From Candidatus Scalindua japonica (lineage in GTDB: Bacteria; Planctomycetota; Brocadiia; Brocadiales; Scalinduaceae), in the NCBI RefSeq assembly GCF_002443295.1, contig NZ_BAOS01000016.1, positions 1-52,073 of the forward strand: DNA of 52,073 nucleotides. Reading direction: 5' to 3'. Below are positions 1 through 52,073 of this stretch, one piece after another. The position numbers and the translations under genes were made by a program. Numbering within the stretch: the stretch's first letter is position 1; every line of letters starts with the position of its first letter. A model generated the notes under the pieces. It was not told the DNA's origin, did no database searches, and saw nothing but the letters and a program-made list of their open reading frames with translations.

Positions 1-31
1 ATTTTCCGCTATGAAAACAAAGTTTGACGAA

Positions 32-445
32 TTAAAAGATATGATCATTTGAGATATTATTGAGCATTATAATTGGTTTATTTTTTTTGTTTTCTAATAT
101 TTCTTTTATTGATTCTAAAATTTTAGTAATGTCTTGGTCTGTTTTTATCTCAACATTGATGCTTTCTGATTTTATAGTGATTTCCTGTCTAGGGTCTTTT
201 TTTAACAATTCGGTTAGATAGGGTTGTATTGGTTCAAGAAATTCAAGAATAGTTAAAAAGGTTGTTGCTATAATATATAATTTAAAAGTAGATTTTTTTG
301 TTACTTTGCCATCTGAATGCCCACTGCCTTTTACTTGTAAGTTCGGAAACGTTATATTGCAATTTGATATTGCTGCTTGAGATTTAATTTGGTTAATGAG
401 ATCAGTAGAATCACAGAAATCTTTTATTGTTAATTCTATTTTCAT
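32..445 (-). CDS. Hypothetical protein, possible defence-island accessory protein
   Basis: Complete 137-residue ORF ending about 30 bases from the window edge. I do not recognise a family with confidence. It is predicted soluble: an N-terminal helical stretch, a central hydrophobic segment (about residues 55-75, IIATTFLTILEFLEP, too polar at its end for a convincing membrane helix), then a beta-rich stretch (ITIKSESINVEIKT) and a C-terminal helix. The layout (helix, central linker, a strand pair reading 'I.I...I.V.I', final helix) resembles small effector-associated proteins of bacterial conflict systems, but that is only a resemblance. Twenty bases upstream on its strand lies GTTAGGA (459-465), which looks like the right core of an integron attC and would make this a cassette-type gene start. 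Its neighbour is a restriction gene. Confidence 0.5.
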   Translation of the reverse strand: MKIELTIKDFCDSTDLINQIKSQAAISNCNITFPNLQVKGSGHSDGKVTKKSTFKLYIIATTFLTILEFLEPIQPYLTELLKKDPRQEITIKSESINVEIKTDQDITKILESIKEILENKKNKPIIMLNNISNDHIF

Positions 446-971
446 TTATCTAGTTGGCTCCTAACATTAATTTTTATATTTATTCTACAAATTAGTGAAA
501 ATATAAGACTGGCCAGTCTATTGCCAATTGTTATTATACGTGTTTCTGTAAAAATAAACTTAATCTATGAAAAGCATATCCATCAATTGATGAAGTCATA
601 TCTGTGTGATATGAATACTTATAAATAATATTAATTCTGAGGTTTATAATACTCAGGTAAGTATCAAAATCAAGAGGAAAAAAGAGTAGGGTGACTAACC
701 ATTATGTACTATCTATAGAGGTGCATAGCAAACGCCCTCGTAGCACAGGCACCGTCCCCGGATACGGGGAACATCGCAAATTAGTAAACCGAGGTTTCCT
801 TTCCTTATTTACATTGACTCGAAAATCTAATTTGTTACTATTTTCCTTATTGAGTGGAAACCAATAAGCGTTCAGGCAGTTTCTGTACAAAGCGGTAATC
901 TAGTTTCCACGCATGCCATTAAACCATATAATAACTTGCTGACCGACTAACGCCCAGGATTAGGAGTAAAA
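446..971. other. Intergenic region of 526 bases, no supportable gene
   Basis: AT-rich spacer between divergently transcribed genes. It holds the GTTAGGA motif (minus strand, 459-465), a 14-base palindrome AGACTGGCCAGTCT near 507-520, and one copy of a roughly 41-base dispersed repeat. The only ORF of any length (702-890, minus) has no ribosome-binding site and an implausible composition. GACTAAC at 946-952, just before the mrr start, also resembles an attC outer box, but I could not find a matching partner box. Confidence 0.5.
644..686 (+). repeat. Dispersed repeat, copy 1 (partner at 5661-5701)
   Basis: About 41 bases starting TTATAATAC and running through TCAAAATCAAG and a purine-rich tail. 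The same sequence with several substitutions starts at 5661, exactly at the right-hand junction of mobile element copy 1. The similarity begins at the TTATAA that abuts the element end, so this repeat helps place that boundary. Function unknown. Confidence 0.6.
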
Positions 972-1889
972 ATGATACCAAAATATGAAGAAATAATGTT
1001 GCCTCTGCTCAAATATCTTTCGGACGGCCAAGAACATGGGTTAGGTGAAACCCATGATGTCCTAGCAGGACTATTCAAACTGACAGATGGGGAGATAAGA
1101 GAACTTCTTCCCAGCGGGAAACAGACTGTTTTTCGAAATAGAGTCGGTTGGGCTAGAACTTACATGAAAAAGGCTGGTCTTCTAATTTCATCCAAGCGTG
1201 CTCATTTCAAAATTAGCGACAAGGGGCTGAAATTGTTGAAAGAGAATCCAACCGAAATAAACTCCCAATTCCTTACACGCTATGATGATTTTGTGAAGTT
1301 CAAATCGCTAAAAAGAGAGAAAGAAGACGATGCTTCGTCTCAATCTGAGTTTATTGAAAGCAATACAGACCAAACACCGGAAGAATCTCTTGAATACGCA
1401 TATCAAAAACTTCATTCCGAATTAGCAAAAGAGCTACTTGATATTATTAAAACATGCTCACCTGAATTTTTTGAAAAACTCGTTATAGATTTGCTTATTA
1501 CAATGGGCTACGGAGGTTCAAGAAAAGATGCAGGCCAAGCAATGGGAAAATCAGGTGATGGGGGAATCGACGGTATAATCAATGAAGATAAACTTGGACT
1601 TGATGTCATATATCTTCAAGCGAAGAGGTGGGACAATGCCGTTCCCGTAAAAGAAATCCGTGATTTTACAGGGGCACTTGCATCTAAGAAGGCGAAAAAA
1701 GGGATATTCATTACAACTTCAAGTTTTCCAAAAAGTGTTTACGAGTTTGTCGGACAAGTAGAATATAAAATCATTCTGATTGACGGAGAACGACTTACAG
1801 ATTTGATGATAGAACATAGTATAGGGTTATCGGAGGTGAACACCTATCGTGTTAAGTCTATTGACTCTGATTACTTTGAAGAAAATTAG
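972..1889 (+). CDS. mrr: Mrr-type restriction endonuclease (type IV, modification-dependent)
   Basis: Its 305 residues are close to the E. coli Mrr length of 304. Residues 1-90 form the Mrr N-terminal winged-helix DNA-binding domain. Residues about 155-285 are the Mrr catalytic PD-(D/E)XK fold: FEKLVIDLLITMGYGG, then GKSGDGGIDGII with the catalytic Asp, then YLQAKRW carrying the Gln-x-Lys signature. Mrr enzymes cleave DNA with foreign methylation, so it acts as cytoplasmic defence. The ribosome-binding site AGGAG lies about 8 bases before the ATG. A broken type I methylase gene follows 110 bases downstream, making this a small restriction island. The spacer after the stop contains ACATAAC followed by a short imperfect hairpin, a weak and degenerate attC candidate. 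The gene appears intact. Confidence 0.9.
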   Translation: MIPKYEEIMLPLLKYLSDGQEHGLGETHDVLAGLFKLTDGEIRELLPSGKQTVFRNRVGWARTYMKKAGLLISSKRAHFKISDKGLKLLKENPTEINSQFLTRYDDFVKFKSLKREKEDDASSQSEFIESNTDQTPEESLEYAYQKLHSELAKELLDIIKTCSPEFFEKLVIDLLITMGYGGSRKDAGQAMGKSGDGGIDGIINEDKLGLDVIYLQAKRWDNAVPVKEIRDFTGALASKKAKKGIFITTSSFPKSVYEFVGQVEYKIILIDGERLTDLMIEHSIGLSEVNTYRVKSIDSDYFEEN

Positions 1890-1999
1890 CAAAACACATA
1901 ACAAGACGCAACACCGGAAGGCAATTCCGATGCACACCATTGTTACCGATGAACTTTGGCATTTGCGAATAATTTATTTTAATTTAAAAGGGCATTTTT

Positions 2000-3221
2000 A
2001 TGTTTGAACAAACTTTCAAAAATATTGACGATACGCTTTGGAAAGACGCTGGTTGTAGTAGCGAGCTGGATTATGTAGAACAAACTTCATGGGTTTTATT
2101 TCTAAAATATCTGGACGATCTGGAAAAGGATAAACAAACCGCTGCCGAGCTTTCCGGTAAAACTTACACACCTATTATTGACGAGAAATTCAAATGGGAT
2201 GTATGGGCTGCACCCAAAGACGGTAATGGCAAACTCGACCACCACAAAGCATTAAGCGGCGATGATTTGGGTGAGTTCGTTGACCTGCAATTGTTTCCCT
2301 ACCTGAAAAAAGTTCAAAGAACATGCGGAAAGCGCAGACACCATCGAATATAAAGTTGGCGAGATTTTCAGCGAGCTTAAAAATAGAATCCAAAGCGGTT
2401 ATAATTTGAGGGAAGTGATTAACCTTGTTGATGAACTGCGTTTCCGCACCCATAAAGAGAAACACGAAATGTCCCATCTGTATGAATCCAAAATCAAAAA
2501 CATGGGCAATGCCGGGCGTAACGGCGGAGAATATTACACGCCGAGGCCGCTGATCAAAACCATCGTAAAAGTAGTTGCCCCGGAAATAGGCAATACCATT
2601 TATGACGGTGCGGTTGGCTCCGCAGGCTTTCTGTGTGAAGCCTTTGAATATTTGAAAGCCAGCAAGAGCTTAACAACAAAACAAGCCGATACGCTACAAC
2701 GAAAAACATTTTACGGCAAAGAAAAGAAATCACTGGCTTACATTATTGGCATTATGAATATGATTTTGCACGGCATCGAGGCTCCCAATATTGTACATAC
2801 CAACACCTTGGCCGAAAACATTTCTGATATTCAGGAAAAAGACCGTTTTAACATTATACTGGCTAATCCGCCTTTTGGCGGGAAGGAACGCAAGGAAGTG
2901 CAACAAAATTTTCCCATTAAAACAGGGGAAACGGCCTTCCTGTTCTTACAGCATTTTATCAAAAAGCTCAAAGCCGGAGGCAGAGCAGGTGTGGTTATAA
3001 AAAACACCTTCCTTTCAAACACCGACAATGCTTCCGTCTCACTGCGCAAACAATTGATGGAAAGCTGTGACCTGCACACGATACTGGATTTACCCGGTGG
3101 TACATTTACCGGCGCAGGCGTTAAAACCGTTGTGCTGTTTTTTGAAAAAGGTGCACCTACTAAAAAAGTATGGGCATTTATTACCCTCCTTGGTTTTGCT
3201 CTATGGGATATGATTTGTTGA
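2000..3221 (+). pseudogene. hsdM: Broken type I restriction-modification methylase subunit (HsdM)
   Basis: Two reading frames together match HsdM. The first (2000-2353) is the HsdM N-terminal helical domain (TFKNIDDTLWKDAG onward). Near 2310, after PYLKK, a single-base frameshift moves the correct sequence (FKEHAESADTIEYKVGEIF) into another frame, which continues to 3221 with the N6-adenine methylase domain. AdoMet motif I reads DGAVGSAGF rather than the usual DPACGSGGF, and catalytic motif IV NPPFGG is present. The family sequence stops after FFEKGAPTKKVW (about 3170). The remaining ~15 codons and the DNA up to 3237 are unrelated, so the C-terminal ~100 residues are missing. No hsdS or hsdR is present. 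Two independent lesions make this a dead gene; the single-base shift alone could be an assembly error. Mobile element copy 1 begins 16 bases after the ORF end. Confidence 0.85.
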
Positions 3222-3347
3222 ACATATAATACGATTGTTGGACGAAGCCGCTATCGCGGAGAACAAAATCGGAAATTTATTATATAATGTAACCTCACAC
3301 CCTCAACGGGAGGGTGAATCTATTAACAAATAGGAGGTTACAGGTCT

Positions 3348-4255
3348 ATGAAAACATTATCTCAATCCGATTTCAACAAAAATTACCAAACGCATCTAAA
3401 GCACCTACGCTTGAAAGGACTCCGGCCAAAAACAATCGAGGCTTATTCACGTGCCATCCGACGGATCGGTGATTATTTTGACAATCAGATACACGATCTA
3501 TCTGAACAGCAACTACTTGACTATTTTTCCAATCTCCTCAATACCCATTCATGGAGCGCAGTCAAATTAGACCTCTACGGACTAAAGTTTTTCTACACTC
3601 ATGTGCTTCATAAGCGTTGGGAGCAAGTAAATCTTATTAAACCACCCAAAACGCAACGTTTGCCCGATATTGTCACCATTAATGAAGCCCACCAACTTTT
3701 CCAGGTGACGAGAAAACTCAGTTACCGGGCCTTCTACTTTGTTCTTTACAGTCTTGGTCTCCGCCTGGGTGAAGGACTACGTCTTGAGGTTAGCGATGTC
3801 GATTCTCAGCGAATGCGGGTGCATATCCGCGATAGCAAAGGCAATAAAGACCGTTTCGTACCCCTGCCAAAGGTAACCCTGAATCTCTTACGCCGTTTTT
3901 GGCTTGTTCATCGCAATCCTGTCTTTCTATTTCCAGGCCGTCATGGTGGCTTGAAATCAGCCCACCTGGCAAAAACACCTCTGAATAGAAATGGCGTTCA
4001 GGCCACTCTGCGTAAGGTAGCCCGGGAGTGTGGAATTAAAAAAAAATTACACCACACAGTCTGCGACACAGCTACGCAACCCATCTGATTGAGGCGGGTG
4101 TTGATCTGCTTGAAGTACAAAAAATCCTCGGCCACCACAGTATTTTAACCACTGCCAAATATACCCACCTGACCTCTCATACAAATCGTAATGCCTTGCA
4201 ATTAATTAATGATTTGATGAATGGTTTTTCCATAGAATGGGGGAATGTTATATGA
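3348..4255 (+). CDS. Tyrosine recombinase/integrase, probably made by -1 frameshift at A9 (copy 1)
   Basis: Frame 0 runs to 4088 and encodes the SAM-like core-binding domain (residues 10-90) and the first half of the catalytic domain, including RLGEGLRL (first catalytic Arg) and SKGNKDR (beta-hairpin Lys). At nine consecutive A (about 4038-4046) the conserved sequence moves to the -1 frame: [18 protein letters not shown], then LGHHS, then the nucleophile in KYTHL, ending with TGA at 4253-4255. Rereading one A gives a 302-residue protein with all catalytic residues; frame 0 alone lacks HxxR, His and Tyr. The A9 is identical in all three copies, favouring programmed frameshifting or transcriptional slippage over random damage. 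It resembles the XerC/IntI clade but lacks the extra IntI-specific insertion. Its stop overlaps the transposase start (ATGA). AGGAGGT lies upstream of the ATG. Confidence 0.8.
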
Positions 4256-5370
4256 TATCTCTCTCCTCTATAATTGAGACCTTCATTGCTGACTTTATCA
4301 CTCTTTATCATGGTTCGATCCTGCCAAGTCAATTCAAAGCCCTGGCAGCCATGAAGGATTGTCGCACTACGCAAAGCCGCGTCATGCTGGTCCAATGTAA
4401 TGACTGTGAAAAACAGGTTTTTGTACCGCACTCCTGCGGTAACCGCAATTGTCCTCATTGTCAGAGTCATGAGTGTCAGCAGTGGTTGGAGCGTCAACTG
4501 AAAAAAGAAGTGCCTGCTGACTATTTTATGCTCACCTTTACTATACCCAAAGAGCTTCGATCATTAGCATGGCAGCATCAACGCTTGCTTTACTCGATAA
4601 TGATACAGTGTTGTTGGGAAACCGTAAAAACCTTTGTCCAAAATGACAGCGTATTACAAGGAAACGCTGGAGCCATCACTGTTTTGCACACCCACTCTCG
4701 CTCTCTCGATTACCACCCGCATATCCATCTGGTAATGCCAGCCGGGGCCATCAATCAGAAGAAAAAGCTTTGGAGCTTCAAAAAAAGCGAAGGAAAGACG
4801 CGGTACCTTTTCAATCACAAAGCGCTGGCTAAAGTGTTTCGAGCAAAAATGCTCGATGCCGTGAACAAAGCGGCTCTTACGCTTCCAGTTAATTATCCCA
4901 AAACATGGGTCGTCGATTGCAAATTTGTCGGCAACGGTGAAAAGGCACTGGTCTATCTTGGTCGTTATCTCTACAAAGGGGTCATTCAAGAGAAAGATAT
5001 TATTACGTGCAAAGATGGTCAGGTGACCTTTCGTTACCAGGATAGTAAGAGCAAAAAAATGCTCACAAGAACACTTCCCGGCCCGCAGTTTCTCAGGTTG
5101 ATTCTCCAGCATGTTCTACCCAAAGGTTTCAGGCGAACACGGAACTTTGGTTTCCTCCACCCTAATAGCAAACGCTTGATTGCATTGCTTCAGTACCTTA
5201 CCGGTATCAACCCGAATAAGTCGTCAGCCTGGTTCAGAGAGCGTCCAAAGCTTACGTGCAAATGCTGTGGAGGAATAATGAAGATCATAAAAACGATGAT
5301 ACCTCCATCACACAAATCCAGGTCTTTCCCCTACAAGTTAACAAAAGAGGAGGCTGTTCTGGTTATGTAA
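4252..5370 (+). CDS. IS91-family HUH (Y2) transposase, copy 1
   Basis: About 372 residues. The N-terminal zinc-binding domain carries [13 protein letters not shown]. The HUH motif is HPHIHLV, where the two His coordinate metal for ssDNA nicking. The tyrosine motif [10 protein letters not shown] carries the nucleophile(s). A C-terminal CKCCGG may bind a second zinc. Family knowledge: IS91 transposases move by rolling-circle replication via single-stranded intermediates. I chose the ATG at 4252, which overlaps the recombinase stop as ATGA with GGGGGA about 9 bases upstream; an in-frame ATG at 4237 lacks a good site. Coupling to an upstream tyrosine recombinase is known for a subset of IS91-like elements. 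The gene is intact and the same protein is encoded by the other two copies. Confidence 0.93.
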
Positions 5371-5605
5371 TCGAATCCGCTATGCATCTAAGATTTGCAA
5401 AAACGGCATTATCGGGTCGAGATGGCCCCCGTTTGCCCAAATTTGAGGTAAAATGGCCGAAAAACCATGTTCTGTAGCTCCTAAAGCATGACGACAGCAA
5501 TTGAAAAATCCACTTCTTTGGCTTCATAGCTTCTGCGGTAAAAAAGAGAAGCAATCTTCATAAGATATTTTCTTATACAATGTTTAGCACCCAAACAACG
5601 GGCTT

Positions 5606-5666
5606 GTCCAACAAACGGTTCAGATTGTGGTTCGTCCCTCACACAATCTAACCTTATTCGTTATAA
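5606..5666 (+). repeat. attC: attC (59-base element) at the 3' end of element copy 1
   Basis: Layout on the plus strand: 1L GTCCAAC, 5-base spacer, 2L GTTCAGATTGTG, short loop, 2R CACAATCTAAC, 7-base spacer ATT..CG, then the crossover G|TTATAA. 2L and 2R pair fully apart from one extra C in 2L, the hallmark extrahelical base that sets attC orientation. The organisation parallels the aadA-type attC. 1L is the exact reverse complement of GTTGGAC at the element's left end, as expected for a cassette that circularises. In this copy the six bases after the G (TTATAA) fit TTRRRY poorly because they belong to the neighbouring DNA. Confidence 0.8.
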
Positions 5667-5851
5667 TACGCAGATAACAATCAAAATCAAGGGGAAAAGG
5701 CATTTTTAGGGGGTATAGGCGAGCAAAAAGCTATCTGGAATGTGGATTATACAAAGATTTTTATTTTCCCCATTTTTCCCCGTTTAATAATCACCATTTT
5801 TGGCACATAAAAATACCTTTAATAATCGTACCTTTAAATATTACATCATTC

Positions 5852-5879
5852 TTGACAAGTTATTTTATTATTATAATAT
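5852..5879 (+). promoter_or_regulatory. Sigma-70-type promoter for the ATPase gene
   Basis: Perfect -35 TTGACA (5852-5857), 16-base spacer, -10 TAATAT (5874-5879). The ATG of the ATPase gene follows at 5912, with GAGGAA as its ribosome-binding site. An own promoter fits a gene that has moved as a unit. Confidence 0.6.
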
Positions 5880-5911
5880 AAGGCGATATTAGGTAATTGA
5901 GGAATAAATAA

Positions 5912-7615
5912 ATGGAACAAATTCAAGAGCTTTACTCAAGAAGACCATTCATGTCAAGGAATGCGGATGAATACGATATTAGCCAAATCCTAGACCTCTT
6001 CGTAAGCCCATTTTCTGGGTTTACCACTCCATTCGATTACGAAAATAGCATTATCAAAGGACGGATGGGTTCAGGCAAGACAATGTATTTGAAAGCAAAC
6101 TATGCGTATTACCTATACAGCATTGTTGAAAGCCTTGCTAATCAAGAAGAGGTGGTTTTGCCTGTAATGATAAAACTGAACGATTTTCAGCATCTTAGAG
6201 ACCCATCTGAAATTTATAAAGCTATAGTGATAAAAATTATTGAAGAGTTGGCTTCGACATATATTCGTTTGCAAGATGCAAAACAAATGGCCAAAATCCA
6301 TATGGGGATTAAATCTTTACCACCTGATTTATTACAAGGTCAAAAAATAGCTAACTGTCTAAATAAATTAGCAAAGCTAGGCTCCGTTGAGTATGCAGAG
6401 CGCATTACAACTGAACTTGGATTGAAAGGGGGTATAAAACCAAAATTTATTGAGATTTCAGCTGAATTCAAAGAACACAAACTTAATGAAATCAAATGCA
6501 AACCAAGTCCCGGAATCAAAGATATCGAAGAAAGTTATCAAAGTCTTCTTAGTGATCAAGGCGGTAAAATTATTCTTTTAATAGATGAAGCAGGTTCTCT
6601 TGACAAAAATTTCTTTCGTGGCAAAGATAATGATTCCCTTTTTTTAATACTAATGAATCAGTTACGAACAGCACCATTCATTCGAACAAAGATTGCAATT
6701 TATCCAAATTCATATCAGGACATACTCACTGAAACTCGCTATGGCGATGTTATCCTTCTTGAAAACAACATCATGGACAGCGATGGCTACAAGGAGTTTC
6801 GAAAGAAAACATGTCACATAATACAAAACTATATAAATTCGGAAGAAACAGACACTCCTATTAAAGCAGAGGATTTATTTGAAATAAATGTTAAAGAAAA
6901 TTATGGTGATTGTATCGAACAGTTGATAAATGCATCAAACGGCAATATGCGCAGATTAATACAGCTATTGGAGGCATCAATGGAGGAAGCATACGAAGAT
7001 CATAAGGGAGCAAACAAGATAAATCTAAAGCATGTCGCTGAAACCCTAAAACACCATGCAAGAGATACTGAGGGTCTTTACACAGAACCAGAGAGGGAAC
7101 TTCTTCAAAATCTTGTAAAAGCGTGCAAAAGCCGTAGCACATATAAATTTGAATTCCCAAATATGTCACTTTCGCTAAATAAATACACATCTAGATCACA
7201 AGAATATAATCTTATTAATGTAGTACATGTTGGTACTGGTAGGAAGAGTAATATCTATGCTTTCGATTATAGCTTTTGTATTGCACACGATATCCCAACA
7301 CACTATGAGCCGAGTTCCGAAAAAATAAATCGTGATCGATCACTTGCTAACGGCAGATGGGCACCAAGGGTTGCAAGAATAACTGATAAAGTTATTGAGC
7401 AAGCAAGTATCACTGCTAAAGTAGAAGGAGTTATCGATTTTGTATCAAAATCCAGTGGGTTTATACAAGGGGACGACGAACAAAAGTATTTTTTTACGGA
7501 AGACTATATAATCGATGATGATAAGAATAAGTCTCTATTTCAAGGGAGAAGAGTTCGGTTTATGCCGTTTATGTTTGGAGACAGTAAAATTTCTCAAGCT
7601 ATAGAAGTGCTTTAG
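5912..7615 (+). CDS. ORC/STAND-like P-loop ATPase with C-terminal cold-shock-like domain
   Basis: 567 residues. Walker A is GRMGSGKT (about residues 50-57). Walker B is IILLIDEAG (about 219-227). After an alpha-helical region there is a predicted winged-helix stretch. The architecture and the start (RRPFMSRNADEYD) fit ORC/CDC6-like AAA+ ATPases often found in defence islands. Residues about 500-567 resemble an OB-fold cold-shock domain: KVEGVIDFVSKSSGFIQGDD corresponds to the CSD G-x-I/V-x-F..GFI pattern, QKYFF to RNP2, and FQGRRVRFMPF to the closing GxxVxF strand. I infer a nucleotide-driven sensor that binds RNA or ssDNA at its C-terminus. The gene lies between two inverted copies of the mobile element, with its own promoter. 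A coiled-coil membrane protein gene follows; a functional pairing is speculative. Confidence 0.7.
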   Translation: MEQIQELYSRRPFMSRNADEYDISQILDLFVSPFSGFTTPFDYENSIIKGRMGSGKTMYLKANYAYYLYSIVESLANQEEVVLPVMIKLNDFQHLRDPSEIYKAIVIKIIEELASTYIRLQDAKQMAKIHMGIKSLPPDLLQGQKIANCLNKLAKLGSVEYAERITTELGLKGGIKPKFIEISAEFKEHKLNEIKCKPSPGIKDIEESYQSLLSDQGGKIILLIDEAGSLDKNFFRGKDNDSLFLILMNQLRTAPFIRTKIAIYPNSYQDILTETRYGDVILLENNIMDSDGYKEFRKKTCHIIQNYINSEETDTPIKAEDLFEINVKENYGDCIEQLINASNGNMRRLIQLLEASMEEAYEDHKGANKINLKHVAETLKHHARDTEGLYTEPERELLQNLVKACKSRSTYKFEFPNMSLSLNKYTSRSQEYNLINVVHVGTGRKSNIYAFDYSFCIAHDIPTHYEPSSEKINRDRSLANGRWAPRVARITDKVIEQASITAKVEGVIDFVSKSSGFIQGDDEQKYFFTEDYIIDDDKNKSLFQGRRVRFMPFMFGDSKISQAIEVL

Positions 7616-7928
7616 AATTATAGAACAAGCCGCTGCATCTTACCGCTATTCCACTGCACTCCATAGTGGGATTATTGAAGATAAAATTAACCGGTGGTAT
7701 AGCAAAATAATACTATCAGGAAAAAACGCTTGAATTACTAGGCGTGAATAGTCTATAAAGCCTATTGTATGCTTACAAGAAAAAGTTATTAACGTCTGAT
7801 AAGTGTGCGTTATTCTGTATTTTCTTTAGATATACAGGTTTATTTGGATATTATTGCAATGGCTTTGTTAATCAGAAACTGGTTATCTACTTGTTAGGCG
7901 TCAAAGACCAAGAGATTATGACTCCATA
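7616..7928. other. Intergenic region with a possible attC-like right half
   Basis: 313 bases without a gene. A GTTAGGC heptamer at 7893-7899, 29 bases before the next start codon, fits the attC 1R consensus GTTRRRY and the usual cassette layout, where a gene begins just after 1R. The upstream stretch 7790-7892 can pair only weakly (TGATAA with TTATCA-like segments), so a complete attC is not demonstrated. A small hairpin CCACT..AGTGG occurs near 7656-7676. Confidence 0.35.
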
Positions 7929-8492
7929 ATGGCGGAAGAGAAAAAAGAAAGATTCCAACTGAAAGTTGGTAACATAATGCTTGAGACCACAAAAGTTCTT
8001 CCGGTGGTATTGAGCCTAGTGGTTATTGTTGTCGCTATCCTCGGGTTTCAGCTAATACGGTCAGGCAAGCTAACAAATATCGAATTTCAACCTGCAACAA
8101 TTATTGCGCCTACTGATACCAACGTGAGCAAACGTTTACAAAGCCTAGAAGATAGAGTAAATGAACTCTCGGACATAATCAATACCTCTTCTCAGGAGAT
8201 GCTAGCATCAATAGGTCTCGACAAAGTACAGAAGAGTGTAAAATCTGTATCTTCTGAACTCGATGCCCTCAAGGTTATAATAGTAGAGAACCCAGAGAAA
8301 GCCTTAGCAATTCCCCTCCTTAGAAAAGAGATGGACGAATTGGAGCACAAACATGCTGTGCTAGCCGTATCAACAAAAGATCAAATTGACAGGATTTATG
8401 ACTTTTCTAAATGGTTTTTGGGTCTAATGATAACCTTAGCCATTGGTTTGATTACCATGGGTTTCGTTCGTAGGCCTAAAGGAGACAACTAA
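7929..8492 (+). CDS. Two-TM coiled-coil membrane protein, unknown function
   Basis: 187 residues. TM helix 1 is at residues about 22-43 (VLPVVLSLVVIVVAILGFQLI). A hydrophilic, mostly helical segment with coiled-coil character (residues 58-150, VSKRLQSLEDRVNELSDII onward) follows, then TM helix 2 at about 160-182 (WFLGLMITLAIGLITMGFV) and a short basic tail. No catalytic motif is visible. The topology suggests a membrane-anchored helical hairpin, a form seen among membrane-perturbing or sensor partners in defence pairs, but nothing here proves that. The stop codon ends at the last base before element copy 2, and the AACTAAC at that junction is the outer-box-like target of the insertion. The start ATG is 29 bases after a GTTAGGC motif. 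Confidence 0.6.
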   Translation: MAEEKKERFQLKVGNIMLETTKVLPVVLSLVVIVVAILGFQLIRSGKLTNIEFQPATIIAPTDTNVSKRLQSLEDRVNELSDIINTSSQEMLASIGLDKVQKSVKSVSSELDALKVIIVENPEKALAIPLLRKEMDELEHKHAVLAVSTKDQIDRIYDFSKWFLGLMITLAIGLITMGFVRRPKGDN

Positions 8493-8547
8493 CGAATAAG
8501 GTTAGATTGTGTGAGGGACGAACCACAATCTGAACCGTTTGTTGGAC
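8487..8547 (-). repeat. attC: attC (59-base element) of element copy 2
   Basis: The same 55-base attC body as in copies 1 and 3, read on the minus strand: 1L GTCCAAC (8547-8541), 2L with the extra C, 2R, and crossover G|TT at 8493/8492. The downstream bases are TTAGTT, contributed by the neighbouring gene's end, one mismatch from TTRRRY. On the plus strand the same DNA reads AACTAAC..GTTGGAC and could be mistaken for an attC of the upstream gene, but the extra base places the orientation on the minus strand. Confidence 0.78.
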
Positions 8548-8782
8548 AAGCCCGTTGTTTGGGTGCTAAACATTGTATAAGAAAATATCTTATGAAGATT
8601 ACTTCTCTTTTTTACCGCATAAGCTATGAAGCCAAAGAAGTGGATTTTTCAATTGCTGTCGTCATGCTTTAGGAGCTACAAAAAAAGCCTTGGTAACCAT
8701 TTTACCTCAAATTTGGGCAAACGGGGGCCATCTCGACCCGATAATGCCGTTTTTGCAAATCTTAGATGCATAGCGGATTCGA

Positions 8783-9901
8783 TTACATAACCAGAACAGC
8801 CTCCTCTTTTGTTAACTTGTAGGGGAAAGACCTGGATTTGTGTGATGGAGGTATCATCGTTTTTATGATCTTCATTATTCCTCCACAGCATTTGCACGTA
8901 AGCTTTGGACGCTCTCTGAACCAGGCTGACGACTTATTCGGGTTGATACCGGTAAGGTACTGAAGCAATGCAATCAAGCGTTTGCTATTAGGGTGGAGGA
9001 AACCAAAGTTCCGTGTTCGCCTGAAACCTTTGGGTAGAACATGCTGGAGAATCAACCTGAGAAACTGCGGGCCGGGAAGTGTTCTTGTGAGCATTTTTTT
9101 GCTCTTACTATCCTGGTAACGAAAGGTCACCTGACCATCTTTGCACGTAATAATATCTTTCTCTTGAATGACCCCTTTGTAGAGATAACGACCAAGATAG
9201 ACCAGTGCCTTTTCACCGTTGCCGACAAATTTGCAATCGACGACCCATGTTTTGGGATAATTAACTGGAAGCGTAAGAGCCGCTTTGTTCACGGCATCGA
9301 GCATTTTTGCTCGAAACACTTTAGCCAGCGCTTTGTGATTGAAAAGGTACCGCGTCTTTCCTTCGCTTTTTTTGAAGCTCCAAAGCTTTTTCTTCTGATT
9401 GATGGCCCCGGCTGGCATTACCAGATGGATATGCGGGTGGTAATCGAGAGAGCGAGAGTGGGTGTGCAAAACAGTGATGGCTCCAGCGTTTCCTTGTAAT
9501 ACGCTGTCATTTTGGACAAAGGTTTTTACGGTTTCCCAACAACACTGTATCATTATCGAGTAAAGCAAGCGTTGATGCTGCCATGCTAATGATCGAAGCT
9601 CTTTGGGTATAGTAAAGGTGAGCATAAAATAGTCAGCAGGCACTTCTTTTTTCAGTTGACGCTCCAACCACTGCTGACACTCATGACTCTGACAATGAGG
9701 ACAATTGCGGTTACCGCAGGAGTGCGGTACAAAAACCTGTTTTTCACAGTCATTACATTGGACCAGCATGACGCGGCTTTGCGTAGTGCGACAATCCTTC
9801 ATGGCTGCCAGGGCTTTGAATTGACTTGGCAGGATCGAACCATGATAAAGAGTGATAAAGTCAGCAATGAAGGTCTCAATTATAGAGGAGAGAGATATCA
9901 T
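8783..9901 (-). CDS. IS91-family HUH (Y2) transposase, copy 2
   Basis: Encodes the same protein as copies 1 and 3: N-terminal CxxC..CxxxxCxxC zinc site, HPHIHLV HUH motif, [10 protein letters not shown] tyrosine motif and C-terminal CKCCGG. The start at 9901 overlaps the recombinase stop (ATGA). The 17-base variable patch lies beyond its stop codon, so the coding region is unaffected. Confidence 0.92.
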
Positions 9902-10805
9902 ATAACATTCCCCCATTCTATGGAAAAACCATTCATCAAATCATTAATTAATTGCAAGGCATTACGATTTGTATGAGAGGTCAGGTGGGTATATTTGGCA
10001 GTGGTTAAAATACTGTGGTGGCCGAGGATTTTTTGTACTTCAAGCAGATCAACACCCGCCTCAATCAGATGGGTTGCGTAGCTGTGTCGCAGACTGTGTG
10101 GTGTAATTTTTTTTTAATTCCACACTCCCGGGCTACCTTACGCAGAGTGGCCTGAACGCCATTTCTATTCAGAGGTGTTTTTGCCAGGTGGGCTGATTTC
10201 AAGCCACCATGACGGCCTGGAAATAGAAAGACAGGATTGCGATGAACAAGCCAAAAACGGCGTAAGAGATTCAGGGTTACCTTTGGCAGGGGTACGAAAC
10301 GGTCTTTATTGCCTTTGCTATCGCGGATATGCACCCGCATTCGCTGAGAATCGACATCGCTAACCTCAAGACGTAGTCCTTCACCCAGGCGGAGACCAAG
10401 ACTGTAAAGAACAAAGTAGAAGGCCCGGTAACTGAGTTTTCTCGTCACCTGGAAAAGTTGGTGGGCTTCATTAATGGTGACAATATCGGGCAAACGTTGC
10501 GTTTTGGGTGGTTTAATAAGATTTACTTGCTCCCAACGCTTATGAAGCACATGAGTGTAGAAAAACTTTAGTCCGTAGAGGTCTAATTTGACTGCGCTCC
10601 ATGAATGGGTATTGAGGAGATTGGAAAAATAGTCAAGTAGTTGCTGTTCAGATAGATCGTGTATCTGATTGTCAAAATAATCACCGATCCGTCGGATGGC
10701 ACGTGAATAAGCCTCGATTGTTTTTGGCCGGAGTCCTTTCAAGCGTAGGTGCTTTAGATGCGTTTGGTAATTTTTGTTGAAATCGGATTGAGATAATGTT
10801 TTCAT
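9898..10805 (-). CDS. Tyrosine recombinase/integrase, -1 frameshift at A9 (copy 2)
   Basis: Same organisation as in copy 1. The frame-0 product stops at 10065 and lacks HSLRH and the nucleophilic Tyr. The nine-A run (nine T on the plus strand near 10107-10115) is retained unchanged, and a -1 shift yields the 302-residue full recombinase ending at 9898. Survival of the identical homopolymer in an inverted, partly diverged copy supports a functional frameshift or very recent spread; sequence alone cannot separate the two. Confidence 0.78.
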
Positions 10806-11196
10806 AGACCTGTAACCTCCTATTTGTTAATAGATTCACCCTCCCGTTGAGGGTGTGAGGTTACATTATATAATAAATTTCCGATTTTGTTCTCCGCGAT
10901 AGCGGCTTCGTCCAACAATAGCATCAACACAGACTGTCAACTTCGCTGGCAGCCGGTTATGACCTGTCTTTCCAATGCCAAAGGAAACATCTTCTCTATT
11001 GACAATTGACTTTTAGATTGGCAGGCCGCAATGGCGGAAGGCCGAATAACGAGTATGTACACGTGAGACCGAAATTGACAATACAACGAACAAATTGATG
11101 TTTTGGGCTATATGTAGTAAAATGACGGGTAAATGACATGGAGAAGACCGTATGGTATTCCAAAAAGGCAAGAAACTAGCGGGAGAATAGCGAAAA

Positions 11197-11550
11197 ATGG
11201 CAAGATTTGAACAAGGAAATACTTTCAGTACAGGCCGGAAGAAAGGCTCACGGAATAAGCTTACAAATGATGTGAGAGCGGCGTTTCATAAGGCTTACGA
11301 CGAGATGGGCAATAACAAGGTTGGTAAAGATGGCAAGCCTATGACTGGTCACGAAGCTTTCTTGGCGTGGGCACGAGACAACCAGACAGAGTTTTACCGC
11401 CTCTACGCTAAGATGATACCCAAGACGGCTGAATTTCCTGACGACCTGCACGAACATTTTGTCGATACGCTAGTTTTCGAGGAAGAACAGGTCAAGATGA
11501 TCGAAGGCAATGCGAAAGTTGTTGATGTCACCGATACGAAACCAAAATAA
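11197..11550 (+). CDS. Phage-type small protein with GRxKGSRNK N-terminal motif
   Basis: 117 residues. It begins RFEQGNTFSTGRKKGSRNKLT, typical of small phage or prophage proteins (DUF5681-like or terminase-small-subunit-like) that open with 'FxxGxS...GRPKGSxNK'. The helical remainder (HEAFLAWARDNQTEFYRLYAKMIP) fits that group. Function unknown; DNA packaging or regulation is possible. An in-frame ATG 45 bases upstream (11152) would encode MVFQKGKKLAGE, then a TAG codon, then this protein. The extra segment repeats the motif style, so the gene may once have started there. GGGAGA lies about 12 bases before the chosen ATG. No other phage genes are nearby, so this is probably a remnant. Confidence 0.6.
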   Translation: MARFEQGNTFSTGRKKGSRNKLTNDVRAAFHKAYDEMGNNKVGKDGKPMTGHEAFLAWARDNQTEFYRLYAKMIPKTAEFPDDLHEHFVDTLVFEEEQVKMIEGNAKVVDVTDTKPK

Positions 11551-12153
11551 GGCCGGAATGGGGATATAGTCGATTGATCGACTCCTACTTGTCCGGCTAT
11601 ACTGGTTTTTTGCCACTAAATTATGAATATAGTGAGTTGTGGCAAGGGGTTCATGCCATTTTTCTAATCAGGAATGCATACTATTTCCCAATAGAAACAA
11701 ATCCTATTGTATTACTGAATGCGGTATTATATAATTCATCAAAGATTTTCACCTCTCCTGACATAAGCCAGTTGCTAAATCTATCCAATAGAGGTAACCA
11801 AACATAAGCAACAATATTCAACAGTAACAAATTATTTTTACTACATAAAAGCTGGCTTGACCCGCTGATATATCAAGAATATAAAACAAATCTACAGATT
11901 CGTAGCCCAGGTTTTGTTATAAATGCATGACAAAAAAGTTTTCAGTCGGTAATAAATTCCGGGAGATTTTAACTTACAAACACCACTACCAACCAACCCT
12001 GTAAAAAAAATTAAAAATCCTCATTATGATAATATTATATTACCTTTGACATTACACATTATTGGTATAGAATCAAGGTTTAATAATCAAAGAAGTAAGC
12101 AAGGGTTTCTTGCAGTATTTAACAGCATAATAACATTAGCGAAAACTGACGCT
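11551..12153. other. AT-rich intergenic region between accessory island and core
   Basis: No convincing gene. A TTG-initiated 77-codon ORF (11574-11807) has no ribosome-binding site or recognisable motif. The ORF extending upstream of the radical SAM gene from 12046 has no visible homology before its Met at 12154. This spacer separates the accessory genes from the metabolic core. Confidence 0.4.
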
Positions 12154-13635
12154 ATGAATGTATTATTAATATATCCTGAGTTTCCTGATACTTTCTGGAG
12201 TTTCAAACACGCACTTAAGTTCATACGTAAAAAGTCATCATTCCCACCACTTGGACTGCTGACCATTGCGGCAATGCTTCCGAAAGAATGGTCACTACGC
12301 TTAGTAGATGCCAATGCAACAAAACTCACTGATAAAGATCTTAAATGGGCTGATTACGCGTTTTTCAGCAGCATGGTTGTTCAACGCACATCTGCCTATC
12401 AACTTATAAGACGATGTAAAGACGCTGGCATCAAGATTGTTGCCGGAGGTCCTCTTTTTACAAGCGAGTACGAACATTTTAAGGATGTCGATCATTTTGT
12501 ACTTAATGAAGGAGAGATAACGGTACCCCCTTTCCTGGAAGACCTGAAAAATGGTTGTGCCAAACCGATATACAAAACACCCGAATTTGCTGATATTCGA
12601 GAAACTCCGGCCCCTTTATGGAAGCTGGCCGATTTGAAAAACTATGCCTCAATGAGTATACAATATACAAGGGGCTGCCCATATCAATGCGAATTTTGTG
12701 ATGTAACAGCGCTATTCGGACGTCGTACACGGACCAAGAACACAGATCAGATCATTGCCGAACTCGATACTTTCTATAATCAGGGATGGCGCGGGAATGT
12801 ATTCTTCGTTGATGACAATCTTATCGGGAACAGAAGAAGCCTGAAACAAGATTTACTACCCGCATTAATCAAATGGCAAACTGATCACCCGGGAGTAACA
12901 TTTAACACTGAAGTGTCTATCAATCTGGCAAAAGACGAGTCATTAATGCAGATGATGTTCGATGCAGGGTTTAACACCGTATTTGTCGGAATCGAGACAC
13001 CTGACACTGACAGCCTGGACGAATGCGGTAAGAAGCAGAACAAAGATCGTGATTTAGCCGAAGACGTGCGGATTATACAGCGAGCAGGATTACAGGTACA
13101 GGCCGGTTTTATTGTCGGGTTTGACAATGATACACCATCCATATTCCAACGACAGATTGATTTCATCCAGAAAACAGGAATTGTAACTGCAATGGTTGGT
13201 CTGCTTCAAGCTCCAACCGGTACAAAACTGTACGACCGGCTGAAAAAAGAGGGAAGGCTGCTCGGGCTGATGACAGGTGACAATGCAGACGGTTCGACAA
13301 ATATAATCCCGAACAACATGGACGCAGACACATGTAGAGAGGGGTACAAAAAAATACTAAGACATATCTACTCCCCTGATAATTATTATAAACGCATCAT
13401 GACACTCTTCAAAGAGTATAAATCACCCAAAATCAAGAGCAGAATTAAATTTGAACATATTGTAGGATTGGTGAGTTCTATTTACCACCTCGGTATTATG
13501 GGTAAGGAGCGAGTCCAATTCTGGAATCTTCTGTTATGGACGACTGTTCATCGCCGCGAATTATTTCCACTTGCCGTTACTCTTGCAGTATATGGCTATC
13601 ACTTTCGTAAAATCAGTGAGCTACACATCCTTTAA
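12154..13635 (+). CDS. B12-binding domain radical SAM protein (DUF4070-type)
   Basis: About 493 residues from the internal Met at 12154 (MNVLLIYPEFPDTFWSF), where similarity to the family's N-terminal cobalamin-binding Rossmann domain begins; the ORF can be extended to 12046 without support. The radical SAM cluster motif RGCPYQCEFCDV is CxxxCxxC at about residues 170-177. VDDNLIGN and VGIETPD belong to the radical SAM barrel. A C-terminal DUF4070-like region follows. These enzymes use cobalamin plus a 4Fe-4S cluster for difficult methylations or rearrangements, often in lipid pathways such as hopanoid methylation. The substrate here is unknown. A second, different member lies at 19761. In anammox bacteria radical SAM proteins have been proposed for ladderane lipid synthesis, but nothing here tests that. 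Confidence 0.85.
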   Translation: MNVLLIYPEFPDTFWSFKHALKFIRKKSSFPPLGLLTIAAMLPKEWSLRLVDANATKLTDKDLKWADYAFFSSMVVQRTSAYQLIRRCKDAGIKIVAGGPLFTSEYEHFKDVDHFVLNEGEITVPPFLEDLKNGCAKPIYKTPEFADIRETPAPLWKLADLKNYASMSIQYTRGCPYQCEFCDVTALFGRRTRTKNTDQIIAELDTFYNQGWRGNVFFVDDNLIGNRRSLKQDLLPALIKWQTDHPGVTFNTEVSINLAKDESLMQMMFDAGFNTVFVGIETPDTDSLDECGKKQNKDRDLAEDVRIIQRAGLQVQAGFIVGFDNDTPSIFQRQIDFIQKTGIVTAMVGLLQAPTGTKLYDRLKKEGRLLGLMTGDNADGSTNIIPNNMDADTCREGYKKILRHIYSPDNYYKRIMTLFKEYKSPKIKSRIKFEHIVGLVSSIYHLGIMGKERVQFWNLLLWTTVHRRELFPLAVTLAVYGYHFRKISELHIL

Positions 13636-13782
13636 AAACTCACTGTATTATACAAAAAGGTCCTGCAGTTTCTATTACATCATGAACAATTACCAACAAA
13701 TTTAGCCTACTTCAAACTTCCTGTCCGATCTGATTGGTCAGACTGATAGACACCTCTGACCTTTTATGAAATGGGTTTTTGA

Positions 13783-13811
13783 TTGACTCTATAAAATACG
13801 TGTGCTAACAT
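13783..13811 (+). promoter_or_regulatory. Putative sigma-70 promoter for the larC-ilvN-pyrC-ilvC cluster
   Basis: -35 TTGACT (13783-13788), 17-base spacer, -10 TAACAT (13806-13811), about 50 bases before the larC ATG. The -10 is a partial match. Confidence 0.4.
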
Positions 13812-13863
13812 CTATGAGTTTAAAAAACTACATAACCAGATGAATTTTATATATTTATGACTT

Positions 13864-15063
13864 ATGAAGATCGCGTATTTTGATTGTTTCTCCGGCGTCA
13901 GTGGTGATATGGTCATTGGATCCCTGATTGATGCGGGTTTCAGCCAGAAAAAACTTAATGAAGAACTCACTAAACTGAGCCTGGACAACTATGAAACTGA
14001 CTCGAAAAAAGTCCTTCGCTCTGCAATTACCGGAACAAAATTCAATGTGACAATAAAAGAAGATAGTAAAAATGATGAACACCACAAAAGAAGAACTCTT
14101 AAAGATGTATCCGAAATTATTAACAAAAGCTCACTGAGTAAAAGTGTAAAAAGTGACAGCATCAGAATCTTTGAAAACCTGGCAAACGCGGAAGCAAAGG
14201 TGCATGACACGTTACCGGAAGATGTTCATTTTCACGAAGTTGGTGCTATTGATTCAATTGTAGACATCGTTGGAGCTGTAATTGCTTTTCATGATCTTAA
14301 GATCGAAAATATATATTTTTCTCCAATAAGAACAGGAACAGGGTTTGTAAAATGTCATCATGGGCAGTTCCCAATCCCAGCACCGGCAACTGTAGAGCTA
14401 TTAAAAGGGCATCACGTAATAGGTACGAACATACAACATGAACTCACAACACCTACCGGAGCGGCTATTTTAACAACTTTAGGTGTTAATGTAGAAAAGT
14501 ACCCGGATATTTCACTGTTACAGATAGGATACGGTGCAGGCAATCATGAAATCGCGGAAGTACCTAATCTACTGAGAGTAATGATTGGTGAAACAACTAC
14601 AGTTGGTGGACAGGATGAAGTCTGGATGGTAGAGACAAATATTGATGATATGCCCGGAGAGCATTTTGGCTATTTACTCGAAAAGATGTTAGATGCCGGA
14701 GCATTGGACGGATACATAACACCTGTACAAATGAAAAAATCACGTCCGGGAATATTAATCAGTATTATTGTTGATGATGTGCATCTGTCAAAAGTGGAAA
14801 AAATCATGTTCGAACAATCTACGACATTTGGAATCAGAAAGTATAAAGCAAGTCGTAAGAAGCTAGATAGAAAACTGGTTGATGTTGAAACTGAATTTGG
14901 GACCATCAAAGTAAAGATAGGCATGTTGAACGGAAGCATCAAGAATATTACCCCGGAACATGAGGACTGCAGAAAAATTGCGGATATAAATGCACTTCCG
15001 TTAAAACTGGTTTATAATGCAGCTATAAATGCGGCCCAGTCAATCAATGATAGAAACATATAA
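13864..15063 (+). CDS. larC: Nickel-pincer cofactor biosynthesis protein LarC
   Basis: 399 residues of the LarC/DUF111 family. The N-terminal MKIAYFDCFSGVSGDM, HFHEVGAIDSIVDIVG, TPTGAAIL and the C-terminal TNIDDMPGE signature are all present. LarC is the CTP-dependent cyclometallase that inserts nickel into the pyridinium dithiocarboxylate cofactor of lactate racemase-type enzymes, in the cytoplasm. Here LarC is one uninterrupted ORF, unlike the Lactobacillus gene, which is read through a programmed frameshift as larC1/larC2. No larA, larB or larE is in the window. It leads a run of co-oriented biosynthetic genes with a 74-base gap to ilvN. Confidence 0.92.
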   Translation: MKIAYFDCFSGVSGDMVIGSLIDAGFSQKKLNEELTKLSLDNYETDSKKVLRSAITGTKFNVTIKEDSKNDEHHKRRTLKDVSEIINKSSLSKSVKSDSIRIFENLANAEAKVHDTLPEDVHFHEVGAIDSIVDIVGAVIAFHDLKIENIYFSPIRTGTGFVKCHHGQFPIPAPATVELLKGHHVIGTNIQHELTTPTGAAILTTLGVNVEKYPDISLLQIGYGAGNHEIAEVPNLLRVMIGETTTVGGQDEVWMVETNIDDMPGEHFGYLLEKMLDAGALDGYITPVQMKKSRPGILISIIVDDVHLSKVEKIMFEQSTTFGIRKYKASRKKLDRKLVDVETEFGTIKVKIGMLNGSIKNITPEHEDCRKIADINALPLKLVYNAAINAAQSINDRNI

Positions 15064-15137
15064 CATTTAAGAAAGTTATCAGAGCAACCTGGCGACATCT
15101 GTACACTCACAGACAGGTTGAAAGGAGCTGAAATCTC

Positions 15138-15617
15138 ATGAAACATGTAATATCTGTTTTAGTTGAAAATAAGGTCGGTGTACTGTCACGGATCACCGGA
15201 CTATTCAGTGGAAGAGGATTTAATATTGAAAGCCTGGCGGTAGGTGAAACTGAAAACAATACAACTTCCAGAATGACTATAGTTGTCAGTGGTGACGAAT
15301 CGATATTAGAACAGGTCCGCAAACAATTAGGCAAGGTCATCGATACAATTAAGGTGATAGATTTTACGGACACAGAGTATGTTGAACGTAACCTGATGCT
15401 TATTAAGGTAAGCGCTGTTCCAGGTAAAAGAAGTGAAATCATAGAGTTGGTTGACGTCTTTAGAGGAAAGATAATAGACGTCGGACACAAAGATATGGTT
15501 ATTGAAATTTCCGGCCCTGAAGACAGACTTGAAGCAGTGTTAGATCTACTTCGTCCACACGGCATAAAGGAAGTTGCGCGTACAGGCAGGATCGCTATGA
15601 ACCGTGGGCAAAAATAA
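15138..15617 (+). CDS. ilvN: Acetolactate synthase small (regulatory) subunit
   Basis: 159 residues. The N-terminal ACT domain is MKHVISVLVENKVGVLSRITGLFSGRGFNIESL, followed by the C-terminal ALS small-subunit domain with GKRSEIIELVDVFRGKIIDV. It binds valine and gives feedback control to the catalytic subunit at the first committed step of branched-chain amino acid synthesis. The catalytic subunit gene (ilvB) is not in this window. GAAAGGAG lies about 8 bases upstream of the start. The stop overlaps the pyrC start by one base (TAATG), implying translational coupling. Confidence 0.95.
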   Translation: MKHVISVLVENKVGVLSRITGLFSGRGFNIESLAVGETENNTTSRMTIVVSGDESILEQVRKQLGKVIDTIKVIDFTDTEYVERNLMLIKVSAVPGKRSEIIELVDVFRGKIIDVGHKDMVIEISGPEDRLEAVLDLLRPHGIKEVARTGRIAMNRGQK

Positions 15618-16939
15618 TGACTGATTATAAAAAGATTTTAATCAAAAACGGTACTGTTTATAATGTTCCAAACAAAAAAACAGGAGTGTTTGATATCCTG
15701 ATCAGTAACTCCAGGATTGAGAAGATCGGTAAAAATATTAAAGACAAAGACGCTTTAGTCGTAGATGCAAAGGACAAAATAGTAGTTCCAGGACTTGTAG
15801 ATGTGCATGTTCATTTCAGACAACCGGGGCAAGAGCATAAGGAAGACCTTATTTCAGGTTCACGGGCGGCTGCCGCAGGTGGCTTTACTACTGTGATAGC
15901 AGAGCCAAATACGAATCCACCTATCGATTCTCCATCGCGGCTTATTAAGCTTTTAACAATTGCGAAGAGAGAGAGTATAATCAATTATTATTCAAAATCA
16001 GCTGCTACAGTTGGGCTGAATGGACATAGATTGGTCAATATTGAAAAATTAAAAATTGCAGGTGCGAAAGCGATCTCTGATGATGGACACCCTGTCGCCG
16101 GAGAGAGATTAATGCTTAATGCGCTAAAAAAAGGCAGAGAATATGACGTTTTAGTTAATCCTCATTGTGAAGAATCGCCGTTATATCGTAAAAGGCAAAA
16201 AGATAAAAAGAAAAACCTTCGAAATTTTCCTGATTCTGATTCGAACCAACCGTACGAGGCTGAAGCTGATTTTATTATGCGTGATATTGGGTTGGCAGAG
16301 AAGGCGGGAGCCAGGATTCATATTTCACATGTTAGTCTTGCTAAATCAGTATCAGAAATTGCCAAAGCAAAAAAAAGAGGTGTGAAAATAACTGCGGAAG
16401 CCGCGCCACATCATCTTCTATTAAGCAAGGAAACGGTGGAAAAAATTGGTACTAATGCTAAAGTCAACCCCCCGTTAAGGTCAAAAGCGGATGTTAAGGC
16501 GGTACAAAAGGGATTAGCTGACGGCACTATAGATATTATCGCCAGCGATCATGCGCCGCATTCGGCAAAAGATAAGAATTTGTCTTTTAATAAAGCTGCT
16601 TTTGGGTTAATAGGTTTAGAAACTACTTTAGGCCTGGTGTTAACACACCTTGTCCGTCCCGGTGTTCTAACACTGAAACAGGCAATAGACCAAATGACTA
16701 TTTTACCGGCTAAAATTTTTGATCTGGACAAATTCGGGATTGGCAGCCTGACACCGGGGACTAAAGCGAACATTGTAGTAATAGATTTGAAAAAAAGATG
16801 GAAAGTGGATGTTAATAAGTTTTTCTCAAAGGCAAGGAACTGTCCATTTGACGGTTGGAAACTTCAGGGAAAAGCAATCATGACAATAGTTGGAAACAGG
16901 ATTATCATGAAAGAGGGAAAGATAATAGAGAATATTTAA
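15617..16939 (+). CDS. pyrC: Dihydroorotase (class I)
   Basis: 440 residues, the size of class I dihydroorotases. The metal-binding signature [11 protein letters not shown] lies near residues 60-70, and the second metal and catalytic region IASDHAPHS near residue 310. It converts N-carbamoyl-aspartate to dihydroorotate in cytoplasmic de novo pyrimidine synthesis. It sits between ilvN and ilvC with a one-base overlap on the left and 17 bases to the ilvC ATG on the right, so pyrimidine and branched-chain synthesis appear to share a transcript. Confidence 0.95.
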
Positions 16940-16956
16940 TTATAGAAAGGAATGAC

Positions 16957-17952
16957 ATGACAAAGCTTTATACAGACCAAGATGCTAATATTAAACCACT
17001 GAAAGGTAAAAAGATCTCAATAATCGGCTACGGCAGCCAGGGACATGCCCATGCGCAAAACCTCCGTGAAAGTGGCCTTAAAGTTATAGTTGGACAGAGG
17101 AAGGGTTCTCCAAATTACAGCCTTGCAGTTAAACACGGTTTTAAACCTGTGTCAGCAGATAAAGCAACACAACAGGGTGATCTGGTCGCAATACTGATGC
17201 CCGATGAAGTACAGGGAGATGTCTATGAAGCAGAGATTAAGCCTCATTTGAAAAAAGGCAAAACTCTTCTATTCTCACATGGGTTCAACATTCATTTTGG
17301 TCAGGTTGTTCCTCCAAAAGATGTTGATGTTATCATGGTAGCGCCAAAGGGACCTGGACATCTGGTAAGGAGTGAGTATGAAAAAGGCGGAGGTGTTCCG
17401 TGTTTAATGGCCATCCATCAAGACACTTCAAAGAAAGCAGAGAAGACTGCCCTTGCATATGCCGGAGGTATTGGCGGCGGAAGAGGTGGGATTCTGCCAA
17501 CTACTTTCGCAGAAGAGACAGAAACAGATCTTTTTGGTGAACAAGCCGTATTATGCGGTGGAGCTTCTGCGCTGGTAAAGGCAGGTTTTGAAACACTAGT
17601 GGAAGCGGGATACCAACCGGAACTGGCATATTTTGAATGTATGCATGAACTGAAACTGATAGTAGACCTCTTCTACCAGGGAGGTCTGTCATACATGAGA
17701 CACTCTATCAGTAATACTGCTGAGTTTGGAGATGTGACGAGAGGCCCGAGAATAGTTACTGAAAAAACAAAGAAAGAGATGAAGAAAATACTTTCTGAGA
17801 TACAGGACGGTAAATTTGCTAAAGAATGGATTCTTGAAAATAAAGCCGGTCGACCTATGTTTAACGCGCTCGTCGCAAAAGACAAGAAACATCAGATAGA
17901 ACAAGTTGGATCAAAACTGCGAAAACTCATGAAATGGATTGATTCAAAATAA
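16957..17952 (+). CDS. ilvC: Ketol-acid reductoisomerase (class I)
   Basis: 331 residues from the ATG at 16957, chosen because GAAAGGA lies just upstream and the class I family starts MTKLYTDQD; an upstream in-frame ATG at 16855 lies inside pyrC. The Rossmann loop is [32 protein letters not shown] and the C-terminal knotted domain with [10 protein letters not shown] and [14 protein letters not shown] are present. It performs the NADPH-dependent, Mg-requiring isomeroreduction of acetolactate and acetohydroxybutyrate, the second step of valine/isoleucine synthesis. Confidence 0.96.
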
Positions 17953-17963
17953 TAATATAGATT

Positions 17964-18038
17964 TCTCGACTCAGCTCCGAATGACGTCACACTGAGCGCC
18001 TGCCCGACTTCGTCATTCAGGCGGGGAGTCGAAGTGTA
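17964..18038. repeat. REP-like imperfect inverted repeat between ilvC and leuA
   Basis: Begins TTCTCGACTC and ends GAGTCGAAGTG, with internal GTCAT/ATGAC-type pairings (TGACGTCA is itself palindromic). It follows the ilvC stop by about a dozen bases and may act as a terminator or as a dispersed repeat; no T-tract follows. Confidence 0.4.
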
Positions 18039-18140
18039 ACTATCAAGCTAATTTCTTAATATTCAACCAAAGTGAATTCGTAAAATTAGTGTCTACATTT
18101 TTTATATAAAACACCTGTACAAGGAAGGAAAGAGTTTTTA

Positions 18141-19661
18141 GTGTCTAAAATCATAATCTTCGATACTACGTTAAGAGATGGAGAGCAGTCTCCCGGTGCA
18201 AGTCTGGACCATAAAGAGAAACTACAGATAGCGAGACAACTATCTAACCTGAATATTGATGTAATGGAAGCCGGGTTCCCTATTACATCAGAGGGTGACT
18301 TTAAGTCTGTAAGTTCTATCGCAAAGGAGATACGTGATGTAAGTATCTGCGCCCTCGCACGGGCAGTTGACAAGGATATAGATTGCGCGGCAAAAGCTTT
18401 AAAATCTGCCGAATCACCCAGAATTCACGTCTTTCTTGCAACATCTGAAATTCACCGAAAACACAAATTGATTAAAGCAAAAGAAGAGATCATAAAGACT
18501 GCCGTTAGAGGTGTAAAACGAGCTAAGAAATATGTTGACAATGTAGAATTCTCTCCGGAAGACGCGTCTAGAACAGAACCGGATTTTCTTGTAGAAGTCT
18601 TAGAGGCAGTAATAGAGGCGGGAGCCAGGACCGTGAATATCCCAGACACTGTAGGATATGCGATACCAGAGCAGTATGCCGCATTAATTAAAAACCTTAA
18701 GGATAATGTAAAAAATATCAATGATGCCGTTATAAGTGTTCACTGCCACAATGATCTTGGCCTCGCGGTTGCTAATTCACTCGCGGCTGTTAAAGCAGGC
18801 GCCACGCAGGTAGAGTGCACAATAAATGGAATCGGTGAAAGGGCAGGGAACGCATCTCTTGAAGAGATTGTTATGGCGCTTAAAACAAGAAAAGATTTCT
18901 TCAGACATACAACAGGAATCAAGACAAAGGAGATAGTTGCCACCAGTAAGATTGTCAGTGGTTTAACAGGACTGAGAATACAAAGAAATAAGGCAATAGT
19001 AGGAGAAAACGCGTTTGCACACGAATCAGGTGTACATCAGGACGGAGTTTTAAAAGAGAGTACGACCTATGAAATCATGAAACCTGAAGAGATCGGTCTA
19101 CCGAAGACCAATATAGTCCTCGGCAAACTTTCCGGTCGGCACGCATTCAAAAGACGTGTCAAGGCGCTCGGTTATGAACTGCCTGATGAAGAATTTGAAC
19201 AAACATTCAGCCAATTTAAACTCCTGGCTGACAAGAAAAAAGACATCTATGATCAGGACATAGAAGCATTAATACAGAATGAGAAGTCAGAAGTGCCGCA
19301 TATTTACGAGCTTGAAAGTATAAGTATAAATTGCGCCCCTGTACCGACTGCCAGTATAAGACTTCGTATCGGAAAAGATAAGATCGTGGCAGATTCCGCC
19401 AAAGGTGACGGATCGATTGACGCTATCTTTAAGACAGTAGACTTATTAACTGGAATTAAAGGAACACTCCTCGATTATAATGTCAGGTCGGTGACCAGTG
19501 GAAAAGATGCCTTGGGAGAAGCGAGCGTCGATGTGGAAGTTAAAGGAAATACTTATAAAGGTCGTGCCGTGAGCACGGATACAATAGAAGCAAGCGCAAA
19601 TGCATATTTAAATGCCATCAATAAAGTAGCGATAAAACATCGCAAGAAAAAGACTAATTAA
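18141..19661 (+). CDS. leuA: 2-isopropylmalate synthase
   Basis: 506 residues with a GTG start preceded by AAGGAAGGAAAGAG. The catalytic TIM barrel begins [15 protein letters not shown]. Metal ligands lie in [14 protein letters not shown], and the conserved [13 protein letters not shown] and [10 protein letters not shown] segments are present. The C-terminal LeuA dimer (allosteric leucine-binding) domain spans about residues 370-500, including [10 protein letters not shown] and [21 protein letters not shown]. It condenses acetyl-CoA with 2-oxoisovalerate to start leucine synthesis. The length is that of bacterial LeuA type 1; the dimer domain and wording argue against homocitrate synthase or citramalate synthase. 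Confidence 0.95.
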
Positions 19662-19681
19662 AAACATCTGCATATTAAAAA

Positions 19682-19739
19682 CCTGGCCTCTCTTTCGAGA
19701 GAACTCCAGTACACGAATCCTCTCGAAAGAGAGGCCAGG
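19682..19739. terminator. Perfect 20-bp inverted repeat after leuA
   Basis: Arms of 20 bases (CCTGGCCTCTCTTTCGAGAG at 19682-19701 and its exact complement at 19720-19739) with an 18-base loop, 20 bases after the leuA stop and 21 before the next ATG. No T-run follows, so it could be a terminator, an mRNA-stabilising hairpin or a repeat element. Confidence 0.6.
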
Positions 19740-19760
19740 CACATTTGCAAACAAAACCAT

Positions 19761-21482
19761 ATGAACAATAATACTAAAACCAAGTTCATCGTTGAATTGA
19801 TCAAACCATCCCATTACGACGACGACGGATATGTTATACAATGGCGTAAGTCATGGATCCCCTCAAACACTCTTGCCTGCATAAACGCTTTGACGCAAGA
19901 TGCTTCAACACGAAATGCACTTGGCAACGATGTTGAGTTTATCATTAATGCTTACGATGAGATGAATATCGTCATACCTGTTGATGACATTATTCGCAGG
20001 TTTAAGAATGGAAGTGGAAACGGAGTTGTCTTTTTCGTAGGCGTCCAGTCAAATCAATTTCCTCGTGCCATGGACATTGCCAGAGAGTTCCGTAAAGAAA
20101 GCATTCAGGTCGCGATAGGTGGATTCCATACAAGCGGCTGTCTTGCCATGTTACCTCAACTTCCTGATGAGCTGAAAGACGCGACCGAGGCCGGTATTAC
20201 ATTGTTTGCCGGTGAGGCCGAGGAAGGACGACTCATTGATGTCTTTAAAGACGCCTATCAAAGAAAAATGAAACCCATCTACAACTACCTGGGAGACCTG
20301 CCCGGTCTGGAAAGCCAGCCAATGCCTATAATGCCGACAAGTGTTGCCGAAAGGTTTGTCAGTAAGATCGGGTCATTCGACGCGGGTCGTGGATGCTCTT
20401 TTCTGTGCAGCTTCTGTACCGTTATCAATGTACAGGGACGTAAATCACGCTACCGTAATCCTGATGATGTAGAAGAAATGATCCGGTCCAATATATCGAA
20501 TGGTATCAACGATTTTTTCCTTACTGATGACAACTTTGCTCGTAACAAAAACTGGGAAGCCATTTTTGACAAATTGATAGATCTTCGTGAAAACCAGGGG
20601 TTCAAACATGTAAAGTTTACAATGCAGATCGACTCGCTTGCCCATAAAATTAAGAATTTTGTTTCCAAGGCTGCCAGAGCTGGCTGCAGAAGAGTATTCA
20701 TTGGGCTGGAAAGTATTAACCCGGAAAATCTGGAGGCAGTAAATAAGCGACAGAACAAAATCACTGAATATCGAAAGATGTTTCAGGCGTGGCGTAATGC
20801 ACGGGTTGTTACTGTAGCCGGTTATATACTGGGCTTCCCTGCCGACACTCCGGAAAAAATCGAACAGGACATTAAGACAATTCAGGAAGAATTACCGGTT
20901 GATCTCCTCGAATTTTTCTGTCTTACACCACTGCCGGGCTCTGAGGACCATAAGAACAACTACCTGAAGGGTGTATGGATGGACCCGGACCTGAACAAGT
21001 ATGACCTTGAACATATTACTATGTCACACCCACGAATGTCCAAAGAGGAGTGGGAACAGATTTACCAAAAGGCATGGGATCTTTATTACTCACCTGAACA
21101 CATTAAAACGCTGATTCGACGTGCGGCAGCAGGCGGTCCGAACCCCAGCAGAGTGATGCTCCATATTCATCAATTTCATGGTACTATTAAATACCAGAAC
21201 GTACACCCGCTTCAGGGTGGCTTTTTAAGGCGCAAGGTACGGTCACAACGCCGTCCAGGTATGCCAAAAGAAAATCTGCTTATTTTTTTACCTTGCAGGG
21301 TCTGGGAAACAGTGAGCGCTCTTATACCTTTCGGCCTCTATTACTTTAAACTACGATCAATACGTAAGAAAATCAAACGCGAACCAGGCAGACGTTCATA
21401 TATGGATAAAGCACTGATGCCGGTGAAAGAAACAAAAGGCTCACCACTTGAGAATGAAAGCGTAAAACTGGAGATTAAATGA
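19761..21482 (+). CDS. B12-binding domain radical SAM protein, second paralogue
   Basis: 573 residues. The N-terminal cobalamin-binding-like domain includes GVQSNQFPRAMDIAREF and VAIGGFHTSG. The radical SAM cluster AGRGCSFLCSFCTVI is CxxxCxxC at about residues 214-221. The barrel contains FFLTDDNFARN, VFIGLESINPENL and GYILGFPADT. The C-terminal extension (about residues 390-573) includes SHPRMSKEEWEQIY, found in hopanoid- and lipid-related radical SAM groups, and a basic tail. Substrate unknown. It is only distantly similar to the protein at 12154, so this is not a recent duplication. Its position just after leuA suggests co-regulation with the amino acid genes, though the strong inverted repeat between them may separate transcription. 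Confidence 0.82.
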   Translation: MNNNTKTKFIVELIKPSHYDDDGYVIQWRKSWIPSNTLACINALTQDASTRNALGNDVEFIINAYDEMNIVIPVDDIIRRFKNGSGNGVVFFVGVQSNQFPRAMDIAREFRKESIQVAIGGFHTSGCLAMLPQLPDELKDATEAGITLFAGEAEEGRLIDVFKDAYQRKMKPIYNYLGDLPGLESQPMPIMPTSVAERFVSKIGSFDAGRGCSFLCSFCTVINVQGRKSRYRNPDDVEEMIRSNISNGINDFFLTDDNFARNKNWEAIFDKLIDLRENQGFKHVKFTMQIDSLAHKIKNFVSKAARAGCRRVFIGLESINPENLEAVNKRQNKITEYRKMFQAWRNARVVTVAGYILGFPADTPEKIEQDIKTIQEELPVDLLEFFCLTPLPGSEDHKNNYLKGVWMDPDLNKYDLEHITMSHPRMSKEEWEQIYQKAWDLYYSPEHIKTLIRRAAAGGPNPSRVMLHIHQFHGTIKYQNVHPLQGGFLRRKVRSQRRPGMPKENLLIFLPCRVWETVSALIPFGLYYFKLRSIRKKIKREPGRRSYMDKALMPVKETKGSPLENESVKLEIK

Positions 21483-21760
21483 TTATTTCTCACGCAAAGC
21501 TGCAAAGGTCGCTAATAAAACTGATAAAAGTTTTCGTTCCCATTTGCGTTCTCTGCGGCTCTTGGTGAGGACGATTTTCTCTTCTTTACGTGAAAATCGC
21601 TTTATTAACGTATTTATATCCGAATGAAGATCAAAGAAGTAAGAAAAAGATACTTGCATGGAACCTGACACAATATAATAATGTATAAAGATACTGTAAA
21701 TAATGAGTACTTAACTGCCAAAATAATAGTTTTCATATTTTTTTAATAGAGGAAAATTAA

Positions 21761-22303
21761 ATGAAAGAAAAAGTTCTAAAAGCAACAAAATCATTGATAA
21801 AAATCAAATTAACGCTGTCTATATTAATTGGATTAGTCTTGATTACTGGATATTCTGCTATGGCCGGTGTTAACGAAACAGGCGGTAGAAAGATAATCGT
21901 AAAGAAAGGTGATAAGGTAAAAATTCAATATAAAGCCAGCCTTACGAATGGTACGGTATTTAAAGAATCGAAACCGGGAAAACCACTGAAATTTACTGTC
22001 GGAGACGGTAAGATGCCACATGGACTTGACCAGGCTGTATTGGGAATGGAACTGAGAGAGGAAAAGACTGTTACGGTAGGCCCAAAGGACGCATACGGAA
22101 AGAGAAACCATGAATTGGTAATGAAATTTGTTAAAAAAGACCTACCCAGAAGCTTTGAACCAGAGGTAGGTAATGTAGTAAAAATACGAAACGTACCGGG
22201 AACAATTATTAAAATAGACGAAGAAAACATATACCTTGACGGCAATCATCCCCTGGCAGGTAAAGATGTAGTTTTTGAGATAAAAGTTGTCGGGATAGAG
22301 TAA
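21761..22303 (+). CDS. Exported FKBP-type (SlyD-like) peptidyl-prolyl isomerase
   Basis: 180 residues. An N-terminal hydrophobic stretch (residues 18-36, LTLSILIGLVLITGYSAMA) with AMA before GVNETG looks like a signal peptide. The mature part is FKBP: IIVKKGDKVKIQYKASLTNGTVF, then MPHGLDQAVLGM, then a SlyD-type insert-in-flap region (PKDAYGKRNHELVMKF through NHPLAGKDVVFEIKV). It accelerates proline isomerisation and assists folding, here outside the cytoplasm. SlyD is normally cytoplasmic, so a signal peptide is a lineage-specific variation. The His-rich SlyD tail is absent. GAGGAAAATTAA precedes the start. Confidence 0.88.
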   Translation: MKEKVLKATKSLIKIKLTLSILIGLVLITGYSAMAGVNETGGRKIIVKKGDKVKIQYKASLTNGTVFKESKPGKPLKFTVGDGKMPHGLDQAVLGMELREEKTVTVGPKDAYGKRNHELVMKFVKKDLPRSFEPEVGNVVKIRNVPGTIIKIDEENIYLDGNHPLAGKDVVFEIKVVGIE

Positions 22304-22719
22304 TTCAGACTATGGGCAGCTGGCAACGTTTTGCCTGTACCTGACGCGATGTTCAGTCCACTCTTACGCCATCGGCTTTGCTTCGGTTGCTTTTCGGCAA
22401 ACGGAAAGAAAATCCGGTTTGACCGGCCAGCCAGTTGCAATACGAGTACTATCAGGGTACCTCCCATTTGTACAGAGCCTGGAAAGGTATTTTTTTCTTT
22501 CCAGACCCTCCAATTCACTAGAATTGGATATCAAACAAGCAATTCTTGAATTATCACAATGCAGGATTTCTTCGGCTAAGATTTCATTTATTATCGCAGA
22601 AGATGATAAATTCCGTTTTCACAAGTTATAATGAAGACTGAATTAGGCAATTATTTACTCTATTTCGACCCAACCGTTCGCCAGTCCGACAAGACTGTTC
22701 TGGCGGGGACGGGGAGGAT
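22304..22719. other. Intergenic region, no supportable gene
   Basis: 416 bases between convergent genes. Small ORFs on both strands lack start signals and motifs. A 37-base REP-like repeat lies at 22674-22710. Confidence 0.5.
22674..22710. repeat. REP-like dispersed repeat, copy 1
   Basis: 37 bases containing a CGCCAG..CTGGCG stem. The same sequence with one difference recurs at 28427-28463, in both cases directly beyond a gene end or start in the minus-strand cluster. Confidence 0.7.
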
Positions 22720-23175
22720 TCAAGTTTTGGCTTTTTCCCTGCCTCTCATATATTTCCGGTAACGTTCCGGGCCGACACACTCACTTCCAACAGGACACTT
22801 TTCAATACAGCTTTCATCCAATTCACGCTCTATTGTTTCACCACAACTTTCACAGGTAAATTCATTCTCGAAACCGGCAACTGAGGCTGTTCCTTTTTTA
22901 TGACAATTGGGGCATGTTACATCTATAATCTCCACTCTCTTTATCTTCTCAGCACCGGGGCATTCAAAAATATTGGGTTTTTTAAATGTTCCTTTAGTTG
23001 GTTGATGGTTACTTTTCGTCTTTGAAAGGACCTGCATAGCGAGAAGGCGAAGAGGCATTCGACGTTCTCTTCTTAAGAAATCCTGGACAGCTTTCATGGC
23101 ATCGAGATTGTTTTTTCCAACTCTACCAATCTCTTCAAGAGCCTTCTTTACCTTGTCGGCATCTTCATCATACAA
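22720..23175 (-). CDS. Conserved zinc-ribbon protein, unknown function
   Basis: At least 151 residues. The N-terminal half is helical and charged. The C-terminal half contains two Cys pairs, VTCPNCHKKG and FTCESCGET, spaced as a zinc ribbon (about residues 85-115), followed by CIEKCPVGSEC. Zinc ribbons of this type bind nucleic acid or protein; no pathway is evident. The TTG at 23175 has no ribosome site. The frame continues upstream as IKSLFKKLYDED with AAAGGGGGC about 8 bases before an ATT codon at 23196, so the true start may be that rare codon. About 300 bases upstream (23197-23497) contain no gene. Confidence 0.65.
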   Translation of the reverse strand: MYDEDADKVKKALEEIGRVGKNNLDAMKAVQDFLRRERRMPLRLLAMQVLSKTKSNHQPTKGTFKKPNIFECPGAEKIKRVEIIDVTCPNCHKKGTASVAGFENEFTCESCGETIERELDESCIEKCPVGSECVGPERYRKYMRGREKAKT

Positions 23176-23497
23176 CTTTTTAAATAGCGATTTAATATCC
23201 GTAAAGCCCCCTTTCAGTGGGAATATTTTCTTATAGAATAATTTCGAAGCACGAAATTCGAAACAATTTTAAAAATACCTGCCCAAAACGTTATTCCTGT
23301 CCGAACAAATATGACGGGCAGGCAGACTGCAAAGAATCTAATTAATTACACAAAATGTCTTTTTTTTTGAACATTTTAGATTTGAATTTCTGATTTGTTT
23401 CGTATTTCGATATTCTTATTTCGAGTTTATAACCACTAAAACTAATAAATTTACAAAATAACAACAACATATTTGTAACTTTGTCGCTGTTAAGTGT

Positions 23498-24361
23498 CTA
23501 AGAAAGCGTGGTCTTTCCTTTCAACTTAATCCTTCCAATTACAAACAGTGCAATTGCCGCCGCAAGGACTAATATACTGACATTTTGTGATATTGTCATG
23601 CCGTCAAAGAGAAGTGGATTATCGTCCCTGAATATCTCTACAATAAAGCGCATTATGGAATAGAGGCCGCAGAACATTAACGTCACTTCCCCGTCTCTCC
23701 TGCGATGATTGAAGAACGCTTTAATAATAAAAAAAATCGTAAGATTGCCTAACATGGAATATATTTGAGTTGGGTGAATGGGCAGTGAGTGACTATCTGA
23801 CACTGTAACCAGACCCTTTCCAAGATGATGCAGAAACGGGGGACTGCCGTCAATCATAAGGTTTACGTCAACGGTTTTGGGGAAACTGACGGCCCAGGGC
23901 AGATCCGGACTGCAGACATCACCCCAGCAGCATCCATTAAGAAAGCATCCTACTCGTCCACAAGCGACTCCGAGCGCAAAAGAAAAGGCAATAATATCAA
24001 TTGTCTTTAGTATAGGAAGCCTCTTGATCTTTGTGAAAACAACAATGGAAGCAATAGAAGCCATTAAGCCGCCATAAAATACAAGTCCTCCCTCATAAAT
24101 CTTGAATGCATCCAGAATATTGTGTTTATATGAATCGATATTCTGGATGACATAAAACATTCTACCTCCCAGAATTCCGGCAAATATGGCATATAGTCCC
24201 AGATTTGATATATCTTCCGGGTTTAAGCCTTCCGTCTTTGCCTTAATACGTGCTACATAGATGACTATGAGGAAACCCACCATGAGCATGAAACCGTATG
24301 CGTAAATGGGAATTGTTATGCCGATGAACGGGATTGGTATTTCAAAGAGAGTTCTAATCAT
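23498..24361 (-). CDS. lgt: Phosphatidylglycerol--prolipoprotein diacylglyceryl transferase
   Basis: 287 residues, multi-pass inner membrane protein. The Lgt signature GRVGCFLNGCCWG occupies the conserved position with its essential Arg and Gly, preceded by GGLVFYGGLMAS and followed by PIHPTQIY. It transfers diacylglycerol to the lipobox cysteine of prolipoproteins, the first lipoprotein maturation step. Substrates would include the glycine-zipper lipoprotein at 38060. It is 186 bases downstream of panD on the same strand. Confidence 0.95.
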   Translation of the reverse strand: MIRTLFEIPIPFIGITIPIYAYGFMLMVGFLIVIYVARIKAKTEGLNPEDISNLGLYAIFAGILGGRMFYVIQNIDSYKHNILDAFKIYEGGLVFYGGLMASIASIVVFTKIKRLPILKTIDIIAFSFALGVACGRVGCFLNGCCWGDVCSPDLPWAVSFPKTVDVNLMIDGSPPFLHHLGKGLVTVSDSHSLPIHPTQIYSMLGNLTIFFIIKAFFNHRRRDGEVTLMFCGLYSIMRFIVEIFRDDNPLLFDGMTISQNVSILVLAAAIALFVIGRIKLKGKTTLS

Positions 24362-24547
24362 TTAAGTGTCCGAGAAAAAATAACTTCCCAATTTATAGTG
24401 TTCAAGCTTAGTCAGATTTGGTCGATCTGATCGAACTGAACCACAAGCGTAACCTGAGCTACAATGAGGACTTAGTGAGTGAAGACCGGACAAAGATAGC
24501 CTGAAAATGGGTGTGAGAAAGGGAAGTTAATTTTCTCGAACCCTGAG

Positions 24548-24919
24548 TCAAGAATCTGGTTCGGAGAGAACCTCCGTAATCTTGTTTTTCTCATCCAGCA
24601 ATACGATCTTCGGTCTCCAGCTTCGCGCCTGCGCGTTATCAATAAGACAATAGGCAATGATGATAATCTTATCACCCGGAACAGCCCACCTTGCGGCAGC
24701 ACCGTTGAGGCATATAATTCCGGAGTCGGGTTCTCCCTCAATTACGTATGTTTCCATCCGCGCGCCATTATTAATATTCAGTACCTGTACCCGCTCGTAA
24801 TGCAGAATATCTGTCTCCAGCATCAGTGTTTTGTCGATCGTTATACTGCCTGTATAGTTCAGATCTGCTTCTGTAACTGTCGCGGAGTGGATCTTCGCTT
24901 TGCACATTTCTCTAAGCAT
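24548..24919 (-). CDS. panD: Aspartate 1-decarboxylase
   Basis: 123 residues. The self-cleavage site YTGSITID has Gly24-Ser25, where processing generates the pyruvoyl group, and the N-terminal [22 protein letters not shown] is typical. [19 protein letters not shown] is the conserved C-terminal motif. It makes beta-alanine for pantothenate and CoA. It starts 5 bases after the panC stop, so the two form an operon supplying both halves of the PanC reaction. Confidence 0.96.
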
Positions 24920-24924
24920 GGTTT

Positions 24925-25767
24925 TTATTCCAGAATAGTATTATCTATTAATCTCGTATTTCCAACCCACACAGCAACAGCAACTAAGGCCTTCTCATTA
25001 ATCGATGAAAGGTCTTCAAGCGTATAATCATTAACTATGGATATATAATCTATCTTAGTATGCTCTGTATTCTTTATCATAGCCGTCATCTCTTCTATAA
25101 TCTCTTTTGCATCCGTAATATTGGAAGCAAACATGGCCCTGGCTTTTAATAAAGCGCCATAAATACAGAGTGCACTTCGGCGCTCATCAGGATTTAATCG
25201 CTTATTTCTTGAGCTGAGGGCGAGACCGTCTTCTTCACGAACTGTCGGGCAGACCTGAATATTTACATCCATATTCAAATCTCCAACCAGCCTTTTTATG
25301 ACTGCGTTTTGTTGATAATCTTTTTGTCCAAAATATGCCCTGTCAGGCTTAACGATATTAAAAAGCTTTGTTATCACTGTAGTTACGCCTTTGAAATGCC
25401 CCGGCCTCACTCTGCCGCACAGGGTATCAGTAAGTTTATCCTGTGTAACATAAGAGCAAAATCCGTCCGGGTACATCTCTTCAGTACCGGGCGCGAAAAC
25501 CACATCCGCTTCTTCTTTTCGAATGAGTTCAATATCCTCATTCAATTGGCGAGGATATTCATCTAAATCGTCTTTATTGTCAAACTGCGCGGGATTCAGA
25601 TACACGCTGACAACGAGCACATCATTCTCTCTCTTTGCACTGCGTATCAGGCTAATATGTCCGCCATGAAGCGCTCCCATTGTAGGTACAAATCCAATCG
25701 ACTTTTTACTGTCTTTAACGGAAAATACCTTTGTCCGCATCTCATTAATCTTTGTTATGACTTCCAT
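24925..25767 (-). CDS. panC: Pantothenate synthetase
   Basis: 280 residues. The HIGH-type nucleotide motif appears as [15 protein letters not shown], followed by [11 protein letters not shown] and the KMSKS-equivalent SSRNKRL. It ligates pantoate with beta-alanine using ATP. Operon with panD directly downstream; panB is not in the window. About 120 bases separate it from the U32 gene upstream. Confidence 0.96.
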
Positions 25768-25886
25768 TTAATGATATCAGCATTTTTCTCCAGACGGCAT
25801 TAATACCTCTAAAGCCGAAAAACAATGGTAACAATAACATATTTTTTTGTCAAGTTTCGGGTTCAAGAAAAAATCACTCATGAACA

Positions 25887-28364
25887 CTATAATAATCCAT
25901 GTTCAAAATTTCCAGGGGTTGAATCTTTTATTTTCTTTCCACTTCGAATTCCGGAAAGTATGTTTTTAATCATTTCCGGTGTGTAATCCTGATAACATAA
26001 ATCAATCCGATAGTCCTTGTGCCCAACCACAAGAAATGTCTTAATAAGATGAATAATAGAGAAAGGCCTTTCATTGATAACCACAGTCCTGCACGACTCA
26101 TTTATGGCAGTAAACCTGTCACTGTACTCATTTTCCAGATTCATCTTTTCAAAGCCGCATTGGTAGATCCCTGGACACGTACTCTTCATATTTGCCCATA
26201 TACACGCCTCTGAGGTAAAGAGCGGTGTGTCCTGATAAAGAATAAGGTCTGTATCATCAGATAGCAATTTTTGCATATTTTCCTTGCCGTCCTCTGGCGA
26301 CAGAGTCTGTCGTAGAAATTTCAATTCACGCAGCTTTATTATAGAAAGTGGATTCAGAGTGTATAATGGATAGTCTGCATACAAGATAACGTCGGCACCA
26401 CCGAACAGACCAAGGGCTCCAGGATTGGAAATTTGAAACTGCCTGAAACCCTTCGTTACTAATGCAGGAACAGACTTTTCAAAGTAATTATATGTCTCAA
26501 GTCCATTCCCTTTGTCCCTCATAATGACGGGTATTGAGAATACAACTCTTTCTTTTTCGTTCAGCAATGTATCGATTATGTCATTGTTTTTCTTTAAGCA
26601 AGAGACAATTTTATCTGTTAACACAATATATAGTTTGTAAATTTTCTGTGTAAAAATATAGTCCAGGCAATTTAACCTGTCAATCTTGAGAGATAATCGG
26701 ATTTCCTCTTCAGACACCTTATGTTGTACACTCTTTTTTTCGTTTACCAAATTGCCGAATTTAACAAACTTGTCCTTTAACCACTTCTTTACATAATCAC
26801 TTTTGAGTGCCCTCTCATTCTGCCACGCTACTGATAATCCATTAAAATAGTCCCGCCTGATATTATTTAGTATACTCAATGGAACAAATAATCCTTCCGG
26901 CATATCAACACTGATACTATTCAGCTTAAAGGCTGTTTTTCCCAGACGCGAAAAACAGCCTTTTATATCTTCTTCACTTGTCATACGATTGATACTCTTT
27001 TGAAGCTTAAGGGAATAATCCTTGTTGAATATAAATTGCATAACCGCCCCATTTACCGTAATACTATCTGACCCTATGCTGATATCCAGATCTACAGATA
27101 TCCTGGTAGATGTGAGATCCTTTGGGATCTTCTGGGTAAAGACCTCTTTGGTCTTTTGTGATGAAATGACATAGAGCTTTGCTCCATGCACAATTTTCTT
27201 ATCAGAACTAATAGTGGCAATATCTCCAACATCAACACCGAACACCCTCTTACCATTTACCTTAAGAGTCTTTACATGCAGCAAAACCGGCGTTGCAGAA
27301 GAGTTTTCAAAAACCTGTAATAGGTCTCTGACACCAATCCCGGCCTCTGCCCTTAACACTATATGATTCTCTTCCGATTTTATTACCTCTCCAGCATATA
27401 AGCCCATGTTTGCCGGATAAGACAGGTTAACTATATCTACAGCTTTTATCTGACATGTATCAGGACTCTTTTCATCTGACATATTGTTTTTACCTGTTAC
27501 GTAAGCAGAGGTCGTCTCACGGCTGAATACCGTTTTTATACGATTAGCAATCTCTCCTTGATCTGACAGTTCACCATCGATAGCCTTTCGGTAGGCATCT
27601 GTAACAACCGCTACGTATTCTGGTGACTTCATACGCCCCTCGATCTTTAATGAATTAACACCGGCATCTACCAAATCCCTGATTTCGGAAAGGGTAAGCA
27701 GATCCTTCATGGAAAAGAGATATCCTCCTTCACCGGATTTGGAATGATAAGGTTTCCTGCAAGGTTGGGCGCACTTTCCTCGATTTCCACTCCTGCCCCC
27801 AATCATACTGCTGAAGAAGCATAATCCCGAATATGAGTAGCATAGAGCACCATGAATAAATGTTTCAATTTCCAATGAGCTTTTGTCTACAATATTTTTT
27901 ATTTCAACAATGGACAATTCTCTTGCCAGAACAACACGTTTAAATCCAAGCTGTTCCAGTTGCTTAACCCCTGCAAGGTTATGGATAACCATTTGCGTAC
28001 TTGCGTGAATATTAAATCCGGGGAATTGAGATTGGATCAAGTAGAGAAGTCCCAGGTCCTGGATGATTATTGAGTCAGGATGCATCTCTTCCAGTGCTAT
28101 TAACAGGTCGATAGCCCTTTCCAATTCTAAAGTCTTTAAGAGGGTATTGAGGGCTATATAGACCTTAATTGACTTTCTGCGAGCAAAAGCAATGGCCTTA
28201 CCAGCATCATCGATCGAAAAATTCTGCGCGCTTGCACGAGCACTGAAATCCTTTAAACCAAAATAAACAGCATCAGCACCTTGTTCCACTGCAGCAAAGA
28301 AACTCTCCATATTTCCGGCCGGAGAAAGTAGTTCAGGTTTTTTAGTTTGAGAACCTGGATTCAT
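25887..28364 (-). CDS. Peptidase U32 family protein (RlhA/YhbU-like, long form)
   Basis: About 825 residues. The N-terminal U32 domain starts KPELLSPAGNMESFFAAVEQGADAVYFGLKDFSAR. The U32 signature ETFIHGALCYSYSGLCFFSSMIGGRSGNRGKCAQPCRKPY supplies cysteines likely to bind an iron-sulfur cluster. A DUF3656-type middle region and a second U32-like segment follow to the end. Although named peptidases, characterised bacterial members (RlhA, TrhP) support prephenate-dependent hydroxylation of rRNA or tRNA, so RNA modification is the most likely role. I preferred the ATG at 28364 over an in-frame TTG at 28373; neither has a strong ribosome site. It heads the minus-strand group with panC and panD. 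Confidence 0.85.
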   Translation of the reverse strand: MNPGSQTKKPELLSPAGNMESFFAAVEQGADAVYFGLKDFSARASAQNFSIDDAGKAIAFARRKSIKVYIALNTLLKTLELERAIDLLIALEEMHPDSIIIQDLGLLYLIQSQFPGFNIHASTQMVIHNLAGVKQLEQLGFKRVVLARELSIVEIKNIVDKSSLEIETFIHGALCYSYSGLCFFSSMIGGRSGNRGKCAQPCRKPYHSKSGEGGYLFSMKDLLTLSEIRDLVDAGVNSLKIEGRMKSPEYVAVVTDAYRKAIDGELSDQGEIANRIKTVFSRETTSAYVTGKNNMSDEKSPDTCQIKAVDIVNLSYPANMGLYAGEVIKSEENHIVLRAEAGIGVRDLLQVFENSSATPVLLHVKTLKVNGKRVFGVDVGDIATISSDKKIVHGAKLYVISSQKTKEVFTQKIPKDLTSTRISVDLDISIGSDSITVNGAVMQFIFNKDYSLKLQKSINRMTSEEDIKGCFSRLGKTAFKLNSISVDMPEGLFVPLSILNNIRRDYFNGLSVAWQNERALKSDYVKKWLKDKFVKFGNLVNEKKSVQHKVSEEEIRLSLKIDRLNCLDYIFTQKIYKLYIVLTDKIVSCLKKNNDIIDTLLNEKERVVFSIPVIMRDKGNGLETYNYFEKSVPALVTKGFRQFQISNPGALGLFGGADVILYADYPLYTLNPLSIIKLRELKFLRQTLSPEDGKENMQKLLSDDTDLILYQDTPLFTSEACIWANMKSTCPGIYQCGFEKMNLENEYSDRFTAINESCRTVVINERPFSIIHLIKTFLVVGHKDYRIDLCYQDYTPEMIKNILSGIRSGKKIKDSTPGNFEHGLL

Positions 28365-28426
28365 TGAACGCAACTATAAATATAAAAAGCGGAAAACACG
28401 GACAAACACGTTCCCGCCCGGCCTTG

Positions 28427-28463
28427 CCGTTCGCCAGCCCGACAAGACTGTTCTGGCGGGGAC
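28427..28463. repeat. REP-like dispersed repeat, copy 2
   Basis: Second copy of the 37-base repeat at 22674-22710, with the CGCCAG..CTGGCG stem intact. Confidence 0.7.
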
Positions 28464-28637
28464 GAGTGTCCATGTCACCCATGTTGTTAATGTTTAGTTT
28501 CTGATAACGTTAAGTATGTCTAAAAACTGGGAATGTTCCCAATTCCAGTGACTCCTGGATGTAATAACAGACAAAATTATATGATTATGATTTTAGAATC
28601 ACAATCATAATAATTCCAGCCATTTTCGGGAAATAGT

Positions 28638-28703
28638 CATCGTTGACCTGTCAGGTTTTTGCGTATTAATTTAATCACGCAAAAACCTGACAGGACAACG
28701 ATG
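28638..28703. repeat. Long inverted repeat, 27-base arms
   Basis: Arms at 28638-28664 and 28677-28703 (CATCGTTG, one mismatch, then CCTGTCAGGTTTTTGCGT) with a 12-base AT loop. There is no neighbouring gene end, so it is less likely to be a terminator; a small palindromic repeat element is more likely. Confidence 0.7.
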
Positions 28704-29031
28704 GAGATATAGAATACGTTTCATTTAAATCATGACATTCCTGAAAATGGTAGTTACAAGTTTCCCATATGCGATTGTTGGGCAGTATACCTGCGATAAA
28801 CTCTCAAATTATCCTAAAGAATAACATTTGTTTTTAACTTGAGATATATTTATATATGTTATAATAATATCCCTATATAAAAGATTGATGAGAGAAAGAT
28901 TTACTTGAAATGGATGAAAAACAATGAGACTAAACTATCATCTGAAAAATCCCTCCAATTAAGACAACTTATTACCGATATGTACGGAGAGTAATATCCA
29001 CCTATAGCTTTTTAAACCAAAGGAGAAATAA

Positions 29032-30603
29032 ATGTCTAAGATTTTACAAACACTTTTCATTCTCGGGTTTTTGGCCCTTACAATGCCACAGGCCTTTTCG
29101 CAGGATACAAAACAACAGAATTGTTCTTTCTGTAAATTAAAAGCAAAGGGCGCCGAAAAATGCCAGAAATGTCTCTCTAGCGAGAAAAGTATATGCCCCC
29201 TGCCTGGTAAAGCGTCCGACTATAGTAATAAGAGCAACAGAGAGATGTGTAATAAGTTTAAACAAGGCCCTTATATTAATACCACAGTACTTGAGAATAT
29301 CATCGAAAGCAATGTCCCCATGGCACTTCTGGATGCCAGGTCCGGAAAATGGGATGATAAAACCAGAATCCCTGGTGCTCAAAGCTTAAATGATAAATCT
29401 ACCAGAGATGAAGTAGCAAAAGTTATCAAAACCAAAGATACTCTGGTAGTAACTTACTGTTCCAATGTAAAATGCCCTGCAAGCAACAGACTCTACATCC
29501 ATCTCAAAAAACTGGGATATAAGAATGTTCTTGAATACCCATTTGGCATTGAAGAATGGTTGAAAGCCGGAAACGATATTGAGATGGACGCTGTTTCTGA
29601 AGAGCAATCCGCGGATAAAGTAAAACGGACTGAAGTTACTGTTTTCGAAGGTGAAAAACATTTTAAGAACATCAAACAACTTACTTTTGGCGGAGAGAAT
29701 GCCGAAGCTTACTTTTCGTATAATGCAGATCAGCTCATATTCCAGTCAAAGCGAAACGATCTACAATGCGACGCAATCTTTACTATGGATGTAGATGGCA
29801 ATAATGTAAAGATGGTGTCATCGGGTAAGGGAACAACAACCTGTTCTTTTATTGCACCTGACTATAAATCGATAATTTACGCGTCTACTCATCTGGGTGG
29901 AGATGAATGCCCACCCAAACCGGATATGTCGAAGGGTTATGTCTGGGCATTATATAAGAGTTTTGATATTTTCAGTGCAGACCCTGACGGTTCCAATCTT
30001 GTCCGTCTGACAGACACACCCGGATACGATGCCGAAGGTGTCTATTCTCCCAAAGGAGACAGGATACTCTTTACTTCAGTACGAACAGGTGACCTGGAAC
30101 TCTTCCTGATGGATCCGGACGGTTCTAACATAGAGCAGTTAACAGATACTCCTGGATATGATGGAGGCGCTTTCTTTTCTTTTGACGGAGAGTGGATTTG
30201 CTGGAGGGCTTCAAGACCACAGGGAGAAGAACTTACAGACTATACAAATCTTCTTAATGATGGTTTAATCCGACCCAGCAAACTTGAAATATACGTCATG
30301 AACCTGAAGGACCGTAAACCGATACAGTTGACCAGCAATGGCGCCGCAAACTTCGGTCCTTATTTCCACCCAAGTGGCAATAAAGTCATCTTTGTATCCA
30401 ATATGGATGATCCACAACACAGGAACTTTGAGATGTATATGGTTGATATAAAGACCAAGGAGATCGAACGCCTATCGTATAATCCGACATTCGACGGATT
30501 TCCAATGTTCAGCCATGATGGAAAAAAACTGGTCTTCGCATCAAACCGTAATAACAGCAGACCGCACGAAACAAATATATTCATAGCCGACTGGGTAGAT
30601 TGA
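29032..30603 (+). CDS. Exported rhodanese-domain/TolB-like beta-propeller fusion protein
   Basis: 523 residues. Signal peptide (residues 1-23, LFILGFLALTMPQAFSQ). A Cys-rich stretch (CSFCKLKAKGAEKCQKC) may bind a metal or cluster. The rhodanese domain (about 80-185) has the active-site loop TYCSNVKCPAS with Cys at the expected position. The C-terminal half is a WD40-like/PD40 (TolB) propeller with repeats such as IFTMDVDGNNVKMV, IFSADPDGSNLVRLT and LFLMDPDGSNIEQLT. Rhodaneses move sulfane sulfur; PD40 propellers mediate protein contacts. The combination suggests a periplasmic sulfur-handling or sensor protein. Start preceded by AAAGGAG. Confidence 0.85.
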   Translation: MSKILQTLFILGFLALTMPQAFSQDTKQQNCSFCKLKAKGAEKCQKCLSSEKSICPLPGKASDYSNKSNREMCNKFKQGPYINTTVLENIIESNVPMALLDARSGKWDDKTRIPGAQSLNDKSTRDEVAKVIKTKDTLVVTYCSNVKCPASNRLYIHLKKLGYKNVLEYPFGIEEWLKAGNDIEMDAVSEEQSADKVKRTEVTVFEGEKHFKNIKQLTFGGENAEAYFSYNADQLIFQSKRNDLQCDAIFTMDVDGNNVKMVSSGKGTTTCSFIAPDYKSIIYASTHLGGDECPPKPDMSKGYVWALYKSFDIFSADPDGSNLVRLTDTPGYDAEGVYSPKGDRILFTSVRTGDLELFLMDPDGSNIEQLTDTPGYDGGAFFSFDGEWICWRASRPQGEELTDYTNLLNDGLIRPSKLEIYVMNLKDRKPIQLTSNGAANFGPYFHPSGNKVIFVSNMDDPQHRNFEMYMVDIKTKEIERLSYNPTFDGFPMFSHDGKKLVFASNRNNSRPHETNIFIADWVD

Positions 30604-30811
30604 GTAAAAAAATTTTCACCGCACAATCGTAGAGGACGCAAAGAAAAACCTTAAAAACAGAAAGAGTGTCATTGTTCATTCTACTTTTTAACTAAAGTTT
30701 TAGGCTATTCAGAATGTTTAGTTATTTACCATCTGCTGGTTCAATCTTATAGATTGAACCGAAACATTAAGTATTTTCTCTTGGTTCTTTGCGACTTTGC
30801 GGTGAACTGAA

Positions 30812-33800
30812 TTATCTGAGGTCAACTCTAGTAGTGACTGAATGTTCTGTGCCATCACGCATATAGACAATCTCAATCTCATCTCCTGCATGCAACGTCT
30901 TTAGAAAATCAGAGTAGATTTGCAAATCTCCGATTGCTACTTCCCCGATGCGTACAATTATGTCACCCTTCCGAAGCCCCGTTTTGTCTGCGGGTGAATC
31001 TGAAGTAACACCGTCAAGAAGAACCCCTTTACCGGTATATCCATATGCCGGAACAGTACCCAGAATGATACGCCTTTTTTTATGTATCTGTTTTTTAGCA
31101 GTAGCATCTTTTGTAGTGGTTAGAGTTGAGGTCAGAGGTTCCGGTCTTGCGGCAAGATACTCAACTGTCTCTTTTAATATAGCTGCAGTTTTGACCAATC
31201 CTGCTGAATCAATTTTATCAACAGTATCGGTTGGTCGATGGTAGTTACCATGCGCTCCGCCGAAAATATGCACTGCGGGGATACCCACATCAAGAAAACT
31301 CTTCTCGTCACTGTTTCCAAAATTATTGGTAATTGATTTTATTGGAATACCGGTAACATATCCGGCACCACGGAAAATATGTACCCATTCGCGCGCAGAA
31401 TCGGTACCAAATATTATAAGCGGATCCTGGCCTAACTGCCCAACGGTATCGAGATTAACCATTCCCATAATTTTAGAGACAGGATATTTTTCAACACTCT
31501 TTACATAATGAAGTGACCCAAGTTTACCGGCTTCCTCCGCACTGAAAGCTACGAACACAATTGTACGTTCAGGCTGCCATTTTTTACCAGCCAGACGTGC
31601 AAATTCCAGTAATACGGAGATCCCACTGGCATTGTCATCGGCGCCGTGGTGAATTTTTCCTTCGTTGCCAGCAAAGCAGTCAGGCCATCCAAGTCCGTGT
31701 GAATCATAGTGTGCCCCAATAACGACACTCTGCCCTTCAAATTCAGGATTTGTACCCGGAATAACCCCAATTACATTTTTAATAGTAACAACATCTTGAT
31801 CAGGCATATCTACCTTTTCAGTCCAGGTTTGGAAATAATTATCAGGACCATCCCCAAAAGGTTGTATACCGGCATCAGACAACTGTTTAGCAATATAGTC
31901 GGCCGCTTTATCCAGCCCCTCTGAACCGAGACCTCTACCAACGAGTTCGTCAGAAGCAAGGTACGTAATATCCTTTAACATTCTTGCCTCTGAAAAAACA
32001 GGTGGCAACTGCGCAAGAGCAGAACGCGGTGCCAGTTTAGCTATAGTTGGTTCAACCTCTTTACCATCTTCCCTGGAGAGGGTCACTGACATGGGTGAAT
32101 TGACCACAGGCCACTGGCCTTTAAAGACATTTGCCGGTTCATCACCCGTAAAGCCAAGATAGCTGTATTTGTTATAATGTGGAAGTTTTCTTCCCAGGCC
32201 GGGCATTGCAGCCACATTATCCGCAGCCAGCCAGGCCAGAGCATGAGCGTTGTTAGACGGATGCCGTGCCATAACCACAGTTGAATGCCGGTCACGTCTC
32301 ATTTCAGTACCTTCGATAGAGAAGCCACTCTCCTTTTCGGCAAAATTGTAATCTGCAAGTGCTTTATTCATAACAGGAAGGAAACGATTTTCCCATCCAA
32401 ACAACCAGACTGCACGATCAGCCGGTAATGCATCCAGCTCACTATCAAGTTTGATCTCCATATTCACCGAACGGCCTTTCTGCCACCCCTTTGCCAGATT
32501 TTGATAACCCAGACGAATTGATTCAGGTGCAGTTGCTGGTAGCACAACCAATACCTGCTCGGCTCCAAAAACCTGGCTTAATGCAGGCGGACTTTCATTG
32601 TGATCTAATGTGCGAAACAGGTCAAATTCAGGATCCACATCCAGGCGAACCGGACGCACAGGGAGCATGAGCTCCAGATTGTACTGTTGGGAATCAATTT
32701 CTACAGTGGTCTGGTACGCATTCGCAACTGCTTCCATGTGGACCGCGATTGGCAGCTTTAATTGATACGCCCCAGCTTCCTGAGTCTGTTCAATAACAGC
32801 TGATAATACATAACCATCTCCCTTTGGTTTTACGACAGCCTCACGTACTCTCAGTGAAGGCGAACCTGTCCTTTTTACCCATTGTTCAAACAACGGTGCC
32901 AGAGAATCATCCGTCACATTATCAAAAACCATTTCAACGTCATCAAAAGAAGCAACCTTAAACTTATATTGCCGGTAAAATCTATGAAGGGCCTTTATAA
33001 AGGCCTGATCACCCAGCTGCTGCCGAATCATATGAAACAACATCATGGTCTTTCCGTAGCCTACGGCCTCAGTGACTGCACTGTGCCGGGAACGGAATCG
33101 GGTCAGGGGAAAGTCCTTGTCCTTATTGGTAGTTACGTAGTTCGTATATTTTTGTAAAACGGAACGTCGGTATTCAACTGCTATGCCACGCTGCTCTTTA
33201 ATAAGATGGTCCGCAAGATACGTTGTCAGGCCCTCAGCCCAGTTACCCTTTTCATAATCGGTATAAACGCCATTACCCCACCAGTTATGAAGGATTTCAT
33301 GAGGATAGGAAGAGTGTAAGATAAATGGAAAACGAATCACCCTGGGACCTAGCAGAGTGAATGACGGCATACCGTAACCGGTCTCCCAGAAATTTTCTAC
33401 CAGAGCAAACTTGCTGTAGGGATACGGCCCGAGAAGTTTCCTATACATCTCAAGATACTGGGCCGTTGTATCCAGATATTTCTGCGCAAGCGGGGAATCA
33501 GGTGTTCGTAAGAAAGCCATGGCATCAACAGCGCCCGCAGCCTGGCTGTATTCCGTAAATTCAGAGGCTATCAGATATATCTCTTCCTGCGGTGTATTTG
33601 CGACCCATACATCATGTCTGTAATCCGCGCCTTTTTCATCTTTTTCACGTGTACCCTGACTTACCGACGACCAACCTGCCGGTAATTCAACATCAAGATT
33701 GAATGTCACCAATTCATCAACAAAGTATGGATACCAGATAGTTGACCCGCTAAGAAAAATCCCTTCAAGAGAAATAATACCAGGCGAGACACTAAAACTT

Positions 33801-34216
33801 CGCGCATATTCCTCACCATATTCCTTAACCGGATGAAAAATCTCACCTGTATATTTGAGTGTAAACTGATTTATTCCCTCCGGCAGATGAACCTCAAAAA
33901 CCCCCATTTTCATACTGCTTTGTTGAAGCGATGGATTATCACTGAAAAATTGTCCGGCTTCAGCGCCAAATGTTTTTCTTAATATGACTTCTTTATCCAA
34001 AACTTCAGGCTTGAGCCCTTGATGAATTGTAAATTGTAAAAATCCATCTTTGTTTGACCCCGTTGGCAAAGTAATTTTATCAATTACCTCGATCCGGTGA
34101 CTGTCAGGAAACAGTTTGACCTTAAGATCATGGTTAATCTGTCCAAATGTAGTCGACGACAAAGTCAGGACAAATAAACTGATTTGTAAAAAACTCCATA
34201 AGGATTGGCGCTTCAT
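30812..34216 (-). CDS. Exported tripartite M1-M28-PDZ metallopeptidase
   Basis: 1134 residues from the ATG at 34216 (MKRQSLWS.., GGGAGAAC upstream); an upstream ATG at 34231 lacks a site. Signal peptide residues 1-26 (LFVLTLSSTTFGQ). The M1 aminopeptidase-like domain carries HEILHNWWGN (HExxH, about residue 305) and the third zinc ligand in NWAEGL. The M28 peptidase domain (about 740-1020) has VVIGAHYDSHG, HHGADDNASG and AFSAEEAGKLGS, a complete di-zinc set. A C-terminal PDZ domain (about 1050-1134: GVLLDGVTSDSPADKTGLRKGDIIVRIG) follows. It probably degrades peptides in the periplasm or paryphoplasm. Three domains in one chain with two separate protease active sites is unusual. Convergent with the rhodanese gene. 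Confidence 0.88.
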   Translation of the reverse strand: MKRQSLWSFLQISLFVLTLSSTTFGQINHDLKVKLFPDSHRIEVIDKITLPTGSNKDGFLQFTIHQGLKPEVLDKEVILRKTFGAEAGQFFSDNPSLQQSSMKMGVFEVHLPEGINQFTLKYTGEIFHPVKEYGEEYARSFSVSPGIISLEGIFLSGSTIWYPYFVDELVTFNLDVELPAGWSSVSQGTREKDEKGADYRHDVWVANTPQEEIYLIASEFTEYSQAAGAVDAMAFLRTPDSPLAQKYLDTTAQYLEMYRKLLGPYPYSKFALVENFWETGYGMPSFTLLGPRVIRFPFILHSSYPHEILHNWWGNGVYTDYEKGNWAEGLTTYLADHLIKEQRGIAVEYRRSVLQKYTNYVTTNKDKDFPLTRFRSRHSAVTEAVGYGKTMMLFHMIRQQLGDQAFIKALHRFYRQYKFKVASFDDVEMVFDNVTDDSLAPLFEQWVKRTGSPSLRVREAVVKPKGDGYVLSAVIEQTQEAGAYQLKLPIAVHMEAVANAYQTTVEIDSQQYNLELMLPVRPVRLDVDPEFDLFRTLDHNESPPALSQVFGAEQVLVVLPATAPESIRLGYQNLAKGWQKGRSVNMEIKLDSELDALPADRAVWLFGWENRFLPVMNKALADYNFAEKESGFSIEGTEMRRDRHSTVVMARHPSNNAHALAWLAADNVAAMPGLGRKLPHYNKYSYLGFTGDEPANVFKGQWPVVNSPMSVTLSREDGKEVEPTIAKLAPRSALAQLPPVFSEARMLKDITYLASDELVGRGLGSEGLDKAADYIAKQLSDAGIQPFGDGPDNYFQTWTEKVDMPDQDVVTIKNVIGVIPGTNPEFEGQSVVIGAHYDSHGLGWPDCFAGNEGKIHHGADDNASGISVLLEFARLAGKKWQPERTIVFVAFSAEEAGKLGSLHYVKSVEKYPVSKIMGMVNLDTVGQLGQDPLIIFGTDSAREWVHIFRGAGYVTGIPIKSITNNFGNSDEKSFLDVGIPAVHIFGGAHGNYHRPTDTVDKIDSAGLVKTAAILKETVEYLAARPEPLTSTLTTTKDATAKKQIHKKRRIILGTVPAYGYTGKGVLLDGVTSDSPADKTGLRKGDIIVRIGEVAIGDLQIYSDFLKTLHAGDEIEIVYMRDGTEHSVTTRVDLR

Positions 34217-34477
34217 TATAAGTTCTCCCATTATTATATTTTCACCGCTAAGGCGGAGAAGGTGCGAAGTTATTTTTCTAAATAAATATTTATGTTATTA
34301 TTATAATCATACTATTCCCACAATCTACTAAATTGTCGTAACTCTTGCTTTGCTGTTTCATAAACTTAACATCCTACAGTTGGACTAACTAAGTTGTAGA
34401 CAGTAAAACTGAAATCCCTGTACATCAAGGTAAATTATTTGACTGAAGGTTACGAGCTATGTTACTATTTTTAGAAT

Positions 34478-35581
34478 ATGGAAAAGCAGACAGGTTTTTT
34501 TGACATTGATGATACAGATAGTTCGCCAGATACCAATGGTAGTATCGGCTTTCTATCAATAAACGTGCCTGAGGAATTGATCATTGCTGCAGGAAAGACA
34601 CCTTTTCGTGTCTGCGGTAGTGAGAAACCGGCAAAACTGGCTAATGCTTACCTTCCCAAGACATTTGATCCCTATGTACTTGATAGCCTTGAAGGGGCAC
34701 TGGATGGCACATATTCGTTTCTTGACGGAGTCATCATTGCAAATATAAGTGATGGACACCGCAGACTCTATGATGCATGGCGGACAGGTGCTCCTTCAAC
34801 AAAAGTATTTTTTCTTGATATACCCAAGAGCTCAAATCAGATCGGTTTAAAAGCATTTACCCTTTTCCTGTCTCACCTGAAGCGTGATCTGGAAAAGGCT
34901 TTTGAAGAGGAAATTACAGACGAAAAGCTGAGAGATGCTATTCAGAACTGTAACACAACACGAACACTCCTTACAAAGTTAAGTGAAAAAAGGAAATATA
35001 ATTCGATTCCTTTTACCGGTAAAGAGTTTTTCGAGATGGTAAAATGGTGTCTGTCTCATGATAAACACAGGGTAAACAGTGCTCTTAAGAGATACTTACA
35101 GAAATGTGAACGAATTGATTCGAACTGTTCTCAGACAGAGAGAGACGTCCCTCGAATAATGATTATGGGAAGTTTCATGGGATCATCAAGCTTTATAGGT
35201 CTTATAGAGTCTTTAGGAGCACGAGTGGTATGCGAGGATCTATGTATGGGAATGCAGTACTTCTCAACGGAAGTAAGCGGGAATTTTGATAATCCCATCG
35301 CTTCCCTGGCGCAGAGATATCTTACCATACCTACCGCACGTATGGTGGATACTGAAGCAAGATGGAATTACCTTCTAAACATGACAGAAGAGTATTCTGT
35401 GGACGGCATTGTCTATTTTGCCCTGAAATTTGACGATACTCACCTTTTTGAGTATCCTTATATAAAAAACAAATTCCAGAAAGAGGGATATCCCCTGCTA
35501 TTTATTGAGGCAGAAAATTTTGTAACAAATCTTGGTCAGATAGAGACAAGAATACAGGCATTTACCGAAATGCTTTTATAA
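34478..35581 (+). CDS. 2-hydroxyacyl-CoA dehydratase / benzoyl-CoA reductase family subunit (HgdB/BcrC-type)
   Basis: 367 residues of the HGD-D fold: an N-terminal Rossmann-like half with FRVCGS (first cluster Cys), the central region, then PRIMIMGSFMGSSSFIGLIESLGARVVCEDLCMG, where the last Cys ligates the 4Fe-4S cluster, and SVDGIVYFALKFDD near the end. Family members perform radical dehydration of 2-hydroxyacyl-CoA or Birch-like reduction of aromatic CoA esters, with electrons delivered by an ATP-dependent activase; double-cubane cluster proteins belong here too. The substrate is unknown. First gene of a three-gene operon (15 bases to the next gene, then 8), with paired subunits and activase. 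No strong ribosome-binding site is visible. Confidence 0.85.
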   Translation: MEKQTGFFDIDDTDSSPDTNGSIGFLSINVPEELIIAAGKTPFRVCGSEKPAKLANAYLPKTFDPYVLDSLEGALDGTYSFLDGVIIANISDGHRRLYDAWRTGAPSTKVFFLDIPKSSNQIGLKAFTLFLSHLKRDLEKAFEEEITDEKLRDAIQNCNTTRTLLTKLSEKRKYNSIPFTGKEFFEMVKWCLSHDKHRVNSALKRYLQKCERIDSNCSQTERDVPRIMIMGSFMGSSSFIGLIESLGARVVCEDLCMGMQYFSTEVSGNFDNPIASLAQRYLTIPTARMVDTEARWNYLLNMTEEYSVDGIVYFALKFDDTHLFEYPYIKNKFQKEGYPLLFIEAENFVTNLGQIETRIQAFTEMLL

Positions 35582-35596
35582 ATTAATATAAAAATC

Positions 35597-36853
35597 ATGA
35601 CAATAACAGAAACAAAAAGACAACAACAAAAGAGATACTTCAACGATCAATTTCAAAACAGGATGAAACGGCAACGTTTCTACTCTCCACTGAAAGGCTC
35701 TCAGACAAGAGAGAGAGCTATGTATAAACTGCTTATGGAGAGTTTCAGAGATACCTCTACGGTTGTATGGAAGAGCACCTTTGTACCATCGGAGATTATC
35801 TATGCGATTGGAGGTGTTCCATTATACATTGAAACCTTCAGTGCCATGGCAGCAGGAGTTGGCATGTGTACCGATATGTTGACGGCTTCGGAAAACCAGG
35901 GGTTTTCACGCGACTGCTGCTCATTTCTGAGAGGCGTGCTGGGAGCTTCCCGTAAGAACATCCTCCCCAAACCGGACGCGCTTATATCAAGTTCATACTA
36001 TTGTGACGGAGATCCAATGATCTTTGATATCTTTGCAGATGAGTACAAAAGCCCGCACCATTACCTTCATATTCCTTTTTTTGCGGAAAGAGAAGGGGCT
36101 TGTGATTTAGTAGCAGATCAGTTGGAAGAGATAACTCGTTCAATTGCCCGTGAAACAGGCAGAGAGTTCAGTCGAGACAAATTATCAGAGACCATTGCAG
36201 TCTCAAATGAGGCCTGCAGATATTTTAAGAAGGCAATGGACCTGAGGAAACACAGGCCAAGCCCTATGCTTGGATGTGAGGCCATTGATCATATCGGATC
36301 AATCTCTCAGTTATGGGGTTCGAAATCGTTTGTCAGGATTTCAAAGCTTTTGTGTGAGGAACTGGAGGAGAGGATTGAGAAAGGAGTAACCGCTGTTGAA
36401 GATGAGCAGCACCGGTTACTATGGTGCCACTTAAGGCCCTATTATAATGATGAGATTTTCCAGTACCTTGAGATTGAACACAAAGCGGTTGTTGCGTTTG
36501 AGATGGTAAATATGATTACGTGGGAAGAGATGGACCCGCAAAAACCGTTTCAATCTCTTGCAAAGAAACTTCTGGCAAATCAGTCTATCGGCCCGCATGA
36601 GAGAATGACCCGCTGGATTTCTACCATGATTAAAGAGTACTCTATTGATGGTATTATATGGATGGCTCCATGGGGATGCAGGCATTTTAACAGTCTTTCT
36701 CAGATGGTAAAGGAAGGACTTCGTAAAGAGGGAGATATTCCATTTTATATATTAGACCTTGAGTGTATAGATAAGAGAAACTATTCAAAGGAGCAGGTAA
36801 GGACCCGTCTCGACGCATTCCTGGAAGTTCTGGAAGACGGATTGGAGGATTAA
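35597..36853 (+). CDS. 2-hydroxyacyl-CoA dehydratase family second subunit (HgdA/BcrB-type)
   Basis: 418 residues with the same fold as its upstream neighbour but divergent. Cluster cysteines are likely in GMCTDML, FSRDCCSFLRG and YYCDGD; LGCEAIDHI and DGIIWMAPWGCRHF are the later conserved segments. It pairs with the upstream product as a heterodimer carrying one or two 4Fe-4S clusters. The operon order (two subunits followed by activase) matches dehydratases and benzoyl-CoA reductase-like enzymes. Exact reaction not determinable from sequence. Confidence 0.85.
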   Translation: MTITETKRQQQKRYFNDQFQNRMKRQRFYSPLKGSQTRERAMYKLLMESFRDTSTVVWKSTFVPSEIIYAIGGVPLYIETFSAMAAGVGMCTDMLTASENQGFSRDCCSFLRGVLGASRKNILPKPDALISSSYYCDGDPMIFDIFADEYKSPHHYLHIPFFAEREGACDLVADQLEEITRSIARETGREFSRDKLSETIAVSNEACRYFKKAMDLRKHRPSPMLGCEAIDHIGSISQLWGSKSFVRISKLLCEELEERIEKGVTAVEDEQHRLLWCHLRPYYNDEIFQYLEIEHKAVVAFEMVNMITWEEMDPQKPFQSLAKKLLANQSIGPHERMTRWISTMIKEYSIDGIIWMAPWGCRHFNSLSQMVKEGLRKEGDIPFYILDLECIDKRNYSKEQVRTRLDAFLEVLEDGLED

Positions 36854-36861
36854 AAACAGAG

Positions 36862-37659
36862 ATGATAACATCAGGCATTGATATTGGTTCCGTATCAACG
36901 GAAGTTGTCCTGGTTGGAGAGGAAAATGAAATCTTAAGCTACGTTGTACTTGCTTCTCAAACAGATATGGAAAAAACAGCTAATGAGGCTCTGGACGCTG
37001 CTCTTGAACAGGCAAGTCTTACAAAACAAGATATAGACTACACAGTCGCAACCGGCTATGGCCGCAACAATGTCCCATTTGCTGACAAGTCGGTCACTGA
37101 GATAACGTGTCATGCTCAGGGCGCGTACCATTTATTCCCCAATACACGGACAATTATTGACATCGGAGGACAGGATTCTAAAGCAATCGCCATAATGGCC
37201 AGAAAAAACCGTGAAGCAAAAGTGGTTGATTTTATGATGAATGATAAATGTGCTGCGGGCACCGGAAGGTTCCTGGAAGTGATGGCGGGAGTGCTGGATG
37301 TTGATATAAATGATATGGGAACACTGTCTCAGAAGGCATCTCAGGAAACATCAATCAGCAGCATGTGCACAGTGTTTGCGGAATCGGAAGTGATCTCTCT
37401 TATCCATCAGAAACTTCCCAAAGAGGATATTATCAACGGTCTTCACACTGCCATTGCAAGAAAGGTTTTAAGCCTTGTACAGCGGGTACCAATCGAAGAA
37501 GAGATAACCCTCACCGGAGGTGTCATGAAAAACATCGGGGTCTGCGAAAAGCTGCAACAGGAACTTGCACCAAAAAAAGTCAATCTTCCGGATGAACCTC
37601 AGATAGCGGGAGCATTAGGAGCGGCAATAATTGCAAGAAAGCATGTTGCTGTGCAGTAG
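36862..37659 (+). CDS. ATP-dependent activase (HgdC/BcrA/BadF family)
   Basis: 265 residues of the ASKHA fold. Phosphate-binding loop 1 is GIDIGSVSTEVV at the N-terminus, loop 2 is IDIGGQDSKAI, and NDKCAAGTGRFLEVMA carries the Cys that bridges the 4Fe-4S cluster between two activase monomers. MCTVFAESEVISL supplies a second Cys, and TGGVMKN closes the nucleotide site. It hydrolyses ATP to drive low-potential electron transfer into the dehydratase/reductase components encoded just upstream (8-base gap). Length and motifs match HgdC-type archerases. Confidence 0.92.
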   Translation: MITSGIDIGSVSTEVVLVGEENEILSYVVLASQTDMEKTANEALDAALEQASLTKQDIDYTVATGYGRNNVPFADKSVTEITCHAQGAYHLFPNTRTIIDIGGQDSKAIAIMARKNREAKVVDFMMNDKCAAGTGRFLEVMAGVLDVDINDMGTLSQKASQETSISSMCTVFAESEVISLIHQKLPKEDIINGLHTAIARKVLSLVQRVPIEEEITLTGGVMKNIGVCEKLQQELAPKKVNLPDEPQIAGALGAAIIARKHVAVQ

Positions 37660-37676
37660 AACAGATTATTATAATT

Positions 37677-37736
37677 GTAGGGGTTGTTTCCCAAACGGCC
37701 TTTGTTACACCGCCCATTTGGGAAACGGGCTCTACA
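37677..37736. terminator. Imperfect inverted repeat after the activase gene
   Basis: TGTAG..GTTTCCCAAA pairs with TTTGGGAAAC..CTACA, placed 18 bases after the stop of the three-gene operon. Plausible terminator or dispersed repeat; no T-tract. Confidence 0.5.
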
Positions 37737-37829
37737 TATTCTGATCAAGAACGGTTTAATTATGTTACAAATTATTCCTCTGTATCTTCCGGAGACTCTA
37801 TCCGAGTAGCTTGAAGGACTTCTTACCCT

Positions 37830-38000
37830 TCATACGCCAGGAAGAGAGACAACAATGTAACCGGTTGGAGTCTGTTTCCAGTAGACATCATTGAAAGTAT
37901 AATACTTCACTTTATTTATCACTTTAACTTTGTGACCTTTTGGAAGATTAGAGACTACCGCACCTCTCGGAACACGAACAACAATATAACCTTGATCTCT
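37830..38000 (-). pseudogene. Truncated C-terminal fragment of a DUF6515-like surface protein
   Basis: An open stretch of about 56 codons reads RDQGYIVVRVPRG, then AVVSNLPKGHKVKVI and TPTGYIVVSLPGV before its stop. The repeated 'GYxVVxxPxG' and 'LPxG' pattern is that of DUF6515 proteins. An in-frame stop lies immediately upstream and the N-terminus is missing. The break falls about 20 bases before the left border of duplicated unit A, so the duplication or an insertion may have cut the gene. Confidence 0.55.
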
Positions 38001-38059
38001 TTATTTTAGACGATGACTTATATGAAAAATTTCAATACCGTAAACTATACACTCCTGTT

Positions 38060-38557
38060 TTATTCGTAGTGCGCAGGAACCCACGTCTTCTCCTCATACT
38101 CCTGCCAGTAGCCAGAAGATACGGGTCGCTCCTGGTAATGACCTTCAATTCTTCGATTCCCTTCATATCTCTCGGCAATCCATACTCTCTCTTTTTTTGA
38201 AGTATCAACCCATTTTCTTTTCTTTGTATATTCATAATGACCTTCAATGTAATTTTTCCCCCGTCCGGAGCTGGATTGTCTTTCCATGTAAAGCTGTCTC
38301 TGTAACTGTGCATTTTGCGCCTCTTCCCTTTTTTTTTCCGCATAATCTCCGGTAAGTGCACCTCCCAATGCACCTACTCCCGCACCAATCATAGCACCCG
38401 TACTTGCGCTACCCGCTAAAGCTCCAAAACCAGTTCCCAGAGCTGCACCGGTTGCCGTCCCAATTGCAGTACCTTTTTGTGTAGTAGTCAAACAACCATT
38501 GGAAACAATCGCAATTGCCATGACACATATTATTGTACTGATTAATTTTATCTTCAT
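38060..38557 (-). CDS. Glycine-zipper outer-membrane lipoprotein (unit A)
   Basis: 165 residues. Signal with lipobox: IVSNGC, where Cys22 would be lipidated after Lgt action. A glycine zipper (GTAIGTATGAALGTGFGALAG, about residues 29-70) with small-residue repeats typical of SlyB/17-kDa-antigen-type proteins follows, then a charged coiled segment and an aromatic C-terminus with HYE repeats (EGHYEYTKKRKW, EGHYQERPVSSGYW, VPAHYE). Probably envelope integrity. Divergently transcribed from the ECF sigma gene, whose regulon it likely joins. The unit B counterpart is broken, so this is the working copy. Confidence 0.85.
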   Translation of the reverse strand: MKIKLISTIICVMAIAIVSNGCLTTTQKGTAIGTATGAALGTGFGALAGSASTGAMIGAGVGALGGALTGDYAEKKREEAQNAQLQRQLYMERQSSSGRGKNYIEGHYEYTKKRKWVDTSKKERVWIAERYEGNRRIEGHYQERPVSSGYWQEYEEKTWVPAHYE

Positions 38558-38594
38558 TTTTCTCTCCTCCCTGATTAAGATTTACAATAGAGAT

Positions 38595-39164
38595 ATGTTA
38601 GTGTTTACTAATTTAGACGAAAATACAATCATTGATGCTTTAGAAGGTGATGCAGACGCTTTTGAGAGCATATACAATGAGTACTCAGGATTTGTATATA
38701 ATGTTGCATTAAGAGTGGTAAACAGTGCAGACGAAGCACAGGAAGTTACTCAGGAAGTATTTCTCACTGTTTACCGGAAACTTAAGAGTTTCAAGTTCAA
38801 ATCATCCCTTAAAACATGGATTTACAGGATAACCGTTAATATGGCTATTGACTATGCCAGAAAAAGATCAAAAGAACGGGACCATTCAGAACTGTATACA
38901 GAAAATAATAAACGGCAGAAGACTATTGATACTGTTAGTGAGGAAATTGAGAGAGAACAGCAGGAGAAAACAATCTCAACTTTACTGGAAACTCTTAATC
39001 CTGATCAAAGAGCTTGTATCGTATTAAGAAGTATCGAAGGCCTAAGTTATCAAGAAATAGCGGATGCACTAAACATTAATATTAATACCGTACGTACCAG
39101 AATAAAAAGGGCCAGGGGAAAACTGATAGATTTAAGAAAAGAGATGGTGATAAATGAAGTGTGA
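38595..39164 (+). CDS. ECF-type RNA polymerase sigma factor (unit A)
   Basis: About 190 residues. Region 2 includes DADAFESIYNEYSGFVYNVALRVV and KTWIYRITVNMAIDYARK. Region 4 includes LNPDQRACIVLRSIEGLSYQEIADALNININTVRTRIKRAR. The sequence before GDADAF is unlike unit B: a deletion has joined the divergent leader to the coding region, so the start (ATG at 38595) is new, without a ribosome-binding site or the unit B promoter. The stop overlaps the anti-sigma start by 11 bases. Expression may be altered or lost even though the core domains are intact. Confidence 0.85.
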   Translation: MLVFTNLDENTIIDALEGDADAFESIYNEYSGFVYNVALRVVNSADEAQEVTQEVFLTVYRKLKSFKFKSSLKTWIYRITVNMAIDYARKRSKERDHSELYTENNKRQKTIDTVSEEIEREQQEKTISTLLETLNPDQRACIVLRSIEGLSYQEIADALNININTVRTRIKRARGKLIDLRKEMVINEV

Positions 39165-39651
39165 ACAGGTAAAAGAACTCATTCTTACCGATTATCTTGA
39201 TGGACAGATGGAAAAAGCGAAGAAAACTCAACTAGAGGAACACCTGACAACTTGCAGGGATTGCCGGGAATATGAACTTCTAACGAGGACTACAGTTGTT
39301 GAACCATTCTATAACATTGAAAAACACAATCCACCTGAAGCAACATGGAACAAAACCAGGGAACAGATTATTGTAGAACAACAAATGCATAATAACTCCA
39401 TTGCTGACTTATTTAACAGAGTAAAAACACTCTTTTATTTTCCGAAACCTGCATTTATTGCTGCAACAGTAGTCGTTTTGTTTGCTGTAGCAACAACTGT
39501 TATTAAATTTCCTTTAGAAAATCAGGAAACCAGAAAAGGAGTTTCTGATAGTCAGGTTGAATGCATCAACTATTTGATGAGTGTTTTTGACGAAGAACTG
39601 ATTAATGGAGATGACGACCTCGAAACCTCAATAGAATATTTTTTTCTATGA
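39154..39651 (+). CDS. Zinc-binding anti-sigma factor, membrane anchored (unit A)
   Basis: 165 residues. The N-terminal ZAS domain has His30, Cys34 and Cys37 in EEHLTTCRDCREY plus Cys3, the HxxxCxxC signature that binds Zn and sequesters an ECF sigma. One membrane helix (about 105-122, AFIAATVVVLFAVATTVI) is followed by an acidic C-terminal segment. Overlap with the sigma gene enforces co-translation. The signal probably comes from the envelope, given the Spy-like protein downstream. Confidence 0.88.
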   Translation: MKCEQVKELILTDYLDGQMEKAKKTQLEEHLTTCRDCREYELLTRTTVVEPFYNIEKHNPPEATWNKTREQIIVEQQMHNNSIADLFNRVKTLFYFPKPAFIAATVVVLFAVATTVIKFPLENQETRKGVSDSQVECINYLMSVFDEELINGDDDLETSIEYFFL

Positions 39652-39662
39652 TTTAACTTTAT

Positions 39663-39875
39663 ATGAATTTCGATTTTACACATTTTAATCAATGTTGTCC
39701 GGTCAGGATTTTGCAACGCTCCATCAATTGCCGCATTCTTTTAGCGGGAATCTATAGGATGAACGTTTCTTTTAGTTTAAATATAGAAGAAAACAACTTA
39801 AACAAAAATCAATTACATACGGACCATAAACAGTTTAGAAGATATCCTTTTAGCGATCTGTGGGGCTCTGCGTGA
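39663..39875 (+). CDS. Doubtful small ORF conserved in both units (unit A)
   Basis: 70 codons directly after the anti-sigma stop. The counterpart in unit B (47839-48066) keeps the frame open, but most base differences between the two change the amino acid, which argues against strong protein selection. No ribosome-binding site or recognised domain. It may be an untranslated leader to the Spy-like gene. Confidence 0.25.
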   Translation: MNFDFTHFNQCCPVRILQRSINCRILLAGIYRMNVSFSLNIEENNLNKNQLHTDHKQFRRYPFSDLWGSA

Positions 39876-39939
39876 GAACTTATTTTTCCCATCACACCAA
39901 AACGCCAGGATCGCTAAGAGAATGAAGTAGAAGTTAATA

Positions 39940-39966
39940 TTTACACATAGTGCATCTATGGGTAAA
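39940..39966. promoter_or_regulatory. Palindrome upstream of the Spy-like gene (unit A)
   Basis: TTTACACATAG, loop TGCAT, CTATGGGTAAA: 11-base arms with one mismatch, 34 bases before the start codon. The unit B version is perfect. Possible operator or RNA hairpin controlling the Spy-like protein. Confidence 0.5.
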
Positions 39967-40000
39967 TGAGTAATTTAAAAAAATTAAAGGAGCAGTAGCC

Positions 40001-40477
40001 ATGAATATCAAGTTGAAAAAAGTTTTTTTCGCATTAAGCATAGTCGGGGTGACACTGTTATCATCAAATGTTTATTCACAACCACCGGGAGAACATTTCA
40101 ACAGGCATCAAGAAATGCGGGAAAAAATGAGGGCTAAAAAGCAGGAGGCGTTCAAACAACTCGACCTTAGTCCTGAACAGGAAAGGCTGATACAAGCTCA
40201 CCGAAATAACCATAGAGAACAGGGTGATGCGTTTCAAGAAAATATGAGAGCAAAGAAAGAGGCAATCAGAAATGAGCTCCAGAAAGAAGAGTTCGATCTG
40301 GAAAAGATCCACGCAATCCATAATGAATTGAAAAACTTAATCCTGGAAAAAGCCGATCATAAATTAAACGGCATACTGGAAGTAAGAAAAATATTAACCG
40401 CCGAACAATTCAGGAAATTTTGTGAATTGAGAAAAGAGATACGTCCAATGCAAGGTAGGAGAAAGGGGTTCTATTGA
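40001..40477 (+). CDS. Spy/CpxP-like periplasmic stress protein (unit A)
   Basis: 158 residues. Signal peptide (residues 1-26, LSIVGVTLLSSNVYSQ). The mature protein is highly charged and helical with two LTxxQ-like motifs: LDLSPEQERLI and ILTAEQFRKF. This is the architecture of Spy, CpxP and ZraP, periplasmic ATP-independent chaperones and stress sensors with metal-responsive members. AAAGGAG lies 12 bases before the start. Placed after a sigma/anti-sigma pair, it is a likely target or modulator of that pair. Confidence 0.82.
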   Translation: MNIKLKKVFFALSIVGVTLLSSNVYSQPPGEHFNRHQEMREKMRAKKQEAFKQLDLSPEQERLIQAHRNNHREQGDAFQENMRAKKEAIRNELQKEEFDLEKIHAIHNELKNLILEKADHKLNGILEVRKILTAEQFRKFCELRKEIRPMQGRRKGFY

Positions 40478-40770
40478 TCCACAGAACCGCTTAGGGCATT
40501 ACTTTAGTTTATTATTGGAATGATAAAATCAGGAGATACCATGCTTTTTTGTTTTATCATGAAAGTGCAAACATTAGGTATGGTGTCCCCCAATTTCTGT
40601 TTATCAACCTTAATGATTGACTGAAAATCAAATGCATTTTTGGTCAACTGGATTTAATTGTTGGGCTATTCCGCTTTCGCGGAGAACAAAATCGGAAATT
40701 GATTACATTTCGTAAACTCACACCCTCAACGGGAGGGTGAATCTATTAACAAATAGGAGGTTACAGGTCT

Positions 40771-41678
40771 ATGAAAACATTATCTCAATCCGATTTCAAC
40801 AAAAATTACCAAACGCATCTAAAGCACCTACGCTTGAAAGGACTCCGGCCAAAAACAATCGAGGCTTATTCACGTGCCATCCGACGGATCGGTGATTATT
40901 TTGACAATCAGATACACGATCTATCTGAACAGCAACTACTTGACTATTTTTCCAATCTCCTCAATACCCATTCATGGAGCGCAGTCAAATTAGACCTCTA
41001 CGGACTAAAGTTTTTCTACACTCATGTGCTTCATAAGCGTTGGGAGCAAGTAAATCTTATTAAACCACCCAAAACGCAACGTTTGCCCGATATTGTCACC
41101 ATTAATGAAGCCCACCAACTTTTCCAGGTGACGAGAAAACTCAGTTACCGGGCCTTCTACTTTGTTCTTTACAGTCTTGGTCTCCGCCTGGGTGAAGGAC
41201 TACGTCTTGAGGTTAGCGATGTCGATTCTCAGCGAATGCGGGTGCATATCCGCGATAGCAAAGGCAATAAAGACCGTTTCGTACCCCTGCCAAAGGTAAC
41301 CCTGAATCTCTTACGCCGTTTTTGGCTTGTTCATCGCAATCCTGTCTTTCTATTTCCAGGCCGTCATGGTGGCTTGAAATCAGCCCACCTGGCAAAAACA
41401 CCTCTGAATAGAAATGGCGTTCAGGCCACTCTGCGTAAGGTAGCCCGGGAGTGTGGAATTAAAAAAAAATTACACCACACAGTCTGCGACACAGCTACGC
41501 AACCCATCTGATTGAGGCGGGTGTTGATCTGCTTGAAGTACAAAAAATCCTCGGCCACCACAGTATTTTAACCACTGCCAAATATACCCACCTGACCTCT
41601 CATACAAATCGTAATGCCTTGCAATTAATTAATGATTTGATGAATGGTTTTTCCATAGAATGGGGGAATGTTATATGA
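40771..41678 (+). CDS. Tyrosine recombinase/integrase, -1 frameshift at A9 (copy 3)
   Basis: Identical organisation to copies 1 and 2: frame 0 ends at 41511, and the conserved HSLRH, GHHS and catalytic Tyr continue in the -1 frame after nine A (41461-41469), ending at 41678 in an ATGA overlap with the transposase. The full product would be 302 residues. Confidence 0.78.
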
Positions 41679-42793
41679 TATCTCTCTCCTCTATAATTGA
41701 GACCTTCATTGCTGACTTTATCACTCTTTATCATGGTTCGATCCTGCCAAGTCAATTCAAAGCCCTGGCAGCCATGAAGGATTGTCGCACTACGCAAAGC
41801 CGCGTCATGCTGGTCCAATGTAATGACTGTGAAAAACAGGTTTTTGTACCGCACTCCTGCGGTAACCGCAATTGTCCTCATTGTCAGAGTCATGAGTGTC
41901 AGCAGTGGTTGGAGCGTCAACTGAAAAAAGAAGTGCCTGCTGACTATTTTATGCTCACCTTTACTATACCCAAAGAGCTTCGATCATTAGCATGGCAGCA
42001 TCAACGCTTGCTTTACTCGATAATGATACAGTGTTGTTGGGAAACCGTAAAAACCTTTGTCCAAAATGACAGCGTATTACAAGGAAACGCTGGAGCCATC
42101 ACTGTTTTGCACACCCACTCTCGCTCTCTCGATTACCACCCGCATATCCATCTGGTAATGCCAGCCGGGGCCATCAATCAGAAGAAAAAGCTTTGGAGCT
42201 TCAAAAAAAGCGAAGGAAAGACGCGGTACCTTTTCAATCACAAAGCGCTGGCTAAAGTGTTTCGAGCAAAAATGCTCGATGCCGTGAACAAAGCGGCTCT
42301 TACGCTTCCAGTTAATTATCCCAAAACATGGGTCGTCGATTGCAAATTTGTCGGCAACGGTGAAAAGGCACTGGTCTATCTTGGTCGTTATCTCTACAAA
42401 GGGGTCATTCAAGAGAAAGATATTATTACGTGCAAAGATGGTCAGGTGACCTTTCGTTACCAGGATAGTAAGAGCAAAAAAATGCTCACAAGAACACTTC
42501 CCGGCCCGCAGTTTCTCAGGTTGATTCTCCAGCATGTTCTACCCAAAGGTTTCAGGCGAACACGGAACTTTGGTTTCCTCCACCCTAATAGCAAACGCTT
42601 GATTGCATTGCTTCAGTACCTTACCGGTATCAACCCGAATAAGTCGTCAGCCTGGTTCAGAGAGCGTCCAAAGCTTACGTGCAAATGCTGTGGAGGAATA
42701 ATGAAGATCATAAAAACGATGATACCTCCATCACACAAATCCAGGTCTTTCCCCTACAAGTTAACAAAAGAGGAGGCTGTTCTGGTTATGTAA
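41675..42793 (+). CDS. IS91-family HUH (Y2) transposase, copy 3
   Basis: Same protein as in copies 1 and 2: N-terminal zinc site, [17 protein letters not shown] and CKCCGG are all intact. The start overlaps the recombinase stop with GGGGGA upstream. Confidence 0.92.
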
Positions 42794-43028
42794 TCGAATC
42801 CGCTATGCATCTAAGATTTGCAAAAACGGCATTATCGGGTCGAGATGGCCCCCGTTTGCCCAAATTTGAGGTAAAATGGCCGAAAAACCATGTTCTGTAG
42901 CTCCTAAAGCATGACGACAGCAATTGAAAAATCCACTTCTTTGGCTTCATAGCTTCTGCGGTAAAAAAGAGAAGCAATCTTCATAAGATATTTTCTTATA
43001 CAATGTTTAGCACCCAAACAACGGGCTT

Positions 43029-43089
43029 GTCCAACAAACGGTTCAGATTGTGGTTCGTCCCTCACACAATCTAACCTTATTCGTTAGGC
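43029..43089 (+). repeat. attC: attC (59-base element) of element copy 3, complete consensus
   Basis: 1L GTCCAAC (43029-43035), 2L with the extra C, 2R CACAATCTAAC, and 1R GTTAGGC (43083-43089), a full match to GTTRRRY. Of the three copies this junction looks most like a true cassette-to-cassette boundary. Confidence 0.85.
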
Positions 43090-43134
43090 TTTTTTATTTT
43101 CTATTTGTAAAAGATAAAGAATTGACCCCGTTTC

Positions 43135-43443
43135 TCAAAGCATTGCGGAAGTGTAAACATGCACTTCTGTATCTAGTCGATTCTTTAATTTATCTTTTTC
43201 TACTTCAAGATCGTATCTTGCCTGAAGATTTATCCAAAACCTTTCTGAAAGGCCAAAAAACCTTGACAGTCTTAACGCTGTATCCGGTGTAATAGAACGT
43301 TTTCCCTGAACAATTTCATTTATTCTGCGTGCTGGTACATTAATATTCTTAGCCAGCCTGTACTGACTAATACTCATGGGTTTGAGGAATTCTTCCATCA
43401 GAATTTCACCCGGATGAATTGGATCTAACATCTTTTTTGGCAT
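43135..43443 (-). CDS. higA: HigA-type antitoxin (XRE helix-turn-helix)
   Basis: 102 residues. The family opening IHPGEILMEEFLKP is followed by an HTH (SQYRLAKNINVPARRINEIVQGKRSITPDTALRLSRFFG). It neutralises the HigB toxin and represses its own operon. It lies 9 bases downstream of higB, the typical toxin-first order of higBA. A higBA pair next to an attC is a common integron cassette theme, where such modules stabilise arrays. Confidence 0.92.
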   Translation of the reverse strand: MPKKMLDPIHPGEILMEEFLKPMSISQYRLAKNINVPARRINEIVQGKRSITPDTALRLSRFFGLSERFWINLQARYDLEVEKDKLKNRLDTEVHVYTSAML

Positions 43444-43452
43444 AGTTGTCTC

Positions 43453-43734
43453 CTAATGATAATCTACTATTTCAACATTGTAAGCGTTTCCTTCACGCCA
43501 TACAAAACATATACGCCATTGATCGTTAATACGGATACTGTATTGTCCCTTCCTGTCTTTCGATAGTTTTTCAAGATGGTTGTTCGGTGGTATACGTAAA
43601 TCTGACAGAATTTCAGCACCTTCAAGTATTTCAAGTTTTCTACGGGCGCTTTTTTGAATATCCCGTGGAAGTTTAAGTGATATTCGACGATTGAATATTT
43701 TCTCTGTTTCTTTGCAAACAAAGTTTTTAATCAT
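43453..43734 (-). CDS. higB: HigB-type toxin (RelE/ParE superfamily mRNA endonuclease)
   Basis: 93 residues. The opening [15 protein letters not shown], the central [24 protein letters not shown] and the end [31 protein letters not shown] are the HigB/plasmid maintenance killer signature. It would cleave ribosome-bound mRNA. Its promoter ends 7 bases before the ATG, so the mRNA may be nearly leaderless. Confidence 0.92.
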
Positions 43735-43741
43735 TCATTAG

Positions 43742-43781
43742 ATAGTATTGTAACTCGTTAATAATGTCAAGCGTTATTAAC
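43742..43781 (-). promoter_or_regulatory. higBA promoter and operator
   Basis: Minus strand: -35 TTGACA (43770-43765), 17-base spacer, -10 TACTAT (43747-43742). The -35 is embedded in an inverted repeat, GTTAATAA, 9 bases, TTATTAAC (43757-43781), a likely operator for HigA autorepression. Confidence 0.75.
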
Positions 43782-43853
43782 TTTTTTCTATTAGGAGTGG
43801 TTTATCTCTTGACAACGGGGGCCTTATAGGGGTTATGTGTAAATAGCTTGTCC

Positions 43854-44231
43854 TTACTCTTTATTTTTGCACGCTTCTCTGGTTTCAGTGTCTTGCCACA
43901 AAGTTTTTTCCACTTGCATCTTATTCACCCAGCCGATTGATTTATCGAGAGGACTCTTAACTTGATAGTCATCTTTGCCTTTCTTCAATAATAGTGCACT
44001 TGATCCAGGGTACATTTTGCCAACAACTTTGCCTTTACCCTGACTTGCTTGTTTACTCCAAAGTTTAATTTTAACATTTTATAGAACCCACATTTCTGAT
44101 TGACCATATTCCTTTGCAAGTTCAGCTGCGGAAAGAAGTGCAATGCGCTCTTTACATTCGCCTGCAAATAGTATCGAAGGTGCAGACAAAAACAAACCAG
44201 AGATAATTGACATTAAAAATAGCTTTTTCAT
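43854..44231 (-). pseudogene. Secreted SH3-like protein gene with one in-frame stop
   Basis: 126 codons in one frame, interrupted only by TAA at codon 51 (44079-44081). Codons 1-23 encode a signal peptide (MKKLFLMSIISGLFLSAPSILFA). After the stop the frame continues KLWSKQASQGKGKVVGKMYPG, LLLKKGKDDYQVK and SIGWVNKMQVEKT, a bacterial SH3-like pattern. The conserved reading on both sides implies a recent single-base nonsense mutation, an assembly error or stop readthrough. It lies upstream of higBA on the same strand. Confidence 0.6.
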
Positions 44232-44259
44232 TTTTTACCCCCTATGATTAATGATGCAT

Positions 44260-44360
44260 AATGCCGGAGTTGAGGAGCTACCTCATAAGATGTTGTCTGT
44301 TCAAACGACTTGTTCGCCACGACTGAGGTGGCAAAAACGCTGCTCCTCAACTCCGGCATT
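44260..44360. repeat. Large inverted repeat, degenerate attC-like site
   Basis: Perfect 19-base arms AATGCCGGAGTTGAGGAGC (44260-44278) and its complement (44342-44360), with inner ACCTCA/TGAGGT pairing. It sits between two minus-strand genes, where an attC would be expected. The outer boxes lack RYYYAAC/GTTRRRY (AATGCC where AACGCC would be expected), so it may be a decayed attC. A second hairpin, GCTCCGCC..GGCGGGGC, lies next to it at 44362-44382. Confidence 0.55.
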
Positions 44361-44386
44361 CGCTCCGCCGAAGGCGGGGCGAACGA

Positions 44387-45099
44387 CTAAGGTGTATTTA
44401 GCCAATTAACAGCATAATCAAACTCGGGATAGCAATCTCCAAGAGTTTTAATATTTTTCAAAGCATCTTGTAAATTGATAGAAATAGCTTCATTAAATTT
44501 CGTATCTTCATACTTGATAATACTTATATTTTCGGTGTTTATATTAGTAGTTATATTTTTCCAACCAGCCATTTCATCCTGGATTTTCAATAACAAACTA
44601 CTTTTGTGTTTATCATTTAAAGATGCTTTTAAATTACCGAGAACAAAAAAGAAATCATTATCATATGAATTAAGCGTATTATAGTATTTATTAACTCCCC
44701 AGATAGGGACTTTATCCCATTTTTTGTTGTCCCTGCCATTCTGCCCGCCAAAACTGGAGAATAAGACAAGAGAGATGTTCTCCCAATATTATGCCAAACT
44801 GGAAGAATTACCTTTTTTCCGTCTATTTCTTTTTGCATAAGACCTTCAAGCTCATTCTTAGGCCATTTTTTTCTTAAAAAATCAGGGCTCAATACAACTA
44901 TCCCATATCGGGATTTAACTAAACCATTGTCGATATTATCTAACAACCTGTCACCGATTTTCAAAACCCATTTGTCATACCATACCTTAATATTTCTTTT
45001 TCGTAATTCCTCTGCCAATGGTTCTACAACACCTACCTTATCTTCACTTGCATGTGAAATGAAAGTATCCCAAACGGTATCATTATTCTTAATTTTCAT
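44387..45099 (-). pseudogene. TIR-domain protein, frameshifted
   Basis: The N-terminal TIR domain (TIR_2 type) is clear: DTFISHASEDKVGVVEPLAEEL, VWYDKWVLKIGDRLLDNIDNGL, and SRYGIVVLSPDFLRKKWPKNEL, where the Glu is at the NADase catalytic position. The first frame is lost near 44730 (six-A region). The continuation, about 115 codons reading WDKVPIWGVNKYYNTLNSYDN and onward to NWLNTP, lies in another frame. A single missing base explains it; repaired length is about 237 residues. TIR proteins act in bacterial immunity by depleting NAD. Its start is 8 bases after the GTTAGGC of a good attC, the classical cassette layout. Confidence 0.78.
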
Positions 45100-45106
45100 T
45101 TTTGTC

Positions 45107-45190
45107 GCCTAACGCCAGTATGAGCTGGCCGGCTGAGATGCCAGCAAATCGGAAGAGTATTCTCCGGTCAGCTCTATACTATTGTTAGAA
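45107..45190 (-). repeat. attC: attC-type recombination site between two minus-strand genes
   Basis: Minus strand: TTCTAAC (1L, 45190-45184), spacer, stem GAGCTGACCGG, 31-base loop, stem CCGGCCAGCTC, spacer, GTTAGGC (1R, 45113-45107). The 1R is a full consensus match and the TIR gene starts 8 bases later; the preceding gene stops 6 bases before 1L. A different attC subtype from that on the 2423-bp elements. Confidence 0.75.
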
Positions 45191-45195
45191 GAATT

Positions 45196-45804
45196 TTATT
45201 TTCTTCGCTTATCTGGTTTATTCATGTTAGGGTTAAATGCTGATTGCTTCCCATGTTGCAAAAATTTTTTAATATCACTCTGTCGAACAATAGATAGAAT
45301 CCTTGATTTCTCTTTGTCAATTTTTTTAGTAACAAACTCTAGGATCTTTGTAGAAATATTAATTACAGATTTTGCATCATGAGAACTAAGACTAATTACA
45401 GATCCATGCTGTACTGATATACTCGTTATCCCTTTTTCTTCCGGTTTTTCTAGCACGTAGTAACCAACTACCCTATTTTCTTCAAATGCATTAATAGAAT
45501 GGGCGATGTGCTTGCTTCGTGTATCAAGAAGCCACTTATGTTTTTTTAACTCATTTTGATCTAAACAAATTTCTTCAATATTTATTCTAGTTCTTACTCC
45601 CGTCATAAATGCCCGACTATAACGAACTAATATAGAAGTTGAAATTGCATCTATTAAGTCGATATCACAACCAGATGATTCAAAGCACTTTATGAGTAGT
45701 TTACTAAATTTGATAGCACTTCGAATATCGCACTCTATACCTGTAAAATCAGCGAGACATCTTGCTTCATCTATATCAATATCAACAAATGTGTGTGTAA
45801 CCAT
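45196..45804 (-). CDS. Hypothetical cassette-type protein
   Basis: 202 residues, family not recognised. Mixed helical protein without signal or membrane segments: VDIDIDEARCLADFTGIECDIRSAIKFSKLL at the start, and a central KHKWLLDTRSKHIAHSIN resembling motifs of helical HEPN-like proteins (R..KH..H), though this is weak. Basic tail NPNMNKPDKRRK. It is bounded by attC features: GTTAGAA 5 bases before the ATG (45810-45816) and a complete attC just after the stop, so it is probably an integron gene cassette. Confidence 0.6.
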   Translation of the reverse strand: MVTHTFVDIDIDEARCLADFTGIECDIRSAIKFSKLLIKCFESSGCDIDLIDAISTSILVRYSRAFMTGVRTRINIEEICLDQNELKKHKWLLDTRSKHIAHSINAFEENRVVGYYVLEKPEEKGITSISVQHGSVISLSSHDAKSVINISTKILEFVTKKIDKEKSRILSIVRQSDIKKFLQHGKQSAFNPNMNKPDKRRK

Positions 45805-45809
45805 TTTTT

Positions 45810-45845
45810 CTTCTAACGTTTAAAGTGAGGTGCGCCGTATGGCGT
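45810..45845 (-). repeat. Right half of a truncated attC-like site
   Basis: Minus strand: CGCCATACGGCG hairpin, CACTTTAAAC, then GTTAGAA just before the start of the 202-residue gene. The left half is missing; DNA beyond 45850 is unrelated. It marks the edge of the cassette block. Confidence 0.4.
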
Positions 45846-45853
45846 AGAAAACG

Positions 45854-45946
45854 ATGAATAAAAATAATATAAACAAAGAATCTGAAAACTTAAAAATCGC
45901 AAGAGATAAAGGTGTCACCTCCAGTGACTGGTTAGAAAGGAATTAA
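45854..45946 (+). other. Short ORF of 30 codons, status unknown
   Basis: MNKNNINKESENLKIARDKG.., ending WLERN. Charged, helical, no clear ribosome-binding site. It may be the surviving start of a gene cut by rearrangement next to unit B. Reported only because it is the sole coding possibility in this gap. Confidence 0.2.
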
Positions 45947-46037
45947 AAATCATGATTAAAGACCTGACCCCATTTTCCCTATTCATAATTTTAACTTATA
46001 GGAAAAATTTCAATACCGTAAACTATACACTCCTGTT

Positions 46038-46533
46038 TTATTCGAAGTGCGCAAGAACCCACGTCTTCTCTTCATACTCCTGCCAGTAGCCCGAAGATAC
46101 GGGTCGCTCCTGGTAATGACCTTCAATTCTTCGATTCCCTTCATATCTCTCGGCAATCCAGACTCTCTCTTTTTTTGAAGTATCAACCCATTTTCTTTTC
46201 TTTGTATATTCATAATGACCTTCAATGTAATTTTTCCCGCGTCCGGAGCTGGATTGTCTTTCCCTGTAAAGCTGTCTCTGTAACTGTGCATTTTGCGCCT
46301 CTTCTCTTTTTTGTCCGCATAATCTCCGGTAAGTGCACCTCCCAATGCACCTACTCCCGCACCAATCATAGCACCCGTACTTGCGCTACTGCTAAAGCTC
46401 CAAAACCTGTTCCCAGGGCTGCACCGGTTGCCGTCCCAATTGCCGTACCTTTTTGTGTAGTAGTCAAACAACCACTGGAAACAATCGCAATTGCCATGAC
46501 ACATATTATTGTACTGATTAATTTTATCTTCAT
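46038..46533 (-). pseudogene. Glycine-zipper lipoprotein, broken copy (unit B)
   Basis: Compared with the intact unit A gene, two single-base deletions are visible: one near 46390 (ACCCGCT reduced to ACTGCT) and one near 46310 in a T-run. They remove two bases in total and do not restore the frame. The signal and lipobox (IVSSGC) remain at the start. Confidence 0.8.
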
Positions 46534-46700
46534 TTTTCTCTCCTCCCTTATTAAGATTTATAATAGAGATTCTTTAGTATTTACTAATTTAGACGACAAA
46601 ATTATCATAAAGTTTCAATATACATCCGTATTTAACTTCTTATCATATTATTACCAGTGACAAACCAACCATAACTGTTCTATAAAAAAACACTTATGCC

Positions 46701-46730
46701 TTGACAAAAAATTTTGTCTAAATAAATAAA
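46701..46730 (+). promoter_or_regulatory. Promoter/operator of the unit B sigma gene
   Basis: TTGACA at 46701-46706 overlaps the palindrome GACAAAA-AA-TTTTGTC (46703-46718). AT-rich -10 candidates (TAAATA at 46723) follow. This whole segment is absent from unit A. A related TTTAGACGACAAAATT lies upstream near 46588 in opposite orientation. Confidence 0.45.
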
Positions 46731-46791
46731 TTTGTTTAAAATTTCATGGAACTTTCTCTCAATATTCATGTCTAATTAGTAGAAGGATGCA

Positions 46792-47355
46792 ATGGAAAAT
46801 AACATAACCGAAAACACAATCATTAATGCTTCAAAAGGTGATGCAGACGCTTTTGAGAGCATATACAATGAGTACTCAGAATTTGTATATAATGTTGCAT
46901 TAAGAGTGGTAAACAGTGTAGACGAAGCACAGGAAGTTACTCAGGAAGTATTTCTCACGGTTTACCGGAAACTAAAAAGCTACAAGTTCAAATCATCCCT
47001 TAAAACATGGATTTACAGGATAACCGTTAATATGGCTATTGACTATGCCAGAAAAAAGTCTAAAGAACGGGACCATTCAGAACTGTATACAGAGAATAAA
47101 AAACAGCAGAAGACTATTGGTACTATTAGTGAGGAAATTGAGAGAGAACAGCAGGAGAAAACAATCTCAACTTTACTGGAATCTCTTAATCCTGATCAAA
47201 GAACCTGTATTGTATTAAGAAGTATCGAAGGCTTAAGTTATCAAGAAATAGCGGATGCACTAAACATTAATATTAATACCGTACGTACCAGAATCAAACG
47301 GGCCAGGGAAAAACTGATAGATTTAAGAAAAGAGATGGTGATAAATGAAGTGTGA
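46792..47355 (+). CDS. ECF-type RNA polymerase sigma factor (unit B)
   Basis: 187 residues with a normal start: ATG at 46792 preceded by AGAAGGA. Region 2 (DADAFESIYNEYSEFVYNVALRVV.. WIYRITVNMAIDYARKK) and region 4 (LNPDQRTCIVLRSIEGLSYQEIADALNININTVRTRIKRA) are complete. Overlaps the anti-sigma start. With an intact leader this is the copy more likely to be regulated normally. Confidence 0.9.
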   Translation: MENNITENTIINASKGDADAFESIYNEYSEFVYNVALRVVNSVDEAQEVTQEVFLTVYRKLKSYKFKSSLKTWIYRITVNMAIDYARKKSKERDHSELYTENKKQQKTIGTISEEIEREQQEKTISTLLESLNPDQRTCIVLRSIEGLSYQEIADALNININTVRTRIKRAREKLIDLRKEMVINEV

Positions 47356-47842
47356 ACAGGTAAAAGAACTCATTCTTACCGATTATCTTGATGGACAGAT
47401 GGAAAAAGTGCAAAAAACTCAACTAGAGGAACATTTGACAACCTGCAGGGATTGCAGGGAATATAATCTTTTAACGAGGACTGCTGTTGTTGAACCATTC
47501 TATAACATTGAAAAACATAATCCGCCTGAAGCAACATGGAACAAAATCAGGGAACAGATTTATGTAGAAAAACCGCTGCAGAATAACTCCATTGCTGACT
47601 TATTTAACAGAGCAAAGAAACTCTTTTATTTTCCGAAATCTGCATTTGCTGCTGCAACAGTAATCGTTTTGTTTGCTGTAGCAGCAACTGTTATTAAATT
47701 TCCTACAGAAAACCAGGAAATCGGAAAAGGAGTTTCTGATAATCAAGTTGAATGCATCAACTATTTGATGAGTGTTTTTGACGAAGAACTGATTAATGGA
47801 GATGACGACCTCGAAACCTCAATAGAAGATTTCTTTCTATGA
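47345..47842 (+). CDS. Zinc-binding anti-sigma factor, membrane anchored (unit B)
   Basis: 165 residues with the HxxxCxxC site (EEHLTTCRDC) and a membrane helix (AFAAATVIVLFAVAATVI). About 10 percent of residues differ from unit A, mostly in the linker and periplasmic part, while the zinc site is unchanged. Whether each anti-sigma still recognises both sigmas cannot be told from sequence. Confidence 0.88.
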   Translation: MKCEQVKELILTDYLDGQMEKVQKTQLEEHLTTCRDCREYNLLTRTAVVEPFYNIEKHNPPEATWNKIREQIYVEKPLQNNSIADLFNRAKKLFYFPKSAFAAATVIVLFAVAATVIKFPTENQEIGKGVSDNQVECINYLMSVFDEELINGDDDLETSIEDFFL

Positions 47843-48066
47843 TTCACCTTTATATGAATTTCGATTTTACATATTTTAATCAATGTTGTCCGGTCAGGAT
47901 TTTGCAGCGCTCCATCAATTGCCGGATTCTTTTAGCGGGAATCTATAGGATGAACGTGTCTTTTAGTTTAAATATAGAAGAAAAGAGCTTAAACAAAGAT
48001 CAATTACATACCGACCATAAACAGTTTAGAAGATATCCTGTTAGTGATCTTTTGGGCTCTGCGTGA
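47839..48066 (+). CDS. Doubtful small ORF conserved in both units (unit B)
   Basis: 75 codons overlapping the anti-sigma stop by four bases. Same caveats as for unit A: no ribosome site, no domain, and many amino-acid-changing differences between copies. Confidence 0.25.
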   Translation: MIHLYMNFDFTYFNQCCPVRILQRSINCRILLAGIYRMNVSFSLNIEEKSLNKDQLHTDHKQFRRYPVSDLLGSA

Positions 48067-48123
48067 GAACTTCCATCACACCAAAACGTCAGGATCGCCA
48101 AGAGAATGAATTAAAAGTTGATA

Positions 48124-48150
48124 TTTACGCATAGTGCATCTATGCGTAAA
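48124..48150. promoter_or_regulatory. Perfect palindrome upstream of the Spy-like gene (unit B)
   Basis: TTTACGCATAG, TGCAT, CTATGCGTAAA: 11-base perfect arms, 33 bases before the start codon. Conservation of position in both units suggests a protein-binding or RNA-hairpin control element. Confidence 0.55.
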
Positions 48151-48183
48151 TGAGTAATTTAAAAAATTTAAGGAGCAGTAACC

Positions 48184-48660
48184 ATGAATATCAAGTTGAA
48201 ACAAGTTTTTTTCACATTAAGCATAGTCGGGGTGACACTGTTATCATCAAATGTTTATTCACAACCACCTGGAGAACATTTCAACAGGCATCAAGAGATG
48301 CGGGAAAAGATGAGGGCTAAAAAGCAGGAAGCGTTCAAACAACTCGATCTTAGTCCTGAACAGGAAAGACTGATACAAGCTCATAGAGAGAATCACAGGG
48401 GACAGAAAAGTGAGTTTCAAGAAAATATGAGAGTAAAGAAAGAGGCAATCAGAAATGAGCTCCAGAAAGAAGAGTTCAATCTGGAAAAGATTCACGCAAT
48501 CCATAATGAACTGAAAAACTTAATCCTGGAAAAAGCCGATCATAGATTAAACGGTATCCTGGAAGTAAGAAAAATATTAACCGCCGAACAATTCAGGAAG
48601 TTTTGTGAATTGAGGAAGGAGATGCGTCCAATGAAAGGTAGGAGAAAGGGGTTCTATTGA
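48184..48660 (+). CDS. Spy/CpxP-like periplasmic stress protein (unit B)
   Basis: 158 residues, signal peptide ending near VYSQ, and LTxxQ-type motifs LDLSPEQERLI and ILTAEQFRKF, as in unit A. Differences from unit A cluster in the segment HRENHRGQKSEFQENMRVK. AAGGAG precedes the start. Confidence 0.82.
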   Translation: MNIKLKQVFFTLSIVGVTLLSSNVYSQPPGEHFNRHQEMREKMRAKKQEAFKQLDLSPEQERLIQAHRENHRGQKSEFQENMRVKKEAIRNELQKEEFNLEKIHAIHNELKNLILEKADHRLNGILEVRKILTAEQFRKFCELRKEMRPMKGRRKGFY

Positions 48661-48779
48661 TCCACAGAACCGCTTAGGGCATTCCTTTAGTTTATTATTG
48701 GAATGATAAAATCAGGAGATACCATGCTTTATTGTTTTATCATGTGAGTGCAAACATCAGGTATGGTGTCCCCCGATTT

Positions 48780-49079
48780 AAGTATGCTTTTAGTCACCCG
48801 ATCTATTGCCTGATGTGCATGCCGCTTCGGCCTATACCCATATGAGCAGTCCTTGAAGTCTGCCTCAAATATCGGTTCAAGTATCAACTTCAGTGCCCCC
48901 TGTACTACCCGATCTTTTATCGTCGGGATTCCAAGTGTTCGAGTCCCGCCATTGCCTTTCGGTATTGATACTCGCCTATTGGCTGACGGCTGATACGTAC
49001 GGTCTAGGAGTGCCGGTCTTATCTCTTCCAGATATCCTTCAAGCCCTTCACTCCGGCAAGGTTCTGTTGTCCTTACCAT
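48780..49079 (-). pseudogene. ltrA: Group II intron reverse transcriptase/maturase fragment
   Basis: About 100 residues of RT domain: RRVSIPKGNGGTRTLGIPT, IKDRVVQGALKLILEPIF and CSYGYRPKRHAHQAIDRV are RT blocks 0-2 of group II intron proteins. The catalytic YADD block, maturase X and endonuclease domains are absent. The frame runs about 50 more bases into unrelated unit B sequence. The normal N-terminal ~70-80 residues also appear to be missing. Confidence 0.8.
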
Positions 49080-49518
49080 CTACACTACTATGAACTCATC
49101 CGACACCCTCTTGTCTTTCCTCCCACTTCATCTTTTGACTTATAGGGCTGACATTTCTCCATACGTTTCCGTATGGGACAAGGAGGGCTTCCCCAGTTGA
49201 TTGCGCCTCTTTCTATCCGTGTCGCCGCTGATACCCCGCCACCGTCCTCACTACCTTATTAGCCAGTGTTGGTATGAGAATCATGCCTTCGCCTATTAGT
49301 GAGAGGCTCGGCCAGTGGATTTTACACTTTTACGAGGCTACTTATACGTTCACATTAGTTACAACCCGGATATTTGCTCGCCCGCCTTATAGCGGACTTT
49401 ATCAATGGGCTTCAGCTCGTTACGTTTCCATATCAAGCTGCCATTATAGCTACATGGCTCCGGCTTTTACCATGGCGGGACTTCCACCCGCGAGAAGGCG
49501 CAACCCTTAGCTGGGCAC
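48780..49518 (-). mobile_element. Truncated group II intron
   Basis: The minus strand begins GTGCCCAGC (49518, GUG intron start) and continues with GGGTGGAAGTCCCGCC and other intron 5' ribozyme sequence for about 430 bases, then the intron-encoded protein. The 3' two thirds of the protein and intron domains V-VI are missing; the break at about 48780 abuts duplicated unit B. Confidence 0.75.
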
Positions 49519-49575
49519 GCCACTATTCAAGTTGTGACGCCATTTTGGATTAATCTTTGCACATTTTTCACCTTT
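49519..49575. other. Short spacer between intron fragment and NACHT gene
   Basis: 57 bases, 5' flank of the intron on the minus strand and the 3' flank of the ATPase gene. No attC-like site was found, so there is no sign this intron used an attC target. Confidence 0.4.
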
Positions 49576-51884
49576 TTATTTACTCTTAATTTCTATTTTT
49601 TTCTGACTAATAGGCAACTCATGTAAGCGATTATAATATTGTGAAAGTGCAGGGTTTTTTTTCATCTGTTGTTTTAGTTTTTTTAAATTTCTTTTTAAAA
49701 TAGTTGATTGGTGTGTGAGGTGCTTGTTTTCATAATAGATGCCTAACTTTACGGGAAATGGTAAATCATCATCTAATTTATCTATAAGACCATCAAATGG
49801 ATTCTTCTCGCCTAAAGCTCTGTACACGCATGATATAAAAAACAGCAAGTAGGCTTTATCTTCATCTTTAATATTAGTATCGCTTGCAATATCTAGAATT
49901 GCAGAATCCATCGCTTTTTTAAAGAATTTAAAAGCATAGCAACTACATGTTACTGCTTGAAAAAATTCTAAAACAAACATTTCTGGCATATTCCTTAAAG
50001 GGGAATCAATTTTATTATCTTTAATATTTTTATAAAGTGTCTGTGCTTCTTTGATTATTAATAGAATGGTTTTCTCAATAACACTGTAAGGTGTAGAATA
50101 TGCGGCGAGAAGATAATCTCCCATATTAACAAATCTCCAGAATCTTTCGTTAGAATCTACTGGCTTAGTTATTTGAATTTTATTTATGATATCTTCACAG
50201 TCTTTAATTAGGCCAAGATAAAAAAAGTAGATATTTCTCCATGAGAGGGAATAAATCCTGTTATCAATGAATTTATTGTCTCTAGTTGTATCCATATATT
50301 TTGCATAAAAAAACTTCAGCAAAGGATCTGTGTTTGAAATATACTCTATCGTAATTACAATCTAATTGAATGATTCCTGATCTGTCTTGTTACTTTTTCA
50401 AATAATTCATCGGGATCGATACTGATATTTCTTGCAGAAAAATATTTATGAAAAATTCCCTGTACTTCACTTTTAGCCATATGAGTAAGATCATTTTCAA
50501 TAAAGAATTTTGCTATTTCAGTTATTATACTCACTGATGTTGCAAACTCCTGATTAGAGATAAGACCTTTATCCTTATCCCACTTTCCCAGCATTAATTC
50601 AGAATACTTAGAGTAGACATCTGTTAAATTCGATGGAAGATCTTGATCATTATCATTAATTATTTGGGCAAGCATAATTGCTGAGATTGGGTTTCTAGGC
50701 ATTTGTTTAAAAAGCTCTGAATTTTTTATGTCCTCAATCAACCGAGAAGAAACTTTAACTTTTGAGCATATTTTCATAAAAAACTCTATCACTTGTGTCA
50801 TTGATAATTGTTCAATCTCATAGGTAGGCATATGTGGTATAATTTCGTTATAATCAATTGTGCTTAGAGGTCTTGTTGAAATAACAAGATGTAGGTTTAC
50901 AATAGTTTCAGATTGACTAATAAGTGCTCTGACTTCTTTATAAATATCTCTGTTATCTACAATATGTTCATCAAAACTATCAATGAATAATACTATTGAA
51001 GTATCACTTTCCATCTTGTTTTTGACTCCTGAATATGCCGGCTCGTCTAATAGATTTGCTATATTCGCTTCGTTGTTTTTGCAAAGGTCAGTGTAGGGGG
51101 TATAGATTGGTATATAGTTGTGCTTAGAAAAATTATCTATTGATGCTAATTCTATTATTGATTTTCGAATTAAATGAGATTTACCTGATCCAGGTCCTCC
51201 TTCAATGATTATAATCTTTTGTTTTTGTATAAGATCAATAAGATTATATTTTCGTGAATTGTTTCTTTTCTTTTTAAAATCACTTTCTATTTGAATTAAA
51301 TTAAGATCAACATTCATATTTCCAGAGTTATTTGGTATTAAACTTTGTGCAGTGTTTTGTTCTTCCATTTTCCTTGTGATATCTTTTAAATAATCACCTA
51401 CTGGAAGAATTTGATCTGACCAAAAATGATTCAAGTATTTATCAATAAATTTAATTAAATCTTTATTTTGAAGAAAATTTATTTTGCTTGTACCATATTT
51501 ATTATGAATTTTTTCTTGTGCGCTATTTGAAATTGAGTCATTTGTAATTACCCATATTTCATTCAAGTGAATTTTTTTCTTGCCATTTTGTATAACCCTT
51601 GGCAGGTTACAATCATCTATTTGTTCATAAATGGGTATAAGTGCACCAGTGATTTTACCTGTTTTTGCGATGACACCAACATACTCTGTTCTGTTTAGTG
51701 TGGAATCAATCCTGGTAATGATAAAATCTGCGCCTTTTTCATGTGGACCGTGATTGTATTCAACGTCTAATATTTCTGGAAGCGTTGGCAGCAATGATAG
51801 TAATAGCGGATGGAATTCATTAACCTCATCTTTTAAATTAATTAGTTTTTTTTTCTTTTTTTTGAATTCAGATTCTTTTTCCAT
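49576..51884 (-). pseudogene. Nuclease-like/NACHT ATPase defence gene with two frameshifts
   Basis: Reads as one 769-codon gene once two extra bases are discounted. Residues 1-160 resemble a PD-(D/E)XK Mrr-like domain (GADFIITRID.. YVGVIAKTGKITGA), but the usual E/Q-x-K is I-A-K, so it may be inactive. The NACHT domain has Walker A GGPGSGKSHLI and Walker B VLFIDSFDE. The first ORF ends at 50355; the conserved GIIQLDCNYDRVYFKHRSFAEV lies in a second frame; FFYAKYMDTTRDN and the helical remainder (TPR-like sensor region) lie in a third, to 49576. Shifts are near 50373 and in a seven-base T-run near 50308. NACHT proteins are immune ATPases. Either a recent pseudogene or assembly errors. Confidence 0.75.
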
Positions 51885-52073
51885 GAAAGCTTCTGTTTTT
51901 TGTTTGAAAGATAACTGACATTATTTTCTCATTGCTTACTTATAAGGAACAATAACAGTTTGAAATATTAAAATAGCATTTAAAGCAGATACTTCATTCA
52001 TGCTGAGTTATTTTTTTGGTTTTGGTATTAGATGCTCTTTTCTTACGTTCTTATTTACGGTTGTTTGTATCTA
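51885..52073. other. Terminal non-coding stretch
   Basis: 189 AT-rich bases upstream of the NACHT gene; no feature recognised. Confidence 0.4.

Follow-up and report, generated by a model that had tools for sequence, protein, structure and literature searches.

The window analysed here is a stretch of 52,073 nucleotides from Candidatus Scalindua japonica and forms the whole of contig C16 of this genome (4.81 Mb). Three copies of a two-gene element and one separate attC site lie in it (arrows mark element boundaries).

3238-5660, forward strand: copy A, complete element of 2,423 bp, G↓TTGGAC...ATTCG↓TT, with ends common to the host copies
3238-3259, forward strand: left end, TTGGAC core and small inverted repeat CCGC-TATC-GCGG (putative terIS), read from the sequence and similar in relatives
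3348-4088, forward strand: tyrosine recombinase, N-terminal part in frame 0, 246 aa (Pfam Phage_integrase, Phage_int_SAM_4)
4038-4046, forward strand: A9 run, putative -1 frameshift site conserved in host copies and relatives
4043-4255, forward strand: C-terminal part of the recombinase in the -1 frame (LGHHS, KYTHL), stop TGA at 4253-4255, from hand reading and family alignments
4237-5370, forward strand: IS91-type HUH transposase, 377 aa (NCBIfam transpos_IS91, Pfam Y2_Tnp, Zn_Tnp_IS91)
5606-5660, forward strand: attC-like right end (R'' GTCCAAC at 5606-5612, hairpin with extra C in L'', ATTCG terminus), putative oriIS, from attC model, covariation and folding
8493-10915, reverse strand: copy B, 2,423 bp, inverted repeat I1
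40661-43083, forward strand: copy C, 2,423 bp, left 80 bp divergent (TTGGGC), remainder as in copy A
45107-45190, reverse strand: separate canonical attC outside any element (30 bits, E 1.5e-5)

All three copies measure 2,423 bp between the same crossover points, as a preliminary description of this DNA had stated. Copies A and B start with TTGGAC after a G and copy C with TTGGGC; between A and C, 11 of the 2,423 positions are different, every one of them within the first 80 bp. Copy B follows directly upon the stop codon of the open reading frame 7929-8492 (flank ...CAACTAA↓C). In the host genome 36 transposase matches were detected, 23 of them full length at 98-100% identity, and the 23 copies with both ends are 2,422-2,424 bp long. 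With 36 matches in one genome, the multiplication of the element resembles that of an insertion sequence. Host left ends read G↓TTGG[A/G]C, the G preceding every printed one (the search pattern did not require it). Right ends read ACCTTATTCG with one variant, L008, and TT follows in 28 of 29 copies.

A tyrosine recombinase and an HUH transposase between G↓TT crossover-like points had been proposed before, and the Pfam and NCBIfam matches agree with this. The transposase of copy A reached 363.6 bits against NCBIfam transpos_IS91 (cut-off 125). Furthermore, an invariant HPH.H and three near-by tyrosines, which we take to be marks of IS91-type transposases, were found in a six-row transposase alignment. 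The recombinase continues from frame 0 into the -1 frame, where its end overlaps the transposase start.

At the frame transition, the run read A9 in each of the 26 host copies in which it could be located, and likewise in L088, a relative from Ca. Scalindua. For a survey of the relatives, 23 of 86 loci without the anchor were dropped, leaving 63 readable ones. The transition was detected in 52 of these (A8 in 44, A7 in six, A9 in two), 12 of the 52 being near-copies in one Accumulibacter genome. Nine loci have the recombinase gene in frame, including five Vibrionaceae and E. coli copies without the run, and two show another shift. Gene decay was rejected as an explanation, since the transition is common to 52 of the 63 readable relatives. 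According to the family alignments, the C-terminal catalytic part is retained across it. In most members the recombinase is apparently made by programmed -1 frameshifting or slippage.

Six full-length recombinases of this kind, four of them from the clade with attC-like ends, scored 154-189 bits against the IntI model TIGR02249 (cut-off 265); the frame-0 part in the window scored 93.7 bits, also below this cut-off. The six remained below the cut-offs of all NCBIfam models, the best model being XerA-type for five and IntI for one. The profile scores by themselves thus give no preference to IntI. A tree of 61 recombinases has a branch (100/100) that separates 24 Xer proteins from IntI (11) together with the element enzymes (26). 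The element clade (25) is supported with 96/91 and IntI with 100/100; the distant row L194 was unplaced. An earlier tree, with nine other recombinases and four XerC/D, had grouped IntI and the element with 92/70; it was rebuilt because of the few Xer rows and long-branch warnings. Near-identical and short recombinases were left out of the trees, and the sampling is narrow, with mostly planctomycete Xer and IntI rows. The kinship with IntI, apart from Xer, is a lead suggested by these trees, not proof. The IntI-specific insert I2 of the catalytic domain was absent in eight of eight aligned element recombinases. In IntI this insert is described as docking the extra-helical bases of attC (PMC7790495).

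The right end was examined with an Infernal covariance model of 16 attC sites, none of them an element end, which comprises the R and L helices and an extra base in L''. Three sites were taken from resistance cassettes, one from the host integron and the others from loci near relatives. Over the whole window the model gave three matches at E <= 10: the separate attC and, among the element ends, those of copy C (20.4 bits, E 0.0043) and copy A (13.5 bits, E 0.25, alone not significant). The end of copy B was not matched at this threshold. Element ends were matched in 20 of 30 host loci (20 ends, 11.8-20.4 bits) and in 35 of 87 other loci (37 ends, 13.4-31.7 bits), in full length and with canonical polarity relative to the element genes. 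Their scores lie below those of many real attC sites, which reach 60 bits.

Folded as DNA, the bottom strand of the joined ends reached -14.0 kcal/mol (z -4.8) and the top strand -12.6 (z -3.8), and none of 200 shuffles folded as well in either case. For a covariation test, 30 distinct junctions were compared, their ends joined as in a circle. Paired cells amounted to 97%, and eight of 19 pairs showed changes on both sides. Among 500 shuffles, none came as high on four of five measures and 27 did on the fifth, the one for further pair types. When the pairing partners were slid, the covariation was lost. These results support an attC-like hairpin fold at the junction across the family. Of the eight covarying pairs, seven belong to the L helix. 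In the R helix, formed between the element's two ends, one of the seven pairs covaries, and uncompensated variants such as GTACAAC exist; in L101, L116 and L120 the extended R-helix complementarity changes together. The extra L'' base is C in 23 of the 30 aligned junctions, T in two (L088, L152) and missing in two (L095, L109), while three Vibrionaceae rows align differently and are not comparable. A closed circle junction (ATTCG-TTGGAC) was not found in the sequence searched.

Much of what the preliminary description had read from the ends is confirmed by these data: a start after G, an attC-like hairpin ending in ATTCG↓TT and an extra C in 2L with the polarity in line with the genes. Two checks that it had named, the folding of the bottom strand and the conservation of the attC-like end in relatives, also came out in its favour. 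Three further points hold in part. It had placed the end of the element at 5666; an attC-like end is present there, but the true end is 5660, and the last six bases (TTATAA) are flank serving as R'. The 1L box, thought to be the exact reverse complement of the other end, is so in A and B, whereas C has one mismatch. The expected recognition by an attC covariance model was obtained for copy C, faintly for copy A and not for copy B.

The insertion site could be compared with empty sites in two cases. In the host, the joined flanks of L007 equal the empty copy in L072 over 157 bases with one mismatch and no gap. On RCS41_p, a plasmid of E. coli, a class 1 integron contains the element between aadA1 and qacEdelta1, and the 60-mer of the joined flanks is intact in attC_aadA1 of another plasmid. 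Hence, insertion was scarless and without target duplication in both cases. For the target consensus, 72 of 113 loci with both ends present and a plausible length were retained, G at -1 being required. Position +1 is T in 70 of the 72 copies, +2 T in 71, +3 A/G in 71, +4 G/T in 65, +5 A/G in 67 and +6 C/T in 55. Upstream, once two wrongly placed left ends (L081, L105) are excluded, T occupies -3 in 45 and -2 in 42 of 70 copies; the counts at +1 to +6 do not depend on these two ends. The target TTG↓TTA(G/T)(A/G)(C/T) is in effect the integron core GTTRRRY. The target of the IS91 family is GTTC/CTTG; the GTT(A/G) of the element is similar, not identical.

In 28 loci the model places on the opposite strand an attC that extends six bases into the element, the offset being the same in all. 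With these element bases counted as its R'', the attC scores at least 18 bits in 24 of the 28. Since the element starts with TTGGAC, the broken R'' becomes GTCCAAC and the invaded attC is rebuilt, as far as its sequence is concerned. For the count of attC targets, 13 loci without left end and four with less than 100 nt of flank were subtracted from 85. By the model (E <= 10), 27 of 56 loci outside one Accumulibacter genome have an attC target, and 0 of 12 loci within that genome. Further targets look like attC by eye (L083, L084, L088, L101, L102, L106, L111, L112, L158). Among the host copies, an attC target was assigned to L023 by the model and to L021 and L022, in the array beside IntI, by sequence reading. 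L025 and L026, whose left parts are missing, look like attC on the right side only, and visual inspection shows the target of copy C to be similar to one half of an attC (R''-L''). At most host copies the model detected no attC at the target; these sit at plain G↓TT sites. Elsewhere, too, many copies occupy plain G↓TT(A/G) sites without a detected attC.

Hairpin strength at the target was compared with the other side for 68 copies, still including L105 with its wrong left end, and a modest asymmetry was obtained (p 0.02). By subset, p was 0.09 for the host (24), 0.047 for plasmids (6) and 0.14 for GTDB (38); against 324 control sites it was 0.002. A home-made box-matching attC score of at least 13 was reached by 13 of 72 targets (18%), not clearly above the null of 147 in 1,238 control sites (11.9%) or 145 in 1,421 permuted pairings (10%). 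The 72 targets included the two with wrong left ends. Being too strict on spacing, this score was replaced by the covariance model.

The orientation of the element relative to attC arrays was determined with all loci turned so that the element reads forward. Apart from element ends, 70 attC matches of at least 18 bits are antiparallel and none is parallel; they lie in 40 of 87 loci (36 genomes and three plasmids). At any score, 84 are antiparallel and two parallel. One of the two, in L097 (15 bits), overlies an antiparallel match of 52 bits. The other is the target of L089, with 17.9 bits in parallel, just below the 18-bit line, against 12.9 in antiparallel, and may be an exception to the rule. 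About 15 of the attC matches are training sites of the model, with polarity set by the extra base in L''. As matches from the same array do not count independently, the comparison is best made per locus.

A genome scan gave 421 relatives, and 79 loci, chiefly from Beta- and Gammaproteobacteria, were kept. Relatives in Vibrionaceae and E. coli, with 40-42% identity, have the same ends and the same target type. In six distant plasmid relatives (28-33% identity) a recombinase gene is annotated upstream in each. The left end is similar in several distant relatives, and in some of these its core is complementary; none of the end hairpins of the distant recombinase-bearing relatives scored as attC. 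In L195 and L198 the insertion lies just past another palindrome; hairpin targeting may thus be general in the wider group, with the attC clade as a specialised branch, to judge from these few loci. No relatives were found in viral contigs, and in phages no relative of the recombinase of the E. coli element was detected at E <= 1e-30.

Taken as a whole, the locus probably carries a multi-copy, two-gene IS91-type (HUH) element that inserts by preference into attC and mimics attC with its right end. The transposase would nick the attC-like right end, displace one strand and stop at the left end. The product would be a circle, in which the joined ends ATTCG↓TTGGAC could form a closed attC-like hairpin. 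For the IS91 family, nicking at an origin, replication, single-stranded circles and a lack of duplications are described (PMC9330008). The right end and a real attC would offer the enzyme one layout, namely a hairpin, a few bases and T[C/T]G↓TT, or its complement if the opposite strand is cut. This common layout fits one enzyme cutting both, which favours insertion driven by the transposase. The circle would be inserted at R'', antiparallel to cassettes and without duplication, and with the attC rebuilt, the element could be carried along in a cassette array that stays intact; at other places it would use plain G↓TT(A/G) sites. The recombinase, presumably a -1 frameshift product in most members, may act on the same junction or resolve intermediates. 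The complementarity of R'' and left end, formerly ascribed to the circularisation of a cassette, is better explained by two jobs: the closure of the putative circle and the rebuilding of R'', of which the second is seen in the rebuilt targets. The earlier suggestion that the HUH enzyme supplies the single strands for attC folding is plausible.

Insertion by the element's own tyrosine recombinase is unlikely. Here the HUH enzyme would copy the element out, and the recombinase would paste the attC-like site of the circle into a top-strand-folded attC at R''. The target consensus, which spans the entire seven-base core GTTRRRY, is of the kind that integrases read, and the enzyme groups with IntI and keeps its C-terminal catalytic part across the frame transition. 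With a construct without extra-helical bases, a shift of the recombination point to R'' and a partial loss of strand choice were described (PMC2727003). On the other hand, the insert I2, which in IntI docks these bases, is missing, and at the dispersed targets of the host and of Accumulibacter a second core in inverted position is not clearly seen. Moreover, GTT-adjacent insertion suits IS91 transposases generally. The same applies to insertion without duplication (PMC9330008).

That the element is an ordinary IS91-type element with an origin hairpin resembling attC by chance is very improbable. IS91 origins carry hairpins next to GTTC-type targets, the end hairpins of more distant recombinase-bearing members do not score as attC, and the ends in the window reach only 13.5 and 20.4 bits, copy B being missed; against this, an attC model independent of the ends finds them in 20 of 30 host and 35 of 87 other loci, and the clade inserts in attC.

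The integrase is described as recombining the bottom strand of attC, which fixes the orientation of cassettes (PMC11023631), and insertion by it would give parallel cassettes. A gene cassette with transposition genes moved by the host integron integrase, as the preliminary description had proposed, is scarcely credible: the start G↓TTRRRY, the attC-like end of canonical polarity, the host IntI gene with element copies beside it and the higher parallel score of the one target L089 fit it, but it is rejected by the antiparallel orientation (70 of 70 matches at >= 18 bits, 84 of 86 at any score) and the position at R'', not R', in 28 loci, many copies lie outside arrays, and two stops interrupt the reading frame of the host IntI in the C-terminal part.

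The element shares with integrons the attC layout R''-L''-L'-R' with an extra base, the start TTRRRY and a related recombinase. It differs from cassettes in being antiparallel at R'', in a recombinase without the IntI insert, in its two transposition genes and in its dispersed copies. It may bear on how integrons arose. Doubtful, if of wider consequence, is the idea that integrons arose from such elements or share a common ancestor with them: IntI would be derived from or sister to an IS91-type recombinase, attC would stem from an R''-hairpin-R' end, and the insert would have been added later for single-strand hairpins. As the recombinase is a probable IntI relative without the insert for reading single strands, and the ends are attC-like, the unsolved origin of integrons becomes directly testable, by phylogeny and by cross-use of sites by IntI and the element enzymes. 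Furthermore, self-copying elements carrying attC would place attC-like sites next to genes of any kind, from which new cassettes could possibly arise. Antibiotic-resistance integrons are also entered, without destruction of the attC that is hit; a copy is already present in a class 1 integron of an IncC plasmid from E. coli.

With the IS91 family, including the recombinase-bearing ISAzo26, the element has in common the transposase family, GTT-type insertion without duplication (in the two cases above) and an upstream recombinase gene. In contrast, its right end scores as attC, attC is targeted and the frame transition of the recombinase is conserved. ISShvi3, an IS91-like element of a Shewanella integron, is, at a guess from its description, a member of this clade. 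In the part of that description available to us, attC is not given as its own end, and it is stated that attC sites interrupted by an IS were not found. Among titles and abstracts of the open-licence literature, no attC-ended, attC-targeting IS91 clade was found; ISfinder notes or other papers on it may exist.

IS1111 elements at attC (PMC11187229), such as ISKpn4 and ISPst6, target attC as the element does. They are described with a DEDD (IS110-type) transposase and a target-selecting RNA and without an HUH enzyme, whereas the transposase of the element is IS91-type. To our knowledge, no attC-like end is known for group IIC-attC introns, which are retroelements with ribozyme and reverse transcriptase, in contrast to the recombinase and HUH transposase of the element. 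Place and orientation of insertion are the same: these introns are reported to insert at R'' (TTGT/T) on the bottom strand of attC, opposite to cassettes (PMC7923331). Inside copies A-C no Rfam group II match was detected; one lies elsewhere in the window, at 49354-49493. The host array carries pieces of group II introns.

The host genome contains an integron integrase gene, and a cassette array with several copies of the element adjoins this gene. The integrase frame is interrupted by two stops in the C-terminal part.

L071:6297-7244 (G000:C22:136297-137244), host integron integrase gene, 430 bits against TIGR02249

Domains of group II introns were identified with Rfam, three in the host integron array and one in the window.

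L072:704-869, group II intron domain, host integron array
L072:466-554, group II intron domain, host integron array
L072:2875-2963, group II intron domain, host integron array
49354-49493, group II intron domain, window

By eye, the group II intron ending near L072:962 abuts the attC sequence that is also used by the host element copy L021. The R'' spot may be shared by two unrelated kinds of element, the group II intron and the IS91-type element.

The target-like attC at L089:334-385 reaches 17.9 bits when read in parallel with the element, against 12.9 bits in the antiparallel reading. This locus is the one possible exception to the rule that attC sites lie antiparallel to the element. For two more distant IS91 relatives bearing a recombinase, insertion directly after other palindromes was observed (L195:1360-1387 and L198:1330-1356), e.g. 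CCCTTATGGAAAGCTTTCCATAAGGG. Since these relatives directly follow such palindromes, hairpin targeting is suggested for the wider group.

Regarding the ends of the element, all 11 differences between copy C and copy A are located within the first 80 bp (window 40661-40740), and none was found in the remaining 2,343 bp. The left end of copy C looks as if it were derived from another subfamily. Variant left ends were also detected in the host loci L008 and L022. At the right end, the terminal ~22 bases occur two or three times in head-to-tail repeats (L156 near 2396-2503 and the right end of L125). Repeated nicking at this end may have left these repeats behind. For the Accumulibacter copies L123 and L135, the right flank looks, by eye, like the transposase gene of another copy. 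Near copy C, a segment of ~2.3 kb is duplicated, with matched blocks 91-99% identical.

38016-40274, first segment, immediately left of copy C
45994-48457, second segment, ~2.9 kb right of copy C

The element copy that the E. coli plasmid RCS41_p carries in its class 1 integron has a right end to which a 254-base piece of a plasmid of Shewanella sp. ANA-3 (L199, 42430-42683) shows 95% identity. This similarity suggests a Shewanella-type source for the class 1 integron copy.

Follow-up and report, generated by a model that had tools for sequence, protein, structure and literature searches.

Does the ORC-like ATPase gene that lies between two inverted mobile elements in Candidatus Scalindua japonica form a defence system with the membrane-protein gene behind it, or does it act alone? 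We addressed this question in a stretch of 52,073 nucleotides (contig NZ_BAOS01000016.1; hereafter, the window), in which a 567-residue AAA+ protein is encoded at 5912–7615 and a 187-residue coiled-coil protein with two transmembrane (TM) segments at 7929–8492, both on the forward strand. The original prediction had proposed that the ATPase senses nucleic acid through a C-terminal cold-shock domain (CSD) and that the membrane protein is the effector.

The ATPase part of this proposal was confirmed. The family PF24389 (ORC-CDC6-like; cut-off 27 bits) matched at 41.3 bits, the match being confined to residues 12–63, and both nucleotide-binding motifs are intact. Walker A reads GRMGSGKT (residues 50–57, positions 6059–6082 of the forward strand, as for all features of this gene), and its residues G50, G53, G55, K56 and T57 are the same in all 11 homologues; Walker B, with its ILLIDE core, occupies residues 220–226 (6569–6589), and here L222, D225 and E226 are invariant across the 11. 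Beyond them lies an AAA+ lid (residues 333–384, 6908–7063), recognized by conservation and by a PF16193 match under that family's cut-off (E = 4 × 10−5), which includes a conserved RR pair at 347–348 and in which D333, E336, G344, R347 and R348 are invariant. The lid leads into a winged-helix-like domain (residues 392–458, 7085–7285), seen in the modelled order helix–strand–helix–strand–strand, and this is joined to the C-terminal domain by a conserved linker, FDYSFC-x6-TH-x11-R-x4-G (7268–7360), in which C456, T463, H464, R476 and G481 do not vary among the 11 aligned homologues. The invariant linker motif could be the site of an unrecognized activity. Upstream of the gene, a sigma-70-like promoter, TTGACA-16-TAATAT (5852–5879, forward strand), was the top scan match at 10/12 positions, in a scan whose number of sites did not exceed that in shuffled sequences.

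An AlphaFold2 model, built from an alignment with eight homologues (mean pLDDT 75), contained the AAA+ core, the lid, the winged helix at 392–458 and a C-terminal β-barrel, with the linker poorly modelled. Searching the PDB with Foldseek matched the ATPase to archaeal Cdc6 (1fnn) and ORC2 (1w5t), at low whole-chain TM-scores of 0.27–0.38, with further matches to TnsC, NLR proteins and BrxC. With Walker A and B intact and the lid and winged helix following in the Cdc6 order, we class the protein as an ORC/Cdc6-type ATPase. No nuclease, TIR, phosphoesterase, membrane or other known effector domain was found in it.

The C-terminal domain (residues 502–567, 7415–7612) had been predicted to be an OB fold resembling a CSD, and the structural check supported this. 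Barrel strands were modelled at residues 504–566 with pLDDT of 76–90, and Foldseek aligned the barrel with CspA (1mjc) at a TM-score of 0.84 and an r.m.s.d. of 1.9 Å. At the sequence level, the C terminus matched 2kcm (phmmer, E = 3 × 10−4) and CspA (E = 0.012–0.016), and its PF00313 match (E = 0.0096) scored 16.2 bits, below the cut-off of 27. The same domain in a relative from a Tissierellales metagenome-assembled genome (L069) reached 37.2 bits against that cut-off and carries the full KGFGFI/VFVH motifs. Because this homologue passes PF00313 with complete RNP motifs, we regard the identity of the domain as settled: it is a real CSD. The window protein itself has degenerate RNP motifs (RNP1 is SGFIQ and RNP2 is KYFF), with the aromatic positions partly retained, and nucleic-acid binding by this copy, as judged from its sequence, is therefore likely rather than certain.

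We then asked where else the gene occurs. The window protein alone, used as a query, gave no match in plasmids, phages or genome contigs. A query alignment of the ATPase and a paralogue from the same genome recovered five Bacteroidota relatives and the Tissierellales relative (31% identity), and an enlarged alignment that included these relatives recovered three viral-contig copies (L071–L073; 50–52% identity). Eight of the relatives are full-length homologues with 48–53% identity, comprising the five from Bacteroidota and three from enterobacterial P2-type prophages. The C-terminal domain is retained in 9/9 relatives (Bacteroidota, Tissierellales and viral contigs), and the Walker motifs, the lid arginines and the linker signature C-x6-TH-x11-R-x4-G are unchanged across eleven family members. 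The gene is absent from 391 other sampled genomes of the phylum, congeners included, and this absence points to horizontal acquisition. Searching the phylum with PF24389 returned mainly distant members linked to PRTase-CE or CARF proteins and did not recover the CSD clade; E. coli genomes gave no homologue DNA, and phage and plasmid collections yielded no homologous proteins.

The prophage copies share a defined position. In all three contigs the ATPase gene lies between gpA, the replication initiator (phrog_91), and the portal gene gpQ (phrog_68), and in two of them (L072 and L073) it is the sole substantial gene in that interval. The contigs were typed as P2-type from portal and terminase DNA that is 76% identical to P2-family phages, and the portal protein shares 97% identity with its counterpart in Enterobacter phage ENT4. 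The gpA–gpQ interval of P2 is an anti-phage hotspot that holds old and tin, and it also houses some non-defence cargo (Rousset et al., PMC9122126); the three ATPase homologues thus occupy the same prophage position as old and tin while belonging to a different protein family. A search of viral contigs can return phage-borne copies only, and the informative point is the exact position, which applies to these homologues and not to the window copy. As the three copies are 75–84% identical to one another they are not fully independent, and they may derive from a single acquisition. In the remaining contig (L071), the region 8922–13098 holds further hotspot cargo: a VPA1262-family/PLD protein, a small PLD-like protein and a 648-residue protein without a family match.

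The paralogue lies in a defence setting of its own. Encoded at C4:414889 (L017, 8806–11325), directly 3′ of the type I restriction operon hsdM/hsdS/hsdR, this 839-residue protein combines a metallophosphoesterase, an ORC-like ATPase and a C-terminal OB-like domain, and its phosphoesterase part matches DS9_1_antiphage (E = 8 × 10−25). Defence by DS-9A requires its phosphatase residues, and DS-8 consists of a metallophosphatase and a NACHT ATPase (PMC13092281). The paralogue resembles DS-8 in design, joining a DS-9-type phosphoesterase to an ORC and OB module, whereas the window protein has no phosphoesterase and its ATPase is of ORC/Cdc6 rather than NACHT type. Together with the hotspot position of the prophage homologues, this paralogue upholds the earlier suggestion that the ATPase is a defence candidate.

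Other comparisons relate the protein to several known systems. Members of PF24389 have in common an ORC/Cdc6-type P-loop N terminus, and distant members in related genomes sit in operons with PRTase-CE and CARF proteins; the window ATPase has neither partner gene but does have a CSD. In three such loci (L053, L054 and L056) the order is a gene of around 300 codons, an ORC-CDC6-like ATPase gene and a gene of around 310 codons; in L053 the 5′ gene encodes PRTase-CE and the 3′ gene a CARF-type protein, and a methylase-like gene is present in L053 and L054. We consider these loci candidate multi-gene conflict systems. Elsewhere (L063, 1764–4130), a 788-residue protein joins a weak nucleoside-deoxyribosyltransferase-like N terminus to an ORC-CDC6-like ATPase and is a possible effector–ATPase fusion.

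A remote match was seen to DS-41 (DS41_1, NF053860, DefensePredictor), an experimentally validated anti-phage system (PMC13092281), over residues 318–450, which cover the lid and winged helix (E = 8 × 10−8). We rejected membership of DS-41, as the score of 31.6 bits is far under the cut-off of 370; the 448-position model stops before the linker and CSD, and because it also matches many other ATPases of the phylum the similarity counts as weak evidence. The BREX proteins BrxC and BrxD are likewise defence ATPases of the ORC/Cdc6 clade, and BrxC is among the fold matches, but the published BrxC/BrxD architecture mentions no CSD (PMC12839542) and neither window protein matched any PADLOC-DB 2.0 HMM family, BREX included. 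A parallel in domain content is CnuB/McrB of type I CoCoNuT systems, which pairs an AAA+-type defence NTPase with an OB fold of cold-shock-like form, for which RNA binding has been proposed (PMC11090510). In that protein, however, the NTPase is a McrB GTPase, the CSD is N-terminal and CnuC is the partner, none of which applies to the window system. Among the five Bacteroidota loci, known defence genes do not consistently adjoin the ATPase gene.

Two inverted mobile elements do flank the segment, as had been proposed, with arms of 2,435 nt that are 99% complementary. The left element (3237–5662, forward strand; 2,426 bp; GTT/GGAC...TTATTCGTT, the slash marking the junction) and its right inverted copy (8491–10916, reverse strand; 2,426 bp) belong to an IS91-family type that carries a tyrosine recombinase related to integron integrases (IntI/XerA-like). 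A third region of the element lies in the window at 40671–43085, and copies from across the genome make up loci L075–L104. About 25 near-identical full-length copies are present in the genome, several of them inside the integron cassette array of contig C22. At more than 20 distinct sites the ends are the same, GTT/GGACGAAGCC on the left and CTTATTCGTT/ on the right, the base flanking the right end being A in 21 of 24 cases; the element inserts at an integron-type GTT core. When its ends are joined, R″ (GTCCAAC) and R′ (GTTGGAC) enclose an attC-like hairpin with a much stronger fold than shuffled sequences (z about −6), and in this respect it behaves like a self-spreading integron cassette. 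We did not favour a composite transposon formed by the two inverted copies, given that the element is scattered singly with the same GTT junctions.

The recombinase gene of the element (3348–4240 in the window) is split at an A-run in essentially all copies, giving 246/253 residues and then 71 residues in another frame; plasmid relatives have one longer recombinase gene. The split may be a programmed frameshift or decay that was fixed before the element spread. The C22 array itself (136297–160000; L018) belongs to a chromosomal integron with an IntI match of 430 bits, within which in-frame stops were reported, and contains GNAT and toxin–antitoxin-like genes, group II intron reverse-transcriptase-like genes and several copies of the element. 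Related elements whose ends are built alike are found on Photobacterium damselae plasmids (L122, L123) and on the E. coli plasmid RCS41_p (NZ_LT985243.1, 11205–13177; L121/L124). On the latter, the element has inserted into a class 1 integron, at the R″ box of the attC that belongs to aadA1; the integron has the order intI1–aac(6′)-Ib3–aadA2–cmlA1–aadA1–element–qacEΔ1–sul1. A narrow literature search found no published description of IS91/integrase elements with attC-like ends. Elements of this kind, ending in attC hairpins, would provide a direct tie between transposition and integrons, a class 1 integron on an E. coli plasmid among them.

The restriction genes that had been noted nearby both lie upstream, on the forward strand, and form part of the neighbourhood only: an Mrr-type (type IV) endonuclease gene at 972–1889 (PF04471/PF14338; PADLOC mREase_IV, E = 1 × 10−84) and a broken, truncated type I methylase gene, hsdM, at 2000–3221, in which PF12161 and PF02384 fall in separate short open reading frames.

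The ATPase and TM genes are separated by 313 bp, and this interval contains a possible degenerate attC (7794–7899, forward strand), called from its R′ box and its repeat family. The R′ box GTTAGGC is perfect at 7893–7899 and the R″ box is poor; the intergenic strand 3′ of the ATPase gene folds no better than shuffled sequences (z = −0.58). A repeat of around 200 nt (7730–7895 in the window), which leads up to the R′ box, occupies five intergenic sites in the genome, the one in the window and four others; L020, L021 and L022 are among the sites, and loci on C3, C4 and C5 share the repeat family. In two of the other places the similarity ends at the same GTT, and three of the five sites diverge at a GTT. 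It is a possible attC-like or other repeat element. Two of its occurrences are near tyrosine recombinase genes.

The TM protein has the expected form, with hydrophobic segments at about residues 24–43 and 162–180 and a helical stretch between them; AlphaFold modelled it alone with low confidence (pLDDT 54), from which we read the helix positions only. What would make it a partner is an ATPase that senses phage and activates the coiled-coil protein to depolarize the membrane. Such pairing of an ATPase with a membrane effector is known from other defence systems, and the two genes adjoin on the same strand within one IS-bounded segment. Yet the TM gene or a homologue was nearby in none of the ten other loci of the ATPase family (the eight full-length homologues, the homologue with 31% identity, and the paralogue). 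When all neighbours were compared with one another, no partner family was common to the window and the full-length relatives, except unrelated tyrosine recombinases. The one relative of the TM protein that we found (29% identity over 180 residues) is encoded by a lone gene near umuDC on Pseudomonas fragi plasmid pAd12, which lacks the ATPase; no relative turned up in viral contigs, in phages or among the 391 further genomes sampled from the phylum. The intergenic gap with its possible attC also argues against a unit. Since the TM gene is absent from the other loci and its relative sits alone on a plasmid, the membrane-effector model is unsupported; we rejected the TM protein as effector and regard the two-gene system as highly improbable. 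With no common neighbourhood and a lone plasmid relative, the two genes are best treated as independent. Of the original interpretation, then, the ATPase and CSD architecture and the defence candidacy stood, while the membrane effector and the pairing of the two genes were not supported.

What the ATPase does by itself can be read in several ways, of which the main rival to a defence role is that it is a replication or transposition ATPase, akin to a helicase loader or TnsC, that aids its mobile element and does not act on phages. Its structural similarity to ORC/Cdc6 and TnsC and the proximity of the prophage copies to gpA would fit such a role, but the P2 site holds variable cargo rather than core phage genes, the Bacteroidota homologues have no common replication or transposition neighbour and the paralogue carries a phosphoesterase of defence type as a fusion, and we consider this reading unlikely. 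The fusion also weighs, along with the phage-hotspot location and the mobile distribution, against a cassette-type gene with a non-defence role such as an ATPase in stress or RNA regulation. Cellular RNA is a common target of CSD proteins and the possible attC would suit a cassette; even so, we give this explanation little credence. Equally doubtful is a defence ATPase dependent on an effector from another gene close by, for example the Mrr-type endonuclease: the Mrr-like gene and broken hsdM are near and the C4 paralogue lies 3′ of hsdR, but no neighbour family recurs between the window and the full-length homologue loci (unrelated tyrosine recombinases aside) and two prophages have the gene by itself.

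We therefore favour, with moderate confidence, a solitary and horizontally mobile anti-phage (or phage-exclusion) gene. In such a protein the ATPase and lid would form a nucleotide-driven core, probably oligomerizing in the manner of an ORC/Cdc6-type AAA+ switch, and the winged helix and CSD would read DNA and RNA or single-stranded DNA. We propose that these two domains bind phage-specific nucleic acid, such as single-stranded DNA or transcripts at phage replication forks, and that ATP binding would then drive assembly of the protein. The assembled ATPase could block phage DNA replication or expression, or trigger growth arrest. We favour direct interference because the protein has no nuclease, TIR, phosphoesterase or membrane domain and because the gene is alone in two prophages. 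More tentatively, the gene may represent an undescribed one-gene defence family. Its ORC/Cdc6-type, origin-binding ATPase would recognize phage replication intermediates with its own winged helix and CSD and would halt them by assembling on nucleic acid as a loader does, needing neither a nuclease nor a membrane effector besides.

Prokaryotic conflict systems repeatedly include ORC/Cdc6-type ATPases, usually within multi-gene operons. A compact single-gene form that brings its own RNA- or single-stranded-DNA-binding domain and is carried on P2-type prophages is easily cloned and tested, and such a gene could reveal how a switch of this kind detects a phage and halts it with no separate effector.
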